64,000 nucleotides of DNA from Bacteroidales bacterium (GTDB taxonomy: Bacteria; Bacteroidota; Bacteroidia; Bacteroidales; VadinHA17), in assembly GCA_003142255.1 (NCBI GenBank), contig PLLO01000007.1, forward strand, positions 1 to 64,000, given 5' to 3'. The notes beneath the pieces were generated by a model, which saw only the letters and a program-made list of their open reading frames with translations, was not told where the DNA came from and searched no databases. This document shows positions 1 through 64,000 of this stretch, one piece after another; the first letter of the stretch is position 1; every line of letters starts with the position of its first letter. The position numbers and the translations under genes are program-made.

Positions 1-203
1 AAATCGAAATCACTTTTCCCAATTATATCAGCCTCTTTAGCACCAAAATACCTTTCATATTTTGGATTACATAAAAGATATTTACCATCAGTATCTTTAA
101 GGCATACCAAATCAGGAATAGTTTCGATCAATATTCTGAGTCTTTTCCGTTCATCTTCAAGCAATTTCTTTTCTTTGGTATTCTCTGTTGAGTCCTGTAC
201 CAT
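1..203 (-). CDS. PAS-domain sensor protein (probably histidine kinase), partial, runs off window
   Basis: Own translation of the minus strand: MVQDSTENTKEKKLLEDERKRLRILIETIPDLVCLKDTDGKYLLCNPKYERYFGAKEADIIGKSDFD; typical PAS core 'ETIPDLVCLKDTDGKYLLCNPKYERYFG'. Open to window edge. Confidence 0.7.
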   Translation of the reverse strand, partial: MVQDSTENTKEKKLLEDERKRLRILIETIPDLVCLKDTDGKYLLCNPKYERYFGAKEADIIGKSDFD

Positions 204-464
204 CTGGTAAATTATTTTGTAATCGAAATTTTATTTTCAAAGGTACTAAAACCATGGCTATCAATCATTAGTATTCAGGGAATCGTTTTATAGATCACTT
301 AAAGGTGCAAAAGTGCAACGAGTGGAGGCAAAACTGCATTTTCGGAATGTCAGGCAGGAAAAACTTTTAAAAGTGGATCAATATTATCCTGTTAGGCAAT
401 CTGGAAAGTCTTTAATTAGAAATTTTTAAGTTACATAGTCAAAATTAGAGTTATTTCACGGGTC

Positions 465-570
465 AGAAAAAGCATGTGTTTGGCAGCGTCAGGTTGACTT
501 TGTGTGAGGGTAGCCAAACTTTTGCTTGCGCGCTGGCAATCAAGTCATTACGGAAGGCCCTTACAGCTAA
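465..570. repeat. Degenerate repeat copy upstream of the LRR locus (related to 5047-5229)
   Basis: 'AAAAAGCATGTGTTTGGCAGCG' and 'AAACTTTTGCTTGCGCGCTGGCAATCAAGTCA...CCTTACAGCTAAC' resemble 'AAAAAAGCATGTGTTTTGCAGCG' and 'AAAACTCTTGCTTGCGAGTTGGAAGTCA...CCTTACAGCTAAC' at 5047-5229. Confidence 0.65.
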
Positions 571-1002
571 CGGCCCGGCAATAAAGGTTGTAAGCGTTGT
601 TGAGCGATTTAAGGTCGAAAAGTAGTGTCCCAGTAGAAAATACAATGCTGTGAGGCCGGAAGGAGCGAAGTATGGCGCGGTTTTTGCCAGTCCCGGCGAA
701 AGATATAATTGTCTCGGTTGCAGGATTTGTCCAGAGCCGGAGTCACGGATTTGGTAGATGAGTGATAAGTTTTGTGTCACGATAAAACTGTCAAGGTGGC
801 GAGCAAAAATTGTGACAAGTTTATTACCCCAACCGTCCGTGTTAGCGGATAAGGCGTGTTTGGAGTCAAGTTACAAATCTACATATCTAGAGTTTACCAG
901 AACACCTTTATTAAATTCTAAAAACAAGTCTTTTTCAAAGATTCGCATATACTAGCATAAAAAACATTTTTTTATACAATGTTTTCATAGATTATATCTT
1001 CA

Positions 1003-1548
1003 TTATTTTCGTATTACTAACTTATTAATGTATTGCTTGTTTTTAATAACAACTTTTAGTATGTATATTCCGCTTACCTGATTTGTCAAATCAATTTGGT
1101 AATTGTCTACATAAGTCAATTCCTTTCGAAATACTTCAGCACCAATCAAGTTTGAAACCGAAACCTCACTATTTTTTCCTGAATTCTGAGTGAATTCAAG
1201 AGTTATCATACCGGTAGTTGGATTTGGATGAACCTTTAAACCATCAGAAATAGAGATATTTTCATTAGCCCTGGTTAGTATTGACAGGTCAGTAAAATAG
1301 ATTAATCCAACTGAAGTAAAATTCATGTCCTGCTTCAAACCATTTTGCCAACAAGAGAACGAACCATTGTTGTCGAATGTTAATTTTAATCCTTCTATAG
1401 GAACTTGTTGATATCTTCCATTCGTTAGTTGAATCGTAAATTTTTGCTGCGCAGATATCTTCTGGTTAGCATATATAAGGACAATTACCATTGCTAACTT
1501 GAATCCTAAAGTGATGGTCAGGCGCATATTATTTATTTTGGTTTTCAT
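1003..1548 (-). CDS. T9SS type A sorting domain-containing protein
   Basis: ORF with signal-peptide-like N-terminus and C-terminal 'VHPNPTTGMITLEF...GIYILKVVIKNKQYINKLVIRK', a typical Por secretion-system CTD. Confidence 0.8.
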   Translation of the reverse strand: MKTKINNMRLTITLGFKLAMVIVLIYANQKISAQQKFTIQLTNGRYQQVPIEGLKLTFDNNGSFSCWQNGLKQDMNFTSVGLIYFTDLSILTRANENISISDGLKVHPNPTTGMITLEFTQNSGKNSEVSVSNLIGAEVFRKELTYVDNYQIDLTNQVSGIYILKVVIKNKQYINKLVIRK

Positions 1549-1607
1549 TGGTTTTTATCTTTTTTTTGAATTAGACTTCTAATAAAATGAGAATATCTAA
1601 ACATCTA

Positions 1608-4517
1608 TCATTCAAATATTTTCTTATTCATTATGACAGGTGGAGAAAGTAATTCTGTTTCTTGTTCACGTTTTGCATTGATGATTGTGGCAGATTTTAA
1701 AACTGGCTCGTATTTATCCTTTGCAACGAAATCGTCCCACACATAGGCAACTCCTGCGGCCTGAAGTATGTGCTTAACAATCTGTTCACGGCTTGGACCA
1801 TTGAAATAATGCAGCTTACTGTCAAGCATAGAGCTGGTTTCCTCCGGACGCCAAACACCCTTCCAATAATAAAAACCACCTTCGTAAGTTCCCACCATGG
1901 TGTAGTTGGAATTACCGATAAAGTGAGCCCAGGGAGGATTAGTATTCGTTAGCGATATATTCTGAAACCATCCTTTAGATTGTGCTTCAATTAAAGCGTC
2001 ACGATCGGCTTGTTTAATTGTTTCATAGTAATCGATATATTCATCGCCGAGTTTCCCTAATCCATGGCCTATTGCTTCATGTTGAAGGACTCCGGCAAAG
2101 TTTTCTGCATCTGAAGGTATTGAAATAAACGAAACTGAACCATCATCATACATATAAGAAGTTCCTGCCCTTCCTGTCGAATTTAGAATTGTAATTATGT
2201 GGGTTTCACCAGAAATGATTTCTTCCACTTTCTGTGCATACTCCTTAATTTTAGTAATATCACCACTTATCCCTCGATTTTCACCAAATTTTGAACTGAA
2301 TATCGTTTCTGAGGAATCCATAAAAACACCGTTCTTTGACACAGCATTCACCGCATACACATTGAAGTATTCGCGATAGCTTCTGGTTGGTTCAACAGAG
2401 AAGAAATGCTCCATTGCTTCATGCATCTTTTGCTCGTACAATCCACCGGCGACCATAGTTGTATCAACAAATCCATCACCCATTAACACGATATTCACCC
2501 CTGTTCCAATTGTCGCACTCTGCAACTTTGTTACTTTGCCATCCTGGCTGAAATCCTTCGATTGATATAATTCTAATGGTCCAAGTTCAGATGTAATGAA
2601 TTTCTCAAAATCCTCCCTTTTGTCCCATAATTGATCAGAAAAAACAATTTCTCCATTTTGGTTGACAATATGAACGTTAGGGACAGTCCTATTTGGGAAG
2701 TTCGCAAATTCTGCACCATAATCAATAATTAGATTTGTCCATGATATTTGGTTGTCTTGGATATAATTTTCTATGGAGTTGACTTCAACCTTACTTGCTC
2801 TGATATACGATATAATACCCAACCCCTTGTTGTTAAAATTCTCATTTACAGTTTTAAGAATGGGAAGAAATTTTCCTGAGAACGGATCCGAGAGAGACCA
2901 TGTAAAAACCACAGTAAGTTTATTCGATGCAAAAACAGAATCTAAGTCGAAAGTTTTATTATCAATATCTGTTACAATAGTATCAACTGTCTTTACGATT
3001 TCACGCTCCAATTCGAAACCAGGCTGTTGTTCGACAATGCCCCACACGAGTTCATTCCATTTGGGATGGTTTATGAGTGAGGTGGGAATAACCCCTGAAA
3101 AACGGTTATTGGTAATGTCCAAAACAGACAATTTGGGTAATGAATATAAGATCGCAATCTCTCTTGGGATTTCACCTATATAATAATTAAAACTTAAATC
3201 CATAAGATTCAAATTCTGGAGTTGTCCCAATTCAACAGGAATCGCACCATCAAGGTGATTACAACTCAAATTTAAATATTCAAGGTTAGACAATTGCCCT
3301 AATTCAGATGGTATAGCACCTGTTAGAAAATTTGAATTTATACTCAAATATTGAAGTTTCGACAACTTTCCTAATTCAGGAGGTATGGATCCGGTTAATT
3401 CGTTAAGCATCAGACTCAAAGTTTTCAAATTGGACAAATTCCCTAATTCAGGAGGTATGGAACCTGAAAATGAATTATCATACAGATATAAGTATTCTAA
3501 GTTTGATAATCTCCCAAGTTCGGATGGAATAGTCCCGGAAAATTTGATACCTGATAAGTCCAGACGGGTAAGGTTCGACATTTGGAATAATTCCGAAGGG
3601 ATAGTCCCGGAAAATGGATTGCGGGCTAAGCACAAGCTTTGAAGTTTCGATAATTGAGCCAATTCACCAGGAATGATTCCGTTAAGTTTATTATCATTTA
3701 GCCATAACTCATTCAAATCAGAAAGTTCAAATAATGCTAATGGGATAGTACCTGTAAGTTGATTATATGATAACAATAATCCTTTCAGTTTTAAAAGTGT
3801 ACCTAATTCTGCTGGAATAGGACCAGTAAGTTGGTTACCAGAAAGACACAGGTTAATTAATTTATTTAACCTCCTTATTTCAGTGGGGATAGTCCCGGTA
3901 ATTTGATTGTTAGGTAAATACAGATTATTTAAATTAACCAACTTCCCAAGTTCTGCAGGAATTGAACCTGTTAACTTATTGCTCGTTAAATTTAGCCATT
4001 CCAAACACGTTAAATTTCCGAATTCAGTCGGAATAGACCCAGAAAGCTGATTGACTTGTAAGTTTAGAGACTTTAAATTTGTTAATGTAGCGAACTCACG
4101 TGGCATATCACCTTGAAGATTATTAAAATCTAGATTAAGTTCTGACAACCTCCCATTTGAGTTTGTAATTACACCATACCATTCATTAAGTGGTTTGTCG
4201 CTGCACCAATTAGTTTTGTTTATCCAGTTTGGTCCACCTGTGGCATTATAAAATGCAATTAATGCATCACGGTCTGTTTCTGCAGTTCCCAAATCAGGAA
4301 TCGTTTTAATACTATCAATTTCAGCAATTGGGATGTCTGTAGTCGATGCGTTCCAATTATGGATTCGCATTGTAGCTTCATTAGGGAAAGTAACGCTGTC
4401 AATTGAGGATGTTAGTGTTTCTATATTAATTCCATTTTTCTTAAACACAACCAATTTATCCTGAGCAATGCCGGAAATAGGAATTAATAACAACAGGATT
4501 GTGTAGTATTTTTTCAT
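1608..4517 (-). CDS. Leucine-rich-repeat protein with thioredoxin-like segment and M64 (IgA-peptidase-like) metallopeptidase domain
   Basis: Start adjusted to MKKYYTILLLLIPISGIAQ (signal peptide). About 15 LRRs of 24 aa (LxxLxLxxNxLTGxIPxELGxL); 'VNIVLMGDGF...' and zinc motif 'LQHEAIGHGLGKLGDEY' as in Peptidase_M64. Confidence 0.85.
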   Translation of the reverse strand: MKKYYTILLLLIPISGIAQDKLVVFKKNGINIETLTSSIDSVTFPNEATMRIHNWNASTTDIPIAEIDSIKTIPDLGTAETDRDALIAFYNATGGPNWINKTNWCSDKPLNEWYGVITNSNGRLSELNLDFNNLQGDMPREFATLTNLKSLNLQVNQLSGSIPTEFGNLTCLEWLNLTSNKLTGSIPAELGKLVNLNNLYLPNNQITGTIPTEIRRLNKLINLCLSGNQLTGPIPAELGTLLKLKGLLLSYNQLTGTIPLALFELSDLNELWLNDNKLNGIIPGELAQLSKLQSLCLARNPFSGTIPSELFQMSNLTRLDLSGIKFSGTIPSELGRLSNLEYLYLYDNSFSGSIPPELGNLSNLKTLSLMLNELTGSIPPELGKLSKLQYLSINSNFLTGAIPSELGQLSNLEYLNLSCNHLDGAIPVELGQLQNLNLMDLSFNYYIGEIPREIAILYSLPKLSVLDITNNRFSGVIPTSLINHPKWNELVWGIVEQQPGFELEREIVKTVDTIVTDIDNKTFDLDSVFASNKLTVVFTWSLSDPFSGKFLPILKTVNENFNNKGLGIISYIRASKVEVNSIENYIQDNQISWTNLIIDYGAEFANFPNRTVPNVHIVNQNGEIVFSDQLWDKREDFEKFITSELGPLELYQSKDFSQDGKVTKLQSATIGTGVNIVLMGDGFVDTTMVAGGLYEQKMHEAMEHFFSVEPTRSYREYFNVYAVNAVSKNGVFMDSSETIFSSKFGENRGISGDITKIKEYAQKVEEIISGETHIITILNSTGRAGTSYMYDDGSVSFISIPSDAENFAGVLQHEAIGHGLGKLGDEYIDYYETIKQADRDALIEAQSKGWFQNISLTNTNPPWAHFIGNSNYTMVGTYEGGFYYWKGVWRPEETSSMLDSKLHYFNGPSREQIVKHILQAAGVAYVWDDFVAKDKYEPVLKSATIINAKREQETELLSPPVIMNKKIFE

Positions 4518-4887
4518 GGATTTATAAATTAACATTGAGTTCTAAAAATAATTCATAACCGTTTCTTTTAAGCTTGACTAAAACGATTGCGTAAACGCCA
4601 ACGTGGTGTTTATTTCTGACTTGTGTGTGGAATCATTTTCGTTAATGTAGTAAATATAAGAAAATTCCAATACTTAAATACTATTGTCAAAGGTCTAATG
4701 TGTTAAGAGGACTTTTTATCTGATCGAGACCCTTGGTGCTTTAGTGGGTATTGATCTAAGTGGTTTAACTGCTTTCGAGCCGCAATTAGGTGTTTAGAAG
4801 GCAAAGTCAGGGTTGGCAAAAAGCATATGTTTTGCAGCGGTAGCTGCCAAAAATTTAGTTTTTAATAATCTAAATTGATGGATAGAA

Positions 4888-5040
4888 GTTGTTGTGTCAT
4901 GATTAAGTTAACTAGGCGGCAAAATCCAAGTGTACTGGCAGGAGTTGTCACGTTATGATATAGTTGTCAAGAGGGCAAAGTCCCGGTAAACTTGCAGAGG
5001 TCGTCGTGTCATGATGAAGTTGTCTAAGTGGCGAAGTTCA
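4888..5040. repeat. Degenerate tandem repeat, 56-bp period (3 clear units plus a partial at about 4790)
   Basis: Unit starts at 4888 (GTTGTTGTGTCATGAT), 4944 (GTTGTCACGTTATGAT) and 5000 (GTCGTCGTGTCATGAT), each followed by AAGTT/TAGTTGTC...GGCRAAG; a single related copy lies at about 769-803. Confidence 0.75.
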
Positions 5041-5082
5041 GGTAGGCAAAAAAGCATGTGTTTTGCAGCGCAGGGACGGTTA

Positions 5083-5145
5083 ACCCTGTGAAATATCGCA
5101 TAACTACAAATGTCGTCTTTTATATTAAACATTATTTCACAGGGT
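5083..5145. repeat. 13-bp perfect inverted repeat (ACCCTGTGAAATA ... TATTTCACAGGGT), 37-bp spacer
   Basis: Read directly: 5083-5095 and 5133-5145. Confidence 0.8.
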
Positions 5146-6102
5146 GAAGGGAAGGGCAGAAAAACTCTTGCTTGCGAGTTGGAAGTCATGGTACAGTGAG
5201 GATATGCGGTAATTTGCCTTACAGCTAACTTATCTGTATGATCAGCGAAGTTGAAATTTATACTTTAAAAAGGTTGGATATGTGTATGTTTATTTATTAA
5301 TAGTCACAAAACGACCCAAATTGATTAATCCGGACCAAACAGATGTTATCTTCCTCTGAAAAATTCAAATTTCCGCTATCAAAAACTGGAATAATCTATG
5401 ATTATGGAACAATTATTCAATGCTTTCGCCCCGTCAGTCACATATTGTAAATGTCCCGACAAGGTAAATGAGCTCCATGAACCCCAAATCCTTTAATAAT
5501 CTCTCGCGCTTGTAGTATTGCATACCAAATTTACACAACTGTTTAAATAAAAGGAAGGATTTAATAATAAAATATAATGCTACTCATATAAAGTCAATCG
5601 TAATATTTGATTGTATTAGAGAAATAACTATGTTTTCGATATGTATTACAAAAGCCGGACAATCTCAGGACATGTATTGCAAATTTTGACTTTCACATAA
5701 TCGTGCCGCTTTTATTCCATAACGGTCAGATGACCATCACGTGGTGGTACTCACTTATTGCTTGAGGTATGTAGCAAGACAATTCAATTAGTAATGTCTC
5801 TTTTATTTAATAAATGTCCGTTTATTTATCCCATGTAATTTGAGAAAGTTATTCATTGTGCCTAAACGTCTTAGGATCTTTTTTGAATGATTTATTTTGG
5901 GGAGTATTATTCAAGGGTTGAACTATTACCTTGCGCTTAATGCTTTAAGGCAATAATAAATTTCAAAATCCGTATGACAACCCGTAAGTGGTCTTTTTAG
6001 CTGAGAAGCTAGCTTAAATAAAAAAGTGTACAGTTTGTTTTTTTGTCTTTCGACTGTATACAAAACTGTACACCTGACTTTTTTTGATCTTCGCAAACCC
6101 TG

Positions 6103-6176
6103 TCGGGGTGATCCGACTTGAACGGACGACCCCTTGCACCCCATGCAAGTGCGCTAGCCAACTGCGCCACACCCCG
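6103..6176 (-). tRNA. tRNA-Pro (anticodon GGG)
   Basis: Minus strand CGGGGTG TG GCGCAGTTGGCTAGCGC A CTTGC ATGGGGT GCAAG GGGTC GTCCG TTCAAGT CGGAT CACCCCG A; full cloverleaf, U33, GGG at 34-36, C1:G72 and A73 typical of tRNA-Pro. Confidence 0.92.
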
Positions 6177-6297
6177 AAAAATTCCTACGCAAAAATAATC
6201 AACAATTCTGATTATCCAAATAGCAACAAAATCACCCAGCCCTGAAACTTAGTCATGGATTTTTATAATTTTACCTTTAATTAAACTGAAAACAGAT

Positions 6298-7293
6298 ATG
6301 GAATTATTTAAGCCTGTGGATATCCAATCGCAGCCTGCAAAAGCTGAAGAAGGGCATGCAGAGAAGGTAAAATGCCTCATAATAGGCTCAGGACCTGCCG
6401 GATATACTGCAGCAATCTACGCCTCGAGAGCAAATCTAAAGCCTGTGCTCTATACCGGTTTGCAAATGGGAGGCCAGCTTACCCTTACTACAGAAGTTGA
6501 TAACTTCCCCGGTTATCCGGAAGGTATTCCAGGTCCCGAAATGATGGAAGACCTCAAGAAGCAGGCTGAAAGATTCGGTACTGATATCCGTTTTGGCATT
6601 GCAACTGATGCGGATTTCTCAGGCCGGACACACAAAGTGGTGATCGACGAAAACAAAGTTATTGAAGCCGATGTGGTTATCATTGCCACAGGGGCGACTG
6701 CAAAATACCTTGGCATTGAGGCTGAAAAGAAATATGCGGGACAGGGAGTATCTGCCTGCGCTACATGCGATGGATTCTTTTACAGGAAGAAGGATGTTGC
6801 AGTTGTCGGAGGTGGTGATACTGCAGCTGAAGAAGCAACTTATCTTTCAGGATTATGCAATAAAGTATATCTTATTGTAAGAAGGAATGTTCTGAGAGCA
6901 TCAAAAACCATGCAGGATAAAGTGACGAGAACTTCGAACATAGAAATCCTATGGGAACATCAGCCGGTTGACCTTTTCGGTGAGAATGGAGTTGAAGGAG
7001 CCCTGCTGGTAAAGAAAAAGGGAACCCCGCAGGAAGAGATGGTAAAAATAAAAATTGACGGATTCTTCCTGGCAATTGGGCATACACCGAATTCAGCTGT
7101 CTTTAAAAAGTTCATCGAAACAGATGAAACCGGATATATTAAAACAGTTCCCGGAACCACTAAAACAAATGTCCCGGGTATATTTGCCGCCGGCGATGTT
7201 CAGGACTCCCGATACAGGCAGGCTATCACGGCTGCCGCATCAGGATGTATGGCAGCTGTCGACGCTGAATGTTATTTGTCAGAGATAAAATGA
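6298..7293 (+). CDS. trxB: Thioredoxin-disulfide reductase
   Basis: GSGPAGYTAAIYASRA FAD motif, CATCDG redox motif, GGGDTAAEEA NADPH motif. Confidence 0.95.
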   Translation: MELFKPVDIQSQPAKAEEGHAEKVKCLIIGSGPAGYTAAIYASRANLKPVLYTGLQMGGQLTLTTEVDNFPGYPEGIPGPEMMEDLKKQAERFGTDIRFGIATDADFSGRTHKVVIDENKVIEADVVIIATGATAKYLGIEAEKKYAGQGVSACATCDGFFYRKKDVAVVGGGDTAAEEATYLSGLCNKVYLIVRRNVLRASKTMQDKVTRTSNIEILWEHQPVDLFGENGVEGALLVKKKGTPQEEMVKIKIDGFFLAIGHTPNSAVFKKFIETDETGYIKTVPGTTKTNVPGIFAAGDVQDSRYRQAITAAASGCMAAVDAECYLSEIK

Positions 7294-7332
7294 TACTTTA
7301 AAATTGTTTCAACAAATTACAGGAGGAGAAGG

Positions 7333-7719
7333 ATGAAGACTTTTAAGAAGACCTTTAAGATCAATGCTGAACCATCTGATGTATATTCAGCGCTTACGAA
7401 TCCAAATACTATTGAACTCTGGTCAGGATATCATGCAGTTATGCAGGAAGAACCCGGAACCGAGTTTTCCCTCTGGGAAGGTGATATTACCGGCAAGAAC
7501 CTGGAATTTGTCCATGATAAAAAGGTCGCCCAGGAATGGTATTTTGACGAACAACCCGATAAATCTATTGTAACAATAACTATTCAGCCTGACAAGGAGG
7601 ATTCATTGGTAACTGTAGAACATACAAATATTCCCGATGACGATTTTGCCGATATTGCGGAAGGATGGCGTGAGTATTATATCGGAGCCATAATCAGCTT
7701 CTTCAATCCTAATTTTTAA
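7333..7719 (+). CDS. SRPBCC (START-like/AHSA1-type) domain protein
   Basis: FKINAEPSDVYSALTNPNTIELWSG...WYFDEQPDKSIVTITIQPD pattern; ORF size and position. Confidence 0.75.
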   Translation: MKTFKKTFKINAEPSDVYSALTNPNTIELWSGYHAVMQEEPGTEFSLWEGDITGKNLEFVHDKKVAQEWYFDEQPDKSIVTITIQPDKEDSLVTVEHTNIPDDDFADIAEGWREYYIGAIISFFNPNF

Positions 7720-7769
7720 TAAGGCTACATTGAAAGGTTTAACGCCTCCTGGCCTGATGACAGGAGTTG

Positions 7770-8423
7770 TTAATTATTTTGACGGGCTTCGACGTTGGAA
7801 AATATCCCATAAAGATCTTCGGTACATGCATAAATAAGTGTACTAATGCCTTTAAAGGATTGAGTATGGGCGTGTTCCTGCACATTCTCATCCCAGGAGG
7901 GAACCCAGGAAAGAATATAGTTTTTGATGAACCTGCAGATCTCCTTTTTCATCTCGCAGCAGCTGGGTTCATCATCAAGCAACAGGTATTTTTCGACAAG
8001 CTTTGTAAGAAAAAGCAGCTCTATGCCAAGGTGATCAGCAGGTTTCCCGGGTTTTATCGGGTGCCAGCCGTATGAATTATAAAACTCTGCTACCTCCATT
8101 TCAACGGGTACTCCATTATTTCTTCCGGCAAGATAAATTGATGCGCGGGCAGGTGCAAACGGCAATACTCTCTCGTCAAAGAGATTGAAATAATCGTCGG
8201 CCAGCATTTGCCTGCATTTCACTTTATCTTCGCATGGGTCCCTAAGGAGTGAAGCGGCTTTTAAAAACCGGGGATTTAAGCTTGAAACCGGAAGCTTTTT
8301 AAGTGTTCCATTAGTCCAGAAATCAACTATACACTCATCGGTGGGCTCACTCATTATCATGCTCCCTGCAAAATACAGTAGCAGGTTATATCCTTTTAGT
8401 ATATTATTACGATCATGTTCCAT
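7770..8423 (-). CDS. TorD/DmsD-family molecular chaperone
   Basis: 'FYNSYGWHPIKPGKPADHLGIELLFLTKLVEKYLLL' matches the TorD-family motif (Y/F...PDHLxxELxFL). Confidence 0.75.
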   Translation of the reverse strand: MEHDRNNILKGYNLLLYFAGSMIMSEPTDECIVDFWTNGTLKKLPVSSLNPRFLKAASLLRDPCEDKVKCRQMLADDYFNLFDERVLPFAPARASIYLAGRNNGVPVEMEVAEFYNSYGWHPIKPGKPADHLGIELLFLTKLVEKYLLLDDEPSCCEMKKEICRFIKNYILSWVPSWDENVQEHAHTQSFKGISTLIYACTEDLYGIFSNVEARQNN

Positions 8424-8512
8424 AAAGTCAAATTACCAGGCCCGGAAATTAATGAAGCGTTTTTTGTGAGGCAATTCACTGTAGTATAACGAACGACAGA
8501 AGAATTTGTTCG

Positions 8513-8541
8513 AAAAAAAAGGGCTCTCGTGGTGAGAGCCC
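8513..8541 (-). terminator. Rho-independent terminator
   Basis: Minus strand GGGCTCTC-ACCAC-GAGAGCCC followed by 8 T; directly downstream of the CDS ending at 8566. Confidence 0.85.
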
Positions 8542-8565
8542 TGTAATATTTGGAGTGTTTTACTT

Positions 8566-9810
8566 TTACTTTGTAAAATCTGCCATCTCGTCAGGGTATT
8601 CGTTATTGTCGATTTTCCTTTTTATCTCCCTGAAGGCTTTTATTGTATAATCCACATCTTCGAGTGAATGGGCAGCAGTCGGAATGAGGCGAAGCATTAC
8701 TACATCCTTTGGTACTACAGGGTATATAACTACCGAACAAAAGATATTGTAATGTTCCCTGAGGTCGTAAATGAGCTGGGTGGACCGGGTCACTCCGCCT
8801 TTCATGAACACAGGTGTAACGGATGATTCTGTCTTGCCGAGATCAAGGCCTTCCTTCTTTAAACCATTCTGCAGAGCTCTGACAATGGTCCAAAGTTTTT
8901 CGCGGTATTCCGGATGAGTCTGAATAATTTCAAGACGCTTGATCGCACCCAGAGTCATTGCCATTGGCAGTGATTTAGCGTAAATCTGAGATCTGAGGTT
9001 ATATTTAAGGTAAGAAATGACCTCTTTTGTACTGGCAACAAATCCTCCGAAGCCTGCCATTGATTTGGCGAATGCTGCAAAATAAACATCAATCTGGTCT
9101 TGCACGCCAAAATGTTCACCTGTTCCACGCCCGTTTGCACCCATTGTTCCGAAGCCATGTGCATCGTCGACAAGAATACGGAAATGGTATTTCTTTTTAA
9201 GTGCGGTTATCTTGTCAAGTTTGCCAAGGTCGCCAGCCATTCCGAAGACACCTTCGGTAATAACAAGGATGCCGCCGCCGGATTCTTCAGTGAGTGTAGT
9301 CGCGCGCTGAAGCTGTTTTTCGCAACTTTCAATGTCATTATGATGAAATGCAAATCTTTTTCCGATATGAAGCCTCAATCCATCCATAATGCATGCGTGT
9401 GATTCTGAATCATAAACGATTACATCATGTCTGTTGACCAGGGCGTCGATAATGGAGACCATCCCCTGGTATCCGAAATTAAGAAGGTATGCACTTTCCT
9501 TCTGTTCAAAATCGGCAGCCATCCTTTCAAATTTTTCATGATTGGTGGTTTGCCCTGACATCATCCTTGCTCCCATAGGATAAGCTAATCCATACTGTTT
9601 AGTGTATTCTGCATCAGCTTTTCTTACTTCAGGATTATTAGCCAGTCCCAGGTAATTGTTCAGACTCCAGACAAGAACTTCCTTACCTCTGAATGTCATT
9701 CTTGGCCCTATTTCTCCTTCGAGCTTAGGAAAGGCAAAGTACCCATCTGCCATATCCGAATATTGGCCAAGTGAACCTTTATTCACTTTAATTTTATCGA
9801 AAATATCCAT
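8566..9810 (-). CDS. spt: Alpha-oxoamine synthase family PLP enzyme, probably serine palmitoyltransferase
   Basis: AONS/KBL/SPT fold motifs: NNYLGLANNPEV, DSESHACIMDGLR, VDDAHGFGTMGANGRGTGEHF, FAKSMAGFGGF; Bacteroidetes sphingolipid enzyme context is inferred. Confidence 0.75.
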   Translation of the reverse strand: MDIFDKIKVNKGSLGQYSDMADGYFAFPKLEGEIGPRMTFRGKEVLVWSLNNYLGLANNPEVRKADAEYTKQYGLAYPMGARMMSGQTTNHEKFERMAADFEQKESAYLLNFGYQGMVSIIDALVNRHDVIVYDSESHACIMDGLRLHIGKRFAFHHNDIESCEKQLQRATTLTEESGGGILVITEGVFGMAGDLGKLDKITALKKKYHFRILVDDAHGFGTMGANGRGTGEHFGVQDQIDVYFAAFAKSMAGFGGFVASTKEVISYLKYNLRSQIYAKSLPMAMTLGAIKRLEIIQTHPEYREKLWTIVRALQNGLKKEGLDLGKTESSVTPVFMKGGVTRSTQLIYDLREHYNIFCSVVIYPVVPKDVVMLRLIPTAAHSLEDVDYTIKAFREIKRKIDNNEYPDEMADFTK

Positions 9811-9935
9811 GATTGTTTTTTAAAATTTTCACAAAAGTATAGAATAGAAGCTTCCATGTTATACCTATTTATACCTAATTTGGTATTCTGCCTCTGATAT
9901 ATATTACCGCCTTTCATTTTCCTCCAAGGGGAGGC

Positions 9936-9975
9936 CCGAGCGTTAAGAAATAGCCCGATGGGTTATTTTATCGAA
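9936..9975. repeat. Dispersed stem-loop element copy 1 (CCGAGCGTTAAGAAATAGCCC...)
   Basis: 21 nt at 9936-9956 identical to the reverse complement of 32905-32925; both followed by an AAATAGCCC-3nt-GGGYTATTT hairpin. Confidence 0.8.
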
Positions 9976-10119
9976 GGGGCCAGCCTGTCGGAAGGGGCCT
10001 TACCCCGGGTGGGAAGGGGGTTATTCTTGTCCTGGCAGATAGCGAAAGAATAAATGGATAATATTTACGTTTATATCTCTGATATGAAAATTTTATTGTA
10101 ATTTTGCGCAACATTTTTT

Positions 10120-10938
10120 ATGAGGCTAAGGACATCTATATTATTACTGGCATTAGTGCTGGTTACTTCCTGCGGTGAGTATCAGAAGATACTGAAGAGT
10201 ACGGACTTTGATATGAAAAAAGCCAGGGCTAAGGAATACTTTGATGCTGGCAAGTATGTTAAGTCGAGTGAGCTCCTTGAGCAGATCATTCCCCGCTACA
10301 GGGCGACTGAAGAGGCTGAGGATCTTATCTGGATGAATGGAGAGGGCTATTATGGCATGAAGCAGTACGATATGGCAGGTACCGTATACAAATCTTACAT
10401 TGAACAATACGGTTACGGGAAATATATTGAAGAAGCCTATTATAAGTCGGCCATGTGCGATTATAATATTTCACCTCGCGCGGAACTTGACCAGGATAAT
10501 ACTAAAAAGGCAATAGAAGGCTTTACTATTTTTCTTTCCAGGTATCCGAACAGTTCGAGAGCTGATGAGTGCAAGAAACTGCTTGATGATCTTCACGAGA
10601 GGCTTGTTGAGAAGTCGTATATCAGTGCAAAGCTCTATTATGATATGAATCAGTATAAGGCAGCTGTAGTTGCCCTGTCAAATTCCCTCAAAGAGTTTGC
10701 TGAGACAAAATATCGCGAGGAAATGATGTATCTCAAGCTAAGTTCTCTTTACCTTTATGCTGGGAAGAGTTTTGCTGTTAAGCAGAAGGAGAGGTATCAG
10801 GCTACTCTCGATGATTATTATTCCTTTATGGAAGAATTTCCACAGAGCAAATACGCTAAAGATGTTAAAAAAATATACCAGGCGACTGCTAAACAGTTAA
10901 AAATTCAGACTCCTGGAAATGAAGCTAATATTCAATAA
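10120..10938 (+). CDS. bamD: Outer membrane assembly lipoprotein BamD
   Basis: Lipobox LVTSCGEYQK, TPR-like YfiO/BamD architecture, conserved position before rpoZ. Confidence 0.85.
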   Translation: MRLRTSILLLALVLVTSCGEYQKILKSTDFDMKKARAKEYFDAGKYVKSSELLEQIIPRYRATEEAEDLIWMNGEGYYGMKQYDMAGTVYKSYIEQYGYGKYIEEAYYKSAMCDYNISPRAELDQDNTKKAIEGFTIFLSRYPNSSRADECKKLLDDLHERLVEKSYISAKLYYDMNQYKAAVVALSNSLKEFAETKYREEMMYLKLSSLYLYAGKSFAVKQKERYQATLDDYYSFMEEFPQSKYAKDVKKIYQATAKQLKIQTPGNEANIQ

Positions 10939-10944
10939 ATAATT

Positions 10945-11277
10945 ATGGATTACAGAAAATCAGCAGCTCCGGTAACAACAATTACACGTAACCTTGACCT
11001 TATGACCAGGGGCACGGGAAATATTTATGAAACAGTAATCATAGTTTCAAGAAGAGCCAACCAGATCTCTGTTGAAATGAAGCAGGAACTGAACAAGAAG
11101 CTTGAAGAGTTCGCTTCATACAGCGACAATCTCGAAGAGGTTTTTGAAAACCGCGAACAGATAGAGATATCTAAATACTATGAGAGACTTCCAAAGCCGA
11201 CCCTGATTGCATTGCAGGAGCTTGAAGAAGGTAAGATTTTTTACAGGAACCCTGAAAACCAGAACAGGCCAAAATAA
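10945..11277 (+). CDS. rpoZ: DNA-directed RNA polymerase omega subunit (Bacteroidetes type)
   Basis: ITRNLDLMTRGTGNIYETVIIVSRRANQIS; between bamD and coaBC. Confidence 0.88.
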   Translation: MDYRKSAAPVTTITRNLDLMTRGTGNIYETVIIVSRRANQISVEMKQELNKKLEEFASYSDNLEEVFENREQIEISKYYERLPKPTLIALQELEEGKIFYRNPENQNRPK

Positions 11278-11291
11278 AAACCAGCCTGAAA

Positions 11292-12500
11292 ATGCTGAAA
11301 GGCAAAAATATACTTGTGGGTGTAACCGGGGGTATTGCAGCCTATAAAACTGCAACTATCATCCGGTTGCTAGTTAAAGAGGGAGCTGAAGTAAAAGTAG
11401 TAATGAGCGCCCATGCCAGGGAATTTATTACCCCTCTGACCCTTTCAACTTTATCGAAAAATCCTGTCCTTACAGAGTTTTATAATCAGGAAAATGGCGA
11501 TTGGAACAGTCATGTCGATCTCGGGTTATGGGCCAACCTTTACCTTATTGCTCCGGCAACTGCAAATTCAATCGCAAAGATGGCCTGTGGAATAGCTGAT
11601 AACCTGCTGTTGACAGCTTATCTTTCGGCAAAATGTCCGGTAATGATCGCTCCTTCCATGGATGTCGATATGCTGAACCATCCTGCTACAAAAATCAATA
11701 TTGAGACTCTGAAAGCGTTCGGAAATATAATAATTGAGCCTGCCAGCGGCGAACTGGCAAGCGGTCTGACAGGAAAAGGAAGGATGGCCGAACCAGAAGA
11801 TATAGTAAGGGAAATTTTAAACCTCCTGTCAAAAAAAAAAATCAAAAAACCGCTGAGCGGTAAACGGCTCCTTATAAATGCAGGACCTACCCGCGAACCA
11901 ATAGACCCTGTTCGTTTTATCAGTAATTATTCTTCAGGAAGAATGGGTATTGCTATTGCGGATGCTGCTGCTGAATATGGTGCAGATGTCGAGCTGATAC
12001 TGGGTCCGGTAAATATAGTTCCGGAAAATAAATCTGTGAAGATTACCCGCGTAACTACAGCAGAATCAATGGCATCAGAATGCATTAAGCGGTTCCCGAA
12101 ATGTGATATAGCCATCCTCTCGGCTGCAGTTGCTGATTATACGGCGGTAAAGGTTGAAAAGGAAAAAATGAAAAAGGGCATTGATTCAATTACTCTTAAG
12201 CTTAAACCTACCGCCGATATTGCAGCGACCCTCGGAAGAAGTAAAAAGGCGTCACAGATTATTGCCGGTTTTGCCCTCGAGACAAATAATGAAATAAAAA
12301 ACGCCACGGCAAAGCTTAATAGAAAAAACCTGGATCTTATTGTTTTGAATTCATTGAAGGAGCCTGGCGCAGGTTTTGAGCATTCTACTAACAAAATAAC
12401 CATTATTGACAAGTACAATAATATTGATAAATTTGAGTTGAAATCCAAAGAAGAAGCTGCCAGGGATATTCTCGACAAAATTGTTTTAATGATCAAATAA
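11292..12500 (+). CDS. coaBC: Bifunctional phosphopantothenoylcysteine decarboxylase/phosphopantothenate-cysteine ligase
   Basis: LVGVTGGIAAYKT..., APSMDVDM, NAGPTREPIDPVRFISNYSSGRMG. Confidence 0.95.
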   Translation: MLKGKNILVGVTGGIAAYKTATIIRLLVKEGAEVKVVMSAHAREFITPLTLSTLSKNPVLTEFYNQENGDWNSHVDLGLWANLYLIAPATANSIAKMACGIADNLLLTAYLSAKCPVMIAPSMDVDMLNHPATKINIETLKAFGNIIIEPASGELASGLTGKGRMAEPEDIVREILNLLSKKKIKKPLSGKRLLINAGPTREPIDPVRFISNYSSGRMGIAIADAAAEYGADVELILGPVNIVPENKSVKITRVTTAESMASECIKRFPKCDIAILSAAVADYTAVKVEKEKMKKGIDSITLKLKPTADIAATLGRSKKASQIIAGFALETNNEIKNATAKLNRKNLDLIVLNSLKEPGAGFEHSTNKITIIDKYNNIDKFELKSKEEAARDILDKIVLMIK

Positions 12501-12509
12501 TTTATACGG

Positions 12510-13436
12510 ATGGTAAGAGTCAGCATCCTTAAAAATTTTGCGCTTTCAGTCCTTTTCCTGATCCCGGGAGTTGCATTTTCACAGGAGCTCTACTGCAATG
12601 TCCAGATTTCGGCCCAGAAGATACAGGGATCAAACCGCGAAGTCTTTGATAATATGCAGCACGACATATATGAGTTCATGAATAATACCGTCTGGACTAA
12701 CCATGTATTCACTTATGCTGAAAGGGTAGAATGCTCTATTCTTATCAACCTTACAGACCAGATATCGGCAGATGAATTCTCGGGAACCATCACGATACAG
12801 CTTAAAAGACCCGTTTTTAATACTACCTATAATTCGACGGTATTGAATTTCATTGATAACAGCTTCAGGTTCAGATATGTTGAATTTCAACCCCTTGAAT
12901 TTGATCCTACCACTTACCGATCGAGTCTTGTCGCCGTTCTTTCCTATTATACTTATATGATTCTTGGCTTTGATGCCGATACATTTTCCCCAGAGGGGGG
13001 GACAGAGTACTTTCAGATGGCTGAGAAGATCGTCTCAAGTGCTCAGAATGCATCTGAACCAGGATGGAAGCCTTACGACGGATCCAGGAACAAGAACAGG
13101 TACTGGCTGGTCAAAAACACTCTCGATAAGGAATATGAAGGAGTCAGGCAGTTTCTTTATGAATACTATATTAACGGGCTCGATAAGATGGAATCAAAAA
13201 TATCTGAGGCCAGGACCAGCATCGTGGAAAGCCTGAAGCTTGTCCAGGAAGTTTACAGGAAAAAACCCGACCCGTTCATGTATATTGTCCAGATTATTAT
13301 GGAAGCCAAGTCTGATGAAATTGTTAATATTTTCACTGAATCATTCCCTGAAGAAAAAAGCAGGGTTGTTCAGATACTTACCGAAATAGATCCTTCGAAA
13401 AAGACAACGTACGAAAAGATCACTTCGGCAAATTGA
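12510..13436 (+). CDS. DUF4835 family protein (PorD-like, T9SS-associated)
   Basis: QELYCNVQISAQKIQGSNREVFDNMQHDIYEFMNNTVWTNHVF; coaBC-DUF4835-recN synteny. Confidence 0.85.
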   Translation: MVRVSILKNFALSVLFLIPGVAFSQELYCNVQISAQKIQGSNREVFDNMQHDIYEFMNNTVWTNHVFTYAERVECSILINLTDQISADEFSGTITIQLKRPVFNTTYNSTVLNFIDNSFRFRYVEFQPLEFDPTTYRSSLVAVLSYYTYMILGFDADTFSPEGGTEYFQMAEKIVSSAQNASEPGWKPYDGSRNKNRYWLVKNTLDKEYEGVRQFLYEYYINGLDKMESKISEARTSIVESLKLVQEVYRKKPDPFMYIVQIIMEAKSDEIVNIFTESFPEEKSRVVQILTEIDPSKKTTYEKITSAN

Positions 13437-13450
13437 CCTAATCTCAGTTT

Positions 13451-15115
13451 ATGCTGGTAAAACTTTACGTTCAAAATTATGCACTTATAAAGGATCTGGA
13501 CGTTGAACTTGAAGACGGACTGACAATTATTACAGGTGAGACTGGCTCAGGTAAATCTATCCTTCTGGGCGCCCTTTCACTGATCCTGGGAAGCAGGGCC
13601 GATTCGTCAGTACTGCTCGAGAAGAATGAAAAATGCGTGGTGGAGGGAACATTCAGGATCGGCGATTATGACCTCTCTGAGTTCTTCACGGCAAATGAAC
13701 TCGATTATGAGCCTGTTACAACAATGAGGAGGGAAATAAACCCTGCCGGCAAATCGAGAGCTTTTATAAATGACACGCCAGTTACCATAAACCTTCTCAA
13801 GGAACTGGGAGACCGCCTTATTGATATCCATTCCCAGCACCAGACCCTGATGCTTCATGATAATTCCTTCCAGCTGAATGTGATAGATTCTTTTGCTGGC
13901 ACCTCGAAGCTGAAAGATGAATACAAGCTTGTTTACAATAAATACCGATCTCTGTCGAAGGAGTTTAATGAGTTAAAGGAAAAGGCTGACCGGAACAAGG
14001 CTGACCTCGAATATTTCCAGTTCCAGCTTACCCAGCTCGAGGAAGCAAAGCTCCGCGAGGGTGAACAGGAGGAGCTTGAGAAGGAACAGGAACTGCTGAG
14101 CCATGCCGAGGAGATCAAAATCGGATTGAGCAATGCTTCAAGCCTTCTTTCTTCCGATAATGCTTCAGTTTTATTGTTATTGCGCGAAGCAAAATCAGCT
14201 CTTTTTAAAATAGCAGAATTCCTTCCAAACGGTGATGAGATTCTTCGCAGAAGCGAGTCTTCGTTCATTGAGCTTAATGACCTGGCTGGTGAAATTGAAA
14301 AGATGATGGCCACAATCGATGCCGATCCTCATCGTCTTGCCCTTGTAAATGACAGGCTCGATTCTCTATACTCATTGATCCAGAAGCATCGCGTGAAGGG
14401 ACTTAACGAACTGATTGTAAAAAAGGAAGATATCAGGAAACAGGTAAAGTCAATCGAAACAAGCGATGAAAGGATGGCTGAGGTTGAAGCTGCACTGAAG
14501 AAAGAGACTGCAGCACTGAAAAGCCTCGCTGATGGAATTTCCATTAAAAGGAATAACATCCTGGGCGATGTTGAAAAGAAGATTTCCGATCTGCTGAAGC
14601 AACTCGGAATGCCCAATGCAAGATTCCGTGTTTCAATGACAAAGCTCCAGGATTTTACTGCCACAGGCACTGATCATGCTGACTTTCTCTTTTCTGCAAA
14701 CAAACAGGTTGAACCGGAGAACCTTGCGAAGATTGCATCCGGAGGTGAATTGTCGAGGGTGATGCTCAGCCTTAAGTCGCTGCTTACAAAAAACAATAAC
14801 CTGCCGACAATTATTTTTGATGAGATCGATTCGGGGGTATCTGGTGAAGTGGCTGATAAGGTTGGACAGATCCTCGCAGGGATGGGAAAATATATGCAGG
14901 TGGTTAATATTACTCATCTCCCGCAGGTAGCCTCAAGGGGAACAAAACACTACCATGTCTATAAGGATGATTCGGGCGATTCAACAATTACCAGGGTTAA
15001 GTTGTTAACTCATGAAGAGAGGGTAACCGAGGTCGCAAAGCTTTTAAGTGGCAGTGAAATAACTGATACTGCGATCCGCAATGCGAAGGAGCTTCTGAAG
15101 GCCGCTGGAAAATAA
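13451..15115 (+). CDS. recN: DNA repair protein RecN
   Basis: LYVQNYALIKDLDVELEDGLTIITGETGSGKSILLGAL; ASGGELSRVMLSLKSL; DEIDSGVSGEVA. Confidence 0.95.
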   Translation: MLVKLYVQNYALIKDLDVELEDGLTIITGETGSGKSILLGALSLILGSRADSSVLLEKNEKCVVEGTFRIGDYDLSEFFTANELDYEPVTTMRREINPAGKSRAFINDTPVTINLLKELGDRLIDIHSQHQTLMLHDNSFQLNVIDSFAGTSKLKDEYKLVYNKYRSLSKEFNELKEKADRNKADLEYFQFQLTQLEEAKLREGEQEELEKEQELLSHAEEIKIGLSNASSLLSSDNASVLLLLREAKSALFKIAEFLPNGDEILRRSESSFIELNDLAGEIEKMMATIDADPHRLALVNDRLDSLYSLIQKHRVKGLNELIVKKEDIRKQVKSIETSDERMAEVEAALKKETAALKSLADGISIKRNNILGDVEKKISDLLKQLGMPNARFRVSMTKLQDFTATGTDHADFLFSANKQVEPENLAKIASGGELSRVMLSLKSLLTKNNNLPTIIFDEIDSGVSGEVADKVGQILAGMGKYMQVVNITHLPQVASRGTKHYHVYKDDSGDSTITRVKLLTHEERVTEVAKLLSGSEITDTAIRNAKELLKAAGK

Positions 15116-15207
15116 ACTACCCCCTTTCTTTTTCCCCCAGGAGGGAAATGAAGAACCACCTCCTTCCCCTGTGGGGGAATCCCGAGTACTCGGGAGGGAA
15201 GAGGGTA
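15115..15207. repeat. G/C-rich intergenic repeat with 16-bp perfect palindrome
   Basis: CCCCC...GTGGGGG plus TCCCGAGTACTCGGGA at 15180-15195. Confidence 0.6.
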
Positions 15208-15227
15208 AAAAATAAAAGATATTAAAA

Positions 15228-16070
15228 ATGGAAGGAACATTATTAAAAGAGAAAAAAGGAATCATTTTCGGTGCACTGAATGAAAAATCGATTGCGTGGC
15301 AGGTAGCTTTGAAATCCTGGCAGCAAGGGGCACAGCTTGTTCTGACAAATTCTCCTGTTGCAGTAAGGATGGGGTCTATAAATGAGCTGGCTGAGATCAC
15401 CGGAAGCAAGGTTATCACTGCTGATGCTACCAGTATGGAAGATATTGATACATTGCTGACAGAAAGCATGAAGATATTCGGCGGCCAGTTCGATTTCATT
15501 CTTCATTCTATCGGAATGTCACCCAACGTAAGAAAAGATATTCCCTATGAGCAGACAAGCTACGAGAACATGCTGAAGACATTCGATATATCAGCGCTCA
15601 GTTTCCATAGGATTCTTCAGACAGCATACAAGCTTGATGCAATAAGGGAATGGGGCTCAGTTGTGGCTTTGTCGTACGTGGCAGCTCAGAGAACCCTTTC
15701 CGGATATAACGATATGGGTGATGCCAAGGCGCTCCTTGAATCAATTGCACGCAGCTTCGGATATATCTATGGCCGCGACAGAAAAGTCCGGATCAATACA
15801 ATATCTCAGTCACCGACTCTCACTACCGCCGGAAGCGGTATTCACGGGTTTGAGTCTCTTATTGACTTCTCTGAAAGAATGTCGCCGCTCGGCAATGCAA
15901 CGGCCGAAGAGTGTGCCGATTATTGCGTTGCGCTTTTTTCGGACCTTACAAGAAAAGTTACCATGCAGAACCTTTACCACGACGGAGGATTTTCAAGTAT
16001 GGGTATGAGCCTGAAAGCTATTGAACAGTATAGGAAAAGCTTTGATGAGTGTGATTGTGACGATAAATAA
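15228..16070 (+). CDS. fabI: Enoyl-[acyl-carrier-protein] reductase (NADH) FabI
   Basis: GIIFGALNEKSIAWQVA, HSIGMSP, SYVAAQRTLSGYNDMGDAKALLES, NTISQSPTLTTAGSGI. Confidence 0.9.
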   Translation: MEGTLLKEKKGIIFGALNEKSIAWQVALKSWQQGAQLVLTNSPVAVRMGSINELAEITGSKVITADATSMEDIDTLLTESMKIFGGQFDFILHSIGMSPNVRKDIPYEQTSYENMLKTFDISALSFHRILQTAYKLDAIREWGSVVALSYVAAQRTLSGYNDMGDAKALLESIARSFGYIYGRDRKVRINTISQSPTLTTAGSGIHGFESLIDFSERMSPLGNATAEECADYCVALFSDLTRKVTMQNLYHDGGFSSMGMSLKAIEQYRKSFDECDCDDK

Positions 16071-16154
16071 ATAAGTACAAATACCTATTTTTCAGGCGAT
16101 TTGCAATCAGGTAAGTCGCTTTTTTTATATTTGGATCAACTTAGAACCACGCTT

Positions 16155-17429
16155 ATGATTAAGTTGATACTCCTCGTTATTTTCTATCTGACTTTTCCTG
16201 TCCTGATAATTTATCTGTGCAAGAAATGGACATTTCTTGAGAAGCTGGGCTCAATCGTAATTGCATATGCATTCGGACTTCTGATCGGGAGCACCGGCAT
16301 ATTCCCAAAAGGTAGCGACGGATACAAGCTTGCAGTGGTGGGGCGCGGACCTCTTTCACAGACTGAGATTGAGACCCTGATCTCAGACGGCAAGGTTGTA
16401 CCGGAAGATATCTGGGTTAACCAGATTGCAAGGGTACAGGATATTATTCCGACACTTGTAGTACCGCTTGCTTTCCCTCTTTTGCTTTTTTCTCTTAATA
16501 TTAAGCGATGGCTCAAATATGCCAAAAAAGGATTTGTCTCAGTCGGTCTTGCCCTGATTGCAGGACTTGTAATGGTGACTATCGGTTTCTTTATCTGGAA
16601 GGATTCGATTCCGGAAAGCTGGAAGCTGGCCGGTATGTTTGAAGGAATTTACACAGGCGGAACCCCGAATTTCGTCGCCATAAAGATGGCTCTTAATGTC
16701 GATCCGAATTTGTTTGTCATTGTCAGCACCTATGATATGGTCGTTGGGGCATTTCTTGTACTGTTTTATATTACGGTAGCTCCGCGCATCTTCAGGTTTA
16801 TACTTCCAAAATATTCTGAGGAAAAGGGACTTTCAACAGAGGCAGTTGAAATTGCAAAGGAAACTGTAGACATGGAGGATTTTAACGGAGTACTGAAAAA
16901 AGAGACCTTGTTGCCGCTTCTTAAAGCCCTTGGGTTAGCGGTATTGATTTTTGCCATTGCCGGAGGTTTAAGCATGGCTCTGCCAAAGCTTCCACAGATG
17001 TTAGTTGTCATTCTTACCATTACTACACTTGGAATTCTTGCATCACTAATAAAACCCATAAACAGGATTAAAAAGACATTTCAGCTTGGAATGTACTTTA
17101 TACTTGTTTTTTCACTGACAGTTGCTTCAATGGCAGACCTGAAGACAATGGTCGGTATAGGGATGGTCAATTTGATACTTTTTATCTCGTGGTGCTATTT
17201 TGGATCATTGATTCTGCATCTTATCCTTGCAAAAATATTCCGCGTGGATGCTGATAATTTCCTTGTAACATCGGCAGCATATATATTTTCACCACCATTT
17301 GTTCCCTTGGTGGCTAAAGCATTGAAAAATAAGGACCTGATAATCACAGGTATTACCGGAGGTATAATAGGCTATATATTAGGTAATTATTTTGGAATTG
17401 CCCTTGCATATTTTCTGAAGGGCTTCTAG
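16155..17429 (+). CDS. DUF819 family integral membrane protein
   Basis: Multi-TM; 'FEGIYTGGTPNFVAIKMAL', 'FSLTVASMADLKTMVGIGMVN' typical DUF819; start adjusted to MIKLILL. Confidence 0.75.
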   Translation: MIKLILLVIFYLTFPVLIIYLCKKWTFLEKLGSIVIAYAFGLLIGSTGIFPKGSDGYKLAVVGRGPLSQTEIETLISDGKVVPEDIWVNQIARVQDIIPTLVVPLAFPLLLFSLNIKRWLKYAKKGFVSVGLALIAGLVMVTIGFFIWKDSIPESWKLAGMFEGIYTGGTPNFVAIKMALNVDPNLFVIVSTYDMVVGAFLVLFYITVAPRIFRFILPKYSEEKGLSTEAVEIAKETVDMEDFNGVLKKETLLPLLKALGLAVLIFAIAGGLSMALPKLPQMLVVILTITTLGILASLIKPINRIKKTFQLGMYFILVFSLTVASMADLKTMVGIGMVNLILFISWCYFGSLILHLILAKIFRVDADNFLVTSAAYIFSPPFVPLVAKALKNKDLIITGITGGIIGYILGNYFGIALAYFLKGF

Positions 17430-17528
17430 AAATAACTAAATATTATATAAAAAACTTTCCCTCTCTTTTCACCAGTTGGCGGAAAGAGAGGAAAAAGAAG
17501 GGGGTGAGTACAGGTAAATATGTAAATC

Positions 17529-18905
17529 CTAGAACATATAATTCAGTCCTATTGAGAATCCGATATTCCCATCCTGTGCATTAAATGCCTTTCCAATGTC
17601 AATGGCAATTACGAAGTTCTGGTTCATAACAGGCATAATACTTATACCGGCACTCTGATGCAGTTTGTCTTTGCCTCCGTGGAAAAAATCAGAATAATTT
17701 TCTGCAGGGAGCGTCGTTAAGAATGTTGTGCTAAGATCTGATGGAAGGGTTATATCTTTTGTAACTAACCCGAAATCATAAAAGGTATTAATCCCGAGGT
17801 AGCAATCCTGCTTAAGGAATTTAAAATAAATGGGTTTCCAGCGAAGCTCCACGTTTCCCAGAAAGAACGCGTCACCTATAACCCTGTTCCTCAGAATACC
17901 CCTGAGCGTGCTTGATCCTCCAAGTCCCTCACTGGTTGCACCGGTGAGCATTGAGGTGATGAACTGAGACTGATAGAAGAAGGGGACTTTCCCGGAAAGC
18001 GTGGTTTGATAACCCAGCCTGTAAACCAGCGAGAGGTTCTTCTCGATAAGTGTAAAGTACTGGCGGTGGGTTATATAAAATCTTGTGAATCCCCAGTCGT
18101 TTCCCAGAAACTTGGGAGCTATCTCAACCCCCATTTCTGTCCAGATACCTTTCATCGGGTTGGGTCTGTTATCACGGCTGTCCCATGTGACACCTACCTT
18201 TACTATATTGACCCATCCTCCGTCGGCTTCGTTGGCACTTATCAGACCGAGGTCCTGGTAGTACTTAAATAATCCCGGCATATCGGCATTATAAGGAAGC
18301 TTATCCTTCTTACCTCTATTGAGTGTAGGAATATTGACCGTATCGATCATAAAATCCTGGATTGCAAACCCTGCGCTCCATTTAATGTGATCTCCTGACA
18401 ACTTGCCCTGAAAGTCATTCTTGAATCTGAACTCATTCCTCTGGAAGCGGTAGAACATTGCACTCCTGTAAGGATCAACGGGACCTGTCGCCTTGTCATA
18501 TTTCATCCAGTTATCATTAAATACCGATTCGTATCCATTGAAACCATAGAAATCAGTTGCCATATCAGGAAGATAACTAAGGTCACTTGTCAGATGCACA
18601 CCATGGATGAGGTGATTTGACTCATACATCATCCTGAAGATTCCGCTGCCTTTTGTGTAATGAGAAACTTCGGTGTAGGTGTGATCAAAATAATCGGGAT
18701 AAGTGCTTCCATCTCCATAATTGTAGAATTCCACCAGGGCTCCGTACTGAAAACCAAGGTTGGAATCGTAAGTGGTTGCAGGTAGGGCTCCGCCGAATTT
18801 CCATCCGGTCTTCACCTTCTTCTCCTGTCCCGATACGGAAAGTGCCACTAAAGCCATAAGAATAACTGAAAAGATCTTTTTCATAGGTATAGTTTTGGTT
18901 GACAA
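17529..18905 (-). CDS. BamA/TamA (Omp85)-family outer membrane beta-barrel protein
   Basis: LGGSSTLRGILRNRVIGDAFFLGNVELRWKP motif and C-terminal aromatic (GLNYMF). Confidence 0.75.
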   Translation of the reverse strand: MSTKTIPMKKIFSVILMALVALSVSGQEKKVKTGWKFGGALPATTYDSNLGFQYGALVEFYNYGDGSTYPDYFDHTYTEVSHYTKGSGIFRMMYESNHLIHGVHLTSDLSYLPDMATDFYGFNGYESVFNDNWMKYDKATGPVDPYRSAMFYRFQRNEFRFKNDFQGKLSGDHIKWSAGFAIQDFMIDTVNIPTLNRGKKDKLPYNADMPGLFKYYQDLGLISANEADGGWVNIVKVGVTWDSRDNRPNPMKGIWTEMGVEIAPKFLGNDWGFTRFYITHRQYFTLIEKNLSLVYRLGYQTTLSGKVPFFYQSQFITSMLTGATSEGLGGSSTLRGILRNRVIGDAFFLGNVELRWKPIYFKFLKQDCYLGINTFYDFGLVTKDITLPSDLSTTFLTTLPAENYSDFFHGGKDKLHQSAGISIMPVMNQNFVIAIDIGKAFNAQDGNIGFSIGLNYMF

Positions 18906-18989
18906 TGTTAAAGATAAAGAAAAAGTGAAATAATGGCCACTTTTTTTAATAATTGCTACCTTCGGCTATTATTTTTAAGACTATATACT

Positions 18990-20273
18990 TACATGGGCCT
19001 TCTTATAAAGAATATTAAAGGGCTGATTCAGGTTGAAGGTGATCCGAAGCTGAGGGTGTGCGGGAAAGAGATGTCTTTAATCGACACTGTTTCAGATGCT
19101 TATTTATATATTGAAGAAGATCTCATTTCTGATTTCGGACCAATGAGGTTTCTTGACGGTAATCCGGGAAAGATAGATCTGTCAGGAGATATTGTAATTG
19201 ATGCCTCGGGCAAATTTGTTTTTCCATCTTTCTGCGACTCACATACCCATCTTGTTTATGCAGGAAGCCGCGAAGGTGAATTTACTGATAAGATCAGGGG
19301 GCTTTCTTATGAGGAGATAGCCAGGCGAGGCGGCGGAATTTTGAATTCTGCCATGAAGCTGAACGAGACATCTGAAGATGAATTGTTCAAACAATCAATG
19401 GTCCGTATAAATGAGATTATCAGTCAGGGCACCGGCGCAGTTGAAATAAAAAGTGGTTACGGACTCTCTCCGGAATCGGAGTTGAAAATGCTCAGAGTTA
19501 TAAGGAGGATCAGGGAGAACGCTCCCCTGGAAGTAAAAGCTACTTTTCTGGGCGCCCATGCAGTCCCGCATGAATACGACGGAAGAAGGCAGGAGTATGT
19601 AGACCTGGTTATAAATGAAATGATCCCTGTTGTTGCATCTGAGCAGCTTGCAGATTATATTGATGTTTTTTGTGATGAAGGCTTTTTCACTGCAGAAGAT
19701 ACTGAAAGGATTCTTATGGCAGGACTTAAGTACGGATTAACGGCAAAGATACATGCCAACGAGCTTTCCTTTTCAGGAGGTGTACAGGCAGCGGTTAAAT
19801 ACAATGCTCTGTCGGTTGACCATCTTGAACGATTGGGAGATGATGAGATTGAAGCACTTAAAGGTTCCGGAACTATGCCGACGCTTCTCCCTGGTTCAGC
19901 ATTATTCCTCGGACTGCCTGATGCTCCTGCAAGAAAAATGATCGATGCAGGCCTGCCGCTGGCACTGGCATCCGATTATAATCCAGGATCATCGCCTTCA
20001 GGCAATATGAAGCTTGTAATGTCTTTGGGATGCATTAAGCTGAAGATGCTGCCTGAGGAGGTATTAAATGCAGTCACGATAAATTCGGCTTATGCCATGG
20101 GATTATCCGAAACCTATGGATCAATTGCACGTGGAAAAGTGGCTAATGTATTTATAACAAAGGAGATGCCGTCATATGAGTTCCTGCCTTATGCTTTTGG
20201 CAGCGACCTGATTGAGACAGTAATATTAAAAGGTAAAGTATTTAACCCCCCAACCCCCCTGAAGGGGGGCTAA
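18990..20273 (+). CDS. hutI: Imidazolonepropionase
   Basis: FVFPSFCDSHTHLVYAGSREGEF, KSGYGLSPESELKML, ASDYNPGSSPSGNM; start adjusted to MGLLIKNIKG. Confidence 0.92.
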   Translation, partial: YMGLLIKNIKGLIQVEGDPKLRVCGKEMSLIDTVSDAYLYIEEDLISDFGPMRFLDGNPGKIDLSGDIVIDASGKFVFPSFCDSHTHLVYAGSREGEFTDKIRGLSYEEIARRGGGILNSAMKLNETSEDELFKQSMVRINEIISQGTGAVEIKSGYGLSPESELKMLRVIRRIRENAPLEVKATFLGAHAVPHEYDGRRQEYVDLVINEMIPVVASEQLADYIDVFCDEGFFTAEDTERILMAGLKYGLTAKIHANELSFSGGVQAAVKYNALSVDHLERLGDDEIEALKGSGTMPTLLPGSALFLGLPDAPARKMIDAGLPLALASDYNPGSSPSGNMKLVMSLGCIKLKMLPEEVLNAVTINSAYAMGLSETYGSIARGKVANVFITKEMPSYEFLPYAFGSDLIETVILKGKVFNPPTPLKGG

Positions 20274-20317
20274 ATTGGACCACTGAACCAACCCCCCTTT
20301 AGGGGGGCAGGGGGGCG
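20243..20317. repeat. C/G-rich intergenic repeat (CCCCCCAACCCCCCTGAAGGGGGGCTAAA...CCCCCCTTTAGGGGGG)
   Basis: Direct reading; same family as 40300-40368. Confidence 0.85.
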
Positions 20318-20341
20318 AGTATATGGAGAAACAAATTAATC

Positions 20342-22009
20342 ATGAATGAGAAGAGAATAATAGAATGCGTTCCGAATTTTAGTGAAGGAAGGGATATGTC
20401 TGTAATTAAGCAGATTACAGATGTTATTGAGTCGGTGGATGGAGTAAAGCTGCTTGATGTAGATCCCGGAAAAGATACCAACAGGACTGTGGTTACTTTT
20501 GTCGGTAACCCGGAGGCTGTTTCCGAGGCAGCCTTCAGGGCTGTGAAAAAAGCATCTGAGATCATTGACATGTCAAAGCATCATGGTGCCCACCCGCGAA
20601 TGGGTGCCACGGATGTGTGCCCATTTATACCGGTATCAGGAATTACAATGGAAGAGACGGTTAAATACGCCAGAAAAGTGGCTGAGCGCATCGGCAATGA
20701 ACTGAAGATACCTGTGTATTGCTACGAAAATGCAGCCTCTGAGGAGAAGAGAAGAAACCTTGCGAGCTGCAGGGCAGGGGAATATGAGGGACTCAGGAAG
20801 AAACTTGAGGACCCCGCATGGAAGCCTGATTTTGGTCCGGCTGCTTTCAATAAATTTTCAGGGGCAACGGCGGTTGGAGCCCGCGATTTCCTGGTCGCCT
20901 TCAACGTAAATCTGAATACCACCTCAACCCGGCGGGCAAATGCAATTGCGTTCGACGTCAGGGAAAAGGGCAGGATAGTCAAAAATAAGGAAGGCAAGGA
21001 AATAAGTGTACCGGGTACACTTAAAAGCGTTAAGGCAATAGGATGGTATATTGAAGAGTATGGGATCGCGCAGATTTCAATGAACCTGACCAATATTTCC
21101 GTTACACCGGTTCATATAGCTTTCGACGAGGTTTGCCGTAAAGCCGATGCCCGTGGCGTAAGAGTCACCGGTTCGGAGCTGGTTGGACTTATCCCTTTCA
21201 AGGCAATTCTTGATGCCGGAAAGTACTTCCTTGAAAAACAGAACAGATCGGCCGGAGTGTCAGATTCCGAGCTTATTAAAATTGCTGTTAAATCGATGGG
21301 ATTAAATGATATTCATCCGTTCATTCCTGAAGAAAAAATAATTGAATTTGTTATGGCTGAAAAAGGGAAAAGAAAACTGATTGACATGAGCCTGAGATCA
21401 TTTATGGATGAGACTGCTTCTGAATCCCCGGCTCCCGGAGGCGGTTCAATCTCGGCCTACCTTGGAGCTCTTGGAGTCGCCCTGGGTACTATGGTTGCCA
21501 ACCTGTCGTCACATAAAAAAGGGTGGGACGACAGATGGAAGGAGTTCTCCGATTGGGCTGTAAGGGGTAAAGAGATTCAGAACAGGCTTCTTGACCTTGT
21601 GGATGAAGATACAGAAGCTTTCAACAGGATACTGGAAGCCTTCTCACTGCCGAAGAACAGTGAAGCAGAGAAAAAAGTCCGGCGCGATGCTGTTCAGTCC
21701 GCAACTAAGAATGCGACTATAGTTCCATTTGTGGTTATGGAAACGGCATTCAGAGGATTTGAACTCATCAGAGCAATGGTGGAGACCGGTAATCCGAATT
21801 CTGTAACTGATGCAGGAGTAGGAGCGCTTGCCCTGCATTCTTGTATAAAGGGTGCAGGTCTGAACGTAAAAGTGAATGCATCAGGTCTTGAAGATAAAAC
21901 CTTTGCAGCTGAAATAATCAGCAAAGCTCAGTTGTTGGAAAGTAAAGCTGTTGATGAGGAAGAAGCAATTATTAAAATGGTAAGATCCCGGATTAGTCAG
22001 AGATCATAA
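20342..22009 (+). CDS. ftcD: Glutamate formimidoyltransferase / formimidotetrahydrofolate cyclodeaminase fusion
   Basis: ECVPNFSEGRD...HHGAHPRMGATDVCPFIPV plus C-terminal cyclodeaminase 'ASESPAPGGGSISAYLGALGVALGTMVANLS'. Confidence 0.93.
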   Translation: MNEKRIIECVPNFSEGRDMSVIKQITDVIESVDGVKLLDVDPGKDTNRTVVTFVGNPEAVSEAAFRAVKKASEIIDMSKHHGAHPRMGATDVCPFIPVSGITMEETVKYARKVAERIGNELKIPVYCYENAASEEKRRNLASCRAGEYEGLRKKLEDPAWKPDFGPAAFNKFSGATAVGARDFLVAFNVNLNTTSTRRANAIAFDVREKGRIVKNKEGKEISVPGTLKSVKAIGWYIEEYGIAQISMNLTNISVTPVHIAFDEVCRKADARGVRVTGSELVGLIPFKAILDAGKYFLEKQNRSAGVSDSELIKIAVKSMGLNDIHPFIPEEKIIEFVMAEKGKRKLIDMSLRSFMDETASESPAPGGGSISAYLGALGVALGTMVANLSSHKKGWDDRWKEFSDWAVRGKEIQNRLLDLVDEDTEAFNRILEAFSLPKNSEAEKKVRRDAVQSATKNATIVPFVVMETAFRGFELIRAMVETGNPNSVTDAGVGALALHSCIKGAGLNVKVNASGLEDKTFAAEIISKAQLLESKAVDEEEAIIKMVRSRISQRS

Positions 22010-22201
22010 TTAGTCATTTTTAATTCTTAAAGTCAAAATTTGATCATGAGAACTGGTATTACAAAATATTAAGATTTCTTACAATATTAATTCTGGTTTC
22101 TAATAATTCAAGAGCAAGTTTTTAACAGTTAATGTTTTTTGTTACTAAAAATTATTATATTAGTAGTGAAGATTATTACCTATTAACCTAAATTTTTATC
22201 T

Positions 22202-25162
22202 ATGAAAAAAATCCTATTTCTTTTTTTACTGTTGCTCATAACAGGATCGCTTGTTATGGCACAGACAGTTGGGATTTCTGGTATTGTGACCAGTTCGGAT
22301 GATGGTCTTGCAATACCAGGTGTCTCTGTTATTGTCAAGGGAACTACCATTGGAACCAATACTAATGCTGACGGTAAATATTCTATTACAGTTACCGGTA
22401 ACCAGACATTAGTATTTAGTTTCGTTGGTATGAGGAGCCAGGAGATTCCTACGAATGGTAGAACAACTATCGATGTCATTCTGGCAAGTGACCTGATGAA
22501 TCTTGATGAAGTTGTGGTTGTTGGTTATGGTACAGCAAAAAAGGTTGGAACAGTTGTTGGATCATTTACACAGGTTTCTGCTGCCAAAATTGCTGAAAAA
22601 CCTACCGCAAACATAATTGATGCACTTCAGGGAAAAGTTGCCGGTCTTCAGGTTTATTCTTCATCAGGTGAACCTTCCCAGCTATCCTCTATCAGATTGC
22701 ATGGAGTTGGTTCCCTTGGAGCCAGTTCAACTCCATTGTATGTGCTTGACGGTACACCGATAGACCCGGGTACAATGCTGACACTTAACTCGAACGATTT
22801 TGAAAGTGTTACCATTTTAAAGGATGCTTCTGCAACCTCTATCTACGGTACCCGTGCTGCAAATGGTGTAATATACATTACAACAAAGCGCGGTACAACT
22901 GATACCAAAGCCCAGGTCAGAGTATCTTCCCAGTATGGTATTTCAAAGCTGGCTAATGAAGATTTCTTCAACAGCTTCATGAATACCAAGGAGTTAACTG
23001 ATTTCTGGGTTGCCACTGGTTATCGGACCCAGGCTCAGGTTGATGCAACACTGCTGGCATATCCATTCGATACTAAATGGTATCATACTTACTACAAAAA
23101 TTCTGCTGCTACTTATCAGACAGATCTTTCAATAGCCGGTGGTGGAGGAAAAACAACTTATTTCATATCTGGTTCTTACTTCTACGCAGATGGCCTTGCA
23201 CAGCGTTCGGCTTACGACCGATATTCTGTAAGGTCCAATATTAATACAAAAGCCAATGACTGGTTAAGTGTTGGACTGAATCTTTCAGCCAGTTCCGACA
23301 GCAGGCAGACAAACCAGTACGGAACAAACAGTACAAACCGCGGCCTTTCCATGTTGAGGCAGCCCTTCTATTCCCCGGTTGATACCAACGGAGTGGAATA
23401 TCCTGATTTGATACCTGGTATGAACGCTTATAATCCCAAGTATCTTGCAGCAAAAATGCCTTCAGTTACCAAAAATGCCCAGATAGACGGTATGGTCTAC
23501 CTTCAGATTAATCCGATAAAAGGATTAACAATCAGGACCCAGGCTGGAATGGATGCTTACGATCAGAGAAACAGCGCCAAACAGTACCCTTCCTATAAGG
23601 CGTCACTGAATAACGGTAATGCTACTGAATGGTTCTATCGTAATGTTACACTTACTGCTACTAATACGGCTGAATACAAATTTGATATAGGTACCCGCCA
23701 TAGTCTGACCTTTTTGGCAGGTCAGGAAGGAATAAAAAATACATATACCAGTTTTATGGCTTATGTCGGAGGTCTGACTGATGACCGTTTAATGTTGCTG
23801 GGAACCGGTACTTCTGCAACCAGGAACGTAAGCTCAAGCAAGTCTGAATATGCATTTCTTTCTTATTTCGGGCGTATTGATTATTCCCTGGATAATAAGT
23901 ACTTCTGGGATTTCTCAATCCGCAGGGATGGTTCGTCACGGTTTGGTGTTAAAAACCGTGATGCAAATTTCTATGCCACAGGGTTAATGTGGAATGCAAA
24001 AAAGGAATCATTCCTGGAAAATATTGATATTATTTCTTCTCTTAATGTTAAGGCAAGCATTGGTACAAGCGGTAACTCAGAAATAGCCAACTATGCAAAC
24101 CTTGCAACAGTAGGAACAAATCTTTACAATGGAGGAAGCGGATGGAGCATTTCAACGCCCGGAAACCCGGAACTCAGCTGGGAACACCAGTTCCAGACCA
24201 CCGTCGGAGTTAAGTTTGCATTGATGCATGACTTGTACCGGTTTAACATTGAGTATTATAACCGTGTTACAAATAATATGCTTGTTGATGTTCCTTACCC
24301 GTATACCTCAGGATTCGGTACAGTAACTTCAAATGTCGGTTCGTTAAAGAATGTCGGGTTTGACATCACAATCGACTTCGATATTATAAGACAGAAAGAC
24401 TTCTATATTACACCGTATGTAAACCTTAACTTTAATAAAAACGAGGTTACAAAACTGTTTAACGGACTTGATTTCTGGAGTATTCCGAATACTGGTGTAT
24501 GCTGGATAGTTGGTCAGCCAGTATCTTTCTTCTATCCCTATTTTGCAGGGATCGACCCTGCTGACGGATTACCCCAGTGGTATGTCCCGGGAAAGGATCC
24601 GACAGTAATGAAAACTGACTCAATTACCAAAACATTTGCTTCACCCGGTCTCAACCAGTTTCTTGGGAAGCCACGTTACCCGCCATTTACAGGTGGTTTC
24701 GGTCTAAATGCAGGCTGGAAAGGACTTGCATTGCAGCTGGATTTCGCTTTTGCATACAAAAAATATCTGTTCAATAACGACCGATATTTCTTTGAGAATC
24801 CGACTTCCTTAGGTTTTGTAGGTTATAACCAATCGAAAAGAGTCCTCAACTACTGGAAACAACCTGGCGATATAACTGAATTTCCAAAGTACGGTTCAAT
24901 TCTCTGGACACAGTTTGATTCCCGCCTTATTGAGGATGCCAGCTTCATGCGTCTGAAGAATCTTACTCTTTCCTATACTTTGCCTGAATCAATTCTGAGG
25001 AAAACAAAGTTCTTCTCAGGTGCCAGGATATTTGTCACAGGTCGTAACCTTCTCACTTTCACGAAATACCTTGGTCCCGATCCTGAGATTGACTCAAACC
25101 TCACACTTGGTGCAAACCCGAATACCAAGCAGTATTCATTTGGCGCTGAAATATCATTTTAA
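22202..25162 (+). CDS. SusC/RagA-family TonB-linked outer membrane protein
   Basis: Carboxypeptidase-like N-domain, 'VVGYGTAKK', plug 'IVNGVIY..TKRG'-type motif (TSIYGTRAANGVIYITTKRG), C-terminal FGAEISF. Confidence 0.95.
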   Translation: MKKILFLFLLLLITGSLVMAQTVGISGIVTSSDDGLAIPGVSVIVKGTTIGTNTNADGKYSITVTGNQTLVFSFVGMRSQEIPTNGRTTIDVILASDLMNLDEVVVVGYGTAKKVGTVVGSFTQVSAAKIAEKPTANIIDALQGKVAGLQVYSSSGEPSQLSSIRLHGVGSLGASSTPLYVLDGTPIDPGTMLTLNSNDFESVTILKDASATSIYGTRAANGVIYITTKRGTTDTKAQVRVSSQYGISKLANEDFFNSFMNTKELTDFWVATGYRTQAQVDATLLAYPFDTKWYHTYYKNSAATYQTDLSIAGGGGKTTYFISGSYFYADGLAQRSAYDRYSVRSNINTKANDWLSVGLNLSASSDSRQTNQYGTNSTNRGLSMLRQPFYSPVDTNGVEYPDLIPGMNAYNPKYLAAKMPSVTKNAQIDGMVYLQINPIKGLTIRTQAGMDAYDQRNSAKQYPSYKASLNNGNATEWFYRNVTLTATNTAEYKFDIGTRHSLTFLAGQEGIKNTYTSFMAYVGGLTDDRLMLLGTGTSATRNVSSSKSEYAFLSYFGRIDYSLDNKYFWDFSIRRDGSSRFGVKNRDANFYATGLMWNAKKESFLENIDIISSLNVKASIGTSGNSEIANYANLATVGTNLYNGGSGWSISTPGNPELSWEHQFQTTVGVKFALMHDLYRFNIEYYNRVTNNMLVDVPYPYTSGFGTVTSNVGSLKNVGFDITIDFDIIRQKDFYITPYVNLNFNKNEVTKLFNGLDFWSIPNTGVCWIVGQPVSFFYPYFAGIDPADGLPQWYVPGKDPTVMKTDSITKTFASPGLNQFLGKPRYPPFTGGFGLNAGWKGLALQLDFAFAYKKYLFNNDRYFFENPTSLGFVGYNQSKRVLNYWKQPGDITEFPKYGSILWTQFDSRLIEDASFMRLKNLTLSYTLPESILRKTKFFSGARIFVTGRNLLTFTKYLGPDPEIDSNLTLGANPNTKQYSFGAEISF

Positions 25163-25185
25163 TAACCAGTTAACGTATACTAATT

Positions 25186-26697
25186 ATGAAAAACATAATA
25201 AAAATACTGTCATTGACTGCTGTCCTAGCTGTTGCATCTGTATCATGTGACCTTAACAGATATCCATATGATTCAATTGAGCAGTCAAAAGCCTTCATGA
25301 CAATTAAGGATGCAACTACCCTGAACAATGGATTATACGCTGGATTCAGGGGTGTAGTCTATGGACTTTATCAATTCTCAACAGATGTTCAGGCCGACCT
25401 GCTTAATGCAACCCTGGACTATGGTAACAGGAACGGTTTCCCTCACAAATGGACCCCATTCCTTGCGGATGATTATACTATCCGTGATACATGGAGATAT
25501 CAGTACAATGTTATCGCCAATGCGAACAACGTAATTAATAACTCTGGTAGAATTACTGTTACAAATCATGCTGATTCTTTAAGCTTGAAAAGGTATCTGG
25601 GTGATGCATATCTTATGCGCGCCTATTTATATCATCAGCTTATTCTGAGATTTGCTAAAGATTACGAACCAGCTTCCGCTGCTACTGATCCTGGAGTTCC
25701 GATTGTACTGACATTCGACCCGTCTTTGAAGCCTGCCCGTTCAACAGTTCAGAAGGTTTATGATCTGATTCTTGAAGACCTTGCAGGGGCAGATACGCTA
25801 CTTGCAGCTACAGCAGGTGCTAAAAACTCCACCAGGTTCACCAAAGATTGTGTCACTGCTCTTAAAGCAAGGGTATATCTCTGCATGCACAGATACACCG
25901 ATGCAGTTACTGCTGCCAATTCGCTGATAACCAGCGGTACATATCCACTTATTACCACTCTGGCCGATCTTCAGAATATGTGGGTTAATGATGGAAGTAC
26001 AACTGCAGGGGGCGCTGAAACTATATTCCAGCTGGCTGCAATTCAACCCAGCGAACTGGGCAATGCCAACAACATCTACCTTGGATTTAATCCGGCAAAC
26101 AATAAATATACCCCGGATTTCGTGCCGGAACAGTGGGTAATTAGTCAGTACGAAGTTGCCGATATTCGCAGAGCCACATACCTTGCACAGGAAGCCGTTA
26201 TCGTTCAGGGAGTGGATTACCCTAACCTCTGGTGTATTAATAAATATCCGGGTAACCCTATACTATTTATAGGAGCGTCTACCAATTATCAGCATAAGCC
26301 AAAGATTTTCAGGGTTGCTGAAATGTATCTGATCAGCGCAGAAGCTGCTGCTCAGGCCCCTGCCACGGAAGCAGCTGCATTGACTACCCTGAACCTTCTC
26401 AGGTCTGCACGCGGAGCATCAACCCTCGTCGGACTCACCGGGACAGCGCTGATGGATGCAATCAAAGCAGAAAGGATACGTGAATTACTTTGCGAGGGAA
26501 CACGTATTGATGACCTGAAAAGGTGGCATATGGGATTTGCACGATCAACACCCCAGAATGTTGGACTCCTTATTGTCGATCCGGATTTCACCGGCAAAGT
26601 GGTTGCAGCAGGAGATGATAAGTTTGTGTGGGGAATACCTGCAAATGATATGACAACCAACCCTAGCCTTGTTGGCCAGCAAAATCCTGGCTGGTAG
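25186..26697 (+). CDS. SusD/RagB-family nutrient-binding lipoprotein
   Basis: Lipobox ASVSCDLNRYP; LLRSARGASTLVG, ERIRELLCEGTRIDDLKRW. Confidence 0.93.
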   Translation: MKNIIKILSLTAVLAVASVSCDLNRYPYDSIEQSKAFMTIKDATTLNNGLYAGFRGVVYGLYQFSTDVQADLLNATLDYGNRNGFPHKWTPFLADDYTIRDTWRYQYNVIANANNVINNSGRITVTNHADSLSLKRYLGDAYLMRAYLYHQLILRFAKDYEPASAATDPGVPIVLTFDPSLKPARSTVQKVYDLILEDLAGADTLLAATAGAKNSTRFTKDCVTALKARVYLCMHRYTDAVTAANSLITSGTYPLITTLADLQNMWVNDGSTTAGGAETIFQLAAIQPSELGNANNIYLGFNPANNKYTPDFVPEQWVISQYEVADIRRATYLAQEAVIVQGVDYPNLWCINKYPGNPILFIGASTNYQHKPKIFRVAEMYLISAEAAAQAPATEAAALTTLNLLRSARGASTLVGLTGTALMDAIKAERIRELLCEGTRIDDLKRWHMGFARSTPQNVGLLIVDPDFTGKVVAAGDDKFVWGIPANDMTTNPSLVGQQNPGW

Positions 26698-26722
26698 AAA
26701 TGGATTGGAGTAACAATTAATG

Positions 26723-26750
26723 AAAGGCTGCCCGGAAGAGCAGCCTTTTT
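26723..26750 (+). terminator. Rho-independent terminator after susD homologue
   Basis: AAAGGCTGC-CCGGAAGA-GCAGCCTTT + T-run. Confidence 0.8.
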
Positions 26751-26767
26751 AATTTGTCCTGATGCCT

Positions 26768-27562
26768 TCAGGCAATTCTTCTTATTGTCCTGAGATGATG
26801 GGTATATTTGCCTGTCTCCTGCCGGAATATTCCCTGGTGGTCGATAGAATCGATCCTGACCCTTCCGGATGCATGAATTACCAGTCCCCGCGACAAGATC
26901 ATTCCAACATGCGATATCTTCCTGCAATCATCATCAAAGAAAACAAGATCCCCCGGTACTGTTTCATCGATAAAACTTATTTCTGTTCCGGATTCTGCCT
27001 GCTGCCAGCTGTTTCTCTTTATCTTGATTCCGTGGATCTTGAACACAAGCTGTGTCAGCCCTGAGCAATCTATACCTGAAGGAATACGTCCGCCCCATAT
27101 GTAGGGACTGTTAATGAATTTCATCGCAGTATCAGGGAGCGAATCGCTGGTGGTAATAAAGCTTTTGTTGAATTCCTTGCCTGCAGTAAAAACGTTATTT
27201 CCGGCAAAAAACGTCTTCTCTTCAAAATCAGGAGAATATATTTCACATCCCGGTTCAAGAACAAGTTTTGTCTTGTCGCTTTTATAGCAGAGAAGGTTTT
27301 TGTTCAGAACATGGCCACAGCTATCGCCCTGAACAATTGAGTGCTGAACATGATCTAAATCGATCCACCCATGGTAATTATCAAAATCAGTTTCAACTTT
27401 TATCCAATGACCTGACTGGTCAATAATAATATATTTTTCCCCGAAAAGAACCTGGCTCAGCATCTCCGATCTATGCGAGGGTCCTGATCTCAGGGGAACA
27501 AACACATTTTCACATATATATTTTTCCATCTTGCCTGATTGTTGCACTTCAAAATTAATCAA
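26768..27562 (-). CDS. NlpC/P60-family C40 peptidase with SH3-like domain
   Basis: 'GGRIPSGIDCSGLTQLVF', 'PGDLVFFDD..KISHVGMIL', 'VIHASG'. Confidence 0.88.
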   Translation of the reverse strand: MINFEVQQSGKMEKYICENVFVPLRSGPSHRSEMLSQVLFGEKYIIIDQSGHWIKVETDFDNYHGWIDLDHVQHSIVQGDSCGHVLNKNLLCYKSDKTKLVLEPGCEIYSPDFEEKTFFAGNNVFTAGKEFNKSFITTSDSLPDTAMKFINSPYIWGGRIPSGIDCSGLTQLVFKIHGIKIKRNSWQQAESGTEISFIDETVPGDLVFFDDDCRKISHVGMILSRGLVIHASGRVRIDSIDHQGIFRQETGKYTHHLRTIRRIA

Positions 27563-27654
27563 AAGTTTTGAACCGTTCTGAAATATGGCAAGGCTGTCTT
27601 TAAAAAGAGGCTGTTAAATATTTACCATGCAAGGATCGCTTATCCTGAAAGAGG

Positions 27655-28311
27655 CTAGCGCATATCGTTAATGTCAGCGTCCTTGTACTTTCCCTGGGGG
27701 AAAGTGAAAATTTCCTGGGCAGGCACTCCTTTTAAATCATAATCATTTACCAGCAGGGTAATAATGATGCCATCCCTTTTCTTGTACTCAAAGCTTTTCA
27801 GGACCAGGGATGGCTTTTCAATAACAAGTCTTACCCTGATTATATCATTTTTAATATCAACCGGATAAAGGTCGATCGTGTAAGAATCCTGCTTTTCTTC
27901 TACCAGCCGGCTTTTATATCCTTTCTTGTACATTGAAAAAATAAGGGATGGCTGGCTTTGGAATGAATTGTCTTTCTTGTTGGGTTTTGTTACAGTAACC
28001 TCTTGTTCGTCAGGCAGGTAACTCCATGAAGTCTCACCGTTGAACCATATAATATTATCAGGAAGCTCAAGCTTATAGCTGTCTTTGCAGAGAATAACAG
28101 AACCTGTAAGCGAGTCTTTAGTATTTTGCATCTGGTCGACAGTAACAAGCAGGAATTTCATCGATACTGAAGGCGCAGATGAAGCTGCAGATGAGAATTT
28201 ATCAAGGATCGTGACAGCCTTGGGATCATTCTGGCTTAACGCGTTAAATGTCAGAAGAATAGACATAAAAACAAAAAGTATAACCTTTTTCATCTCTCTT
28301 GTTTTATTCAA
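27655..28311 (-). CDS. LolA-like outer membrane lipoprotein carrier protein
   Basis: Signal peptide, 'LDKFSSAASSAPSVSMKF...GETSWSYLPDEQEVTVTKP'; adjacent to ftsK. Confidence 0.75.
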   Translation of the reverse strand: MNKTREMKKVILFVFMSILLTFNALSQNDPKAVTILDKFSSAASSAPSVSMKFLLVTVDQMQNTKDSLTGSVILCKDSYKLELPDNIIWFNGETSWSYLPDEQEVTVTKPNKKDNSFQSQPSLIFSMYKKGYKSRLVEEKQDSYTIDLYPVDIKNDIIRVRLVIEKPSLVLKSFEYKKRDGIIITLLVNDYDLKGVPAQEIFTFPQGKYKDADINDMR

Positions 28312-30790
28312 GGCTCTTCAAAATCTGTTCCAAAGCTATCGAATCTGAGCAAAGAACATCTCTGGCTTTGCTACCTTCGAACGGGCCGACGATTCCGGCG
28401 GCCTCAAGCTGATCGATAATTCTTCCGGCCCGGTTATAGCCGATGGAGAGTTTCCTTTGTATCAATGAAGTCGATCCCTGCTGATGCTGTACAACAAGCC
28501 GCGCTGCATCATCAAACATTGGGTCACGCTTCTTAAGATCTATGTCCAGTACACCTCCCTCATCGTCGTCAATAAACTCAGGGAGATGCATTGCATCAGG
28601 ATAACCCTGCTGCGAACCTATGAATTCAGTCAGTTCCTCAATCTCCGGAGTATCGATGAAGGCACACTGAACCCTTACAGGTTCATTGCCTGATGAAACA
28701 AGCATATCACCACGGCCAACAAGCCTGTCGGCACCGGTTGCATCAAGGATTGTGCGCGAATCGATGGAAGAGAAGACACGGAATGCAATCCTGGTCGGGA
28801 AGTTGGCTTTAATGAACCCGGTGATTATGTTGGTGGATGGCCTCTGTGTTGAAATGATCAGGTGAATTCCGATTGCCCTGGCAAGCTGTGCAAGTCTCCC
28901 GATCGGACCTTCAATCTCCCTTCCTGCAGTCATTATCAGGTCTGCAAATTCATCAATGATCAGAACAATGTAGGGGAGGTATTTATGACCTTTTTCGGGA
29001 TTCAGCTTCCTCGATATGAATTTCTCATTGTACTCCTTGATATTCCTGGCCTGGGCTCCTTTAAGAAGCTCGAGCCTGTTGTCCATTTCGATGCAGAGAG
29101 ATTTCAGAGTGTTGATAACCTTCTGGGTATCAGTTATTATGGCATCTTCCTCACCCGGAAGCTTAGCAAGGAAGTGACGCTCGATTTTTGCATAAAGAGG
29201 AAGTTCAACCCTTTTAGGATCAATAAGTACAAATTTAACCTCAGACGGATGCTTCTTATATAGTATTGAGGTAATGATGGCATTAATGCCGACCGATTTG
29301 CCCTGGCCTGTAGCTCCGGCAACAAGAAGATGGGGCATTTTGGTAAGATCGACAATAAAGGGATCATTTGTAATAGTACGCCCGAGGGCAAGCGGAAGAT
29401 CAAATTTTGTCTCCTGGAATGCCTTTGAGGTAATAAGTGACCGCATTGAAACAATTTCGGGTTTCTTGTTAGGCACCTCAATACCGACTGTTCCTCTGCC
29501 GGGAATAGGAGCAATGATCCTGATGCCCAGAGCAGACAGGCTCAGGGCAATATCATCTTCGAGCGATTTGATCCGTGCAAGTCTCACACCTCTTTCCGGA
29601 ACTATCTCATAAAGAGTGACTGTTGGTCCCACTGTGGCGGATATCTGCCTGATGTTTACCTTATATTCACTAAGGGTCTTTATAATATTTTCCTTATTCT
29701 CAAAAACTTCGTTATTATCAAAAGCGCTTTCCGACTTATGTTCTTTAAGAATAGAAACAGGAGGAAATTTATACCGCGAAAGATCAAGTCGCGGATCATA
29801 ATTTTCCATTATATGAGTTACCTCTTCATCGCTCAGGATATCTTTGGCTTCCGGCTTTGTAACATTCATTTCAACCTTATCGCCGGCAGGTTCGGGAATT
29901 GTCTTATTGTCATTATCAAGGTCCCGTATCAGAGATCCGGCAGCTGCAGCAGTTTCAACTTCAGGAATTTCACCATTATCAGGAACATCATCCGTATCCT
30001 CAATCAGATGTTCTGTCGTATCCGTCCTGTTTTTAACCAGAAATTCTACCTCACCTGCACCGGTTTCAGCTTCATCTTCAATCTTGCCATCATGAAGAAT
30101 GGTTGTTTTAGTATCCTCTCCTGCGGGCACTTCTGTCGCTTCAGTTTCTGTTTTGAGCTTGTGCAGCCAGGGGAAGGCGCGTATCCTGATATTGAATTTA
30201 GAAGGATGAAATTTCAGAGCGAAAACGAGATAGGCGATGGTTATGAATATCAGCAGTATGCCTGTTCCTGGCTTTCCCATAAAAGCGTTCAGCCATCGGG
30301 TTATGGTATAACCCTGTGCGCCTCCGGGACCGCTCATCAGGTAACCGCCAGCCTCACCGAAAATAAACCCGAGAATGAGTGACAGAATAATAGTGGCAAA
30401 GGTGAATTTTGCAAGCAGGCTCCATGGTCTGATCTTCGGGAAATTCAGGAGGTAAAAGCCTATTGCTCCGAATATCATGGGAATGAAGAATGCGCCAAAG
30501 CCAAACCCATAACCGATAATCATTTTTGCAAGGAAGTGACCGCCTTTTCCGCCCCAGTTCTTTACTGCGACATCAGGGCCCGAAACAATATCTGCGTTGG
30601 GAAGGCTCTGGTCAGTTTTCCACCAGAAGAGATAAGCCACACATGCAAGAAGCAGGTATACTGCAAATCCTGTTATAAGAATGCCCGAAATGAATTTTAC
30701 CCTTTCATCTGTGAAAAAGGGCTTTGATTTAGCGGGCGCCTTGGTATTTTTAACGGTTTTCTTAGGACTTTCTTCCTTTTCCTTATTCAT
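28304..30790 (-). CDS. ftsK: DNA translocase FtsK/SpoIIIE
   Basis: N-terminal TM helices, 'PHLLVAGATGQGKSVGINAII', 'VLIIDEFADLIMTAGREIE', C-terminal gamma domain 'STSLIQRKLSIGYNRAGRIIDQLEAAGIVGP'. Confidence 0.95.
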   Translation of the reverse strand: MNKEKEESPKKTVKNTKAPAKSKPFFTDERVKFISGILITGFAVYLLLACVAYLFWWKTDQSLPNADIVSGPDVAVKNWGGKGGHFLAKMIIGYGFGFGAFFIPMIFGAIGFYLLNFPKIRPWSLLAKFTFATIILSLILGFIFGEAGGYLMSGPGGAQGYTITRWLNAFMGKPGTGILLIFITIAYLVFALKFHPSKFNIRIRAFPWLHKLKTETEATEVPAGEDTKTTILHDGKIEDEAETGAGEVEFLVKNRTDTTEHLIEDTDDVPDNGEIPEVETAAAAGSLIRDLDNDNKTIPEPAGDKVEMNVTKPEAKDILSDEEVTHIMENYDPRLDLSRYKFPPVSILKEHKSESAFDNNEVFENKENIIKTLSEYKVNIRQISATVGPTVTLYEIVPERGVRLARIKSLEDDIALSLSALGIRIIAPIPGRGTVGIEVPNKKPEIVSMRSLITSKAFQETKFDLPLALGRTITNDPFIVDLTKMPHLLVAGATGQGKSVGINAIITSILYKKHPSEVKFVLIDPKRVELPLYAKIERHFLAKLPGEEDAIITDTQKVINTLKSLCIEMDNRLELLKGAQARNIKEYNEKFISRKLNPEKGHKYLPYIVLIIDEFADLIMTAGREIEGPIGRLAQLARAIGIHLIISTQRPSTNIITGFIKANFPTRIAFRVFSSIDSRTILDATGADRLVGRGDMLVSSGNEPVRVQCAFIDTPEIEELTEFIGSQQGYPDAMHLPEFIDDDEGGVLDIDLKKRDPMFDDAARLVVQHQQGSTSLIQRKLSIGYNRAGRIIDQLEAAGIVGPFEGSKARDVLCSDSIALEQILKSLE

Positions 30791-30925
30791 GACAAGCTAA
30801 AAAATGCAACGCAAAGGTAATAATTTTGAATCTGGCACAATTGACGGATTTTAGTTTTTATGAACAGAAGGGACAAATAACGAACACATCTCCGGCTGCC
30901 GGGAACCGGTCACCGGTAAACGGTT

Positions 30926-31684
30926 TTATAAGCTGGTCATTTTGTTCATGAACTTGTTGATCTCATCCCTCGATACCCTCATATATTTTTCTCTTCTTTC
31001 GAATAGCTTGTCGGGGATTTCTTTTTTATAGACTGTTTCGGCTGTAAAATGCATTTCCGCTGTTCCCATCTGGAAGAAGAAGTTCATGAGTATGCCATCG
31101 ATCTCCCGGTATGGATTAGCGACATTGGGATTTTTGATTTTTATCTCAGTGGTATACCAAACCTGGTAGACTTTGTCCTTATTACCTGACAGGATGACTT
31201 CAGCATTTTTGCAATTGAATCCGCAGATTACTGATGTTTTAGAGGTCTTCCTGACCACCATGCCTTTCATTGCGTCAAAACCGGGTGGCGGTTCTTCCGG
31301 GTTGGCAGAATAGAAATATCTCCAGGTAAGAAGGCTGATGTAAGTATCAAAAATGCCTTTCGACGGATCGGAAAGATTCAGTATCCCCGAATTTCCAAAA
31401 GGTGCTGATATATCAAAAAGTATTTTATTGTCTTTAAATGAGACAATAAGATTCCTCGGCATCACCTCTTTCGGCATAACGCCAACATTCCCAAGATATT
31501 CGATAGAGTAATGGATTTCACCCTGGTCAATGTTTTTATCTCCCTTATCCCTGCAGGAGTAACCTGAAATTACGATTAGGCATGCAAAAATCAACCCGGA
31601 CCTGAATCTCACTGATCTTTTTTTTGAATTATCAAAAGTAATGTTTTTTTTTAATTTTAGTTCTGGAGACAGATAATTATGCAA
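30926..31684 (-). CDS. Hypothetical lipoprotein, DUF4412/GLPGLI-like
   Basis: Lipobox-like ISGYSCRDK; ORF between ftsK and arcC; family assignment weak. Confidence 0.55.
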   Translation of the reverse strand: MHNYLSPELKLKKNITFDNSKKRSVRFRSGLIFACLIVISGYSCRDKGDKNIDQGEIHYSIEYLGNVGVMPKEVMPRNLIVSFKDNKILFDISAPFGNSGILNLSDPSKGIFDTYISLLTWRYFYSANPEEPPPGFDAMKGMVVRKTSKTSVICGFNCKNAEVILSGNKDKVYQVWYTTEIKIKNPNVANPYREIDGILMNFFFQMGTAEMHFTAETVYKKEIPDKLFERREKYMRVSRDEINKFMNKMTSL

Positions 31685-31822
31685 TTGAGACTAATTTGAA
31701 TGCAGATGCCTTGACTGCCAGGATTCTTTGTGACTCAAGGTTATCGGCAGATCTGCGGATTTTAATAGCTTTGTGGTTCTTTGTTCGTTACTTATGGTCA
31801 ACTGAAAAAAGGAATCTTAATT

Positions 31823-32791
31823 ATGAAAAAGAAGCTGGCAGTTGTAGCACTTGGAGGAAATGCACTTTTAAGGGGCGACCAGGCTGGTACAATAGATGAA
31901 CAGGAGCAGAATACCACTGAAACTCTGGAAAACCTGGTTTTCCTGGTCATGGAAGGTTACGACCTTGTAATTACCCATGGTAACGGACCTCAGGTTGGCA
32001 ATATCCTGATGCGCAATGATGCAGGCGAACAGATATACAACATTGCCCAGATGCCCGTTGATATCTGTGTGGCAGATTCCCAGGGCGGTATCGGATACAT
32101 GATTGAACGGATGTTCAGGAATGTGCTTAACAAGCATGGTATCGATAAGAATGTCGTATGCGTTGTAACCTCCGTAATTACAGATATTAATGATCCTGCA
32201 TACAGCGATCCTCAAAAAAGGATCGGAAAAATTTATACCAGGGAGCAGGCCGATGAGCTTGCAATGCGAAAAGGGTGGATTTTCAGGGAGGAGGTCAAAA
32301 ATGCAGACGGCTTCAGGCGGGTGGTTCCTTCTCCGGTCCCAAAAGACATTATGAATCAGGAAATTATACGTGATCTGGCCAGGCAGGGGAATATAGTAAT
32401 TGCTGCCGGTGGCGGCGGAGTACCAGTATATATTGATGAAAAGAATGATGTAAGACCTGCTGAAGCGGTTATTGACAAGGACCTCGCATCAGCCCTCCTG
32501 GCTTCGCTTATCGGGGCTGATGAATTTTACATCCTTACTGACGTGCCATATATTTACATTAATTACAAGAAGCCAAACCAGGAAATAAAGGAATTCCTGA
32601 ACTACGCCGATGCGCTGAAATACCTTGAAGAAGGACAATTCACCAAGGGAAGCATGGCCCCTAAGATACAGGCCTGCCTTAATTTTATCAAGAATGGTGG
32701 TAAATTAAGCGTAATCACTGAGGCGTTCAAACTGTCCGATACAAAATATGGCTCAAAGATCACTATGGAGTATGAGGATGACAGACGATAA
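31823..32791 (+). CDS. arcC: Carbamate kinase
   Basis: VALGGNALL, THGNGPQVGNILMRND, AAGGGGVPVY, KDLASALLASLIGADEFYILTDV; start adjusted to MKKKLAVVAL. Confidence 0.93.
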   Translation: MKKKLAVVALGGNALLRGDQAGTIDEQEQNTTETLENLVFLVMEGYDLVITHGNGPQVGNILMRNDAGEQIYNIAQMPVDICVADSQGGIGYMIERMFRNVLNKHGIDKNVVCVVTSVITDINDPAYSDPQKRIGKIYTREQADELAMRKGWIFREEVKNADGFRRVVPSPVPKDIMNQEIIRDLARQGNIVIAAGGGGVPVYIDEKNDVRPAEAVIDKDLASALLASLIGADEFYILTDVPYIYINYKKPNQEIKEFLNYADALKYLEEGQFTKGSMAPKIQACLNFIKNGGKLSVITEAFKLSDTKYGSKITMEYEDDRR

Positions 32792-32810
32792 GGATGTATA
32801 AAAAAAGAAC

Positions 32811-32840
32811 TTACACAGAGTACCACAGAGTTGCACAGAG
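32811..32840. repeat. Three tandem 10-bp repeats (TTACACAGAG TACCACAGAG TTGCACAGAG)
   Basis: Direct reading. Confidence 0.8.
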
Positions 32841-32892
32841 GTTTTCTCTGAGGCTCTCAGTGGTTCTCCCCTGCAGTCTGGCTCCTTTGCTA

Positions 32893-32930
32893 AAATAGCC
32901 CACAGGGCTATTTCTTAACGCTCGGCCCTG
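32893..32930. repeat. Dispersed stem-loop element copy 2 (inverse orientation to 9936)
   Basis: AAATAGCCC-ACA-GGGCTATTT hairpin then CTTAACGCTCGG; 21-nt identity to 9936-9956 on the opposite strand. Confidence 0.8.
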
Positions 32931-33051
32931 GATTTCCTCTATGTAACCAACAAGTACATCTGAAAATAATTTATTCTTACATTTGCCCTTTAAATAATTT
33001 GTTTTAACTCTAAGTACTCTGGGCACCTTAGTCACTTCAAACTCTTTTATT

Positions 33052-34059
33052 ATGAAAATAGATCTCCACAACAGACACTTCCTAAAGCTTCTGGATTTTA
33101 CTCCCGAAGAAATACAATATCTTCTTGACCTTGCTGCAAAGTTGAAAAAAGAGAAGAAAGCAGGAAAGGAAAAACAGCTTCTCAAGGGTAAGAATATTGC
33201 CCTGATATTTGAAAAATCATCAACAAGAACAAGGTGCTCTTTTGAAGTTGCGGCTTATGACCAGGGTGCTAATGTCACGTACCTCGGCCCGAGCGGCTCA
33301 CAGATCGGACAAAAAGAATCTATGCGCGACACTGCAAGAGTGCTGGGGAGAATGTATGACGGGATTGAATACAGGGGATTCGGACAGGATATTGTTGAAG
33401 AGCTTGCCGAATATGCAGGCGTTCCGGTATGGAACGGGCTCACTAATGAATTTCATCCTACCCAGATACTGGCTGATTTTCTTACCATGACAGAGCATTC
33501 CTATAAGCCGCTCAGCAAGATGGTATTTTGTTACCTTGGCGACGCAAGGTACAATATGGGCAACTCGCTTATGGTCGGATCGGCAAAAATGGGCATTGAT
33601 TTCAGGATCGCTGCCCCTGCTGCGTGTCAGCCTGCACCGGATCTTGTTGCAAAATGCCGCGAAATTGCGAAGGAGACCGGAGCTAAAATAACTATTACTG
33701 ATAATGTTGATGAAGCTGTAGAAGATGCTGATTTCCTCTATACTGACGTCTGGGTATCAATGGGCGAACCAGATTCCGTATGGGAAGAAAGAATCAAGCT
33801 GCTGAAGCCTTACCAGGTCAATATGTCGGTGATTCAGAAGACCGGAAACCCAGGCGTAAAGTTTCTGCATTGCCTTCCTGCATTTCATAACCGTAATACA
33901 AAAGTGGGAGAGGAGATCTTCAAAAAATATGGTCTTGATGGACTTGAAGTCACCGAGGATGTATTTGAATCAGCCCATTCTATTGTCTTTGATGAAGCAG
34001 AGAACAGGCTTCATACAATAAAAGCAATAATGGTAGCTACTTTGGGAAGTAATGGTTAA
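33052..34059 (+). CDS. Ornithine carbamoyltransferase (probably catabolic)
   Basis: [47 protein letters not shown]; paired with arcC. Confidence 0.9.
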
Positions 34060-34119
34060 CTGTAAAGGTTCAAGGATTGACGGCCGGCGGCCGGTCACCG
34101 GTTACCGGTTACCGGGGAA

Positions 34120-34599
34120 TCAGGCAATCCACTCCTTTACGAAGTAGAATGTCATTACGCACGAGGCAGCAAGCTTCAATCCTATACCTGTCATAAATCC
34201 CAGTAGACTGCCAAAGCCTGCCTTAAGTGCATATTTCATATCATCCTTGAACAACAGCTCTCCTACAAAAGCGCCTGCAAAGGGGCCGATAATAATGCCT
34301 GCAGGGCCAAGAAATATTCCAATTATGAGGCCTATGGTAGCACCTCGCGTCCCGTATTTTGAACCTCCAAAGCGCTTTGTTCCCCATATCGGGACAACGT
34401 AATCAAGTACGGAAACAACTACTGTTATAGCTGCAAAAACTATCAGGGCACTGTTTGAAAATTCACCAAAACGTGAAAAGTGGAGCAGTATTATTCCTAA
34501 AAAACTGAGGGGCGGTCCCGGTAGTACCGGAACCAGGCATCCTATTATTCCGGCCAGCATTAATATTATGCCAAGTATGAGGAGAATATAATCAGACAT
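34120..34599 (-). CDS. DUF456 family membrane protein
   Basis: Gly-rich TM protein, 'GCLVPVLPGPPLSFLGII', 'GTKRFGGSKYGTRGATIGLIIGIFLGPAGIIIGPFAGAFVGEL'. Confidence 0.85.
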   Translation of the reverse strand: MSDYILLILGIILMLAGIIGCLVPVLPGPPLSFLGIILLHFSRFGEFSNSALIVFAAITVVVSVLDYVVPIWGTKRFGGSKYGTRGATIGLIIGIFLGPAGIIIGPFAGAFVGELLFKDDMKYALKAGFGSLLGFMTGIGLKLAASCVMTFYFVKEWIA

Positions 34600-34601
34600 T
34601 A

Positions 34602-35003
34602 TTACTTTTTCCCGAGATCATCAAACTCAATGTTTGTAAACTCTTCCGTACTAATGGGCTCCTTTTCCTTAATTGTGTTATTTTCAATTGGCAGCGTTGC
34701 ACTGTGCGGGCCGCCATTTTCACTATTTATGTAATTAACAGCATCTTTCAACCCTTCTGAAAACTTCTCGAAGTCTTCCTTGTAGAGGAATATTTTATGC
34801 TTTTCATAAAACACTTTCCCCTCTTTTCCCATTCGTTTCTTACTTTCGGTGATAGTAAGATAGTAATCATCTTTTCTGGTGGCTTTTACATCGAAAAAAT
34901 AGGTTCTTTTCCCGGCACGGACAACTTTGGTAAAAATCTCTTCCTTCTGGTTCTTATCTTCACTCCCGTTCTGGACTTCAGTAATTCCGGCTTCTTCTTC
35001 CAT
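34602..35003 (-). CDS. DUF3276 (PUR-alpha-like) protein
   Basis: 'KVVRAGKRTYFFDVKATRKDDYYLTITESKKR...HKIFLYKEDFEKF'. Confidence 0.85.
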   Translation of the reverse strand: MEEEAGITEVQNGSEDKNQKEEIFTKVVRAGKRTYFFDVKATRKDDYYLTITESKKRMGKEGKVFYEKHKIFLYKEDFEKFSEGLKDAVNYINSENGGPHSATLPIENNTIKEKEPISTEEFTNIEFDDLGKK

Positions 35004-35170
35004 CGCTAATCAGGTTAATGTTAGGGTTTTGATTAATATTGTCAAATGTAACAATTATTTTCTCAAATCAAAACGAGGGTACGTAATTGTCTTTGAATTT
35101 TAAAAAGATGTTTTGAGGGTTAAGGAAAAAGAGTATTTTTGCAGCGATAAAAATTTGAGGTTCTTTACAG

Positions 35171-36127
35171 ATGATAAGCAGAAGATTGTTACGTATCAAA
35201 GCCCTTACCGCCCTTTATGCTTTTAACAGGAGGGAGGATGATGATCTTGCAAGAGCCGAAAAAGAGCTGATGTTCAGTATTGGAAAGACTTACGACCTTT
35301 ACCATTATCTTTTGCTTCTTCTCATCGATATAGCTGATATCGCCTCGGAGAAGATCGAACAGGCTTTGCAGAAAAATATCCCGACTCCGGAGGATCTCAA
35401 TCCAAACAGGCGATTCATCGATAATATCGTGATCTCCCAGTTTAGAAACAACACTGAATTAAATAAACATATTAACTCCGGCAAGCTGTCGTGGGTTAAT
35501 TACTCCCATATTCCCAGGCTTTTGTACAGTAAGATGATCGAATGGGACGTCTACCTTGATTATATGAATTCGGACACCAGGAACTACCAGACCGATAAAA
35601 AATTCATAACAAGGTTTTATAATGAATTTATATCCGGTTCAGAAGATCTGCTTGCATGTCTTGAAGAACAAAGCATATACTGGAATGACGATATGGAGTT
35701 CGTTATTGTAATGATCGAAAAAACAATTAAGAAGCTGAAATCTGATTCTGCAGAGGATACTCCGCTGATGCCTCTGTTCAAGAATGATGAAGATAAGGAA
35801 TTTGTAAAAATCCTGTTCAGAAAAGCAATTTTGAATTCAAAGAAAACATCTGAACTGATTGACAGCAATACAACAAACTGGGATGTGGACCGTATTGCTC
35901 TTATGGATATCCTTGTTATGCAGCTGGCTATTACTGAAGTGATTGAATTCCCTGAGATTCCGGTGAAAGTGACTCTGAATGAGTATATCGAGATGGCGAA
36001 ATACTATTGTACTTCAAAAAGCAGTACATTTGTGAACGGCATTCTCGATAATATTATCAAGGAGATCCGTGAGAAGGGGCTTATAAACAAGTCGGGAAGA
36101 GGATTGCTGGGAGAAAGCCTTAAATGA
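35171..36127 (+). CDS. nusB: Transcription antitermination factor NusB (long Bacteroidetes form)
   Basis: 'MISRRLLRIKALTALYAF' and C-terminal 'WDVDRIALMDILVMQLAITEVIEFPEIPVKVTLNEYIEMAKYY'. Confidence 0.9.
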   Translation: MISRRLLRIKALTALYAFNRREDDDLARAEKELMFSIGKTYDLYHYLLLLLIDIADIASEKIEQALQKNIPTPEDLNPNRRFIDNIVISQFRNNTELNKHINSGKLSWVNYSHIPRLLYSKMIEWDVYLDYMNSDTRNYQTDKKFITRFYNEFISGSEDLLACLEEQSIYWNDDMEFVIVMIEKTIKKLKSDSAEDTPLMPLFKNDEDKEFVKILFRKAILNSKKTSELIDSNTTNWDVDRIALMDILVMQLAITEVIEFPEIPVKVTLNEYIEMAKYYCTSKSSTFVNGILDNIIKEIREKGLINKSGRGLLGESLK

Positions 36128-36150
36128 ACTGACTAAACTTATATCATAAA

Positions 36151-36588
36151 ATGATGAAAAGAATTTTCGCTTATAGCTTGTTTGTACTTCTATTTTCAGC
36201 CGTCGGATGCGGTACCGGAACCCATAAGGGCAATGGCAGCCAGTCGTCCGTCAGCGATACCGGGAAAGCCGTTATAAGTTTCACTGAATACGAACATGAT
36301 TTTGGCCAAGTAAAGGCAGGAGAAAAAGTAACTTGCCTATTCACCTTCACCAACACCGGAACTTCCGATCTGGTTGTGAGTTCAGCGATTGCCAGCTGCG
36401 GTTGCACCGTGACAAAGTATTCAGGTAAACCTGTCGGCCCCGGGGAAACAGGCAATATAAAAGTAGCATTTGACACATCGGGCCGAAATGGCATCCAGAC
36501 TAAAACCATTACAGTGCAATCAAATGCAACAACGCCTGTAGTGATTCTTAAAATAACAACTGAAGTAATTAACATTAATAATAATTAA
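36151..36588 (+). CDS. DUF1573 domain-containing lipoprotein
   Basis: 'HDFGQVKAGEKVTCLFTFTNTGTSDLVVSSAIASCGCTV'. Confidence 0.9.
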   Translation: MMKRIFAYSLFVLLFSAVGCGTGTHKGNGSQSSVSDTGKAVISFTEYEHDFGQVKAGEKVTCLFTFTNTGTSDLVVSSAIASCGCTVTKYSGKPVGPGETGNIKVAFDTSGRNGIQTKTITVQSNATTPVVILKITTEVININNN

Positions 36589-36599
36589 TAATTTTTGCG

Positions 36600-36932
36600 A
36601 TGACCAATTTTGCTTTTTTACCTTTATCAGTTATGGCTGCAGGTACTGCACCGGGCCAGGGTAACGCACTTGTAACTTTACTTCCTCTGATACTCGTTTT
36701 TGTTGTTTTCTATTTTTTCATGATCAGGCCGCAGATGAAAAAACAAAAAGACATGACCAGCTACAGAAGTTCTCTTAAAAGAGGCGATAAAGTGATCACA
36801 ACCGGTGGTATCTACGGAAGGATATATGAAGTTAAGGATAACTACGTCATGATGGAAGCAGGCGGAGATGTCAAGCTCAAGGTTGACAAGAACGCCGTAA
36901 TGAAAGATCCATCAACTGACGAACCAAGCTAA
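36600..36932 (+). CDS. yajC: Preprotein translocase subunit YajC
   Basis: 'VFYFFMIRPQMKKQKDMTSYRSSLKRGDKVITTGGIYG'. Confidence 0.93.
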   Translation: MTNFAFLPLSVMAAGTAPGQGNALVTLLPLILVFVVFYFFMIRPQMKKQKDMTSYRSSLKRGDKVITTGGIYGRIYEVKDNYVMMEAGGDVKLKVDKNAVMKDPSTDEPS

Positions 36933-36955
36933 TATCCTTTATATTTTTACATCCA

Positions 36956-37423
36956 TTGGATACGAAAGATGGAAATGAACCGGCAAACCTTTTAAAAAAG
37001 GGAGTAAGCTTAATAAATAAGAATATTATTATTTTTGCTTTCTTCCTTTTTTTCTCTTTCATCTTCTGGTATCTGAATTCTCTTGGAAAAGAACTGGAGG
37101 CTGATATCAGGTATCCGGTGAAATACACGAATATCCCTGCGAAAAAGAGCCTTACGCCGGCGCTGCCTTTGCGGCTGAATCTTTCAATGAAGGGCCCTGG
37201 CTATTCAATTCTTAAGCTCAAAATCTCCGGGAGCTCATCACCGCTTGTAATTGACTTTTCGAAAATCAGTTACAGGCATGCACAAATCAATAAAGCAGAA
37301 GATTATTATATCCTTACACCTGCTTTGCTGCAGAATTTTAACTCACAGATCAGAAGCGCCTGCAAGATTACTTCGGTAAAACCCGATACCCTTTTTTTCT
37401 CATTCAGGCCAGCTGCCAGATAA
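36956..37423 (+). CDS. YbbR/CdaR-like protein (TTG start in ORF track)
   Basis: One TM and short periplasmic domain; yajC-YbbR-coaE synteny typical of Bacteroidetes. Confidence 0.65.
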   Translation: MDTKDGNEPANLLKKGVSLINKNIIIFAFFLFFSFIFWYLNSLGKELEADIRYPVKYTNIPAKKSLTPALPLRLNLSMKGPGYSILKLKISGSSSPLVIDFSKISYRHAQINKAEDYYILTPALLQNFNSQIRSACKITSVKPDTLFFSFRPAAR

Positions 37424-37508
37424 TACATTATATTTGCATTTCTGATAAAGTGAAGCGGTTTGATGCCGCCTCATATTATCAGTCTTTTAATGAGAGTTTC
37501 AGGGAATA

Positions 37509-38120
37509 ATGAAGCAGGAGACGAAGAAAATAATGAAGCTTGGGATTACCGGCGGAATTGGCAGCGGCAAGACATCCGTCTGCAGGGTATTCAGCGTGCT
37601 TGGGATCCCTGTCTTCTTTGCCGATCCTGAAGCTAACCTGATTATGAACAACGACGAGAAAATAATCAGGGAGATTAATAAGCTTGCATCAGATGACCTT
37701 TATCCAGGGGGAGTCCTCGACAGGAAGAAACTCGCCTCACTGATCTTCAATGATCAGGATCTTCTCAGTAAAGTCAATTCTTTGGTGCATCCTGTCGTTT
37801 TTGATAATTTCAGGCGTTGGACTGCAATTCAAACCACACCATATGTAATCATGGAAGCTGCCATACTTTTCGAGAGCGGCGCTTCAGAACTGGTCGACAG
37901 GGTGGCAACAGTAATTGCCCCTGTTGAGGAGAGGATCGCGCGGGTAACAAAGAGGAACACCCTTTCAAGGAAACAGGTAATAGAGAGGATCAATAACCAG
38001 ATGAATGATTCGGAAAGGATCAAAAGATCGGATTATGTTATTAATAATTCCGAAAACGAAATGATTATTCCCGCTATTCTGAAAATCCACGAAGATATTT
38101 TAGAACATTTAAATTCCTGA
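37509..38120 (+). CDS. coaE: Dephospho-CoA kinase
   Basis: 'LGITGGIGSGKTSVCRVFSVLGIPVFFAD'; start may be at the internal MKLGITGG. Confidence 0.93.
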   Translation: MKQETKKIMKLGITGGIGSGKTSVCRVFSVLGIPVFFADPEANLIMNNDEKIIREINKLASDDLYPGGVLDRKKLASLIFNDQDLLSKVNSLVHPVVFDNFRRWTAIQTTPYVIMEAAILFESGASELVDRVATVIAPVEERIARVTKRNTLSRKQVIERINNQMNDSERIKRSDYVINNSENEMIIPAILKIHEDILEHLNS

Positions 38121-38123
38121 TAG

Positions 38124-38852
38124 ATGGGAAGGTTTGGAAAGTGGCTCGGCGGAGGCCTCGGATTCGTTATGGGAGGGCCTATTGGCGGACTTCTGGGATT
38201 CCTGGTTGGTTCAATGGTTGACAGCACTTCTGTTTATACATCGACATATTCACCGGGGCAGGTCAGGACAACACAGGGCGACTTTGGAGTGAGCCTTCTT
38301 GTTCTGATAGCTGCCGTCATGAAGGCTGACGGTAAAGTTGTAAAATCAGAGCTCGACTATGTCAAGCAATTCTTTTTAAGGCAATTCGGTCGCGAATCTG
38401 CTGCCGAAGCTTCAATAATGCTGCGCGACCTTCTCAAAAAGGATATCCCGATCAGGGACGTGTGCCAGCAGATAGGAAGGAATATGGATTACTCATCGCG
38501 GCTCCAGCTCCTTCACCTGCTTTTCAATATTTCAATTGCCGACGGAGTCGTTCAACCGTCAGAACAGGATATAATTGAAAAGATATCAGGCTATCTCCTA
38601 ATATCTTCGACTGATTTTATCTCAATCAAGAATATGTTTGTGCCAGAGACTGATTCGGCATTAAAAATACTTGAGATTGAGAGATCTGCTTCTGATGAAG
38701 ACATAAAGAAAGCTTACAGAAAAATGGCGATGAAATATCATCCCGATAAGGTTAGCCAACTTGGTGAAGATTATAGAAAAAGTGCAGAGGAGAAGTTCAG
38801 AAAGGTCAATGAAGCCTATGAAAAGATTAAAAAAGAAAGAAATATGCCCTGA
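38124..38852 (+). CDS. TerB plus J-domain co-chaperone (DjlA-like)
   Basis: Gly-rich N-terminal segment, TerB-like '[17 protein letters not shown]', C-terminal J-domain with HPD. Confidence 0.88.
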
Positions 38853-38925
38853 TATTTGATAAATTTTGAATTATTGAATCAGACATTTGAATTCAAGCGT
38901 TAAATTTGTAAACAAAACAAATACT

Positions 38926-39447
38926 ATGGTTTTAAAAGACATATTGGCAATTTCAGGTGAACCAGGGCTTTTTAAATTTATCGCCCAGGGTAAAAATGCA
39001 ATGATCGTTGAACAACTTGAAACGAAAAGACGAAGCAGCGCATTCGGCTCTTCCAAGGTAAGCTCCCTCGAGGAGATTACGTTATATACGGAAAAGGAAG
39101 ATATGCCTCTGGGGAAAATATTCGACCTTATTTATGAGAAGCATAACGGCGGCCCGGCCGTCGATTTTAAATCAGATCCTGAAAAGCTTAAAGCATGGTT
39201 CAGCGAGGTCGTTCCGGAATACGACAAGGATAAGGTATATTCAAGCGATATAAAGAAAATTGCACACTGGTACAATATTCTCCAGGAGCTGAATCTTCTG
39301 GTGAAAGATGAACCTGAAAAAGAAGCAGGCAAACCTGACTCTGGTAAAGAGGGCACGAAAAAGCCTGCCGGGAAAAAGAAGGAAAAGGCTGTTGCAAAAG
39401 CGGAGCCCGCAGCCCCAAAGAAGCCTTCCAAACCCAAAACCAAGTAA
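38926..39447 (+). CDS. DUF5606 domain protein with Lys/Pro/Ala-rich tail
   Basis: 'MVLKDILAISGEPGLFKFIAQGKNAMIVE'; start adjusted. Confidence 0.82.
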   Translation: MVLKDILAISGEPGLFKFIAQGKNAMIVEQLETKRRSSAFGSSKVSSLEEITLYTEKEDMPLGKIFDLIYEKHNGGPAVDFKSDPEKLKAWFSEVVPEYDKDKVYSSDIKKIAHWYNILQELNLLVKDEPEKEAGKPDSGKEGTKKPAGKKKEKAVAKAEPAAPKKPSKPKTK

Positions 39448-39463
39448 ACAATCACTACCTGAA

Positions 39464-40300
39464 ATGAATTTCGGAGGCGCCGAAGTAGTTTATGATTATG
39501 CCGGGTCAGGCATAATCATCGTTCCAGTGCCATACGATGCAACCAGCACCTGGATGAAGGGTTCCGATAAGGGCCCTGATGCCATAATGGAAGCTTCGGT
39601 AAACCTTGAGTTTTATGATGTTGAAACGGGCACAGAGGCTCATAAGAAGGGTATATATACCCTTGATCCTATTCTTGAAAACAGCTCACCTGAAGCCCTT
39701 GTTGATGCAGTTTACAAAAAAGCGCTCTTCTTGCTGTCCGACAAAAAATTCCCGGTGATAGTGGGTGGGAATCATACAGTAAGTATAGGGTCGGTAAAGG
39801 CCTTTTCAGAAAAATTTCAAAACCTTACGATTCTTCAGCTTGATGCTCATTCCGACCTTAGACAGGAATATGAAGGATCAAAGCTTAACCATGCCTGTTC
39901 CATGGCAAGGGCAAGAGAATATGCACCATTGGTGCAGGTTGGCATTCGGAGCATGTCGGCAGAGGAACTTGCATTTGTCGATGATAAGCGAATTTTTTAT
40001 TCGCATGATTTATATTATAATAAGCAGCTGTACAGAAGCGCTATTGAAAAGCTTTCCGAAAATGTATATATAACAATCGATCTTGATGTCTTTGACCCGT
40101 CATTAATGCCGTCGACAGGAACGCCGGAGCCGGGAGGACCGGATTATTTTGAAATTATGCATTTTCTGAGGGATGTGGCCGGGTCGAGGAATGTTGTTGG
40201 TTTCGATGTTGTTGAGCTATGCCCTTCGCCTGCCAGCAAATTTCCGGATTTTGTCGCAGCCAAGGTGATTTACCAGCTGCTGAGCTACATATTTGAATGA
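39464..40300 (+). CDS. speB: Agmatinase/arginase-family ureohydrolase
   Basis: 'VIVGGNHTVSIGSVKA', 'QLDAHSDLRQEYEG', 'TIDLDVFDPSLMPSTGTPEPGG'; true start at MNFGGAEVVY. Confidence 0.88.
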   Translation: MNFGGAEVVYDYAGSGIIIVPVPYDATSTWMKGSDKGPDAIMEASVNLEFYDVETGTEAHKKGIYTLDPILENSSPEALVDAVYKKALFLLSDKKFPVIVGGNHTVSIGSVKAFSEKFQNLTILQLDAHSDLRQEYEGSKLNHACSMARAREYAPLVQVGIRSMSAEELAFVDDKRIFYSHDLYYNKQLYRSAIEKLSENVYITIDLDVFDPSLMPSTGTPEPGGPDYFEIMHFLRDVAGSRNVVGFDVVELCPSPASKFPDFVAAKVIYQLLSYIFE

Positions 40301-40391
40301 CCCCCCAACCCCCCTAAAGGGGGGCTAAAATATATTTCTTCTTGGATTTGAGCCCCCTTTAGGGGGCAGTCACGCCATGGCGTGACAGGGG
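40300..40391. repeat. C/G-rich intergenic repeat with an 18-bp perfect palindrome
   Basis: CCCCCCAACCCCCCTAAAGGGGGGCTAAA...CCCCCTTTAGGGGG plus GTCACGCCATGGCGTGAC (40369-40386). Confidence 0.85.
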
Positions 40392-41180
40392 TTATTCCTC
40401 CTTCTTCGCTTCTTCCCAGATCACATTCATCTCATCAAGGCTCATATCATGAAGTGATTTTCCTTTCCTTATCGTCTGGTTTTCGAGGTAGTTGAACCGC
40501 CTTATGAATTTCCTGTTGGTCTTTTCCAGCGCAGCTTCAGGATCCACACCATAAAGCCTGCATGCATTGATAATTGAGAAGAAGACATCACCAAACTCCG
40601 ATTCCATTTTCTCGGCATCCTGGTTATCTATCTCGTTTTTAAGCTCACCGATCTCCTCGGCGACCTTATCCCATATCTGTTCCCTTTTTTCCCAGTCGAA
40701 TCCCACACCTCTGACTTTCTCCTGGATCCTGTTGGCTTTAATTGTAGCAGGCAGCGATGATGGTACACCTGAAAGAACAGGTTTGTATCCGTTGTGCTCC
40801 TTTATTTTCAGCTGTTCCCAGTTCTCTTCAACTTCAGAGGCACCTGAGACTTTAACATCGCCAAATACATGAGGGTGTCTGTAAATAAGCTTTTCATTTA
40901 TTCCTTTAAGTACATCTGTCATTGTGAATTTGCCCTTCTCAGACCCTATCTTTGCATAAAATACAATGTGAAGCATGAGATCTCCAAGCTCGTTTCTGAT
41001 TCCATCGTCATTCTTTGAAAATACAGCTTCAGCCAGTTCATAAGTCTCCTCAATTGTCAGCTTCCGCAGACTCTCGTTTGTCTGCTTCATATCCCAGGGG
41101 CATGTTGTTCGCAGTTTATCAATAATGTTAAGGAGTTTTTCGAACTCCTCCTTGCTTCTTTCTTTATCGTTCATTAGCAA
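40392..41180 (-). CDS. mazG: Nucleoside triphosphate pyrophosphohydrolase
   Basis: 'CPWDMKQTNESLRKLTIEETYELAEAV', 'ELGDLMLHIVFYAKI'. Confidence 0.93.
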   Translation of the reverse strand: MLMNDKERSKEEFEKLLNIIDKLRTTCPWDMKQTNESLRKLTIEETYELAEAVFSKNDDGIRNELGDLMLHIVFYAKIGSEKGKFTMTDVLKGINEKLIYRHPHVFGDVKVSGASEVEENWEQLKIKEHNGYKPVLSGVPSSLPATIKANRIQEKVRGVGFDWEKREQIWDKVAEEIGELKNEIDNQDAEKMESEFGDVFFSIINACRLYGVDPEAALEKTNRKFIRRFNYLENQTIRKGKSLHDMSLDEMNVIWEEAKKEE

Positions 41181-41186
41181 ATAGTT

Positions 41187-41981
41187 TTAAAACAATCGGT
41201 TAGGTGATGTATTCCTGGAGGCCAGGTCAATTCGTACCACCGATCCGGTTGACAGGCTGAGCAGTTCGGAGACATTGGCTCCGTTTATGGCAATTTCGAG
41301 CAGATCGAGGGAATTGAATCTGGCGAGCATTTCCCCCACCGGAACATCGCTGTATTTTTCAAGAATTTTGTCCGTATAATTCTTATTGCTTTGTATGAGA
41401 ATCCGGTAATCCTTTCCTTCGAAAACCCTGTTAAACACTTCTTTGGTAACATTAGAAATGGCGTTTCCGTATGAGTCGATGAAAATAATACTCCCGATTA
41501 TTACTTCCTTGTCGATAGTTGCCCGGAGGGGAACTATTTCACTTATATTGCTGAACGGACTGCCGATTTCTGCAGGCTTCTTCCCGGATACGAGGTCAGA
41601 AGCCGCTTTTGCAAATATCTCCAGTTCATCCGAGCCTGTCCCGTGGTCTATCTTTACAACTTCATCCGGTTCAGAATTGAGAATAAGATTAAAGATACCG
41701 TTATCCGTTCCGATGAAATAGTGTTCTTTTGCCCTGACTATCAGATAACTCCGCTCTTTTATCGCCTCGGAATGAACACATATAATATGGATGGTGCCTG
41801 CCGGATAATTTCTATAGGTATTCCTGATTACAAATGACGCATGCGATATATTAAAAGCCGGAATATTGAATGCGTTGTCAATTATTGTAACACCCGGGCA
41901 TAACCTGCAAAGCTTGCCTTTAATGATCCCGTGGTAAATGTCATCGGGCTTCCATTCAGTTGTAAGAGTAATAACCGGCAT
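41187..41981 (-). CDS. SAM hydroxide adenosyltransferase (DUF62) family
   Basis: 'NISHASFVIRNTYRNYPAGTIHIICV', 'IIFIDSYGNAISNVTKEVF'. Confidence 0.85.
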   Translation of the reverse strand: MPVITLTTEWKPDDIYHGIIKGKLCRLCPGVTIIDNAFNIPAFNISHASFVIRNTYRNYPAGTIHIICVHSEAIKERSYLIVRAKEHYFIGTDNGIFNLILNSEPDEVVKIDHGTGSDELEIFAKAASDLVSGKKPAEIGSPFSNISEIVPLRATIDKEVIIGSIIFIDSYGNAISNVTKEVFNRVFEGKDYRILIQSNKNYTDKILEKYSDVPVGEMLARFNSLDLLEIAINGANVSELLSLSTGSVVRIDLASRNTSPNRLF

Positions 41982-42122
41982 AAGGAAAAAACTTAAGACA
42001 AAGATAATCTTCTAAAGAAAAATAAGCTTACTTTGTGCCATCCCTGAATCATTTTTTTAAACTTTTACTTGTTAAAGGTCGATAATGAAGGGAAAGTACC
42101 GCGTCAGAAAGGTTAATGATTA

Positions 42123-43082
42123 ATGACAGAGATAGTTATTTTTCTTGAGGATGTTGACCCTGTAGTCTTCTTCGGCACGAACAATTCATTGCTTGATAAA
42201 ATCCGCAGCTTTTTCCCGAAAATAAAGATCTATTCACGCGGCAACGAATTAAAATGTACTGGTGAGGAGTCTGAGATAACTGCCTTTGCCGAGAAATTCA
42301 ATGGGCTTATCGAATATTACCAGAAATATCACCGGCTTGATGAGCAGGACATCGAGAAGTACTTTTTCGATGACGAGCATATGAAATCCGCATCAAAAGG
42401 CGAGTTCGAGCAGGTTCTGGTGTTTGGCACAAGCGGGAAGCCTGTGCGGGCAAGAACAGTGAACCAGCTTTTACTGGTAAATAATTATAAGACCAACGAT
42501 CTGATAATTGCCGAAGGACCGGCTGGCACCGGCAAGACATATACATCAATTGCCCTGGCTGTAAGGGCACTGAAGGAACGGGAAGTGAAAAAGATAATAC
42601 TCACAAGGCCTGCAGTTGAAGCAGGGGAGCGGCTCGGCTTTCTTCCCGGTAACATGAAGGATAAACTCGATCCTTATCTTCAGCCTCTTTATGACGCACT
42701 GCATGATATGCTTCCATTCAAGAAACTGGAGACATGGGTTGACGATGGTACCATTCAGATCGCACCACTTGCCTTTATGAGGGGGAGGACACTTGAAAAT
42801 GCATTCGTCATACTCGATGAAGCCCAAAACGCAACCGTAAGCCAGATCAAGATGTTCCTGACAAGGATGGGTGTCTCATCAAAGTTTATAATGACAGGCG
42901 ATTCAACACAGATCGACCTGCCAAAGAGAAACGATTCGGGGCTCCTTCAGGCTATGAGAATACTTGATGGTATTGAAGGCGTCTCAATTATAAGATTCGA
43001 TGAACGCGATATCGTGAGGCACAAGCTTGTGAAAAGAATTGTTCGGGCTTATGAAAATGAGGAAAACGGAACTAAAAAATAA
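42123..43082 (+). CDS. PhoH family ATPase
   Basis: '[22 protein letters not shown]', '[22 protein letters not shown]'. Confidence 0.93.
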
Positions 43083-43093
43083 AGAATATTATA

Positions 43094-44044
43094 ATGGACA
43101 AGACAATTCTAAGATCAGATTTTAAGTTTCCGGGACAGAAAAGCCTTTATAAGGGAAAAGTCAGGGATGTTTACAATATCGACGACAAGTACATGCTGAT
43201 GATTGTTTCCGACAGAATATCGGCTTTTGATGTCGTACTTCCTAAAGGAATTCCTTATAAGGGACAGGTACTTAACCAGATTGCTGCAAAATTCCTTGAT
43301 GCAACGAACGATATTGTACCAAACTGGAAAATAGCTACTCCCGACCCCACTGTGACCATAGGCTATATTTGCAAGCCATACCCGGTTGAGATGATTGTAA
43401 GAGCTTACCTGACAGGTAGTTCATGGCGGACGTACAAGTCGGGTGCAAGAGAGATCTGTGGAATCCGCCTGCCAGAAGGGATGAGGGAACATCAACGGTT
43501 TGAAAAGCCGATCATTACCCCCACTACCAAGGCCGAACATGGAAAGCATGATGAGGATATATCGCGCGATGAGATAATAAGGAGCGGACTGATACCTGAA
43601 AGTGAATACGATCTCATTGAAAAATATACGATGGGAGTCTTTATGAGAGGCTCAGACATTGCCGCCGGGCATGGCCTGATTCTTGTTGATACAAAATATG
43701 AATTTGGTAACAGGAATGGGAAGGTATACCTTATCGACGAGATCAATACACCTGATTCTTCACGTTATTTTTATGCTGACGGGTACCAGGAAAGTTTCGA
43801 CAAGGGTTTGCCGCAGAAACAGTTGTCAAAAGAGTTCGTGAGGGAGTGGCTCATGACAAATGGCTTCCAGGGACAAGCCGGGCAAAATATTCCGGATATG
43901 ACTGATAAGTTTGTAAATGAAGTATCGGAACGGTATATCGAACTTTATGAGAACATTACAGGCGAAAAATTTGTTAGAGCCGATATATCGGATGTTACCG
44001 GAAGAATAGAGAAAAATTGCAGAGCTTTCCTTTCAACATTGTAA
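43094..44044 (+). CDS. purC: Phosphoribosylaminoimidazole-succinocarboxamide synthase
   Basis: '[31 protein letters not shown]', '[10 protein letters not shown]'-type motif, 'DTKYEFG'. Confidence 0.95.
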
Positions 44045-44055
44045 ATGAGTTTGTA

Positions 44056-46029
44056 ATGAAAATAAACAGGTTATTGAAGGCTTTTCTTACGACATTTATC
44101 CTGCTGTCAGTAATATGTCCGCTTAACGCACAGGTTAACGTCGAGAGGTCAAAGGATAAGGTAATCATATCCGGGACTGTCTTTTACATGCACCATGTAA
44201 AAAAAGGGGAGACTGCATATTCAATATCAAAAGCTTACGGAGTTACGGTTGAGGAGCTGACAAAAGAAAATCCGCCGGCTGTATATGGAATAAATGAGGG
44301 ACAAACATTAAGAATCCCAGTGAGAGATGCCGCTTCAAATGAACAGGTGCAGCCGGAGCAGCCGAAGTTAACGCATGATGAGGCAAAATTTATTTATCAT
44401 AAGCTTCAGCCTGGAGAGACAATTTTCTCTCTTTCCAAAGCATATGGTGTTTCGGAGAATGAAATTATTTCCAGTAACCCCGGCATTGAAATATCGAAAC
44501 TTTCGGTTGGCGCCGAGATAGCAGTCCCCAGAAAGGATTTTATGACCGACAGACAGGAATTTGCGGTACAGGAACCTAATTACCTCTTCCATAAGGTTGT
44601 AAAAGGAGAATCGCTTTCTTCCATTGCCAGACAGTATGGGCTCACTGTCAGAGAAATCAGAAAACTGAACAGTAATATACGTTTCCCACAGGTAGGAGAG
44701 TATATCAGAGTGCCTGCCCCGAAAGTTGTTGAGGCGGCTCCTGTTTCCATAATACCGGAAAAGGATAGTGCAAAGGTTGTGGCAGAACAGCCGGTAATTA
44801 CAATCACGAGGCCGGCAGGTTATACTCCTGTCAAAAGCCTTAAAGGTTCGTTTGATATAGCAGTTCTTCTTCCGTTCTATCTGAAGGAGAATGCTGTAAG
44901 GAATGAAATCGATTCTTCGGTGGTGAAAGGCCGGAAGATCTTCAAAGTAATAAACCGTCCGGATGAATTTATATACCCGGGAAGCTTTGGATTTGTTGAA
45001 ATGTACGAAGGCATACTGATGGCATGCGACACACTTCGTTCCATTGGACTTGATATCACAGTTCATACATTTGATATAAATAATGATACAATAGAACTGA
45101 CCAGGCTTATCAGGAATGGTCAGCTTGATGGAATGGATCTGATAATAGGTCCGGTTTATTCATACAACCTGGCAAAGCTCACTGCATATGCAGGGAAGCT
45201 TGGAATTCCGATTGTCTCACCCGTCCAGCTTATTAATAATTCAGCACTGCTGAACAACCCTAATCTTTTTCTGGCGAATTCCACGCTTGAGGTTGCACAG
45301 AATACCATTTCAAAGAAAGTGGGAGAATATTTCGACAAAAACTTTGTCTTCATTCATGGCGACACTGCAGGCATTGACCCTGATGTGAAGAATTTTAAAG
45401 GGAAAATTATTTCGGAACTGAGCAACAGACTCCCTTTTGAAGAAATAAAATTCAAGGAATTTATATTTAACACCAATTCGGCATTTAACAATGATTCGAT
45501 CAACAGGCTGGAACATGCTCTTTCAAATACTACCGACAATATCGTGATCATTGCTTCCGAGGAGGCTCCCGCTATCAGTGAAACACTTCAGAATCTTCAG
45601 AGCCTTTCGGAGAAATATGTGCTGAAAGTCTTTGGTTATCCTGTCATGCGAGGACTTAATAATCTTGAGCCCCGTTATTTATTTGATCTTAACATATTGG
45701 TGTATTCGCCTTTCTGGATTGATTACTCCTCAAAGGAAGTGAAACAGTTTAATGCAGATTTCAGAGAGAAATTTCTAACCGAACCTAATGAGATGAGCTA
45801 TGCCTGGCTTGGCTATGATATCACATATTATTTTCTGAGCGGACTGGCAATTCATGGCAAAGACTTTCTTTCTCATCCGGAAATGCATAACCCTAAGCTA
45901 CTTGAGACCGAATTTGATTTCAGAAGGAAGAGCATGAATGATGGCTTTGAGAATCAGAAATTGTACCCGGTAAGGTATTCTAAGGATTATGAAGTCAGGC
46001 TATCGCCTGAAGATGATCCGGCGCAATAA
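44056..46029 (+). CDS. Triple-LysM protein with type-1 periplasmic-binding (LivK-like) domain
   Basis: Three LysM motifs (KKGETAYSISKAYGV..., QPGETIFSLSKAYGV..., VKGESLSSIARQYGL...), then PBP-like 'FDIAVLLPFYL...IIGPVYSYNLAKL...IPIVSPVQL'. Confidence 0.85.
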   Translation: MKINRLLKAFLTTFILLSVICPLNAQVNVERSKDKVIISGTVFYMHHVKKGETAYSISKAYGVTVEELTKENPPAVYGINEGQTLRIPVRDAASNEQVQPEQPKLTHDEAKFIYHKLQPGETIFSLSKAYGVSENEIISSNPGIEISKLSVGAEIAVPRKDFMTDRQEFAVQEPNYLFHKVVKGESLSSIARQYGLTVREIRKLNSNIRFPQVGEYIRVPAPKVVEAAPVSIIPEKDSAKVVAEQPVITITRPAGYTPVKSLKGSFDIAVLLPFYLKENAVRNEIDSSVVKGRKIFKVINRPDEFIYPGSFGFVEMYEGILMACDTLRSIGLDITVHTFDINNDTIELTRLIRNGQLDGMDLIIGPVYSYNLAKLTAYAGKLGIPIVSPVQLINNSALLNNPNLFLANSTLEVAQNTISKKVGEYFDKNFVFIHGDTAGIDPDVKNFKGKIISELSNRLPFEEIKFKEFIFNTNSAFNNDSINRLEHALSNTTDNIVIIASEEAPAISETLQNLQSLSEKYVLKVFGYPVMRGLNNLEPRYLFDLNILVYSPFWIDYSSKEVKQFNADFREKFLTEPNEMSYAWLGYDITYYFLSGLAIHGKDFLSHPEMHNPKLLETEFDFRRKSMNDGFENQKLYPVRYSKDYEVRLSPEDDPAQ

Positions 46030-46133
46030 GCATTACGCGAAATAGGTTTCGTATCTCAATTGTTTTTATGTTAATAAAAATTAACAATCGCGGAATATTT
46101 AGATAATTGTTGTTGTCTATTAATTGAATAAAG

Positions 46134-46688
46134 ATGGAATCGTACAGGCAGACTGACGATAATGAGCTTATAAAGGCTTCAATAAACGGAGACAAATCAG
46201 CATTCGGCGAAATTGTTGACCGTTACCGGAAGCTGGTTGCAAGAACAGTCAAAGGGATGCTTGGAGATTCGGTTTTTGCGGAGGATATAGGGCAGGAGGT
46301 ATTTATTAAACTATATTATTCACTGCCGGATTTCAGGGGAGAGGCGAAATTATCTACATATATTCAAAAGATAGCAGTAAACCTTACCCTGAACGAGATT
46401 AAAAGAAGAAAAAGGTTCTTTTCAATGTTTGCGCAGAAGGGTAACAACGAAATGTACGAGTTTGAAGTTGCCGATGTCGACAACCAGGAGAAGCGGGAAG
46501 CTGCTGAAATTGTAAACAGGGCCCTGATGAGCCTGGAACCAAAGTTCAGGATCATAGTCTCCATGAGGATGCTTCAGGGCTACTCGACAAAAGAGACTGC
46601 TGAAATTCTGGGACTCCCTCTCGGAACAGTACTTTCAAGGTTATCAAGAGCCCGGGAACAACTGAAGAATGTAATTGAAAAATTATAA
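46134..46688 (+). CDS. ECF RNA polymerase sigma-70 factor
   Basis: 'FGEIVDRYRKLVARTVKGML', 'AEDIGQEVFIKLYYSLPDFRGEAKLSTYIQKIAVNL', 'GLPLGTVLSRLSRARE'. Confidence 0.93.
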   Translation: MESYRQTDDNELIKASINGDKSAFGEIVDRYRKLVARTVKGMLGDSVFAEDIGQEVFIKLYYSLPDFRGEAKLSTYIQKIAVNLTLNEIKRRKRFFSMFAQKGNNEMYEFEVADVDNQEKREAAEIVNRALMSLEPKFRIIVSMRMLQGYSTKETAEILGLPLGTVLSRLSRAREQLKNVIEKL

Positions 46689-47048
46689 TTGAACATGAAA
46701 ACAGAAGAGGTAAAGAAATTAATGATCAGGTCGCTTGAATCCGACGTATCGCCTCAAGAGATTGCAGATCAGCTTGAAAGTGCAGGAGTCTCTTATGATT
46801 TCAGCGATGGATTTGGCGATAAGGTGATCCGGAAAATCTTTTCCGCTTCGCTCTCTGTGAACCGCGAGGTTGAATTTGTAAGGAGCATGAACTACGTTTT
46901 CAACAGGATTGCCCTTACCGGAATAGCAGCCATCGTTATCCTGATGATATCTATTTTCGTGATGGAGGGATCATTTTCACTAAATTCAATATTGGGTCTG
47001 GGAAATAGCTATGATGAAAGTATTATCTGCATGCTAACCGGTAAATAA
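46689..47048 (+). CDS. Small single-TM protein, candidate anti-sigma factor
   Basis: Adjacent to ECF sigma; one TM (IALTGIAAIVILMISIFV) near C-terminus; no family recognised. Confidence 0.55.
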   Translation: MNMKTEEVKKLMIRSLESDVSPQEIADQLESAGVSYDFSDGFGDKVIRKIFSASLSVNREVEFVRSMNYVFNRIALTGIAAIVILMISIFVMEGSFSLNSILGLGNSYDESIICMLTGK

Positions 47049-47059
47049 TAATCAGAAAG

Positions 47060-47563
47060 ATGAAAGCAAAACCTGTATTACTTGTCATAATTACTCTAAT
47101 TATCGGATTCGTTCTTGGAATGCTGGTATCAGCACAGGTACGGTTTCACAAACTGAAGCCCGTCCGTATATACTTCTCAGAGGAGAGATTCAGGGAAGGT
47201 TTCTTTAATGCAATTCAGCCTGATGAAAAACAGAAAGCTGAGATAGTGGTGATTCTTGATAAATATGCAAAGCTTAACGGCAGCCTGCAGACTGACATGC
47301 GCAGGGAGCTTGATTCAAATATAAAGGAAATGCGCAAGGAGCTCGACTCCAAGCTTACCAAAGATCAGCTTGCAAGATTGAAGGAGATGGAGGAACAGCG
47401 TCAGGAGATGATCAGGCAAAACAGAAAAAACCGTAACGACTCAATTGATCGTCATAACAGACCCGGAGGTCCCCAGGGTCATCCTTTTCAGGACGGAAGG
47501 CCGATGCCTCCTCCCGACAGACAATCGTTCCGGCCCGGTGATACTACCATGGTTAACCGGTAA
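47060..47563 (+). CDS. Membrane-anchored Spy/CpxP- or heavy-metal-sensor-like periplasmic protein
   Basis: N-terminal TM, helical Gln/Glu/Arg-rich periplasmic region 'LTKDQLARLKEMEEQRQEMIRQNRK'. Confidence 0.55.
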   Translation: MKAKPVLLVIITLIIGFVLGMLVSAQVRFHKLKPVRIYFSEERFREGFFNAIQPDEKQKAEIVVILDKYAKLNGSLQTDMRRELDSNIKEMRKELDSKLTKDQLARLKEMEEQRQEMIRQNRKNRNDSIDRHNRPGGPQGHPFQDGRPMPPPDRQSFRPGDTTMVNR

Positions 47564-49787
47564 TGAAAAGCAGGTAGTCAAGCAGAATCGGCAAATCATC
47601 TTTGTTTACACCTAATGAGAGCAGCAAATTGCGGTCTTCTGCGAATATTGCCATGAACTTCTCTCTTGTAATTTCACCTGTAATAATACTCTGCCTGTAA
47701 TATTCGATCGCTTCTTTCTTCCTGCCGCGGCATAACGCCAGATGACCCATATTGATCAGGTCATGAGCATTCAGCTTTCCTGCCGACAACCGTTCGTAAT
47801 ATTTTTCAGACTCATCAAACCGGCCAAGAGAAAAGTAGCAATAAGCAATAGGCCTCAGTATCTTGATATTGCCAGGATCATTATATTCTATCCTGAAATA
47901 GTGCTTGAGGGCAAGTTCGTACTCTTTAAGGTCAAGATAGCAGTGACCTGTAATAATTGCAGTATGCATATTGTCGGGTTCAATGTCCCCGGCCTGCAGG
48001 TAATACTCAAGAGCATCTTCATTTCTTCCGAGCCTGCGCAGACAGAACCCTATTTTCTTTATTGTCCATAGCTTTCTGTCTATCAGTTCGGCCAGTTTGT
48101 AATATTTCAGCGCCTCTTCGAAATCGGACTTCTGCTGAAAACAGTATCCAATTTTCTCATATAACTGAGCGTCATCAGACTTCTCCTTAAGTTGCTTCAG
48201 ATACAGATCCAGGGCATCATCATAAAAATCTTTGCTGAAGAAGTAGTCTGCAAGACCTGCTTCAGCTTCAGCAGCATTGGTGGTGAGCCTGAAAAATTCC
48301 GAATTATATATGTCAAGCTTGCCGGTGAAAATATCTTCGAACTCTTTTCTGTAGGGTGAAAGCTTAAAGAACCTGTATATGTCCTGCAGATACTGGGTTA
48401 CACTGGTCCTGAATTTTCTATTGGGGTCTGCAACGGCATCATCTTCCCCAAGCTCCTGCAATCCTTCAAGTTCCATGCGGAATACCTTTAGCATCATGCT
48501 TTTTTGTGATGAAGGAAGATACTTAAGGTTCAGGATAAGGGAGTATTTATCCGAATTGCAGATAAAGGGTGTCTTGTACATGGCCTCCGCCATTTCATTT
48601 GTTCCGGGACCAAGGATCTCGTCCCTGAATATCTCGTCAACAACTTCATGGTCGGGATAAAATGGAATAAACCAATTCTGGAAATCCTTGAAAAAGTCAA
48701 AATGCTTCAGGTTGGCAAATGCCGACATGTATACATCAGCTCCTTCCATCTGAAGCCTGGTAAGTTCCTCCATTGTCTTGAAAATCTCTTCCGAATCGCT
48801 GAACATTTCTGACCAGTCAGGATTTTTTTCTTCATTTATATCCTTTGGAAGGATATTATCGAGGTCGAGCCTCTCCTCGATCCTGGGCTGAAGCTTTGCT
48901 ACCTGCGGAAGAATCTCATCATGCAGCTTCCTGCTCAGATCTTCGGTTTCTCTCGACCTGATCGTCTGCAGTACAATTATCTTGCAATGCTCTTTAAATG
49001 CAGGCATTGCACTCATTTTACTTATCCTTGAGCTTATCTCCGGATAGAGCAGGAACCTGTCGTTATAGTAATGAAGATTAAGTATCAGTCCTGATAACGC
49101 TCTTTCCATTACCTGTTCCTCTCCGTATTCATATATAGCTATGAGATGAAGCAGCTTCTCAGGCTGCCAGATCCGGAATGAGCTCAGGGTTATCGCTGTT
49201 GTAAATATGCATGATTCGTACCACCTGAACTTGCCCGAGTGAAGAATAATATCTATGAGGCTCTCTTCTGCTTCTCCATAATAATCTGTAAGCCATAAAT
49301 GATTAAAGATATTTCCGATCAGCTGTTTGTGCTTCTTTGCTATTTCTGATTCAGGATCGGAATTAATTTCACTGTTAAGGTTCAGCAGTTCATCGAGTTC
49401 AGTTTTGAAAATAAGATCATCGACAGTTTCAACCAATGTTTTCCCTGTAAGTTTTTGTTCCTTTTCAGCCTGCTGTTTAACCCAGTAAGTATTCCAGCCA
49501 GAGTAATGTGACAATATGTCCTGTCTTACCTTATCGGAGAGTTCCAGTATTGACTGGATCAGTTTAAGATACACCTTGCTTCTTTCAGGATCATTGATGC
49601 CTTCAATGGTATAAGTGAGCATATTCCTGTAGGTCATCACCAGGTCGTCGTACTCATCATGGAAATCGCCGGAGGAGGCGTTTGTCATCATATCAGACAG
49701 TATATCAAGGCTTTGCTTGATCTTCCTCTCAGAAACCAGGTTGCAAAGCTTTTTGTGCTGCTGTATGGTTTTATTTATATCTGTCAT
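47553..49787 (-). CDS. Tetratricopeptide-repeat protein
   Basis: Multiple C-terminal TPRs (e.g. AQLYEKIGYCFQQKSDFEEALKYYKLAELIDR). Confidence 0.85.
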   Translation of the reverse strand: MTDINKTIQQHKKLCNLVSERKIKQSLDILSDMMTNASSGDFHDEYDDLVMTYRNMLTYTIEGINDPERSKVYLKLIQSILELSDKVRQDILSHYSGWNTYWVKQQAEKEQKLTGKTLVETVDDLIFKTELDELLNLNSEINSDPESEIAKKHKQLIGNIFNHLWLTDYYGEAEESLIDIILHSGKFRWYESCIFTTAITLSSFRIWQPEKLLHLIAIYEYGEEQVMERALSGLILNLHYYNDRFLLYPEISSRISKMSAMPAFKEHCKIIVLQTIRSRETEDLSRKLHDEILPQVAKLQPRIEERLDLDNILPKDINEEKNPDWSEMFSDSEEIFKTMEELTRLQMEGADVYMSAFANLKHFDFFKDFQNWFIPFYPDHEVVDEIFRDEILGPGTNEMAEAMYKTPFICNSDKYSLILNLKYLPSSQKSMMLKVFRMELEGLQELGEDDAVADPNRKFRTSVTQYLQDIYRFFKLSPYRKEFEDIFTGKLDIYNSEFFRLTTNAAEAEAGLADYFFSKDFYDDALDLYLKQLKEKSDDAQLYEKIGYCFQQKSDFEEALKYYKLAELIDRKLWTIKKIGFCLRRLGRNEDALEYYLQAGDIEPDNMHTAIITGHCYLDLKEYELALKHYFRIEYNDPGNIKILRPIAYCYFSLGRFDESEKYYERLSAGKLNAHDLINMGHLALCRGRKKEAIEYYRQSIITGEITREKFMAIFAEDRNLLLSLGVNKDDLPILLDYLLFITG

Positions 49788-49938
49788 TTGAAAAATCTAA
49801 TAATACAAATGGTAAAATATTTTATTGAATGATACCATTCTTATGCCTGCAACAATCAGGCCGTTAGGTGTAGAATGACAAATTTGTACTTTTGATTTCA
49901 GATGAATATTCTTCTTGTACCGCTCCGGTATTGATCTC

Positions 49939-52239
49939 TCAGAACTGAAATCCAATGCTGAAGTATCTTTTAATCTTACTGAAGTACCTTTCCTTTCCGT
50001 ATAATCCATGCATCAGTCCGACTTTAACTGGTCCCAGTATCGACATATAGCCAAGGCCCACTCCATATCCGGCAAGTGATGAATACCCCGAAGTCCTGCC
50101 AGCTTCCCTGGCTTCAGCCACATTCGCTCCAAGGGTAAGATGAAGATCCTTCATTAATTTCCAATCCAGCTCCATTCCCAGGCCTGCCATCTGCTTAACA
50201 GGTATTTCGTTGGTATGAAACCCGTACATCGCTATCGATCTGTTATTTACCGAAGTTATCCCTCCAAGCATGAAAAAGTTATTTTGAGATGGGAACGAAT
50301 CGCATCTGCTTATGTAAAGTATATCTCCGCTCACAGAAAATGTAAGCCTTCCGGTTGAAGGGAAATAATGCTTCCAGTTTCCCCTTAAAGTATAAAACCT
50401 GCCAAACGAAAAGTCCCCGGGATTATCTTTGTCGTTTTCGGTCCTGTTTGGTCCAACTTTAGTGCTCCCGGATAAAAGGTCTGATACTCCGGCGGATATG
50501 TTAAGCAATGTGCCTTTTTCCGGGAAATGCCTGTTGTCCAGAGTATTTACCTGGTATTCGAAAGTGGAGGTAAGATAATTATATGTCAGATATTTTACGT
50601 CGATTTCAGAAACGTACCCGGGCATCAGGTAACGATTTTCAAAATCAAATGAGAGACTCATCATCTGATTAAGTCCTAAAACACGATCAATGCTGACCCC
50701 TGTAGATAAATTCAAGTTCTCCCAGTCGCCTGTTTCGCCTCTCATGGTCAGAATTGGGATTAGAGTATTATCGGCATTGAAATCAAATGATAATCCCAGG
50801 TTCTGATTTCTATCAAAAAATTGAAGAAATGACATTCTTGCTCTGTAATACTGCCCGAGAAATATGTCCATGCTGAATTGAGATCCGTATGTCAGGAGAT
50901 TTTTTATGGTAACAGACATGAGAATCCCGGGACCGATAGCGTTATCATAATGGGCAGATCCATAAAACATTGTTGTAGGTTTATCAGTGCAGTCAATTAC
51001 AAGGATGAGAGAATCATTGCGCGGCTCAATCCTGTACTTGACCTTGTCGAACCAGTTCATGCCATAAATTAGCTCAATCTTGTCAAAGAGCTTTGACTTA
51101 TCAACTTTTTCACCGGGAGCAATATCAAGTACACCCAGCACCTGCCAGTCAGGTATATTGCTATTGCCGATTATTTCAATCCTGTCGAATGAATAATATT
51201 TTTTATCCAGGATATACGGCAAAGGTTCCTGTTTTCCCAGTTTATCAAGCGAATCAGCCAGTCTCCTGAAGTATTCTTTGTAAGGGAGTGCTGCTTTATA
51301 CCCTATCTCAACAATAGAATCAACAGGATTGAAATCCATTGATGATATTTTTTTGACGACAGGTACAATCAGCTTGTCTATAAGCTTCTTCTGCTCATTG
51401 AAGTCATCAACGCTTCTCGAAAAACCTATCTGCATAACGATTCGGGAGAGACTCTGAAGTTCACTTTCCTTATAAGGATGAAATCCTACATATGAACCGA
51501 TTAACAGATCAGCTCCCATATTTTTAGCTTCTTCTGCAGGGAAATTGCTTATAAGGCCTCCATCACTGAGCAAAGCAGTATCAATCTTTATAGGGGCAAA
51601 AACTGTCGGAATGGCCGAACTCGCTCTCATGGCATCGGGCAGATAACCAGATTTCATGTCCACCTTTTTGTAAGTCAGCAGATCGGCACTGACGCACATA
51701 AATGGAATGGGAAGTTTTGAGAACTCTTTTATATCTGCGGCAGGCCATGCATAAAAGCTAAGCGAATTCTCAAGCTGCTGCCCTGAAATTAACCCCGACG
51801 GAAGCTTGACTTTCTTCGAAGCCAGTGGCAGCGACATAACGCTATTATCGAAATATCTCTTTTCAGAAAACTTTATTTTGTTCTGGGGAATTGTATTTGA
51901 TAACAATAACTGCCAGTTCATCGATTTAAGGATCTTTTGAAGAGAGTCGGCGCTATACCCCATTGCATAATATCCGCCGATTATACTGCCCATGCTTGTC
52001 CCGGTAATAATATCAGGCCTTAAACCAGCCTCCTCCATGACTTTAAGGACGCCGACGTGTGCAATCCCGTGGGAACCGCCTCCGCTCAGTACAAGCCCGA
52101 CCTTAGGTCTCTTCTGGGAATTCTGAGCATCGGCAAACTGACCTATGAATAAAAGGCAGGACACTGCCAGCAAGGATTTAAATGACAGACTTATAAGAGC
52201 GTCTGTAAAATTCATTTCCGGTTTGTGTAGTAATGCCAT
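49939..52239 (-). CDS. Patatin-like phospholipase with POTRA/beta-barrel C-terminus
   Basis: 'GLVLSGGGSHGIAHVGVL', 'GTSMGSIIGGYYAMG', 'LSDGGLISNFP'; C-terminal Omp85-like barrel ending ...YFSIGFQF. Confidence 0.9.
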   Translation of the reverse strand: MALLHKPEMNFTDALISLSFKSLLAVSCLLFIGQFADAQNSQKRPKVGLVLSGGGSHGIAHVGVLKVMEEAGLRPDIITGTSMGSIIGGYYAMGYSADSLQKILKSMNWQLLLSNTIPQNKIKFSEKRYFDNSVMSLPLASKKVKLPSGLISGQQLENSLSFYAWPAADIKEFSKLPIPFMCVSADLLTYKKVDMKSGYLPDAMRASSAIPTVFAPIKIDTALLSDGGLISNFPAEEAKNMGADLLIGSYVGFHPYKESELQSLSRIVMQIGFSRSVDDFNEQKKLIDKLIVPVVKKISSMDFNPVDSIVEIGYKAALPYKEYFRRLADSLDKLGKQEPLPYILDKKYYSFDRIEIIGNSNIPDWQVLGVLDIAPGEKVDKSKLFDKIELIYGMNWFDKVKYRIEPRNDSLILVIDCTDKPTTMFYGSAHYDNAIGPGILMSVTIKNLLTYGSQFSMDIFLGQYYRARMSFLQFFDRNQNLGLSFDFNADNTLIPILTMRGETGDWENLNLSTGVSIDRVLGLNQMMSLSFDFENRYLMPGYVSEIDVKYLTYNYLTSTFEYQVNTLDNRHFPEKGTLLNISAGVSDLLSGSTKVGPNRTENDKDNPGDFSFGRFYTLRGNWKHYFPSTGRLTFSVSGDILYISRCDSFPSQNNFFMLGGITSVNNRSIAMYGFHTNEIPVKQMAGLGMELDWKLMKDLHLTLGANVAEAREAGRTSGYSSLAGYGVGLGYMSILGPVKVGLMHGLYGKERYFSKIKRYFSIGFQF

Positions 52240-52291
52240 ATTGATACATCTGAGACGTCAGCAAGATAGTTATTTTCAGTATTTTTATGAA

Positions 52292-54133
52292 ATGAAAACG
52301 GAGTCAGGAATAGCAGGAGGGTTCCTTCCATCTTCAAAAAAAGAGGTTGAAGATCTTGGCTGGGATCAGCCTGATGTAATTATTTTCAGCGGAGATGCCT
52401 ATGTCGACCATCCTTCATTCGGTCCGGCAGTAATAGGAAGAGTAATTGAGAATGAGGGATTCCGTGTGGCGATTGTTCCGCAGCCAAACTGGAGGGACGA
52501 TCTGAGGGATTTCAGGAAGCTCGGCAGTCCAAAATATTTCTTTGGCATCACAGCCGGCAATATGGATTCGATGGTGAATCATTACACTGCTGCACGACGG
52601 CTTCGTTCCGATGATGCATACACACCGGGGGGAATGGCAGGATTCCGTCCCGATTACCCGACTATTGTTTACACTAAGATACTTAAGCAGTTGTTCCCTG
52701 ATGTTCCGGTAGTTATAGGCGGAATAGAAGCGTCGATGCGGCGGCTTACTCATTACGATTACTGGAAAGATACTCTTGAGCCGTCGATGCTCATCAGCAG
52801 CGGTGCCGATATGCTGATTTACGGAATGGGAGAGCAGCCGATAAGGGAAGTTATGCGCCTTCTTGCCAAAGGAGTTCCGTTTTATTCTCTTAAAACTGTG
52901 CCCCAGACCGCTATAGCCATAAGCAAGGATAACCCATTACCTCTTCAGAAATCCTGGAAGGACCAGATTCTGAACTCATATGAAAAGTGTCTTGCTGACA
53001 AGAAGCTCTTTACGGTCAATTTTGTTGTTTTTGAAAAGGAGTCAAACAAGATAGAAGCTGCCAGGCTAATCGAGCCTTCGGGGAACTCTCTTGTTATCAT
53101 AAACCCGCCATTTCCGCCAATGGATGAGAAGGAGGCAGACAGGACTTATGATCTTCCATATATGTACATGCCTCACCCCAGGTATAATAAAAAGGGACCT
53201 ATCCCTGCCTATGAGATGATAAAGTTCTCTGTCAACATTCACCGGGGGTGCTTTGGAGGATGCAGCTTTTGCGCTATCGCAGCGCACCAGGGAAAGCAGA
53301 TTGTAAGCCGGTCGGAAAGATCTATCCTGAGCGAAATAGAAAAAATATCCCATCTGCCGGGCTTTAAAGGTTACCTGTCTGACCTTGGAGGCCCTTCGGC
53401 AAATATGTTCAGGATGAAGGGGAAGAATATGGATACGTGTCGTAAATGCTCAAGACCATCCTGCATCTGGCCGGGTGTATGTCCGAACCTTGAAACAAGC
53501 CACCAGGAACTGACGAGCCTTTATAAAAAGGTTAACAGGATTGATGGCATTAAAAAAGCATTTATCGGCAGCGGCGTCAGGTACGACCTGCTTTTCCCTG
53601 ACTGGAACAAAAACGCAGGCAGAGCTGAAAGCGAATATCTCGATGAGCTTATTAAAGGCCACGTTTCAGGCAGGCTCAAGATTGCACCCGAGCATACTAA
53701 TCATTTAGTGCTTAGCCTGATGAGGAAGCCTCCTTTTGAACTTTTCAGGAAGCTTAAATCAAGGTTCGATGCAATTACAAAGCGTGAAGGATTGAATTAT
53801 GAGATTATTCCATATTTTATATCATCCCATCCGGGCTGCACTGATAAGGATATGCAGGAGCTTGCAAATGAGGTGAAGAGCATGGGTATAAAGCCTGAAC
53901 AGGTTCAGGATTTTACTCCGACACCTATGACATTATCTACGCTGATTTATTATACAGGCTTTGATCCTTACACGGGGAAGAAGGTATATGTGGCAAGAAA
54001 ACCGGATGAAAAGAAACGTCAGAAAGAGTACTTTTTCTGGTATAAGACCGGCGACCGGCGACTAGTGACCGGCGACAGGAAGAGGAGGGAAGGCAAAAGA
54101 AAGACCGGAACTCAAAAGCCCCGGTCTTTCTAA
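52292..54133 (+). CDS. YgiQ-family radical SAM protein
   Basis: 'NIHRGCFGGCSFCAIAAHQGKQIVSRS', 'GGIEASMRRLTHYDYW'; start adjusted to MKTESGIAGG. Confidence 0.92.
   Translation: MKTESGIAGGFLPSSKKEVEDLGWDQPDVIIFSGDAYVDHPSFGPAVIGRVIENEGFRVAIVPQPNWRDDLRDFRKLGSPKYFFGITAGNMDSMVNHYTAARRLRSDDAYTPGGMAGFRPDYPTIVYTKILKQLFPDVPVVIGGIEASMRRLTHYDYWKDTLEPSMLISSGADMLIYGMGEQPIREVMRLLAKGVPFYSLKTVPQTAIAISKDNPLPLQKSWKDQILNSYEKCLADKKLFTVNFVVFEKESNKIEAARLIEPSGNSLVIINPPFPPMDEKEADRTYDLPYMYMPHPRYNKKGPIPAYEMIKFSVNIHRGCFGGCSFCAIAAHQGKQIVSRSERSILSEIEKISHLPGFKGYLSDLGGPSANMFRMKGKNMDTCRKCSRPSCIWPGVCPNLETSHQELTSLYKKVNRIDGIKKAFIGSGVRYDLLFPDWNKNAGRAESEYLDELIKGHVSGRLKIAPEHTNHLVLSLMRKPPFELFRKLKSRFDAITKREGLNYEIIPYFISSHPGCTDKDMQELANEVKSMGIKPEQVQDFTPTPMTLSTLIYYTGFDPYTGKKVYVARKPDEKKRQKEYFFWYKTGDRRLVTGDRKRREGKRKTGTQKPRSF
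54045..54076. repeat. Heptamer tandem repeat (GACCGGC)n inside the 3' end of ygiQ homologue
   Basis: GACCGGC GACCGGC GACTAGT GACCGGC GACAGG; relatives at 30906-30925 and 34081-34117. Confidence 0.8.
54100..54130 (+). terminator. Rho-independent-terminator-like hairpin overlapping the CDS 3' end
   Basis: AAAGACCGG-12nt-CCGGTCTTT ending just before the TAA stop at 54131. Confidence 0.65.
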
Positions 54134-54159
54134 ACCTAAAAACCTATTTTTGAAAAACT

Positions 54160-54642
54160 CTAGTCGTATTCTTTTATTATATTTCTTACATCATCCGGTG
54201 CAACACGACCGTAAGTCTTGTCGCCTACCAGTACCACGGGTGCAAGTCCGCAGGCTCCGACACACCTAAGGCTCGACAAAGAAAACTTGTTGTCCTTTGT
54301 AACCTGACCAACATTTAATCCAAGTTCTTTTTTGAATTCCTCAAGGACTTTCTCAGCACCACGAACATAACATGCAGTTCCCAGGCAAATGCTGATCGGG
54401 TGCTTTCCCTTTGGAGTCATTGTAAAGAAGGAATAAAACGTTACAACTCCGTAGATTTTTGCTACGGGAACTACCAGCTCACCTGATATAACCTCCTGCA
54501 CCTCGGCAGGAAGATAACCAAAATGTTCCTGGCAACTATGTAATACATTAATGAGTTCCTGGGGATCATTATTAAACGATGTGCAAATCTCTTTAATCTT
54601 TGCAACATCTTCGTTTCTCAATTCTATTTTAATACTTGACAT
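54160..54642 (-). CDS. NuoE-like subunit of electron-bifurcating hydrogenase (HydC)
   Basis: 'LHSCQEHFGYLPAEVQEVI', 'CLGTACYVRGAEKVLEEF', 'RCVGACGLAPVV' 2Fe-2S thioredoxin-like. Confidence 0.92.
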   Translation of the reverse strand: MSSIKIELRNEDVAKIKEICTSFNNDPQELINVLHSCQEHFGYLPAEVQEVISGELVVPVAKIYGVVTFYSFFTMTPKGKHPISICLGTACYVRGAEKVLEEFKKELGLNVGQVTKDNKFSLSSLRCVGACGLAPVVLVGDKTYGRVAPDDVRNIIKEYD

Positions 54643-54678
54643 AGCCTTGAATTTTATTTTTGACCAACCGGTACATTA

Positions 54679-56457
54679 TTATTGCTTTACTATTATTTTC
54701 TTCTTTTTATCAAAATATTTAGTGTGAAGCAGATGATGAGCTTTTTCACTGTTGGGTTTGTCGAGGAACTCCTTATAAAGCTTGATTATGAAAGGATTCT
54801 CATGCGACTTTCTAAGTGGTTTGCTCTTGTCTTCAGCATAGATTGCTGCTGCTCTTGCCTTAATTATTTCGGAGTTTCCGTGATGCAGCGGTTGTCCGCC
54901 TCCACCGATACAACCTCCAGGGCAAGCCATAACTTCTATAGCATGGAACTGTGATTTTCCAGCTCTGACATCATCAAGCAGCTTCCTGGCATTGCCAAGG
55001 CCGTGAGCAATTCCGATATTGATCGGTAGTCCGTCAAAATCTATTGTTGCAGAGCGGACACCCTTTAATCCTCTTAGTTCTGTAAAATCGAGCCTCTCCA
55101 GTTTCTTTCCTGTCTGGAGTTCATAAGCTGTACGAACAGCTGCTTCGATTACTCCACCGGTGGTACCAAATATCACACCTGCTCCGGTTGATTCTCCCAT
55201 AGGATCATCAAATTCTCCCTCTTCAAGATTATTCAGGTCGATATTTGCCTGCTTTATGAATTCACCAAGTTCCCTGGTAGAAATCGAGAAATCAACATCC
55301 CTGTTCCCGTCGGTCGAAAACTCTTCCCTCTGGCACTCGTATTTCTTTGCAAGACATGGCATAATAGAAACAACAACCAGGTCTTTTCTGTCTACTTTTA
55401 TCTTATCGGCAAAATATGTTTTTGCAATTGCTCCAAACATCTGCTGAGGCGATTTTGAAGTTGAGGGAACATCTTTTAGGTCGGGGAAATATTCCTCGAA
55501 AAAGTTTACCCATCCGGGGCAGCACGAGGTAAGAATAGGCATTCTTGCTGTTTTATCTCCCTTCAGATGCCTGTTAAGACGATCGAGAAATTCTGTGCCT
55601 TCTTCCATAATTGTAAGATCGGCAGCAAAGTCGGTATCAAATATATAATTGAATCCGAGTGATCTGAGAGCGGTTACCATTTTGCCGGTCACGAGGGTTC
55701 CCGGTTTCATGCCAAACATTTCTCCGAGAGCTGCACGAACAGCAGGAGCTGTTTGAACGATTACAGTCTTTGTAGGATCAGCAAGAGCCCTAAGCACATT
55801 TGGAACGTGATTTACTTCTGTAAGGGCACCTGTCGGGCAAACAGCCACACACTGACCGCAATATGTACATGTTGAAAATTCAAGATTCTGTTCAAATGCA
55901 GGAGCTACGGCAGCCATGAACCCGCGGTTGACAGCAGATAATGCACCAACTGTCTGTACGGTGTTGCACATAGTCTCGCAACGGCGGCACATGATGCATT
56001 TGTCCAGGTCCCTTATTATAGAAGGAGAAAAATCCTTGCGATAAGTCGACATTTCAGCATACTCCTGTCCTGGAATATCCCTTATTCCCAGTCGGTGAGC
56101 CATGCTTTGGAGCTCGCAGTTGCCCGATTTAGGACAAACAAGACAATCTTTTGGATGATCTGAAAGTATAAATTCCATCACCGTGCGGCGGGCATTCAGC
56201 ACCCTGGGAGTGTGAGTCAATATAACCATTCCCTCTTCACAATTGGTAGAGCAGGAGGGAGCAAGATTGCGTCGCTTCTGCACTTCAACGACACAGAGAC
56301 GGCAACCACCGGGTTTATTCTCGATGTTCATATCCTTCAATTCCATGTAGCATAATGTCGGGATATCAATTCCCAGCTTTTTTGCAGCCTTATTTATTGT
56401 CGTACCCTTGGGCACTTCAACTTCCTTAGTATCTATAGTAAGCTTTATTGTTTCCAT
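54679..56457 (-). CDS. NADH-dependent [FeFe]-hydrogenase catalytic subunit (HydA)
   Basis: H-cluster motifs 'TSCCPGWVNFFE', 'MPCLAKKYE', 'MACPGGCIGGGGQP'; N-terminal 2Fe-2S and 4Fe-4S domains. Confidence 0.95.
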   Translation of the reverse strand: METIKLTIDTKEVEVPKGTTINKAAKKLGIDIPTLCYMELKDMNIENKPGGCRLCVVEVQKRRNLAPSCSTNCEEGMVILTHTPRVLNARRTVMEFILSDHPKDCLVCPKSGNCELQSMAHRLGIRDIPGQEYAEMSTYRKDFSPSIIRDLDKCIMCRRCETMCNTVQTVGALSAVNRGFMAAVAPAFEQNLEFSTCTYCGQCVAVCPTGALTEVNHVPNVLRALADPTKTVIVQTAPAVRAALGEMFGMKPGTLVTGKMVTALRSLGFNYIFDTDFAADLTIMEEGTEFLDRLNRHLKGDKTARMPILTSCCPGWVNFFEEYFPDLKDVPSTSKSPQQMFGAIAKTYFADKIKVDRKDLVVVSIMPCLAKKYECQREEFSTDGNRDVDFSISTRELGEFIKQANIDLNNLEEGEFDDPMGESTGAGVIFGTTGGVIEAAVRTAYELQTGKKLERLDFTELRGLKGVRSATIDFDGLPINIGIAHGLGNARKLLDDVRAGKSQFHAIEVMACPGGCIGGGGQPLHHGNSEIIKARAAAIYAEDKSKPLRKSHENPFIIKLYKEFLDKPNSEKAHHLLHTKYFDKKKKIIVKQ

Positions 56458-56468
56458 TATTTCCTTGA

Positions 56469-58262
56469 TTATCTGATAAATATTGCATCAAACTTACATT
56501 TCTCCTTACATGCGCCGCATTTTATGCAGATGGTCGGATCAATATGATGAACTTCTTTTCTCTGGCCTGATATTGCGTTAACAGGACAAACCCTTGCGCA
56601 TGCTGTACAGCCTACGCAATTTTCTTCATTAACAACATATTCCATCAGGTTCTTACACTCACCTGCCGGACATTTCTTGTCTTTCACGTGTGCCTCATAC
56701 TCGTTCATGAAGTTATCGAGCGTTGAAAGCACAGGGTTAGGTGAGGATTGTCCAAGGCCGCAAAGTGCCGTGTCCTTAATAACCAGACTCATATTCCTGA
56801 GTCTGTCAAGGTCTTCCGGAATTCCTTTTCCGTCGCATATCCTGGACAGAAGTTCGTGCAGGCGCTTATTGCCGATACGGCATGGAGCACATTTCCCGCA
56901 AGATTCATCTACCATAAAATCGAGGAAAAATTTTGCGACAGAAACCATACAGTTATCTTCATCCATCACTATCATGCCTCCTGATCCCATCATCGAACCT
57001 GCTGCGATAAGGTTATCAAAATCAATCGGCATATCCAGGTGTTTTTCTGTCAGACAGCCGCCGGATGGGCCTCCTGTCTGCACAGCTTTGAATTTCTTTC
57101 CGTTTCTGATGCCGCCTCCTATCTGAAAAATTATTTCCCTCAAGGTCGTTCCCATCGGGACTTCGATAAGGCCTACATTATTTATTTTACCGGCAAGTGC
57201 AAAAACTTTTGTTCCCTTTGATTTCTCAGTGCCTATTTTGCTGAACCACTCCGCTCCTTGAAGGATTATCACAGGTATTGCAGCAAACGTTTCCACATTA
57301 TTGACATTGGTAGGTTTACCAAGATATCCTGACTGTGCCGGGAATGGGGGTTTGATTGTAGGTTCGCCGCGGAGGCCTTCCATCGAATGGATAAGAGCTG
57401 TCTCTTCTCCGCAGACGAATGCTCCGGCACCATAGCGGAGTGTAATATCAAAGTTGAAACCTTTTCCGAAAATATCCTTGCCCAGGAGGCCGTATTCATG
57501 GGCCTGGTTTATAGCAATTTTCAACCTGCGTATAGCCATAGGATATTCGGCACGTACATATATAAGACCTTCTGATGCTCCGATACTGTAGCCGCAGATT
57601 GCCATTGCTTCGAGTACAGAATGCGGGTCGCCTTCAAGCACAGAACGGTCCATGAATGCTCCCGGGTCGCCCTCATCAGCATTGCAGACTACGTATTTCT
57701 GGTCTGCCTTGTTCTTGCTGGCGATGTCCCATTTTAGTCCTGTCGGGAAGCCTGCACCACCGCGCCCCCTCTGTCCGGAATCCTTTACGACATTGATGAC
57801 CTGCCCGGGTGTCATTTCAGTCAATACTTTTCCGAGTGCCTGATATCCATCCCTTGCTATATACTCATCAATATTCTCGGGATTTATAACACCGCAGTTG
57901 CGGAGAACAATCCTGAGTTGTTTCTTGAAGACACTCATATGTTTTGAGTCCCCTACTATTTCGTTGGTTTTAGGATCGCGGTAAAGGAGTCTTTCTACTT
58001 TTCTGCCCTTTATAACATGTTCTTCAATAATTGTCTGGGTATCTTCAGGTTTTACCTGAACGTAGATAATGTTATCGGGCATTACTTTTACGATAGGGCC
58101 TTTACCACAAAATCCAAAGCAGCCTGTCGTAATAACCTGCACTTTATCGGAGAGTCCTTTTGCATCTATTTCGTCCCTTAGATTACAGACAATGACATCG
58201 CTTTCGGCAGAGTTGCAGCTTGTACCACCACAAACCATGAGATGCATGGTATATTTTGACAT
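56469..58262 (-). CDS. NuoF-like flavoprotein subunit (HydB)
   Basis: N-terminal 2Fe-2S, 'GRGGAGFPTGLKW', 'CNADEGDPGAFMDRS', 'ESCGKCAPCRIGNKRL', C-terminal 2x[4Fe-4S]. Confidence 0.94.
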   Translation of the reverse strand: MSKYTMHLMVCGGTSCNSAESDVIVCNLRDEIDAKGLSDKVQVITTGCFGFCGKGPIVKVMPDNIIYVQVKPEDTQTIIEEHVIKGRKVERLLYRDPKTNEIVGDSKHMSVFKKQLRIVLRNCGVINPENIDEYIARDGYQALGKVLTEMTPGQVINVVKDSGQRGRGGAGFPTGLKWDIASKNKADQKYVVCNADEGDPGAFMDRSVLEGDPHSVLEAMAICGYSIGASEGLIYVRAEYPMAIRRLKIAINQAHEYGLLGKDIFGKGFNFDITLRYGAGAFVCGEETALIHSMEGLRGEPTIKPPFPAQSGYLGKPTNVNNVETFAAIPVIILQGAEWFSKIGTEKSKGTKVFALAGKINNVGLIEVPMGTTLREIIFQIGGGIRNGKKFKAVQTGGPSGGCLTEKHLDMPIDFDNLIAAGSMMGSGGMIVMDEDNCMVSVAKFFLDFMVDESCGKCAPCRIGNKRLHELLSRICDGKGIPEDLDRLRNMSLVIKDTALCGLGQSSPNPVLSTLDNFMNEYEAHVKDKKCPAGECKNLMEYVVNEENCVGCTACARVCPVNAISGQRKEVHHIDPTICIKCGACKEKCKFDAIFIR

Positions 58263-58273
58263 AGTTTATCCTC

Positions 58274-58666
58274 CTACTCTTTAGAATCAATAGTTTCGTA
58301 ATTCACGGGTATGATACCATCTACCAGTTCTCCGGTCTTGATATACTTTTCGATGATCTGATCGGCTCTTTTAAGATCAACAAACCCGTACACAACAGGG
58401 TCCTGACCCGGAAGCTTAACTTCAACAGTGGGTTCAGCGTAACAATACCCCATGCATCCTGTCTGGGTTACAACTGCCGGAATATTCCTTTTTTCAAGCT
58501 GTTCCATGAAAAACTCCATGATGGGCTTTGCGCCGGATGCAATTCCGCAAGTTGCCATTGCAACTTTAACCTGAACCTGATTTTTTGATTCAATTGCGTT
58601 GATAAGTCCTGTCTTTAACTCTTCTCGTTTCTTTTTAAGATCTGGGAGTGATTTGATTTGTGACAT
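58274..58666 (-). CDS. (2Fe-2S) ferredoxin domain protein
   Basis: 'VAMATCGIASGAKPI', 'TQTGCMGYCYAEPTVEV'; first gene of the hydrogenase operon. Confidence 0.88.
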   Translation of the reverse strand: MSQIKSLPDLKKKREELKTGLINAIESKNQVQVKVAMATCGIASGAKPIMEFFMEQLEKRNIPAVVTQTGCMGYCYAEPTVEVKLPGQDPVVYGFVDLKRADQIIEKYIKTGELVDGIIPVNYETIDSKE

Positions 58667-58803
58667 GATTTTTTACTTGTTAATTATTTTGCAGTTTATT
58701 ATTATCTATTTGATAGTCATTTATTTATTGTTTCATTATTAGTTATAAGAGCAAAATTGAATAGTGCCGCAATGCTTAACGGGCACAAAGATATAATATT
58801 TAG

Positions 58804-58837
58804 TGTGAAATAAATAACATTGTTAATAAAATAACAC
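58804..58837. promoter_or_regulatory. Two tandem Rex-like operator palindromes (putative)
   Basis: TGTGA-AATAAA-TAACA (58804-58819) and TGTTA-ATAAAA-TAACA (58821-58836); both fit TGTKA-N6-TMACA spacing, about 140-160 bp upstream of the 58666 start. Confidence 0.45.
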
Positions 58838-59029
58838 AAATTTAAAATATTTCTAAATAAGAGTTTAAATGCTAAAGGATATAACCATGCTGTTAAGTGA
58901 AAAACATTAGTTTCTCAATTTCTCACTACAATTTACGAAATCATGTTTTAACGGGATAGATTTAAAAGAATATATTTTAAAATAGGACAGAAGAAAAGAG
59001 GTGCAATTTTGAACAACGGAAGATGACTC

Positions 59030-59728
59030 CTAAATATGGAAAAAGCTGTCGAGCTTATTCCCTTTTTTCATCCTGTAATGCACGTAAAAAAGTACCAACG
59101 CAATTGGCAATATTGAGACTGCTGCAAGTAACGACCAGTGTGCATCCACAAAGCCTCTCATATATTTATCAAGAATAATTTCAGTTAGTATGCAAAATCC
59201 TGCAGCAGAAAGAAATATGATCGCTAAGATATTGAAGCCTTTAAATCGCGCATACCGGTACAATATAATAACCAGGCATGCAAAGAAAACAGCTGACAGT
59301 GTAATTGGCAGACCGACAGGGATAAACCAGTTCGCTCCGGGGGAGATGAGATCAAACATGAGAAGCATCAGCAGGGCAGTTGCAGACAGTCCGGTTACCA
59401 GTATCCAGACATTCCTGATTTTGAGCAATATAAAGGTCAGGAATAGCCATGCCGAAATTAGAGATACATCAGCAAAGAGAGACCATTTAATGCCTTCTCC
59501 AATAACCAGGTCGACAATGGTGCAGACGGCAATTCCGGAAAATGCAATTATTCCGGTCAGTTCCCAGATATGCTTCCGTGTCTCTTTTTTATGAAGATTA
59601 AGAATATCGGAAGGATAATTCATAGTTTCAGCCTTTACTTCTGCCGGATCATCCTGGTTTTTTCCGCACAGAGGACATTGCTTAATGCCCCCTTCTAGTT
59701 CCACTCCGCAATTGATGCATATATTCAT
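59030..59728 (-). CDS. DUF6320-like zinc-ribbon membrane protein
   Basis: N-terminal CxxC...CPLCGK zinc ribbon, then about 6-7 TM helices. Confidence 0.75.
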   Translation of the reverse strand: MNICINCGVELEGGIKQCPLCGKNQDDPAEVKAETMNYPSDILNLHKKETRKHIWELTGIIAFSGIAVCTIVDLVIGEGIKWSLFADVSLISAWLFLTFILLKIRNVWILVTGLSATALLMLLMFDLISPGANWFIPVGLPITLSAVFFACLVIILYRYARFKGFNILAIIFLSAAGFCILTEIILDKYMRGFVDAHWSLLAAVSILPIALVLFYVHYRMKKGNKLDSFFHI

Positions 59729-59739
59729 AATAAACTTAT

Positions 59740-61032
59740 TTAATTGTCATTCAATATTTTAATATGGATTCCTGATTCTGAAAGCTGCTTAAGAAAAGAT
59801 TGCTCAAGTTCATTTGACCCGGTTATATTGCAGAAGATCATCCTTACCTTGTCCTTATATGTGACTATTGCACAGCTTACCTTGACCTGTATATTGGGCG
59901 GAGGAGGCACTATATGAATAGAATCGACCAATGTTTCCATTTCTTCCGGGAGTCTTACAATTCCCAGGTTAGTAATTATTCCCGAGCACTTCTTTGATCC
60001 CAGCCCCCTGTAGAAAGCTGAAATAGCCAGCCGTTTTATAAACAAGGGAAGGACCCTGATTATCAGCATCTTTTCGTGGCCGACATTTGATGACATGAAC
60101 CTTGAGATCTGTTTGATATCCGAGCTTGATTGAATATAATTATGCACATTTTTAAGGATCTCCTCAAAAGTGTAAATACCCAACCTTAAATCAACTTCAG
60201 GAGTGACAAACAATGAGAAATTCCGCATGCTCCTGCTGGGTAATTTATTCCTCATATTTACAGGCACTTCAATTCGCAGTACATTGAACTTTTGTTTTAT
60301 CCCTTTATCTTTTTCAGCGAGGTATATTTTCTGAAGGGAAAAGAGATATACAGCAACAAGATATTCAGTTAATGAGACTTTATTGTTCCTCGATAATTCA
60401 ACGATTTCATTCACACTCATTTCAGCAAGGAGCACCCTGAGCCTTGGCTTTTCATTGAGCCGGAACGGAAGATGCCATGCTTTTGACATTTTTCCGGGAG
60501 GAGGGAGCTTGCGGAAAAACCTGTTGAAGCTGTCTTCGACCTCATCATCGGAAACCGGAGAATCAGGAAGGATTATTCCTTCTGAGGAACTTATGGAATT
60601 TCCCGTCAGCTTCAGGTATGTATAGAGCAATGATTTCAGATATTCCATTGCGCCTGAACCGTCTGTTATTATATGAATGAACTCTACCGATATCCTGTTA
60701 GCCTTTATAAGAACTCTGTACAATGGTTCGTTTTTTCTTTTAAGTGCAAAGGCTGTACATGGGATTTTTTCCTCAGGCTGGATCCTCGGCGGTTTATTAT
60801 TGAACTCAAGATAGTTCCAGAATAATCCGCTTCCCAGAGAAACGTTGAAATAAGGGAACCTCACCGAGGTAATTTCAACTGCCTCTTTAATGGCCCGATA
60901 ATTTACCGGCTTTTTAAGAACCGCAGTCAGCCTGAATACAGATGTCAGCTCGCCTGTTGTTATAGCAGGATAAAGCTTCGCTGCATTATCGAGTCTTATC
61001 CAGTTTCTCTTTTGAATGTCTTTTGAGTCGAT
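59740..61032 (-). CDS. CAT/condensation-superfamily acyltransferase (alcohol acetyltransferase-like)
   Basis: 'EFIHIITDGSGAMEYLKSLLYTYLKL' HxxxDG-type motif. Frame stays open upstream of the ORF-track GTG (60864) encoding 'NWIRLDNAAKLYPAITTGELTSVFRLTAVLKKPVNYRAIKEAVEITS'; start uncertain (see findings). Confidence 0.75.
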   Translation of the reverse strand: MDSKDIQKRNWIRLDNAAKLYPAITTGELTSVFRLTAVLKKPVNYRAIKEAVEITSVRFPYFNVSLGSGLFWNYLEFNNKPPRIQPEEKIPCTAFALKRKNEPLYRVLIKANRISVEFIHIITDGSGAMEYLKSLLYTYLKLTGNSISSSEGIILPDSPVSDDEVEDSFNRFFRKLPPPGKMSKAWHLPFRLNEKPRLRVLLAEMSVNEIVELSRNNKVSLTEYLVAVYLFSLQKIYLAEKDKGIKQKFNVLRIEVPVNMRNKLPSRSMRNFSLFVTPEVDLRLGIYTFEEILKNVHNYIQSSSDIKQISRFMSSNVGHEKMLIIRVLPLFIKRLAISAFYRGLGSKKCSGIITNLGIVRLPEEMETLVDSIHIVPPPPNIQVKVSCAIVTYKDKVRMIFCNITGSNELEQSFLKQLSESGIHIKILNDN

Positions 61033-61182
61033 TTCCTTCTCCCTCCTTATTAACTGAGGTAAATTTATAAAATGTTTGTTACAAAACAGGTGTGACGATA
61101 TTATGTGACTGACAGTTTTCTTGTTTTAAAATTCTTATTTTTGTCAGCAACCACTATTAATCACTCAAAACTCTTAAGTCAA

Positions 61183-63351
61183 ATGAAAAGACTATCCTAC
61201 CCGAAGACAAGCCTGTTTGTTCTTCTGATAATGTTATTTGCAGGAAACCAGCTTCTTGCACAGATGCCAATGCGCAATTTTAACCGTGTTTCAATTCTTG
61301 GCTGGAGTGATGATTCCCACTACCTGATCCGGAATTTTGATGCGGAAAAGAACCTGGTAACCTTCAGTGTTGATATTAAAACAGGGAAAAGCACAATTGT
61401 ACCTGCCACCAAAACCGACAGAGAACTTCTCACGGAATCTCTTCCTTCAGGCGTATCAATCAGTAACAATGATATAATTGCTCCTGACATGAAAAGTGCC
61501 ATTATCAATAAGGAGAATGACCTTTATTATTTCATCAGGGGTGAAAAAGAGCTTAAGAGACTTACAAACGACAATACTCCTGAGGTCAATACGCGTTTTT
61601 CACCTGATGGTCATAAGATTGCATACACGAAAAACAAGGATTTATATGTTTATGACCTTGTAAATGGCAAGGAGATAAGACTGACAAAAGATGCATCTGA
61701 AAAAATCTACAATGGTTATTCCGCCTGGGTTTATATGGAAGAAATACTTGAGAGACCAAGCCATTACGCAGCATTCTGGTGGGCACCCGACGGGTCAAAG
61801 ATTGCTTACCTGAGAACCGACGAGACAGAAGTACCTGTTTTTACCCTGAACCGTCTTGATGAACCCGACGGCGTCCATGGCACTCTTGAAGTTGTTCCCT
61901 ATCCGAAAGCAGGCGATCCGAACCCTAAGGTAAAAATGGGAATTGCTGATATAGCTACGGGAAATACAACATGGGTCAAGACAGATTATTCAGTAGACCA
62001 GTATATTGCATGGCCTTTCTGGACACCCGACAGCAAAAAGCTTGCTGTTCAGGTTCTGAACCGTGACCAGAATGATCTTCAGATATTGCTTGCCGATCCT
62101 TCAACCGGAGATTTTACGAAAATATTTGAGGAAACAACCAGGACCTGGATTGAAATTCATGAAGATATTTATGTAATGAAGAATAATAAAGGTTTTATTA
62201 TCCGCAGTCTTAAAAATGGCTGGGAGAACCTTTCTTTCCAGGGTTGGGACGGACATCAGATTGCACAGCTTACCAATCTCGGCTTCAGGGTAAATTCACT
62301 CGACAGGGTGGATGAGGATATGAAGCTTGCTTATTTTTTGGCTACCGGGACAGAATCAACTGATTCGCATGCTTTCAGGGTTGGACTGGATGGTAAGAAC
62401 CTTATTCAGATCACCAGGGGTGACGGAACACATAATGTCAGCATTTCCACAAAAGGAAGCTATCTGATAGATACATGGAACAGCATCACCAGTGCCGGTT
62501 CAATAATTGCCTATGACAAGAAGGGGAAACAGCTTAAGGAAATTTATAAATTTGATCAACCTCTCTTCGATCCTGCAAAGAACTCGAAGGCAGAATTTGT
62601 GAAAATCATGACCTCGGACGGGCTCTTCAATATGCCGGCAATTATCACTTACCCGGTTAATTTTGATCCTTCAAAGAAATACCCCGTGGTATTTGATATT
62701 TATGGCGGTCCTGATGTTAAGAATGTTTACAACAGATGGGCAGGAAGTAGTCCATCATGGTATTCGCAGAACGGGATCATAACCTTCACTATAGATCACC
62801 GCGGTTCCGGGCAATTCGGCAGGAGAGGGCTGGATTACATATACCGCTCCTTTGGAAAATGGGAGATACTCGATTATGAAGACGGAGTAAAATGGCTTCT
62901 TTCAAAGCCTTTTGTTGACAGTACGAAAATGGGAATCACCGGGAGCTCTTATGGAGGCTATATGACCTGCCTCGCACTTACAAAAGGCGCCGATTACTGG
63001 ACACATGGGTTTGCAGGTTCCTCGGTTACCGACTGGAGGTTATATGATGATGTCTACACAGAGCGTTATATGGACACACCGAAGGATAATCCTGATGGAT
63101 ATAAAGATGGCTCGGTTCTTACCTTTTCTAAAAACCTGAAGGGGAAGCTTTATATTACGCACGGAGATATGGACGATAACGTTCACATGCAGAACTCAAT
63201 TTACCTTATCTCCAGGCTTGAGGATGAAGGCAAATCATTCCAGTTCATGCTTTATCCTGAAGGACGTCACGGTTGGGGCGGGGCAAAAGCCATGCATTCC
63301 CGAAATGAAGAAAACAATTTTTGGCTCGAGAATTTCTTTGGCAAGAAATAG
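61183..63351 (+). CDS. Dipeptidyl peptidase IV family S9 peptidase
   Basis: 'WAPDGSKIAYLRTDETEVP', catalytic 'GITGSSYGGYMTCLAL', 'HGDMDDNVHMQNSI', 'YPEGRHGW'; start adjusted to MKRLSYPKTSLF. Confidence 0.94.
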   Translation: MKRLSYPKTSLFVLLIMLFAGNQLLAQMPMRNFNRVSILGWSDDSHYLIRNFDAEKNLVTFSVDIKTGKSTIVPATKTDRELLTESLPSGVSISNNDIIAPDMKSAIINKENDLYYFIRGEKELKRLTNDNTPEVNTRFSPDGHKIAYTKNKDLYVYDLVNGKEIRLTKDASEKIYNGYSAWVYMEEILERPSHYAAFWWAPDGSKIAYLRTDETEVPVFTLNRLDEPDGVHGTLEVVPYPKAGDPNPKVKMGIADIATGNTTWVKTDYSVDQYIAWPFWTPDSKKLAVQVLNRDQNDLQILLADPSTGDFTKIFEETTRTWIEIHEDIYVMKNNKGFIIRSLKNGWENLSFQGWDGHQIAQLTNLGFRVNSLDRVDEDMKLAYFLATGTESTDSHAFRVGLDGKNLIQITRGDGTHNVSISTKGSYLIDTWNSITSAGSIIAYDKKGKQLKEIYKFDQPLFDPAKNSKAEFVKIMTSDGLFNMPAIITYPVNFDPSKKYPVVFDIYGGPDVKNVYNRWAGSSPSWYSQNGIITFTIDHRGSGQFGRRGLDYIYRSFGKWEILDYEDGVKWLLSKPFVDSTKMGITGSSYGGYMTCLALTKGADYWTHGFAGSSVTDWRLYDDVYTERYMDTPKDNPDGYKDGSVLTFSKNLKGKLYITHGDMDDNVHMQNSIYLISRLEDEGKSFQFMLYPEGRHGWGGAKAMHSRNEENNFWLENFFGKK

Positions 63352-63377
63352 TTATGCATTCCAAATACAGCTGACAT

Positions 63378-64000
63378 ATGAAAAAGATACTATTATCACT
63401 GAAACCAGTACTGGTATTCAGCATGATCCTCATTTTATCATTGCTCCCGAAACAATCACAGGCAGAACCAAAAAGCAGGGATAGAAATATCCTTGCGAAT
63501 GAGGCAAAAGCAATCGGCCTGGCAAAAGTCCTTATAACCGACAATTCCTGGAACAAGATCCCGGATTATAAGAGTAGGGACTTCTGGCAGAAGCTCCCTG
63601 AAAAAATAAGGCAGGAATACGTTTCAAAGGCTGAGGGTTACCTGAATTACAGCTGGCCGGTTGTAAAAGCCACCGACTATCTTGAGTTTATCCGTTCCGG
63701 AAACAGGCGGCCGGAGGAGGAGGCTTACTCTGGCTCCCGGAATGCACTGGATGCCCTGGTGATGGGTGAACTCGTTGAAGGCAAAGGAAGGTTTATGGAT
63801 CAGATCGTGAATGCCGTATGGTATTACAGTGAGCAGACCTGGTGGGGATGGTCGGCTCACCTTGGCGCACAAAAAGCAGGAGCAGGACTTCCTGATGTCA
63901 ATGAACCGTACGTCGACCTGGGAGTAGGAGAGCTTACCAACGACCTGTCATGGACTCTTTACCTGTTTAAAGAGCAATTCGATAAAGTGCATCCTCTTAT
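63378..64000 (+). CDS. Heparinase II/III-like family protein, partial, runs off window
   Basis: Own translation: MKKILLSLKPVLVFSMILILSLLPKQSQAEPKSRDRNILANEAKAIGLAKVLITDNSWNKIPDYKSRDFWQKLPEKIRQEYVSKAEGYLNYSWPVVKATDYLEFIRSGNRRPEEEAYSGSRNALDALVMGELVEGKGRFMDQIVNAVWYYSEQTWWGWSAHLG...; no stop to window end. Confidence 0.65.
   Translation, partial: MKKILLSLKPVLVFSMILILSLLPKQSQAEPKSRDRNILANEAKAIGLAKVLITDNSWNKIPDYKSRDFWQKLPEKIRQEYVSKAEGYLNYSWPVVKATDYLEFIRSGNRRPEEEAYSGSRNALDALVMGELVEGKGRFMDQIVNAVWYYSEQTWWGWSAHLGAQKAGAGLPDVNEPYVDLGVGELTNDLSWTLYLFKEQFDKVHPL

Follow-up and report, generated by a model that had tools for sequence, protein, structure and literature searches.

A diverged branch of M64-like peptidases from Bacteroidales that has a stretched HExxxH zinc motif, lacks the structural zinc site and varies in its N-terminal modules

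Zinc peptidases have HExxH as their textbook motif, and it serves both to find such enzymes and to filter them. In the M64 (igalysin) family, which corresponds to Pfam PF09471 and includes BF3526 (4df9, 9qdi), BACOVA_00663 (3p1v) and the T. ramosa IgA protease, the canonical motif reads HEFGHxFxGLxDEY. In its main text, a 2025 network survey of the family gives HEXXHXXXGXXD for all clusters, apart from Glu in place of Asp in two of them and from a trypanosomatid cluster that lacks the catalytic residues, and it counts 379 Bacteroidia proteins in a cluster named CL-IV (PMC12402451). The same text reports that BF3526 does not cleave intact IgA (PMC12402451), and the cysteines of the structural zinc site of the T. 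ramosa enzyme are given there as C606, C616 and C619 (PMC12237041, PMC12402451). A zinc motif longer by one residue is known from the M49 family, where the HEXXGH helix of dipeptidyl peptidase III has about five residues per turn; natural HEXXH relatives bind zinc alike, copper coordination by the five- and six-residue motifs is very similar, and both forms are active within the one family (PMC5805324, PMC3268031). An extra residue in the zinc helix, explained by a helix bend, is also described for the HEXXXH peptidases found in polyvalent proteins, which belong to phages, plasmids and conjugative elements, in a study that does not mention M64 (PMC5512222).

The window, which is the whole 64,000-nucleotide stretch of a Bacteroidales contig (PLLO01000007.1) that we analysed, contains a minus-strand open frame at 4517..1608 that encodes a protein of 969 aa plus stop, 4517 being the most likely start and the stop ending at 1608. 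An earlier note on this DNA, made from the letters alone, had located and described the gene at 1608-4517 correctly, as judged by the open-frame translation and Pfam. The protein starts with a putative signal peptide (residues 1-19, MKKYYTILLLLIPISGIAQ, 4461..4517, minus strand as for all features below) without the lipobox Cys that is present in many relatives, followed by an N-terminal segment beginning KLVVFKKNGINIETLTSSIDSVTF, to which the Pfam scan assigned no family (residues 20-75, 4293..4460), and by an LRR N-cap region that includes NWCSDKPLNEWYGV and recurs ahead of the LRRs of relatives (residues 78-123, 4149..4286). The Pfam matches on the 969-aa protein are LRR_1 (5.8e-42), Peptidase_M64 (1.2e-15) and Thioredoxin_8 (6.8e-4, under its curated cut-off). 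The C-terminal tail (residues 955-969, 1611..1655) contains LSPPVIM, and 50 of 112 branch proteins (a set that includes the best 80 of 437 relatives from a genome scan, see below) carry such a PPV-like tail; the last two ten-residue blocks of the structure model have pLDDT values of 94 and 93. From the signal peptide, a surface or secreted location may be supposed. The Pfam scan found no T9SS Por_Secre_tail domain in the M64 protein and located one in the adjacent downstream gene (1003..1548), whose 181-aa product has a T9SS type A sorting domain by both Pfam and NCBIfam. This gene lies 59 bases past the M64 gene, the N-terminal half of its product resembles the N-terminal segment of the M64 protein by eye, and about 20 T9SS sorting domains occur in the genome. 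The 181-aa protein is a possible partner of the M64 protein.

The LRRs (residues 124-486, 3060..4148), identified with Pfam and a repeat profile, are of the plant type, with the consensus LxxLxLxxNxLxGxIP (n=15). Some 15 repeats of 24 residues had been noted before, and this proved right: the first 14 start at residues 124, 148 and so on to 436 with a spacing of exactly 24, and the 15th starts at 463 after a step of 27 residues. Repeat length is regular, yet the sequences are not nearly identical. Their DNA copies are 62-72% alike and Tandem Repeats Finder detected no array in the LRR DNA, which rules out a recent tandem duplication. NCBIfam matches to the Xanthomonas effectors XopAE, XopAC and XopL, and to LIC_11051, fall far below the curated cut-offs and were rejected as LRR look-alikes.

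The segment that follows (residues 514-646, 2580..2978) had been proposed to be thioredoxin-like and to lack CxxC, with structure prediction of the region set beforehand as a possible refutation. A single-sequence Pfam search was too weak for a thioredoxin call, and the identity was settled by a 19-row profile of middle domains, which among solved structures matched ResA (4nmu, E=1.6e-15) and many further TlpA/ResA-type proteins. AlphaFold returned a thioredoxin-like order of strands and helices for residues 496-652 (pLDDT 84.5), and the best solved match in Foldseek was likewise ResA (E=4.9e-8, TM 0.70/0.78), so that profile, model and fold search, together with the relatives, bear the proposal out. 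The fold and the order of secondary structures are those of TlpA/ResA (4nmu, 1st9, 2lrn), and relatives display the W-x-x-W-C region. Unlike in TlpA/ResA-type thioredoxins, CxxC is found at the active site in none of the 21 thioredoxin-like modules of the branch, and six keep a single CxxS-type first cysteine, among the matches listed. The window protein has neither: its former CxxC site reads WSLSDPFS (Asp544-Pro-Phe-Ser547, 2877..2888), both cysteines are gone, and the domain contains no cysteine at all. In relatives the site reads WATWCPFS, ASWCNYS or ATWCGYS, with the second cysteine of CxxC changed to serine, and others have lost both. Because CxxC is absent from the site in all 21, the middle domain is, as its residues predict, a TlpA-like fold incapable of dithiol chemistry, and a non-catalytic role in docking or as a spacer seems fairly probable. 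Modules with WxxWCxxS are encoded in L146:1-2691, L080, L084:3258-5960 and L100, and their lone cysteine could still make mixed disulfides.

The peptidase domain (residues 652-935, 1713..2564) scores 58.0 bits for Peptidase_M64 (PF09471) against a curated cut-off of 26, and its profile matches BF3526 (4df9) at 1.3e-31 and the structures of the T. ramosa IgA protease at E values of ~1e-13 to 1e-15. The AlphaFold model of the thioredoxin-like and M64 domains has a mean pLDDT of 89.4, and Foldseek retrieved with it BF3526 (9qdi, 4df9) and BACOVA_00663, then the T. ramosa IgA protease, and then ResA, at low whole-query TM values that are expected from a two-domain model. The M64 domain as modelled has a metzincin-like fold, and shares with the characterised M64 proteins the order His/Glu/His, the Asp, the DEY sequence and the Met-turn. 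However, its zinc motif (HEAIGHGLGKLGDEY, residues 813-827, 2037..2081) starts with HEAIGH, that is HExxxH, and so exceeds the M64 HExxH by one residue; when aligned to 4df9 and 3p1v it shows a one-residue gap between Glu and Gly, and in the model the motif (model residues 318-323) lies inside a single helix, 309-325. The protein does not match HEXXHXXXGXXD, given the extra residue and a Lys at the Gly position. The third ligand is by homology Asp825, which is followed by Glu (DEY), and the Met-turn methionine, Met897 (1827..1829), is also present. The assignment to the M64 family made in the earlier note is therefore upheld by score and fold matches, but that of a plain M64 site is not, since the motif is HExxxH, a stretching that the note had overlooked.

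Dipeptidyl peptidase III of M49 has the same six-residue motif, with Gly ahead of the second His, and its family likewise mixes six- and five-residue forms (PMC5805324, PMC3268031). In contrast, M49 has an unrelated fold and a gluzincin-type third ligand, a Glu about 50 residues further on, so that only the motif spacing converges; the window protein agrees in the HEXXGH spacing and not in the EECRAE-type motif or the M49 fold, its fold matches being to M64.

In order to place this motif, relatives were taken from two sources, a two-row profile search of 393 genomes of the order and a scan of 84,980 species genomes, from which the best 80 of 437 relatives were retained. The scan pattern begins at the second His and is thus neutral to the spacing, while the choice of the best 80 of 437 against this query biases the set towards close relatives. 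With these 80 included, 108 of the 111 relatives with a recognisable motif read HExx-GH and three read HExxH, which rules out a sequencing or frame error as the origin of HExxxH. In the aligned set of 108 HExxxH rows (again with the best 80 of 437; the window protein is counted and one short fragment left out), every row has the Gly ahead of the second His as well as the Met-turn Met, and 107 rows have Asp as the third ligand while one has Glu. Among the matches listed, the catalytic Glu is invariant across 76 aligned branch members, and all 76 members scanned match Peptidase_M64 at E<=0.001. The Gly of HEXXHXXXGXXD is mostly replaced in the branch, often by Lys. The cysteines of the structural zinc site are all missing from 99 of the 108 HExxxH members, whereas 28 of 28 canonical M64s have all three; branch proteins (in this set with the best 80 of 437) hold at most two, usually none and never all three, so the M64 structural zinc site of one Glu and three Cys is not found in the branch, which further differs from M64/igalysin in its multi-domain N-termini.

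In a tree computed without the motif columns, the branch separates from canonical M64 with an SH-aLRT of 100 and a branch length of 1.64, and from the alignments it is almost certain that the stretched motif is fixed in it. The HExxH members are L139 (HEFGH), L073 and L078. The first, which has a near relative L139b with HEAVGH, is nested within a supported group of HExxxH proteins, and for this reason has probably lost the extra residue secondarily; the placement of L073 and L078 is less sure. Since these three have reverted to or kept HExxH, the branch can do without the extra residue. Several genomes have two branch members within a few kb, and G650 and G729 have four each, a local expansion (loci L084, L095, L129, L130, L137, L144, L145, L146 and L150). 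Relatives among the best 80 of 437 include gut and rumen Bacteroidales, such as B. fragilis and P. goldsteinii, and others are from records (HGW-Bacteroidetes, GWF2) that bear the names of non-host sampling series.

The domains found in front of the peptidase are not constant. An iterated search of 112 branch proteins (window protein plus 111 relatives, including the best 80 of 437) with the thioredoxin-like domain of the window protein detected the module in 21, its own included, and in 20 of these it directly precedes M64, ending 175-221 residues ahead of the zinc motif, with L143 as the exception. At least three plant-type LRRs are found in 12 of the 21 with a profile built from the window's repeats, an undercount, as Pfam detects LRRs in further thioredoxin-like proteins. 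Other branch members have BACON, BspA-type LRR_5, Ig-like (Big_2), fn3 or fimbrillin-like modules ahead of the same M64 domain. A fusion unique to this genome is ruled out by the 21 occurrences of the module, and the fusion that was called unusual earlier is no one-off; the combined architecture of LRR, thioredoxin-like domain and M64 turned up nowhere in the open-licence literature searched, in which we likewise found no report of HExxxH in M64. The protein is one build within a modular family. The thioredoxin-like module, missing from 91 of the 112 branch proteins (best 80 of 437 included), is dispensable for the catalytic unit, and since relatives swap the LRR array for other modules, it is the presumed targeting part that varies, in front of a catalytic unit that stays as it is.

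The branch is already in databases within Pfam PF09471, and the profile matches to solved structures include no branch member. Set against the main text of the 2025 survey, and against CL-IV by name only, the stretched-motif M64 branch is provisionally undescribed (PMC12402451). The window protein, with its LRRs and dead thioredoxin domain, is not categorically new; well supported is the diverged M64 branch to which it belongs, in which the zinc motif is stretched, the structural zinc site missing and the front exchangeable.

The gene lies at the end of its contig, in a stretch of low GC (0.36 at 1-6297, against 0.425 in the rest of the window, where the lowest 2.9-kb stretch has 0.383). Its position in this contig-end stretch, next to a tRNA-Pro gene (6102-6176, minus strand), suggests that positions 1-6300 may be acquired DNA and the M64 gene a horizontal gain. 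About 1.5 kb without a convincing gene separate the M64 gene from tRNA-Pro, just upstream of a thioredoxin reductase-like gene. The repeat AAAAAGCATNTGTTTNGCAGCG occurs in three copies (467-488, 4818-4839 and 5049-5070) that flank the gene pair on both sides, with none expected by chance, and a slightly shorter form has one further copy in the genome, on contig C3; the repeat may have been left by a mobile element or mark the border of an island. In a search with the window protein, no branch member was found among viral contigs, and plasmid matches have less than 31% identity, the annotated ones being M64 peptidases; a phage or plasmid origin is rejected on these two counts. The only other M64 of this genome is a canonical 435-aa protein on a separate contig. 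No branch-level match was found in the other genomes of the genus (61 searched) or of the family (116 searched), where no match exceeds 132 bits, while the window protein scores 374; matches above ~90 bits come from frames of 349-530 aa. A further M64-like type is present in the family (G023:C278, G014:C8, G017:C299, G002:C1, G009:C75 and G874:C330), with frames of 496-559 aa that score 60-73 bits against the branch profile.

In our view, the protein probably works as a secreted zinc peptidase, to which a swappable binding array and a thioredoxin module without redox function are joined. The catalytic zinc would be held by the two His of HEAIGH and by Asp825, with Glu814 as the general base, and the extra residue between Glu and Gly would be absorbed by a bulge of the active-site helix, as in the HEXXGH of M49, so that both His could still face the metal in an enzyme that has lost the classical structural zinc site. 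The redox-dead TlpA/ResA-like domain ahead of the protease would probably act as a rigid docking or spacer module, or offer a peptide-binding face, and the LRR array in front would decide the binding partner. In relatives, the array is exchanged for BACON, BspA-type LRR, Ig-like/fn3 or fimbrillin-like modules on a constant catalytic unit. A targeting function of the array is fairly probable. The targeted surface or secreted protease suggested earlier fits the variable N-terminal modules ahead of a constant M64, its location being read from the signal peptide.

The nearest characterised fold, BF3526, trims peptides near their N-termini, which raises the question of whether the window protein is a nutrient-scavenging exopeptidase of this kind that cuts predigested peptides, with the LRRs and the thioredoxin-like domain as surface anchors. 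BF3526 is, however, a stand-alone enzyme with an N-terminal beta-sandwich, whereas the N-termini of the branch are large, variable domains of binding type, which suggest substrate targeting, and we find this explanation unlikely. It is likewise improbable that the branch is a catalytically dead scaffold, a binding pseudo-peptidase in which the extra residue turns the second His off the zinc. The insertion falls inside the zinc motif, the structural zinc site is lost and the adjoining thioredoxin-like domain is ruled out as a CxxC redox enzyme, all of which would suit such a scaffold, but His, Glu, His, Asp/Glu and the Met-turn Met are kept in more than 100 diverged members, and M49 is active with the same spacing. 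As this full catalytic set persists across diverged proteins, activity of the HExxxH branch is, by residue conservation and by analogy, likely. It is very improbable that the protein is an ordinary M64 peptidase of the IgA type, directed by its LRR array to host immunoglobulin or a mucosal protein, in spite of the Pfam family shared with the T. ramosa IgA protease and of the several gut and rumen Bacteroidales among the sources of its relatives (B. fragilis and P. goldsteinii being two of them), because the kinship to the IgA protease is distant (profile E ~1e-13 to 1e-15), the closer BF3526 leaves intact IgA uncut according to the survey text cited above, some relatives come from records with the names of non-host sampling series, and the genome has its canonical M64 in another gene.

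The preferred reading, that of a secreted and targeted zinc peptidase, has consequences beyond this locus. A branch of at least 108 members with all other catalytic residues would escape, or be misfiled by, searches for the HExxH motif. The probable return to HExxH in L139 means that deletion and insertion mutants could show how far metzincins tolerate a longer zinc helix. Whether Bacteroidales hold an undescribed set of modular targeted peptidases, an M64-like branch with a working HExxxH helix, no structural zinc and a constant catalytic unit behind swappable arrays, is in our estimate evenly poised, and the swappable front modules suggest that this may be a general targeted-protease system in Bacteroidales of the gut, the rumen and other habitats.
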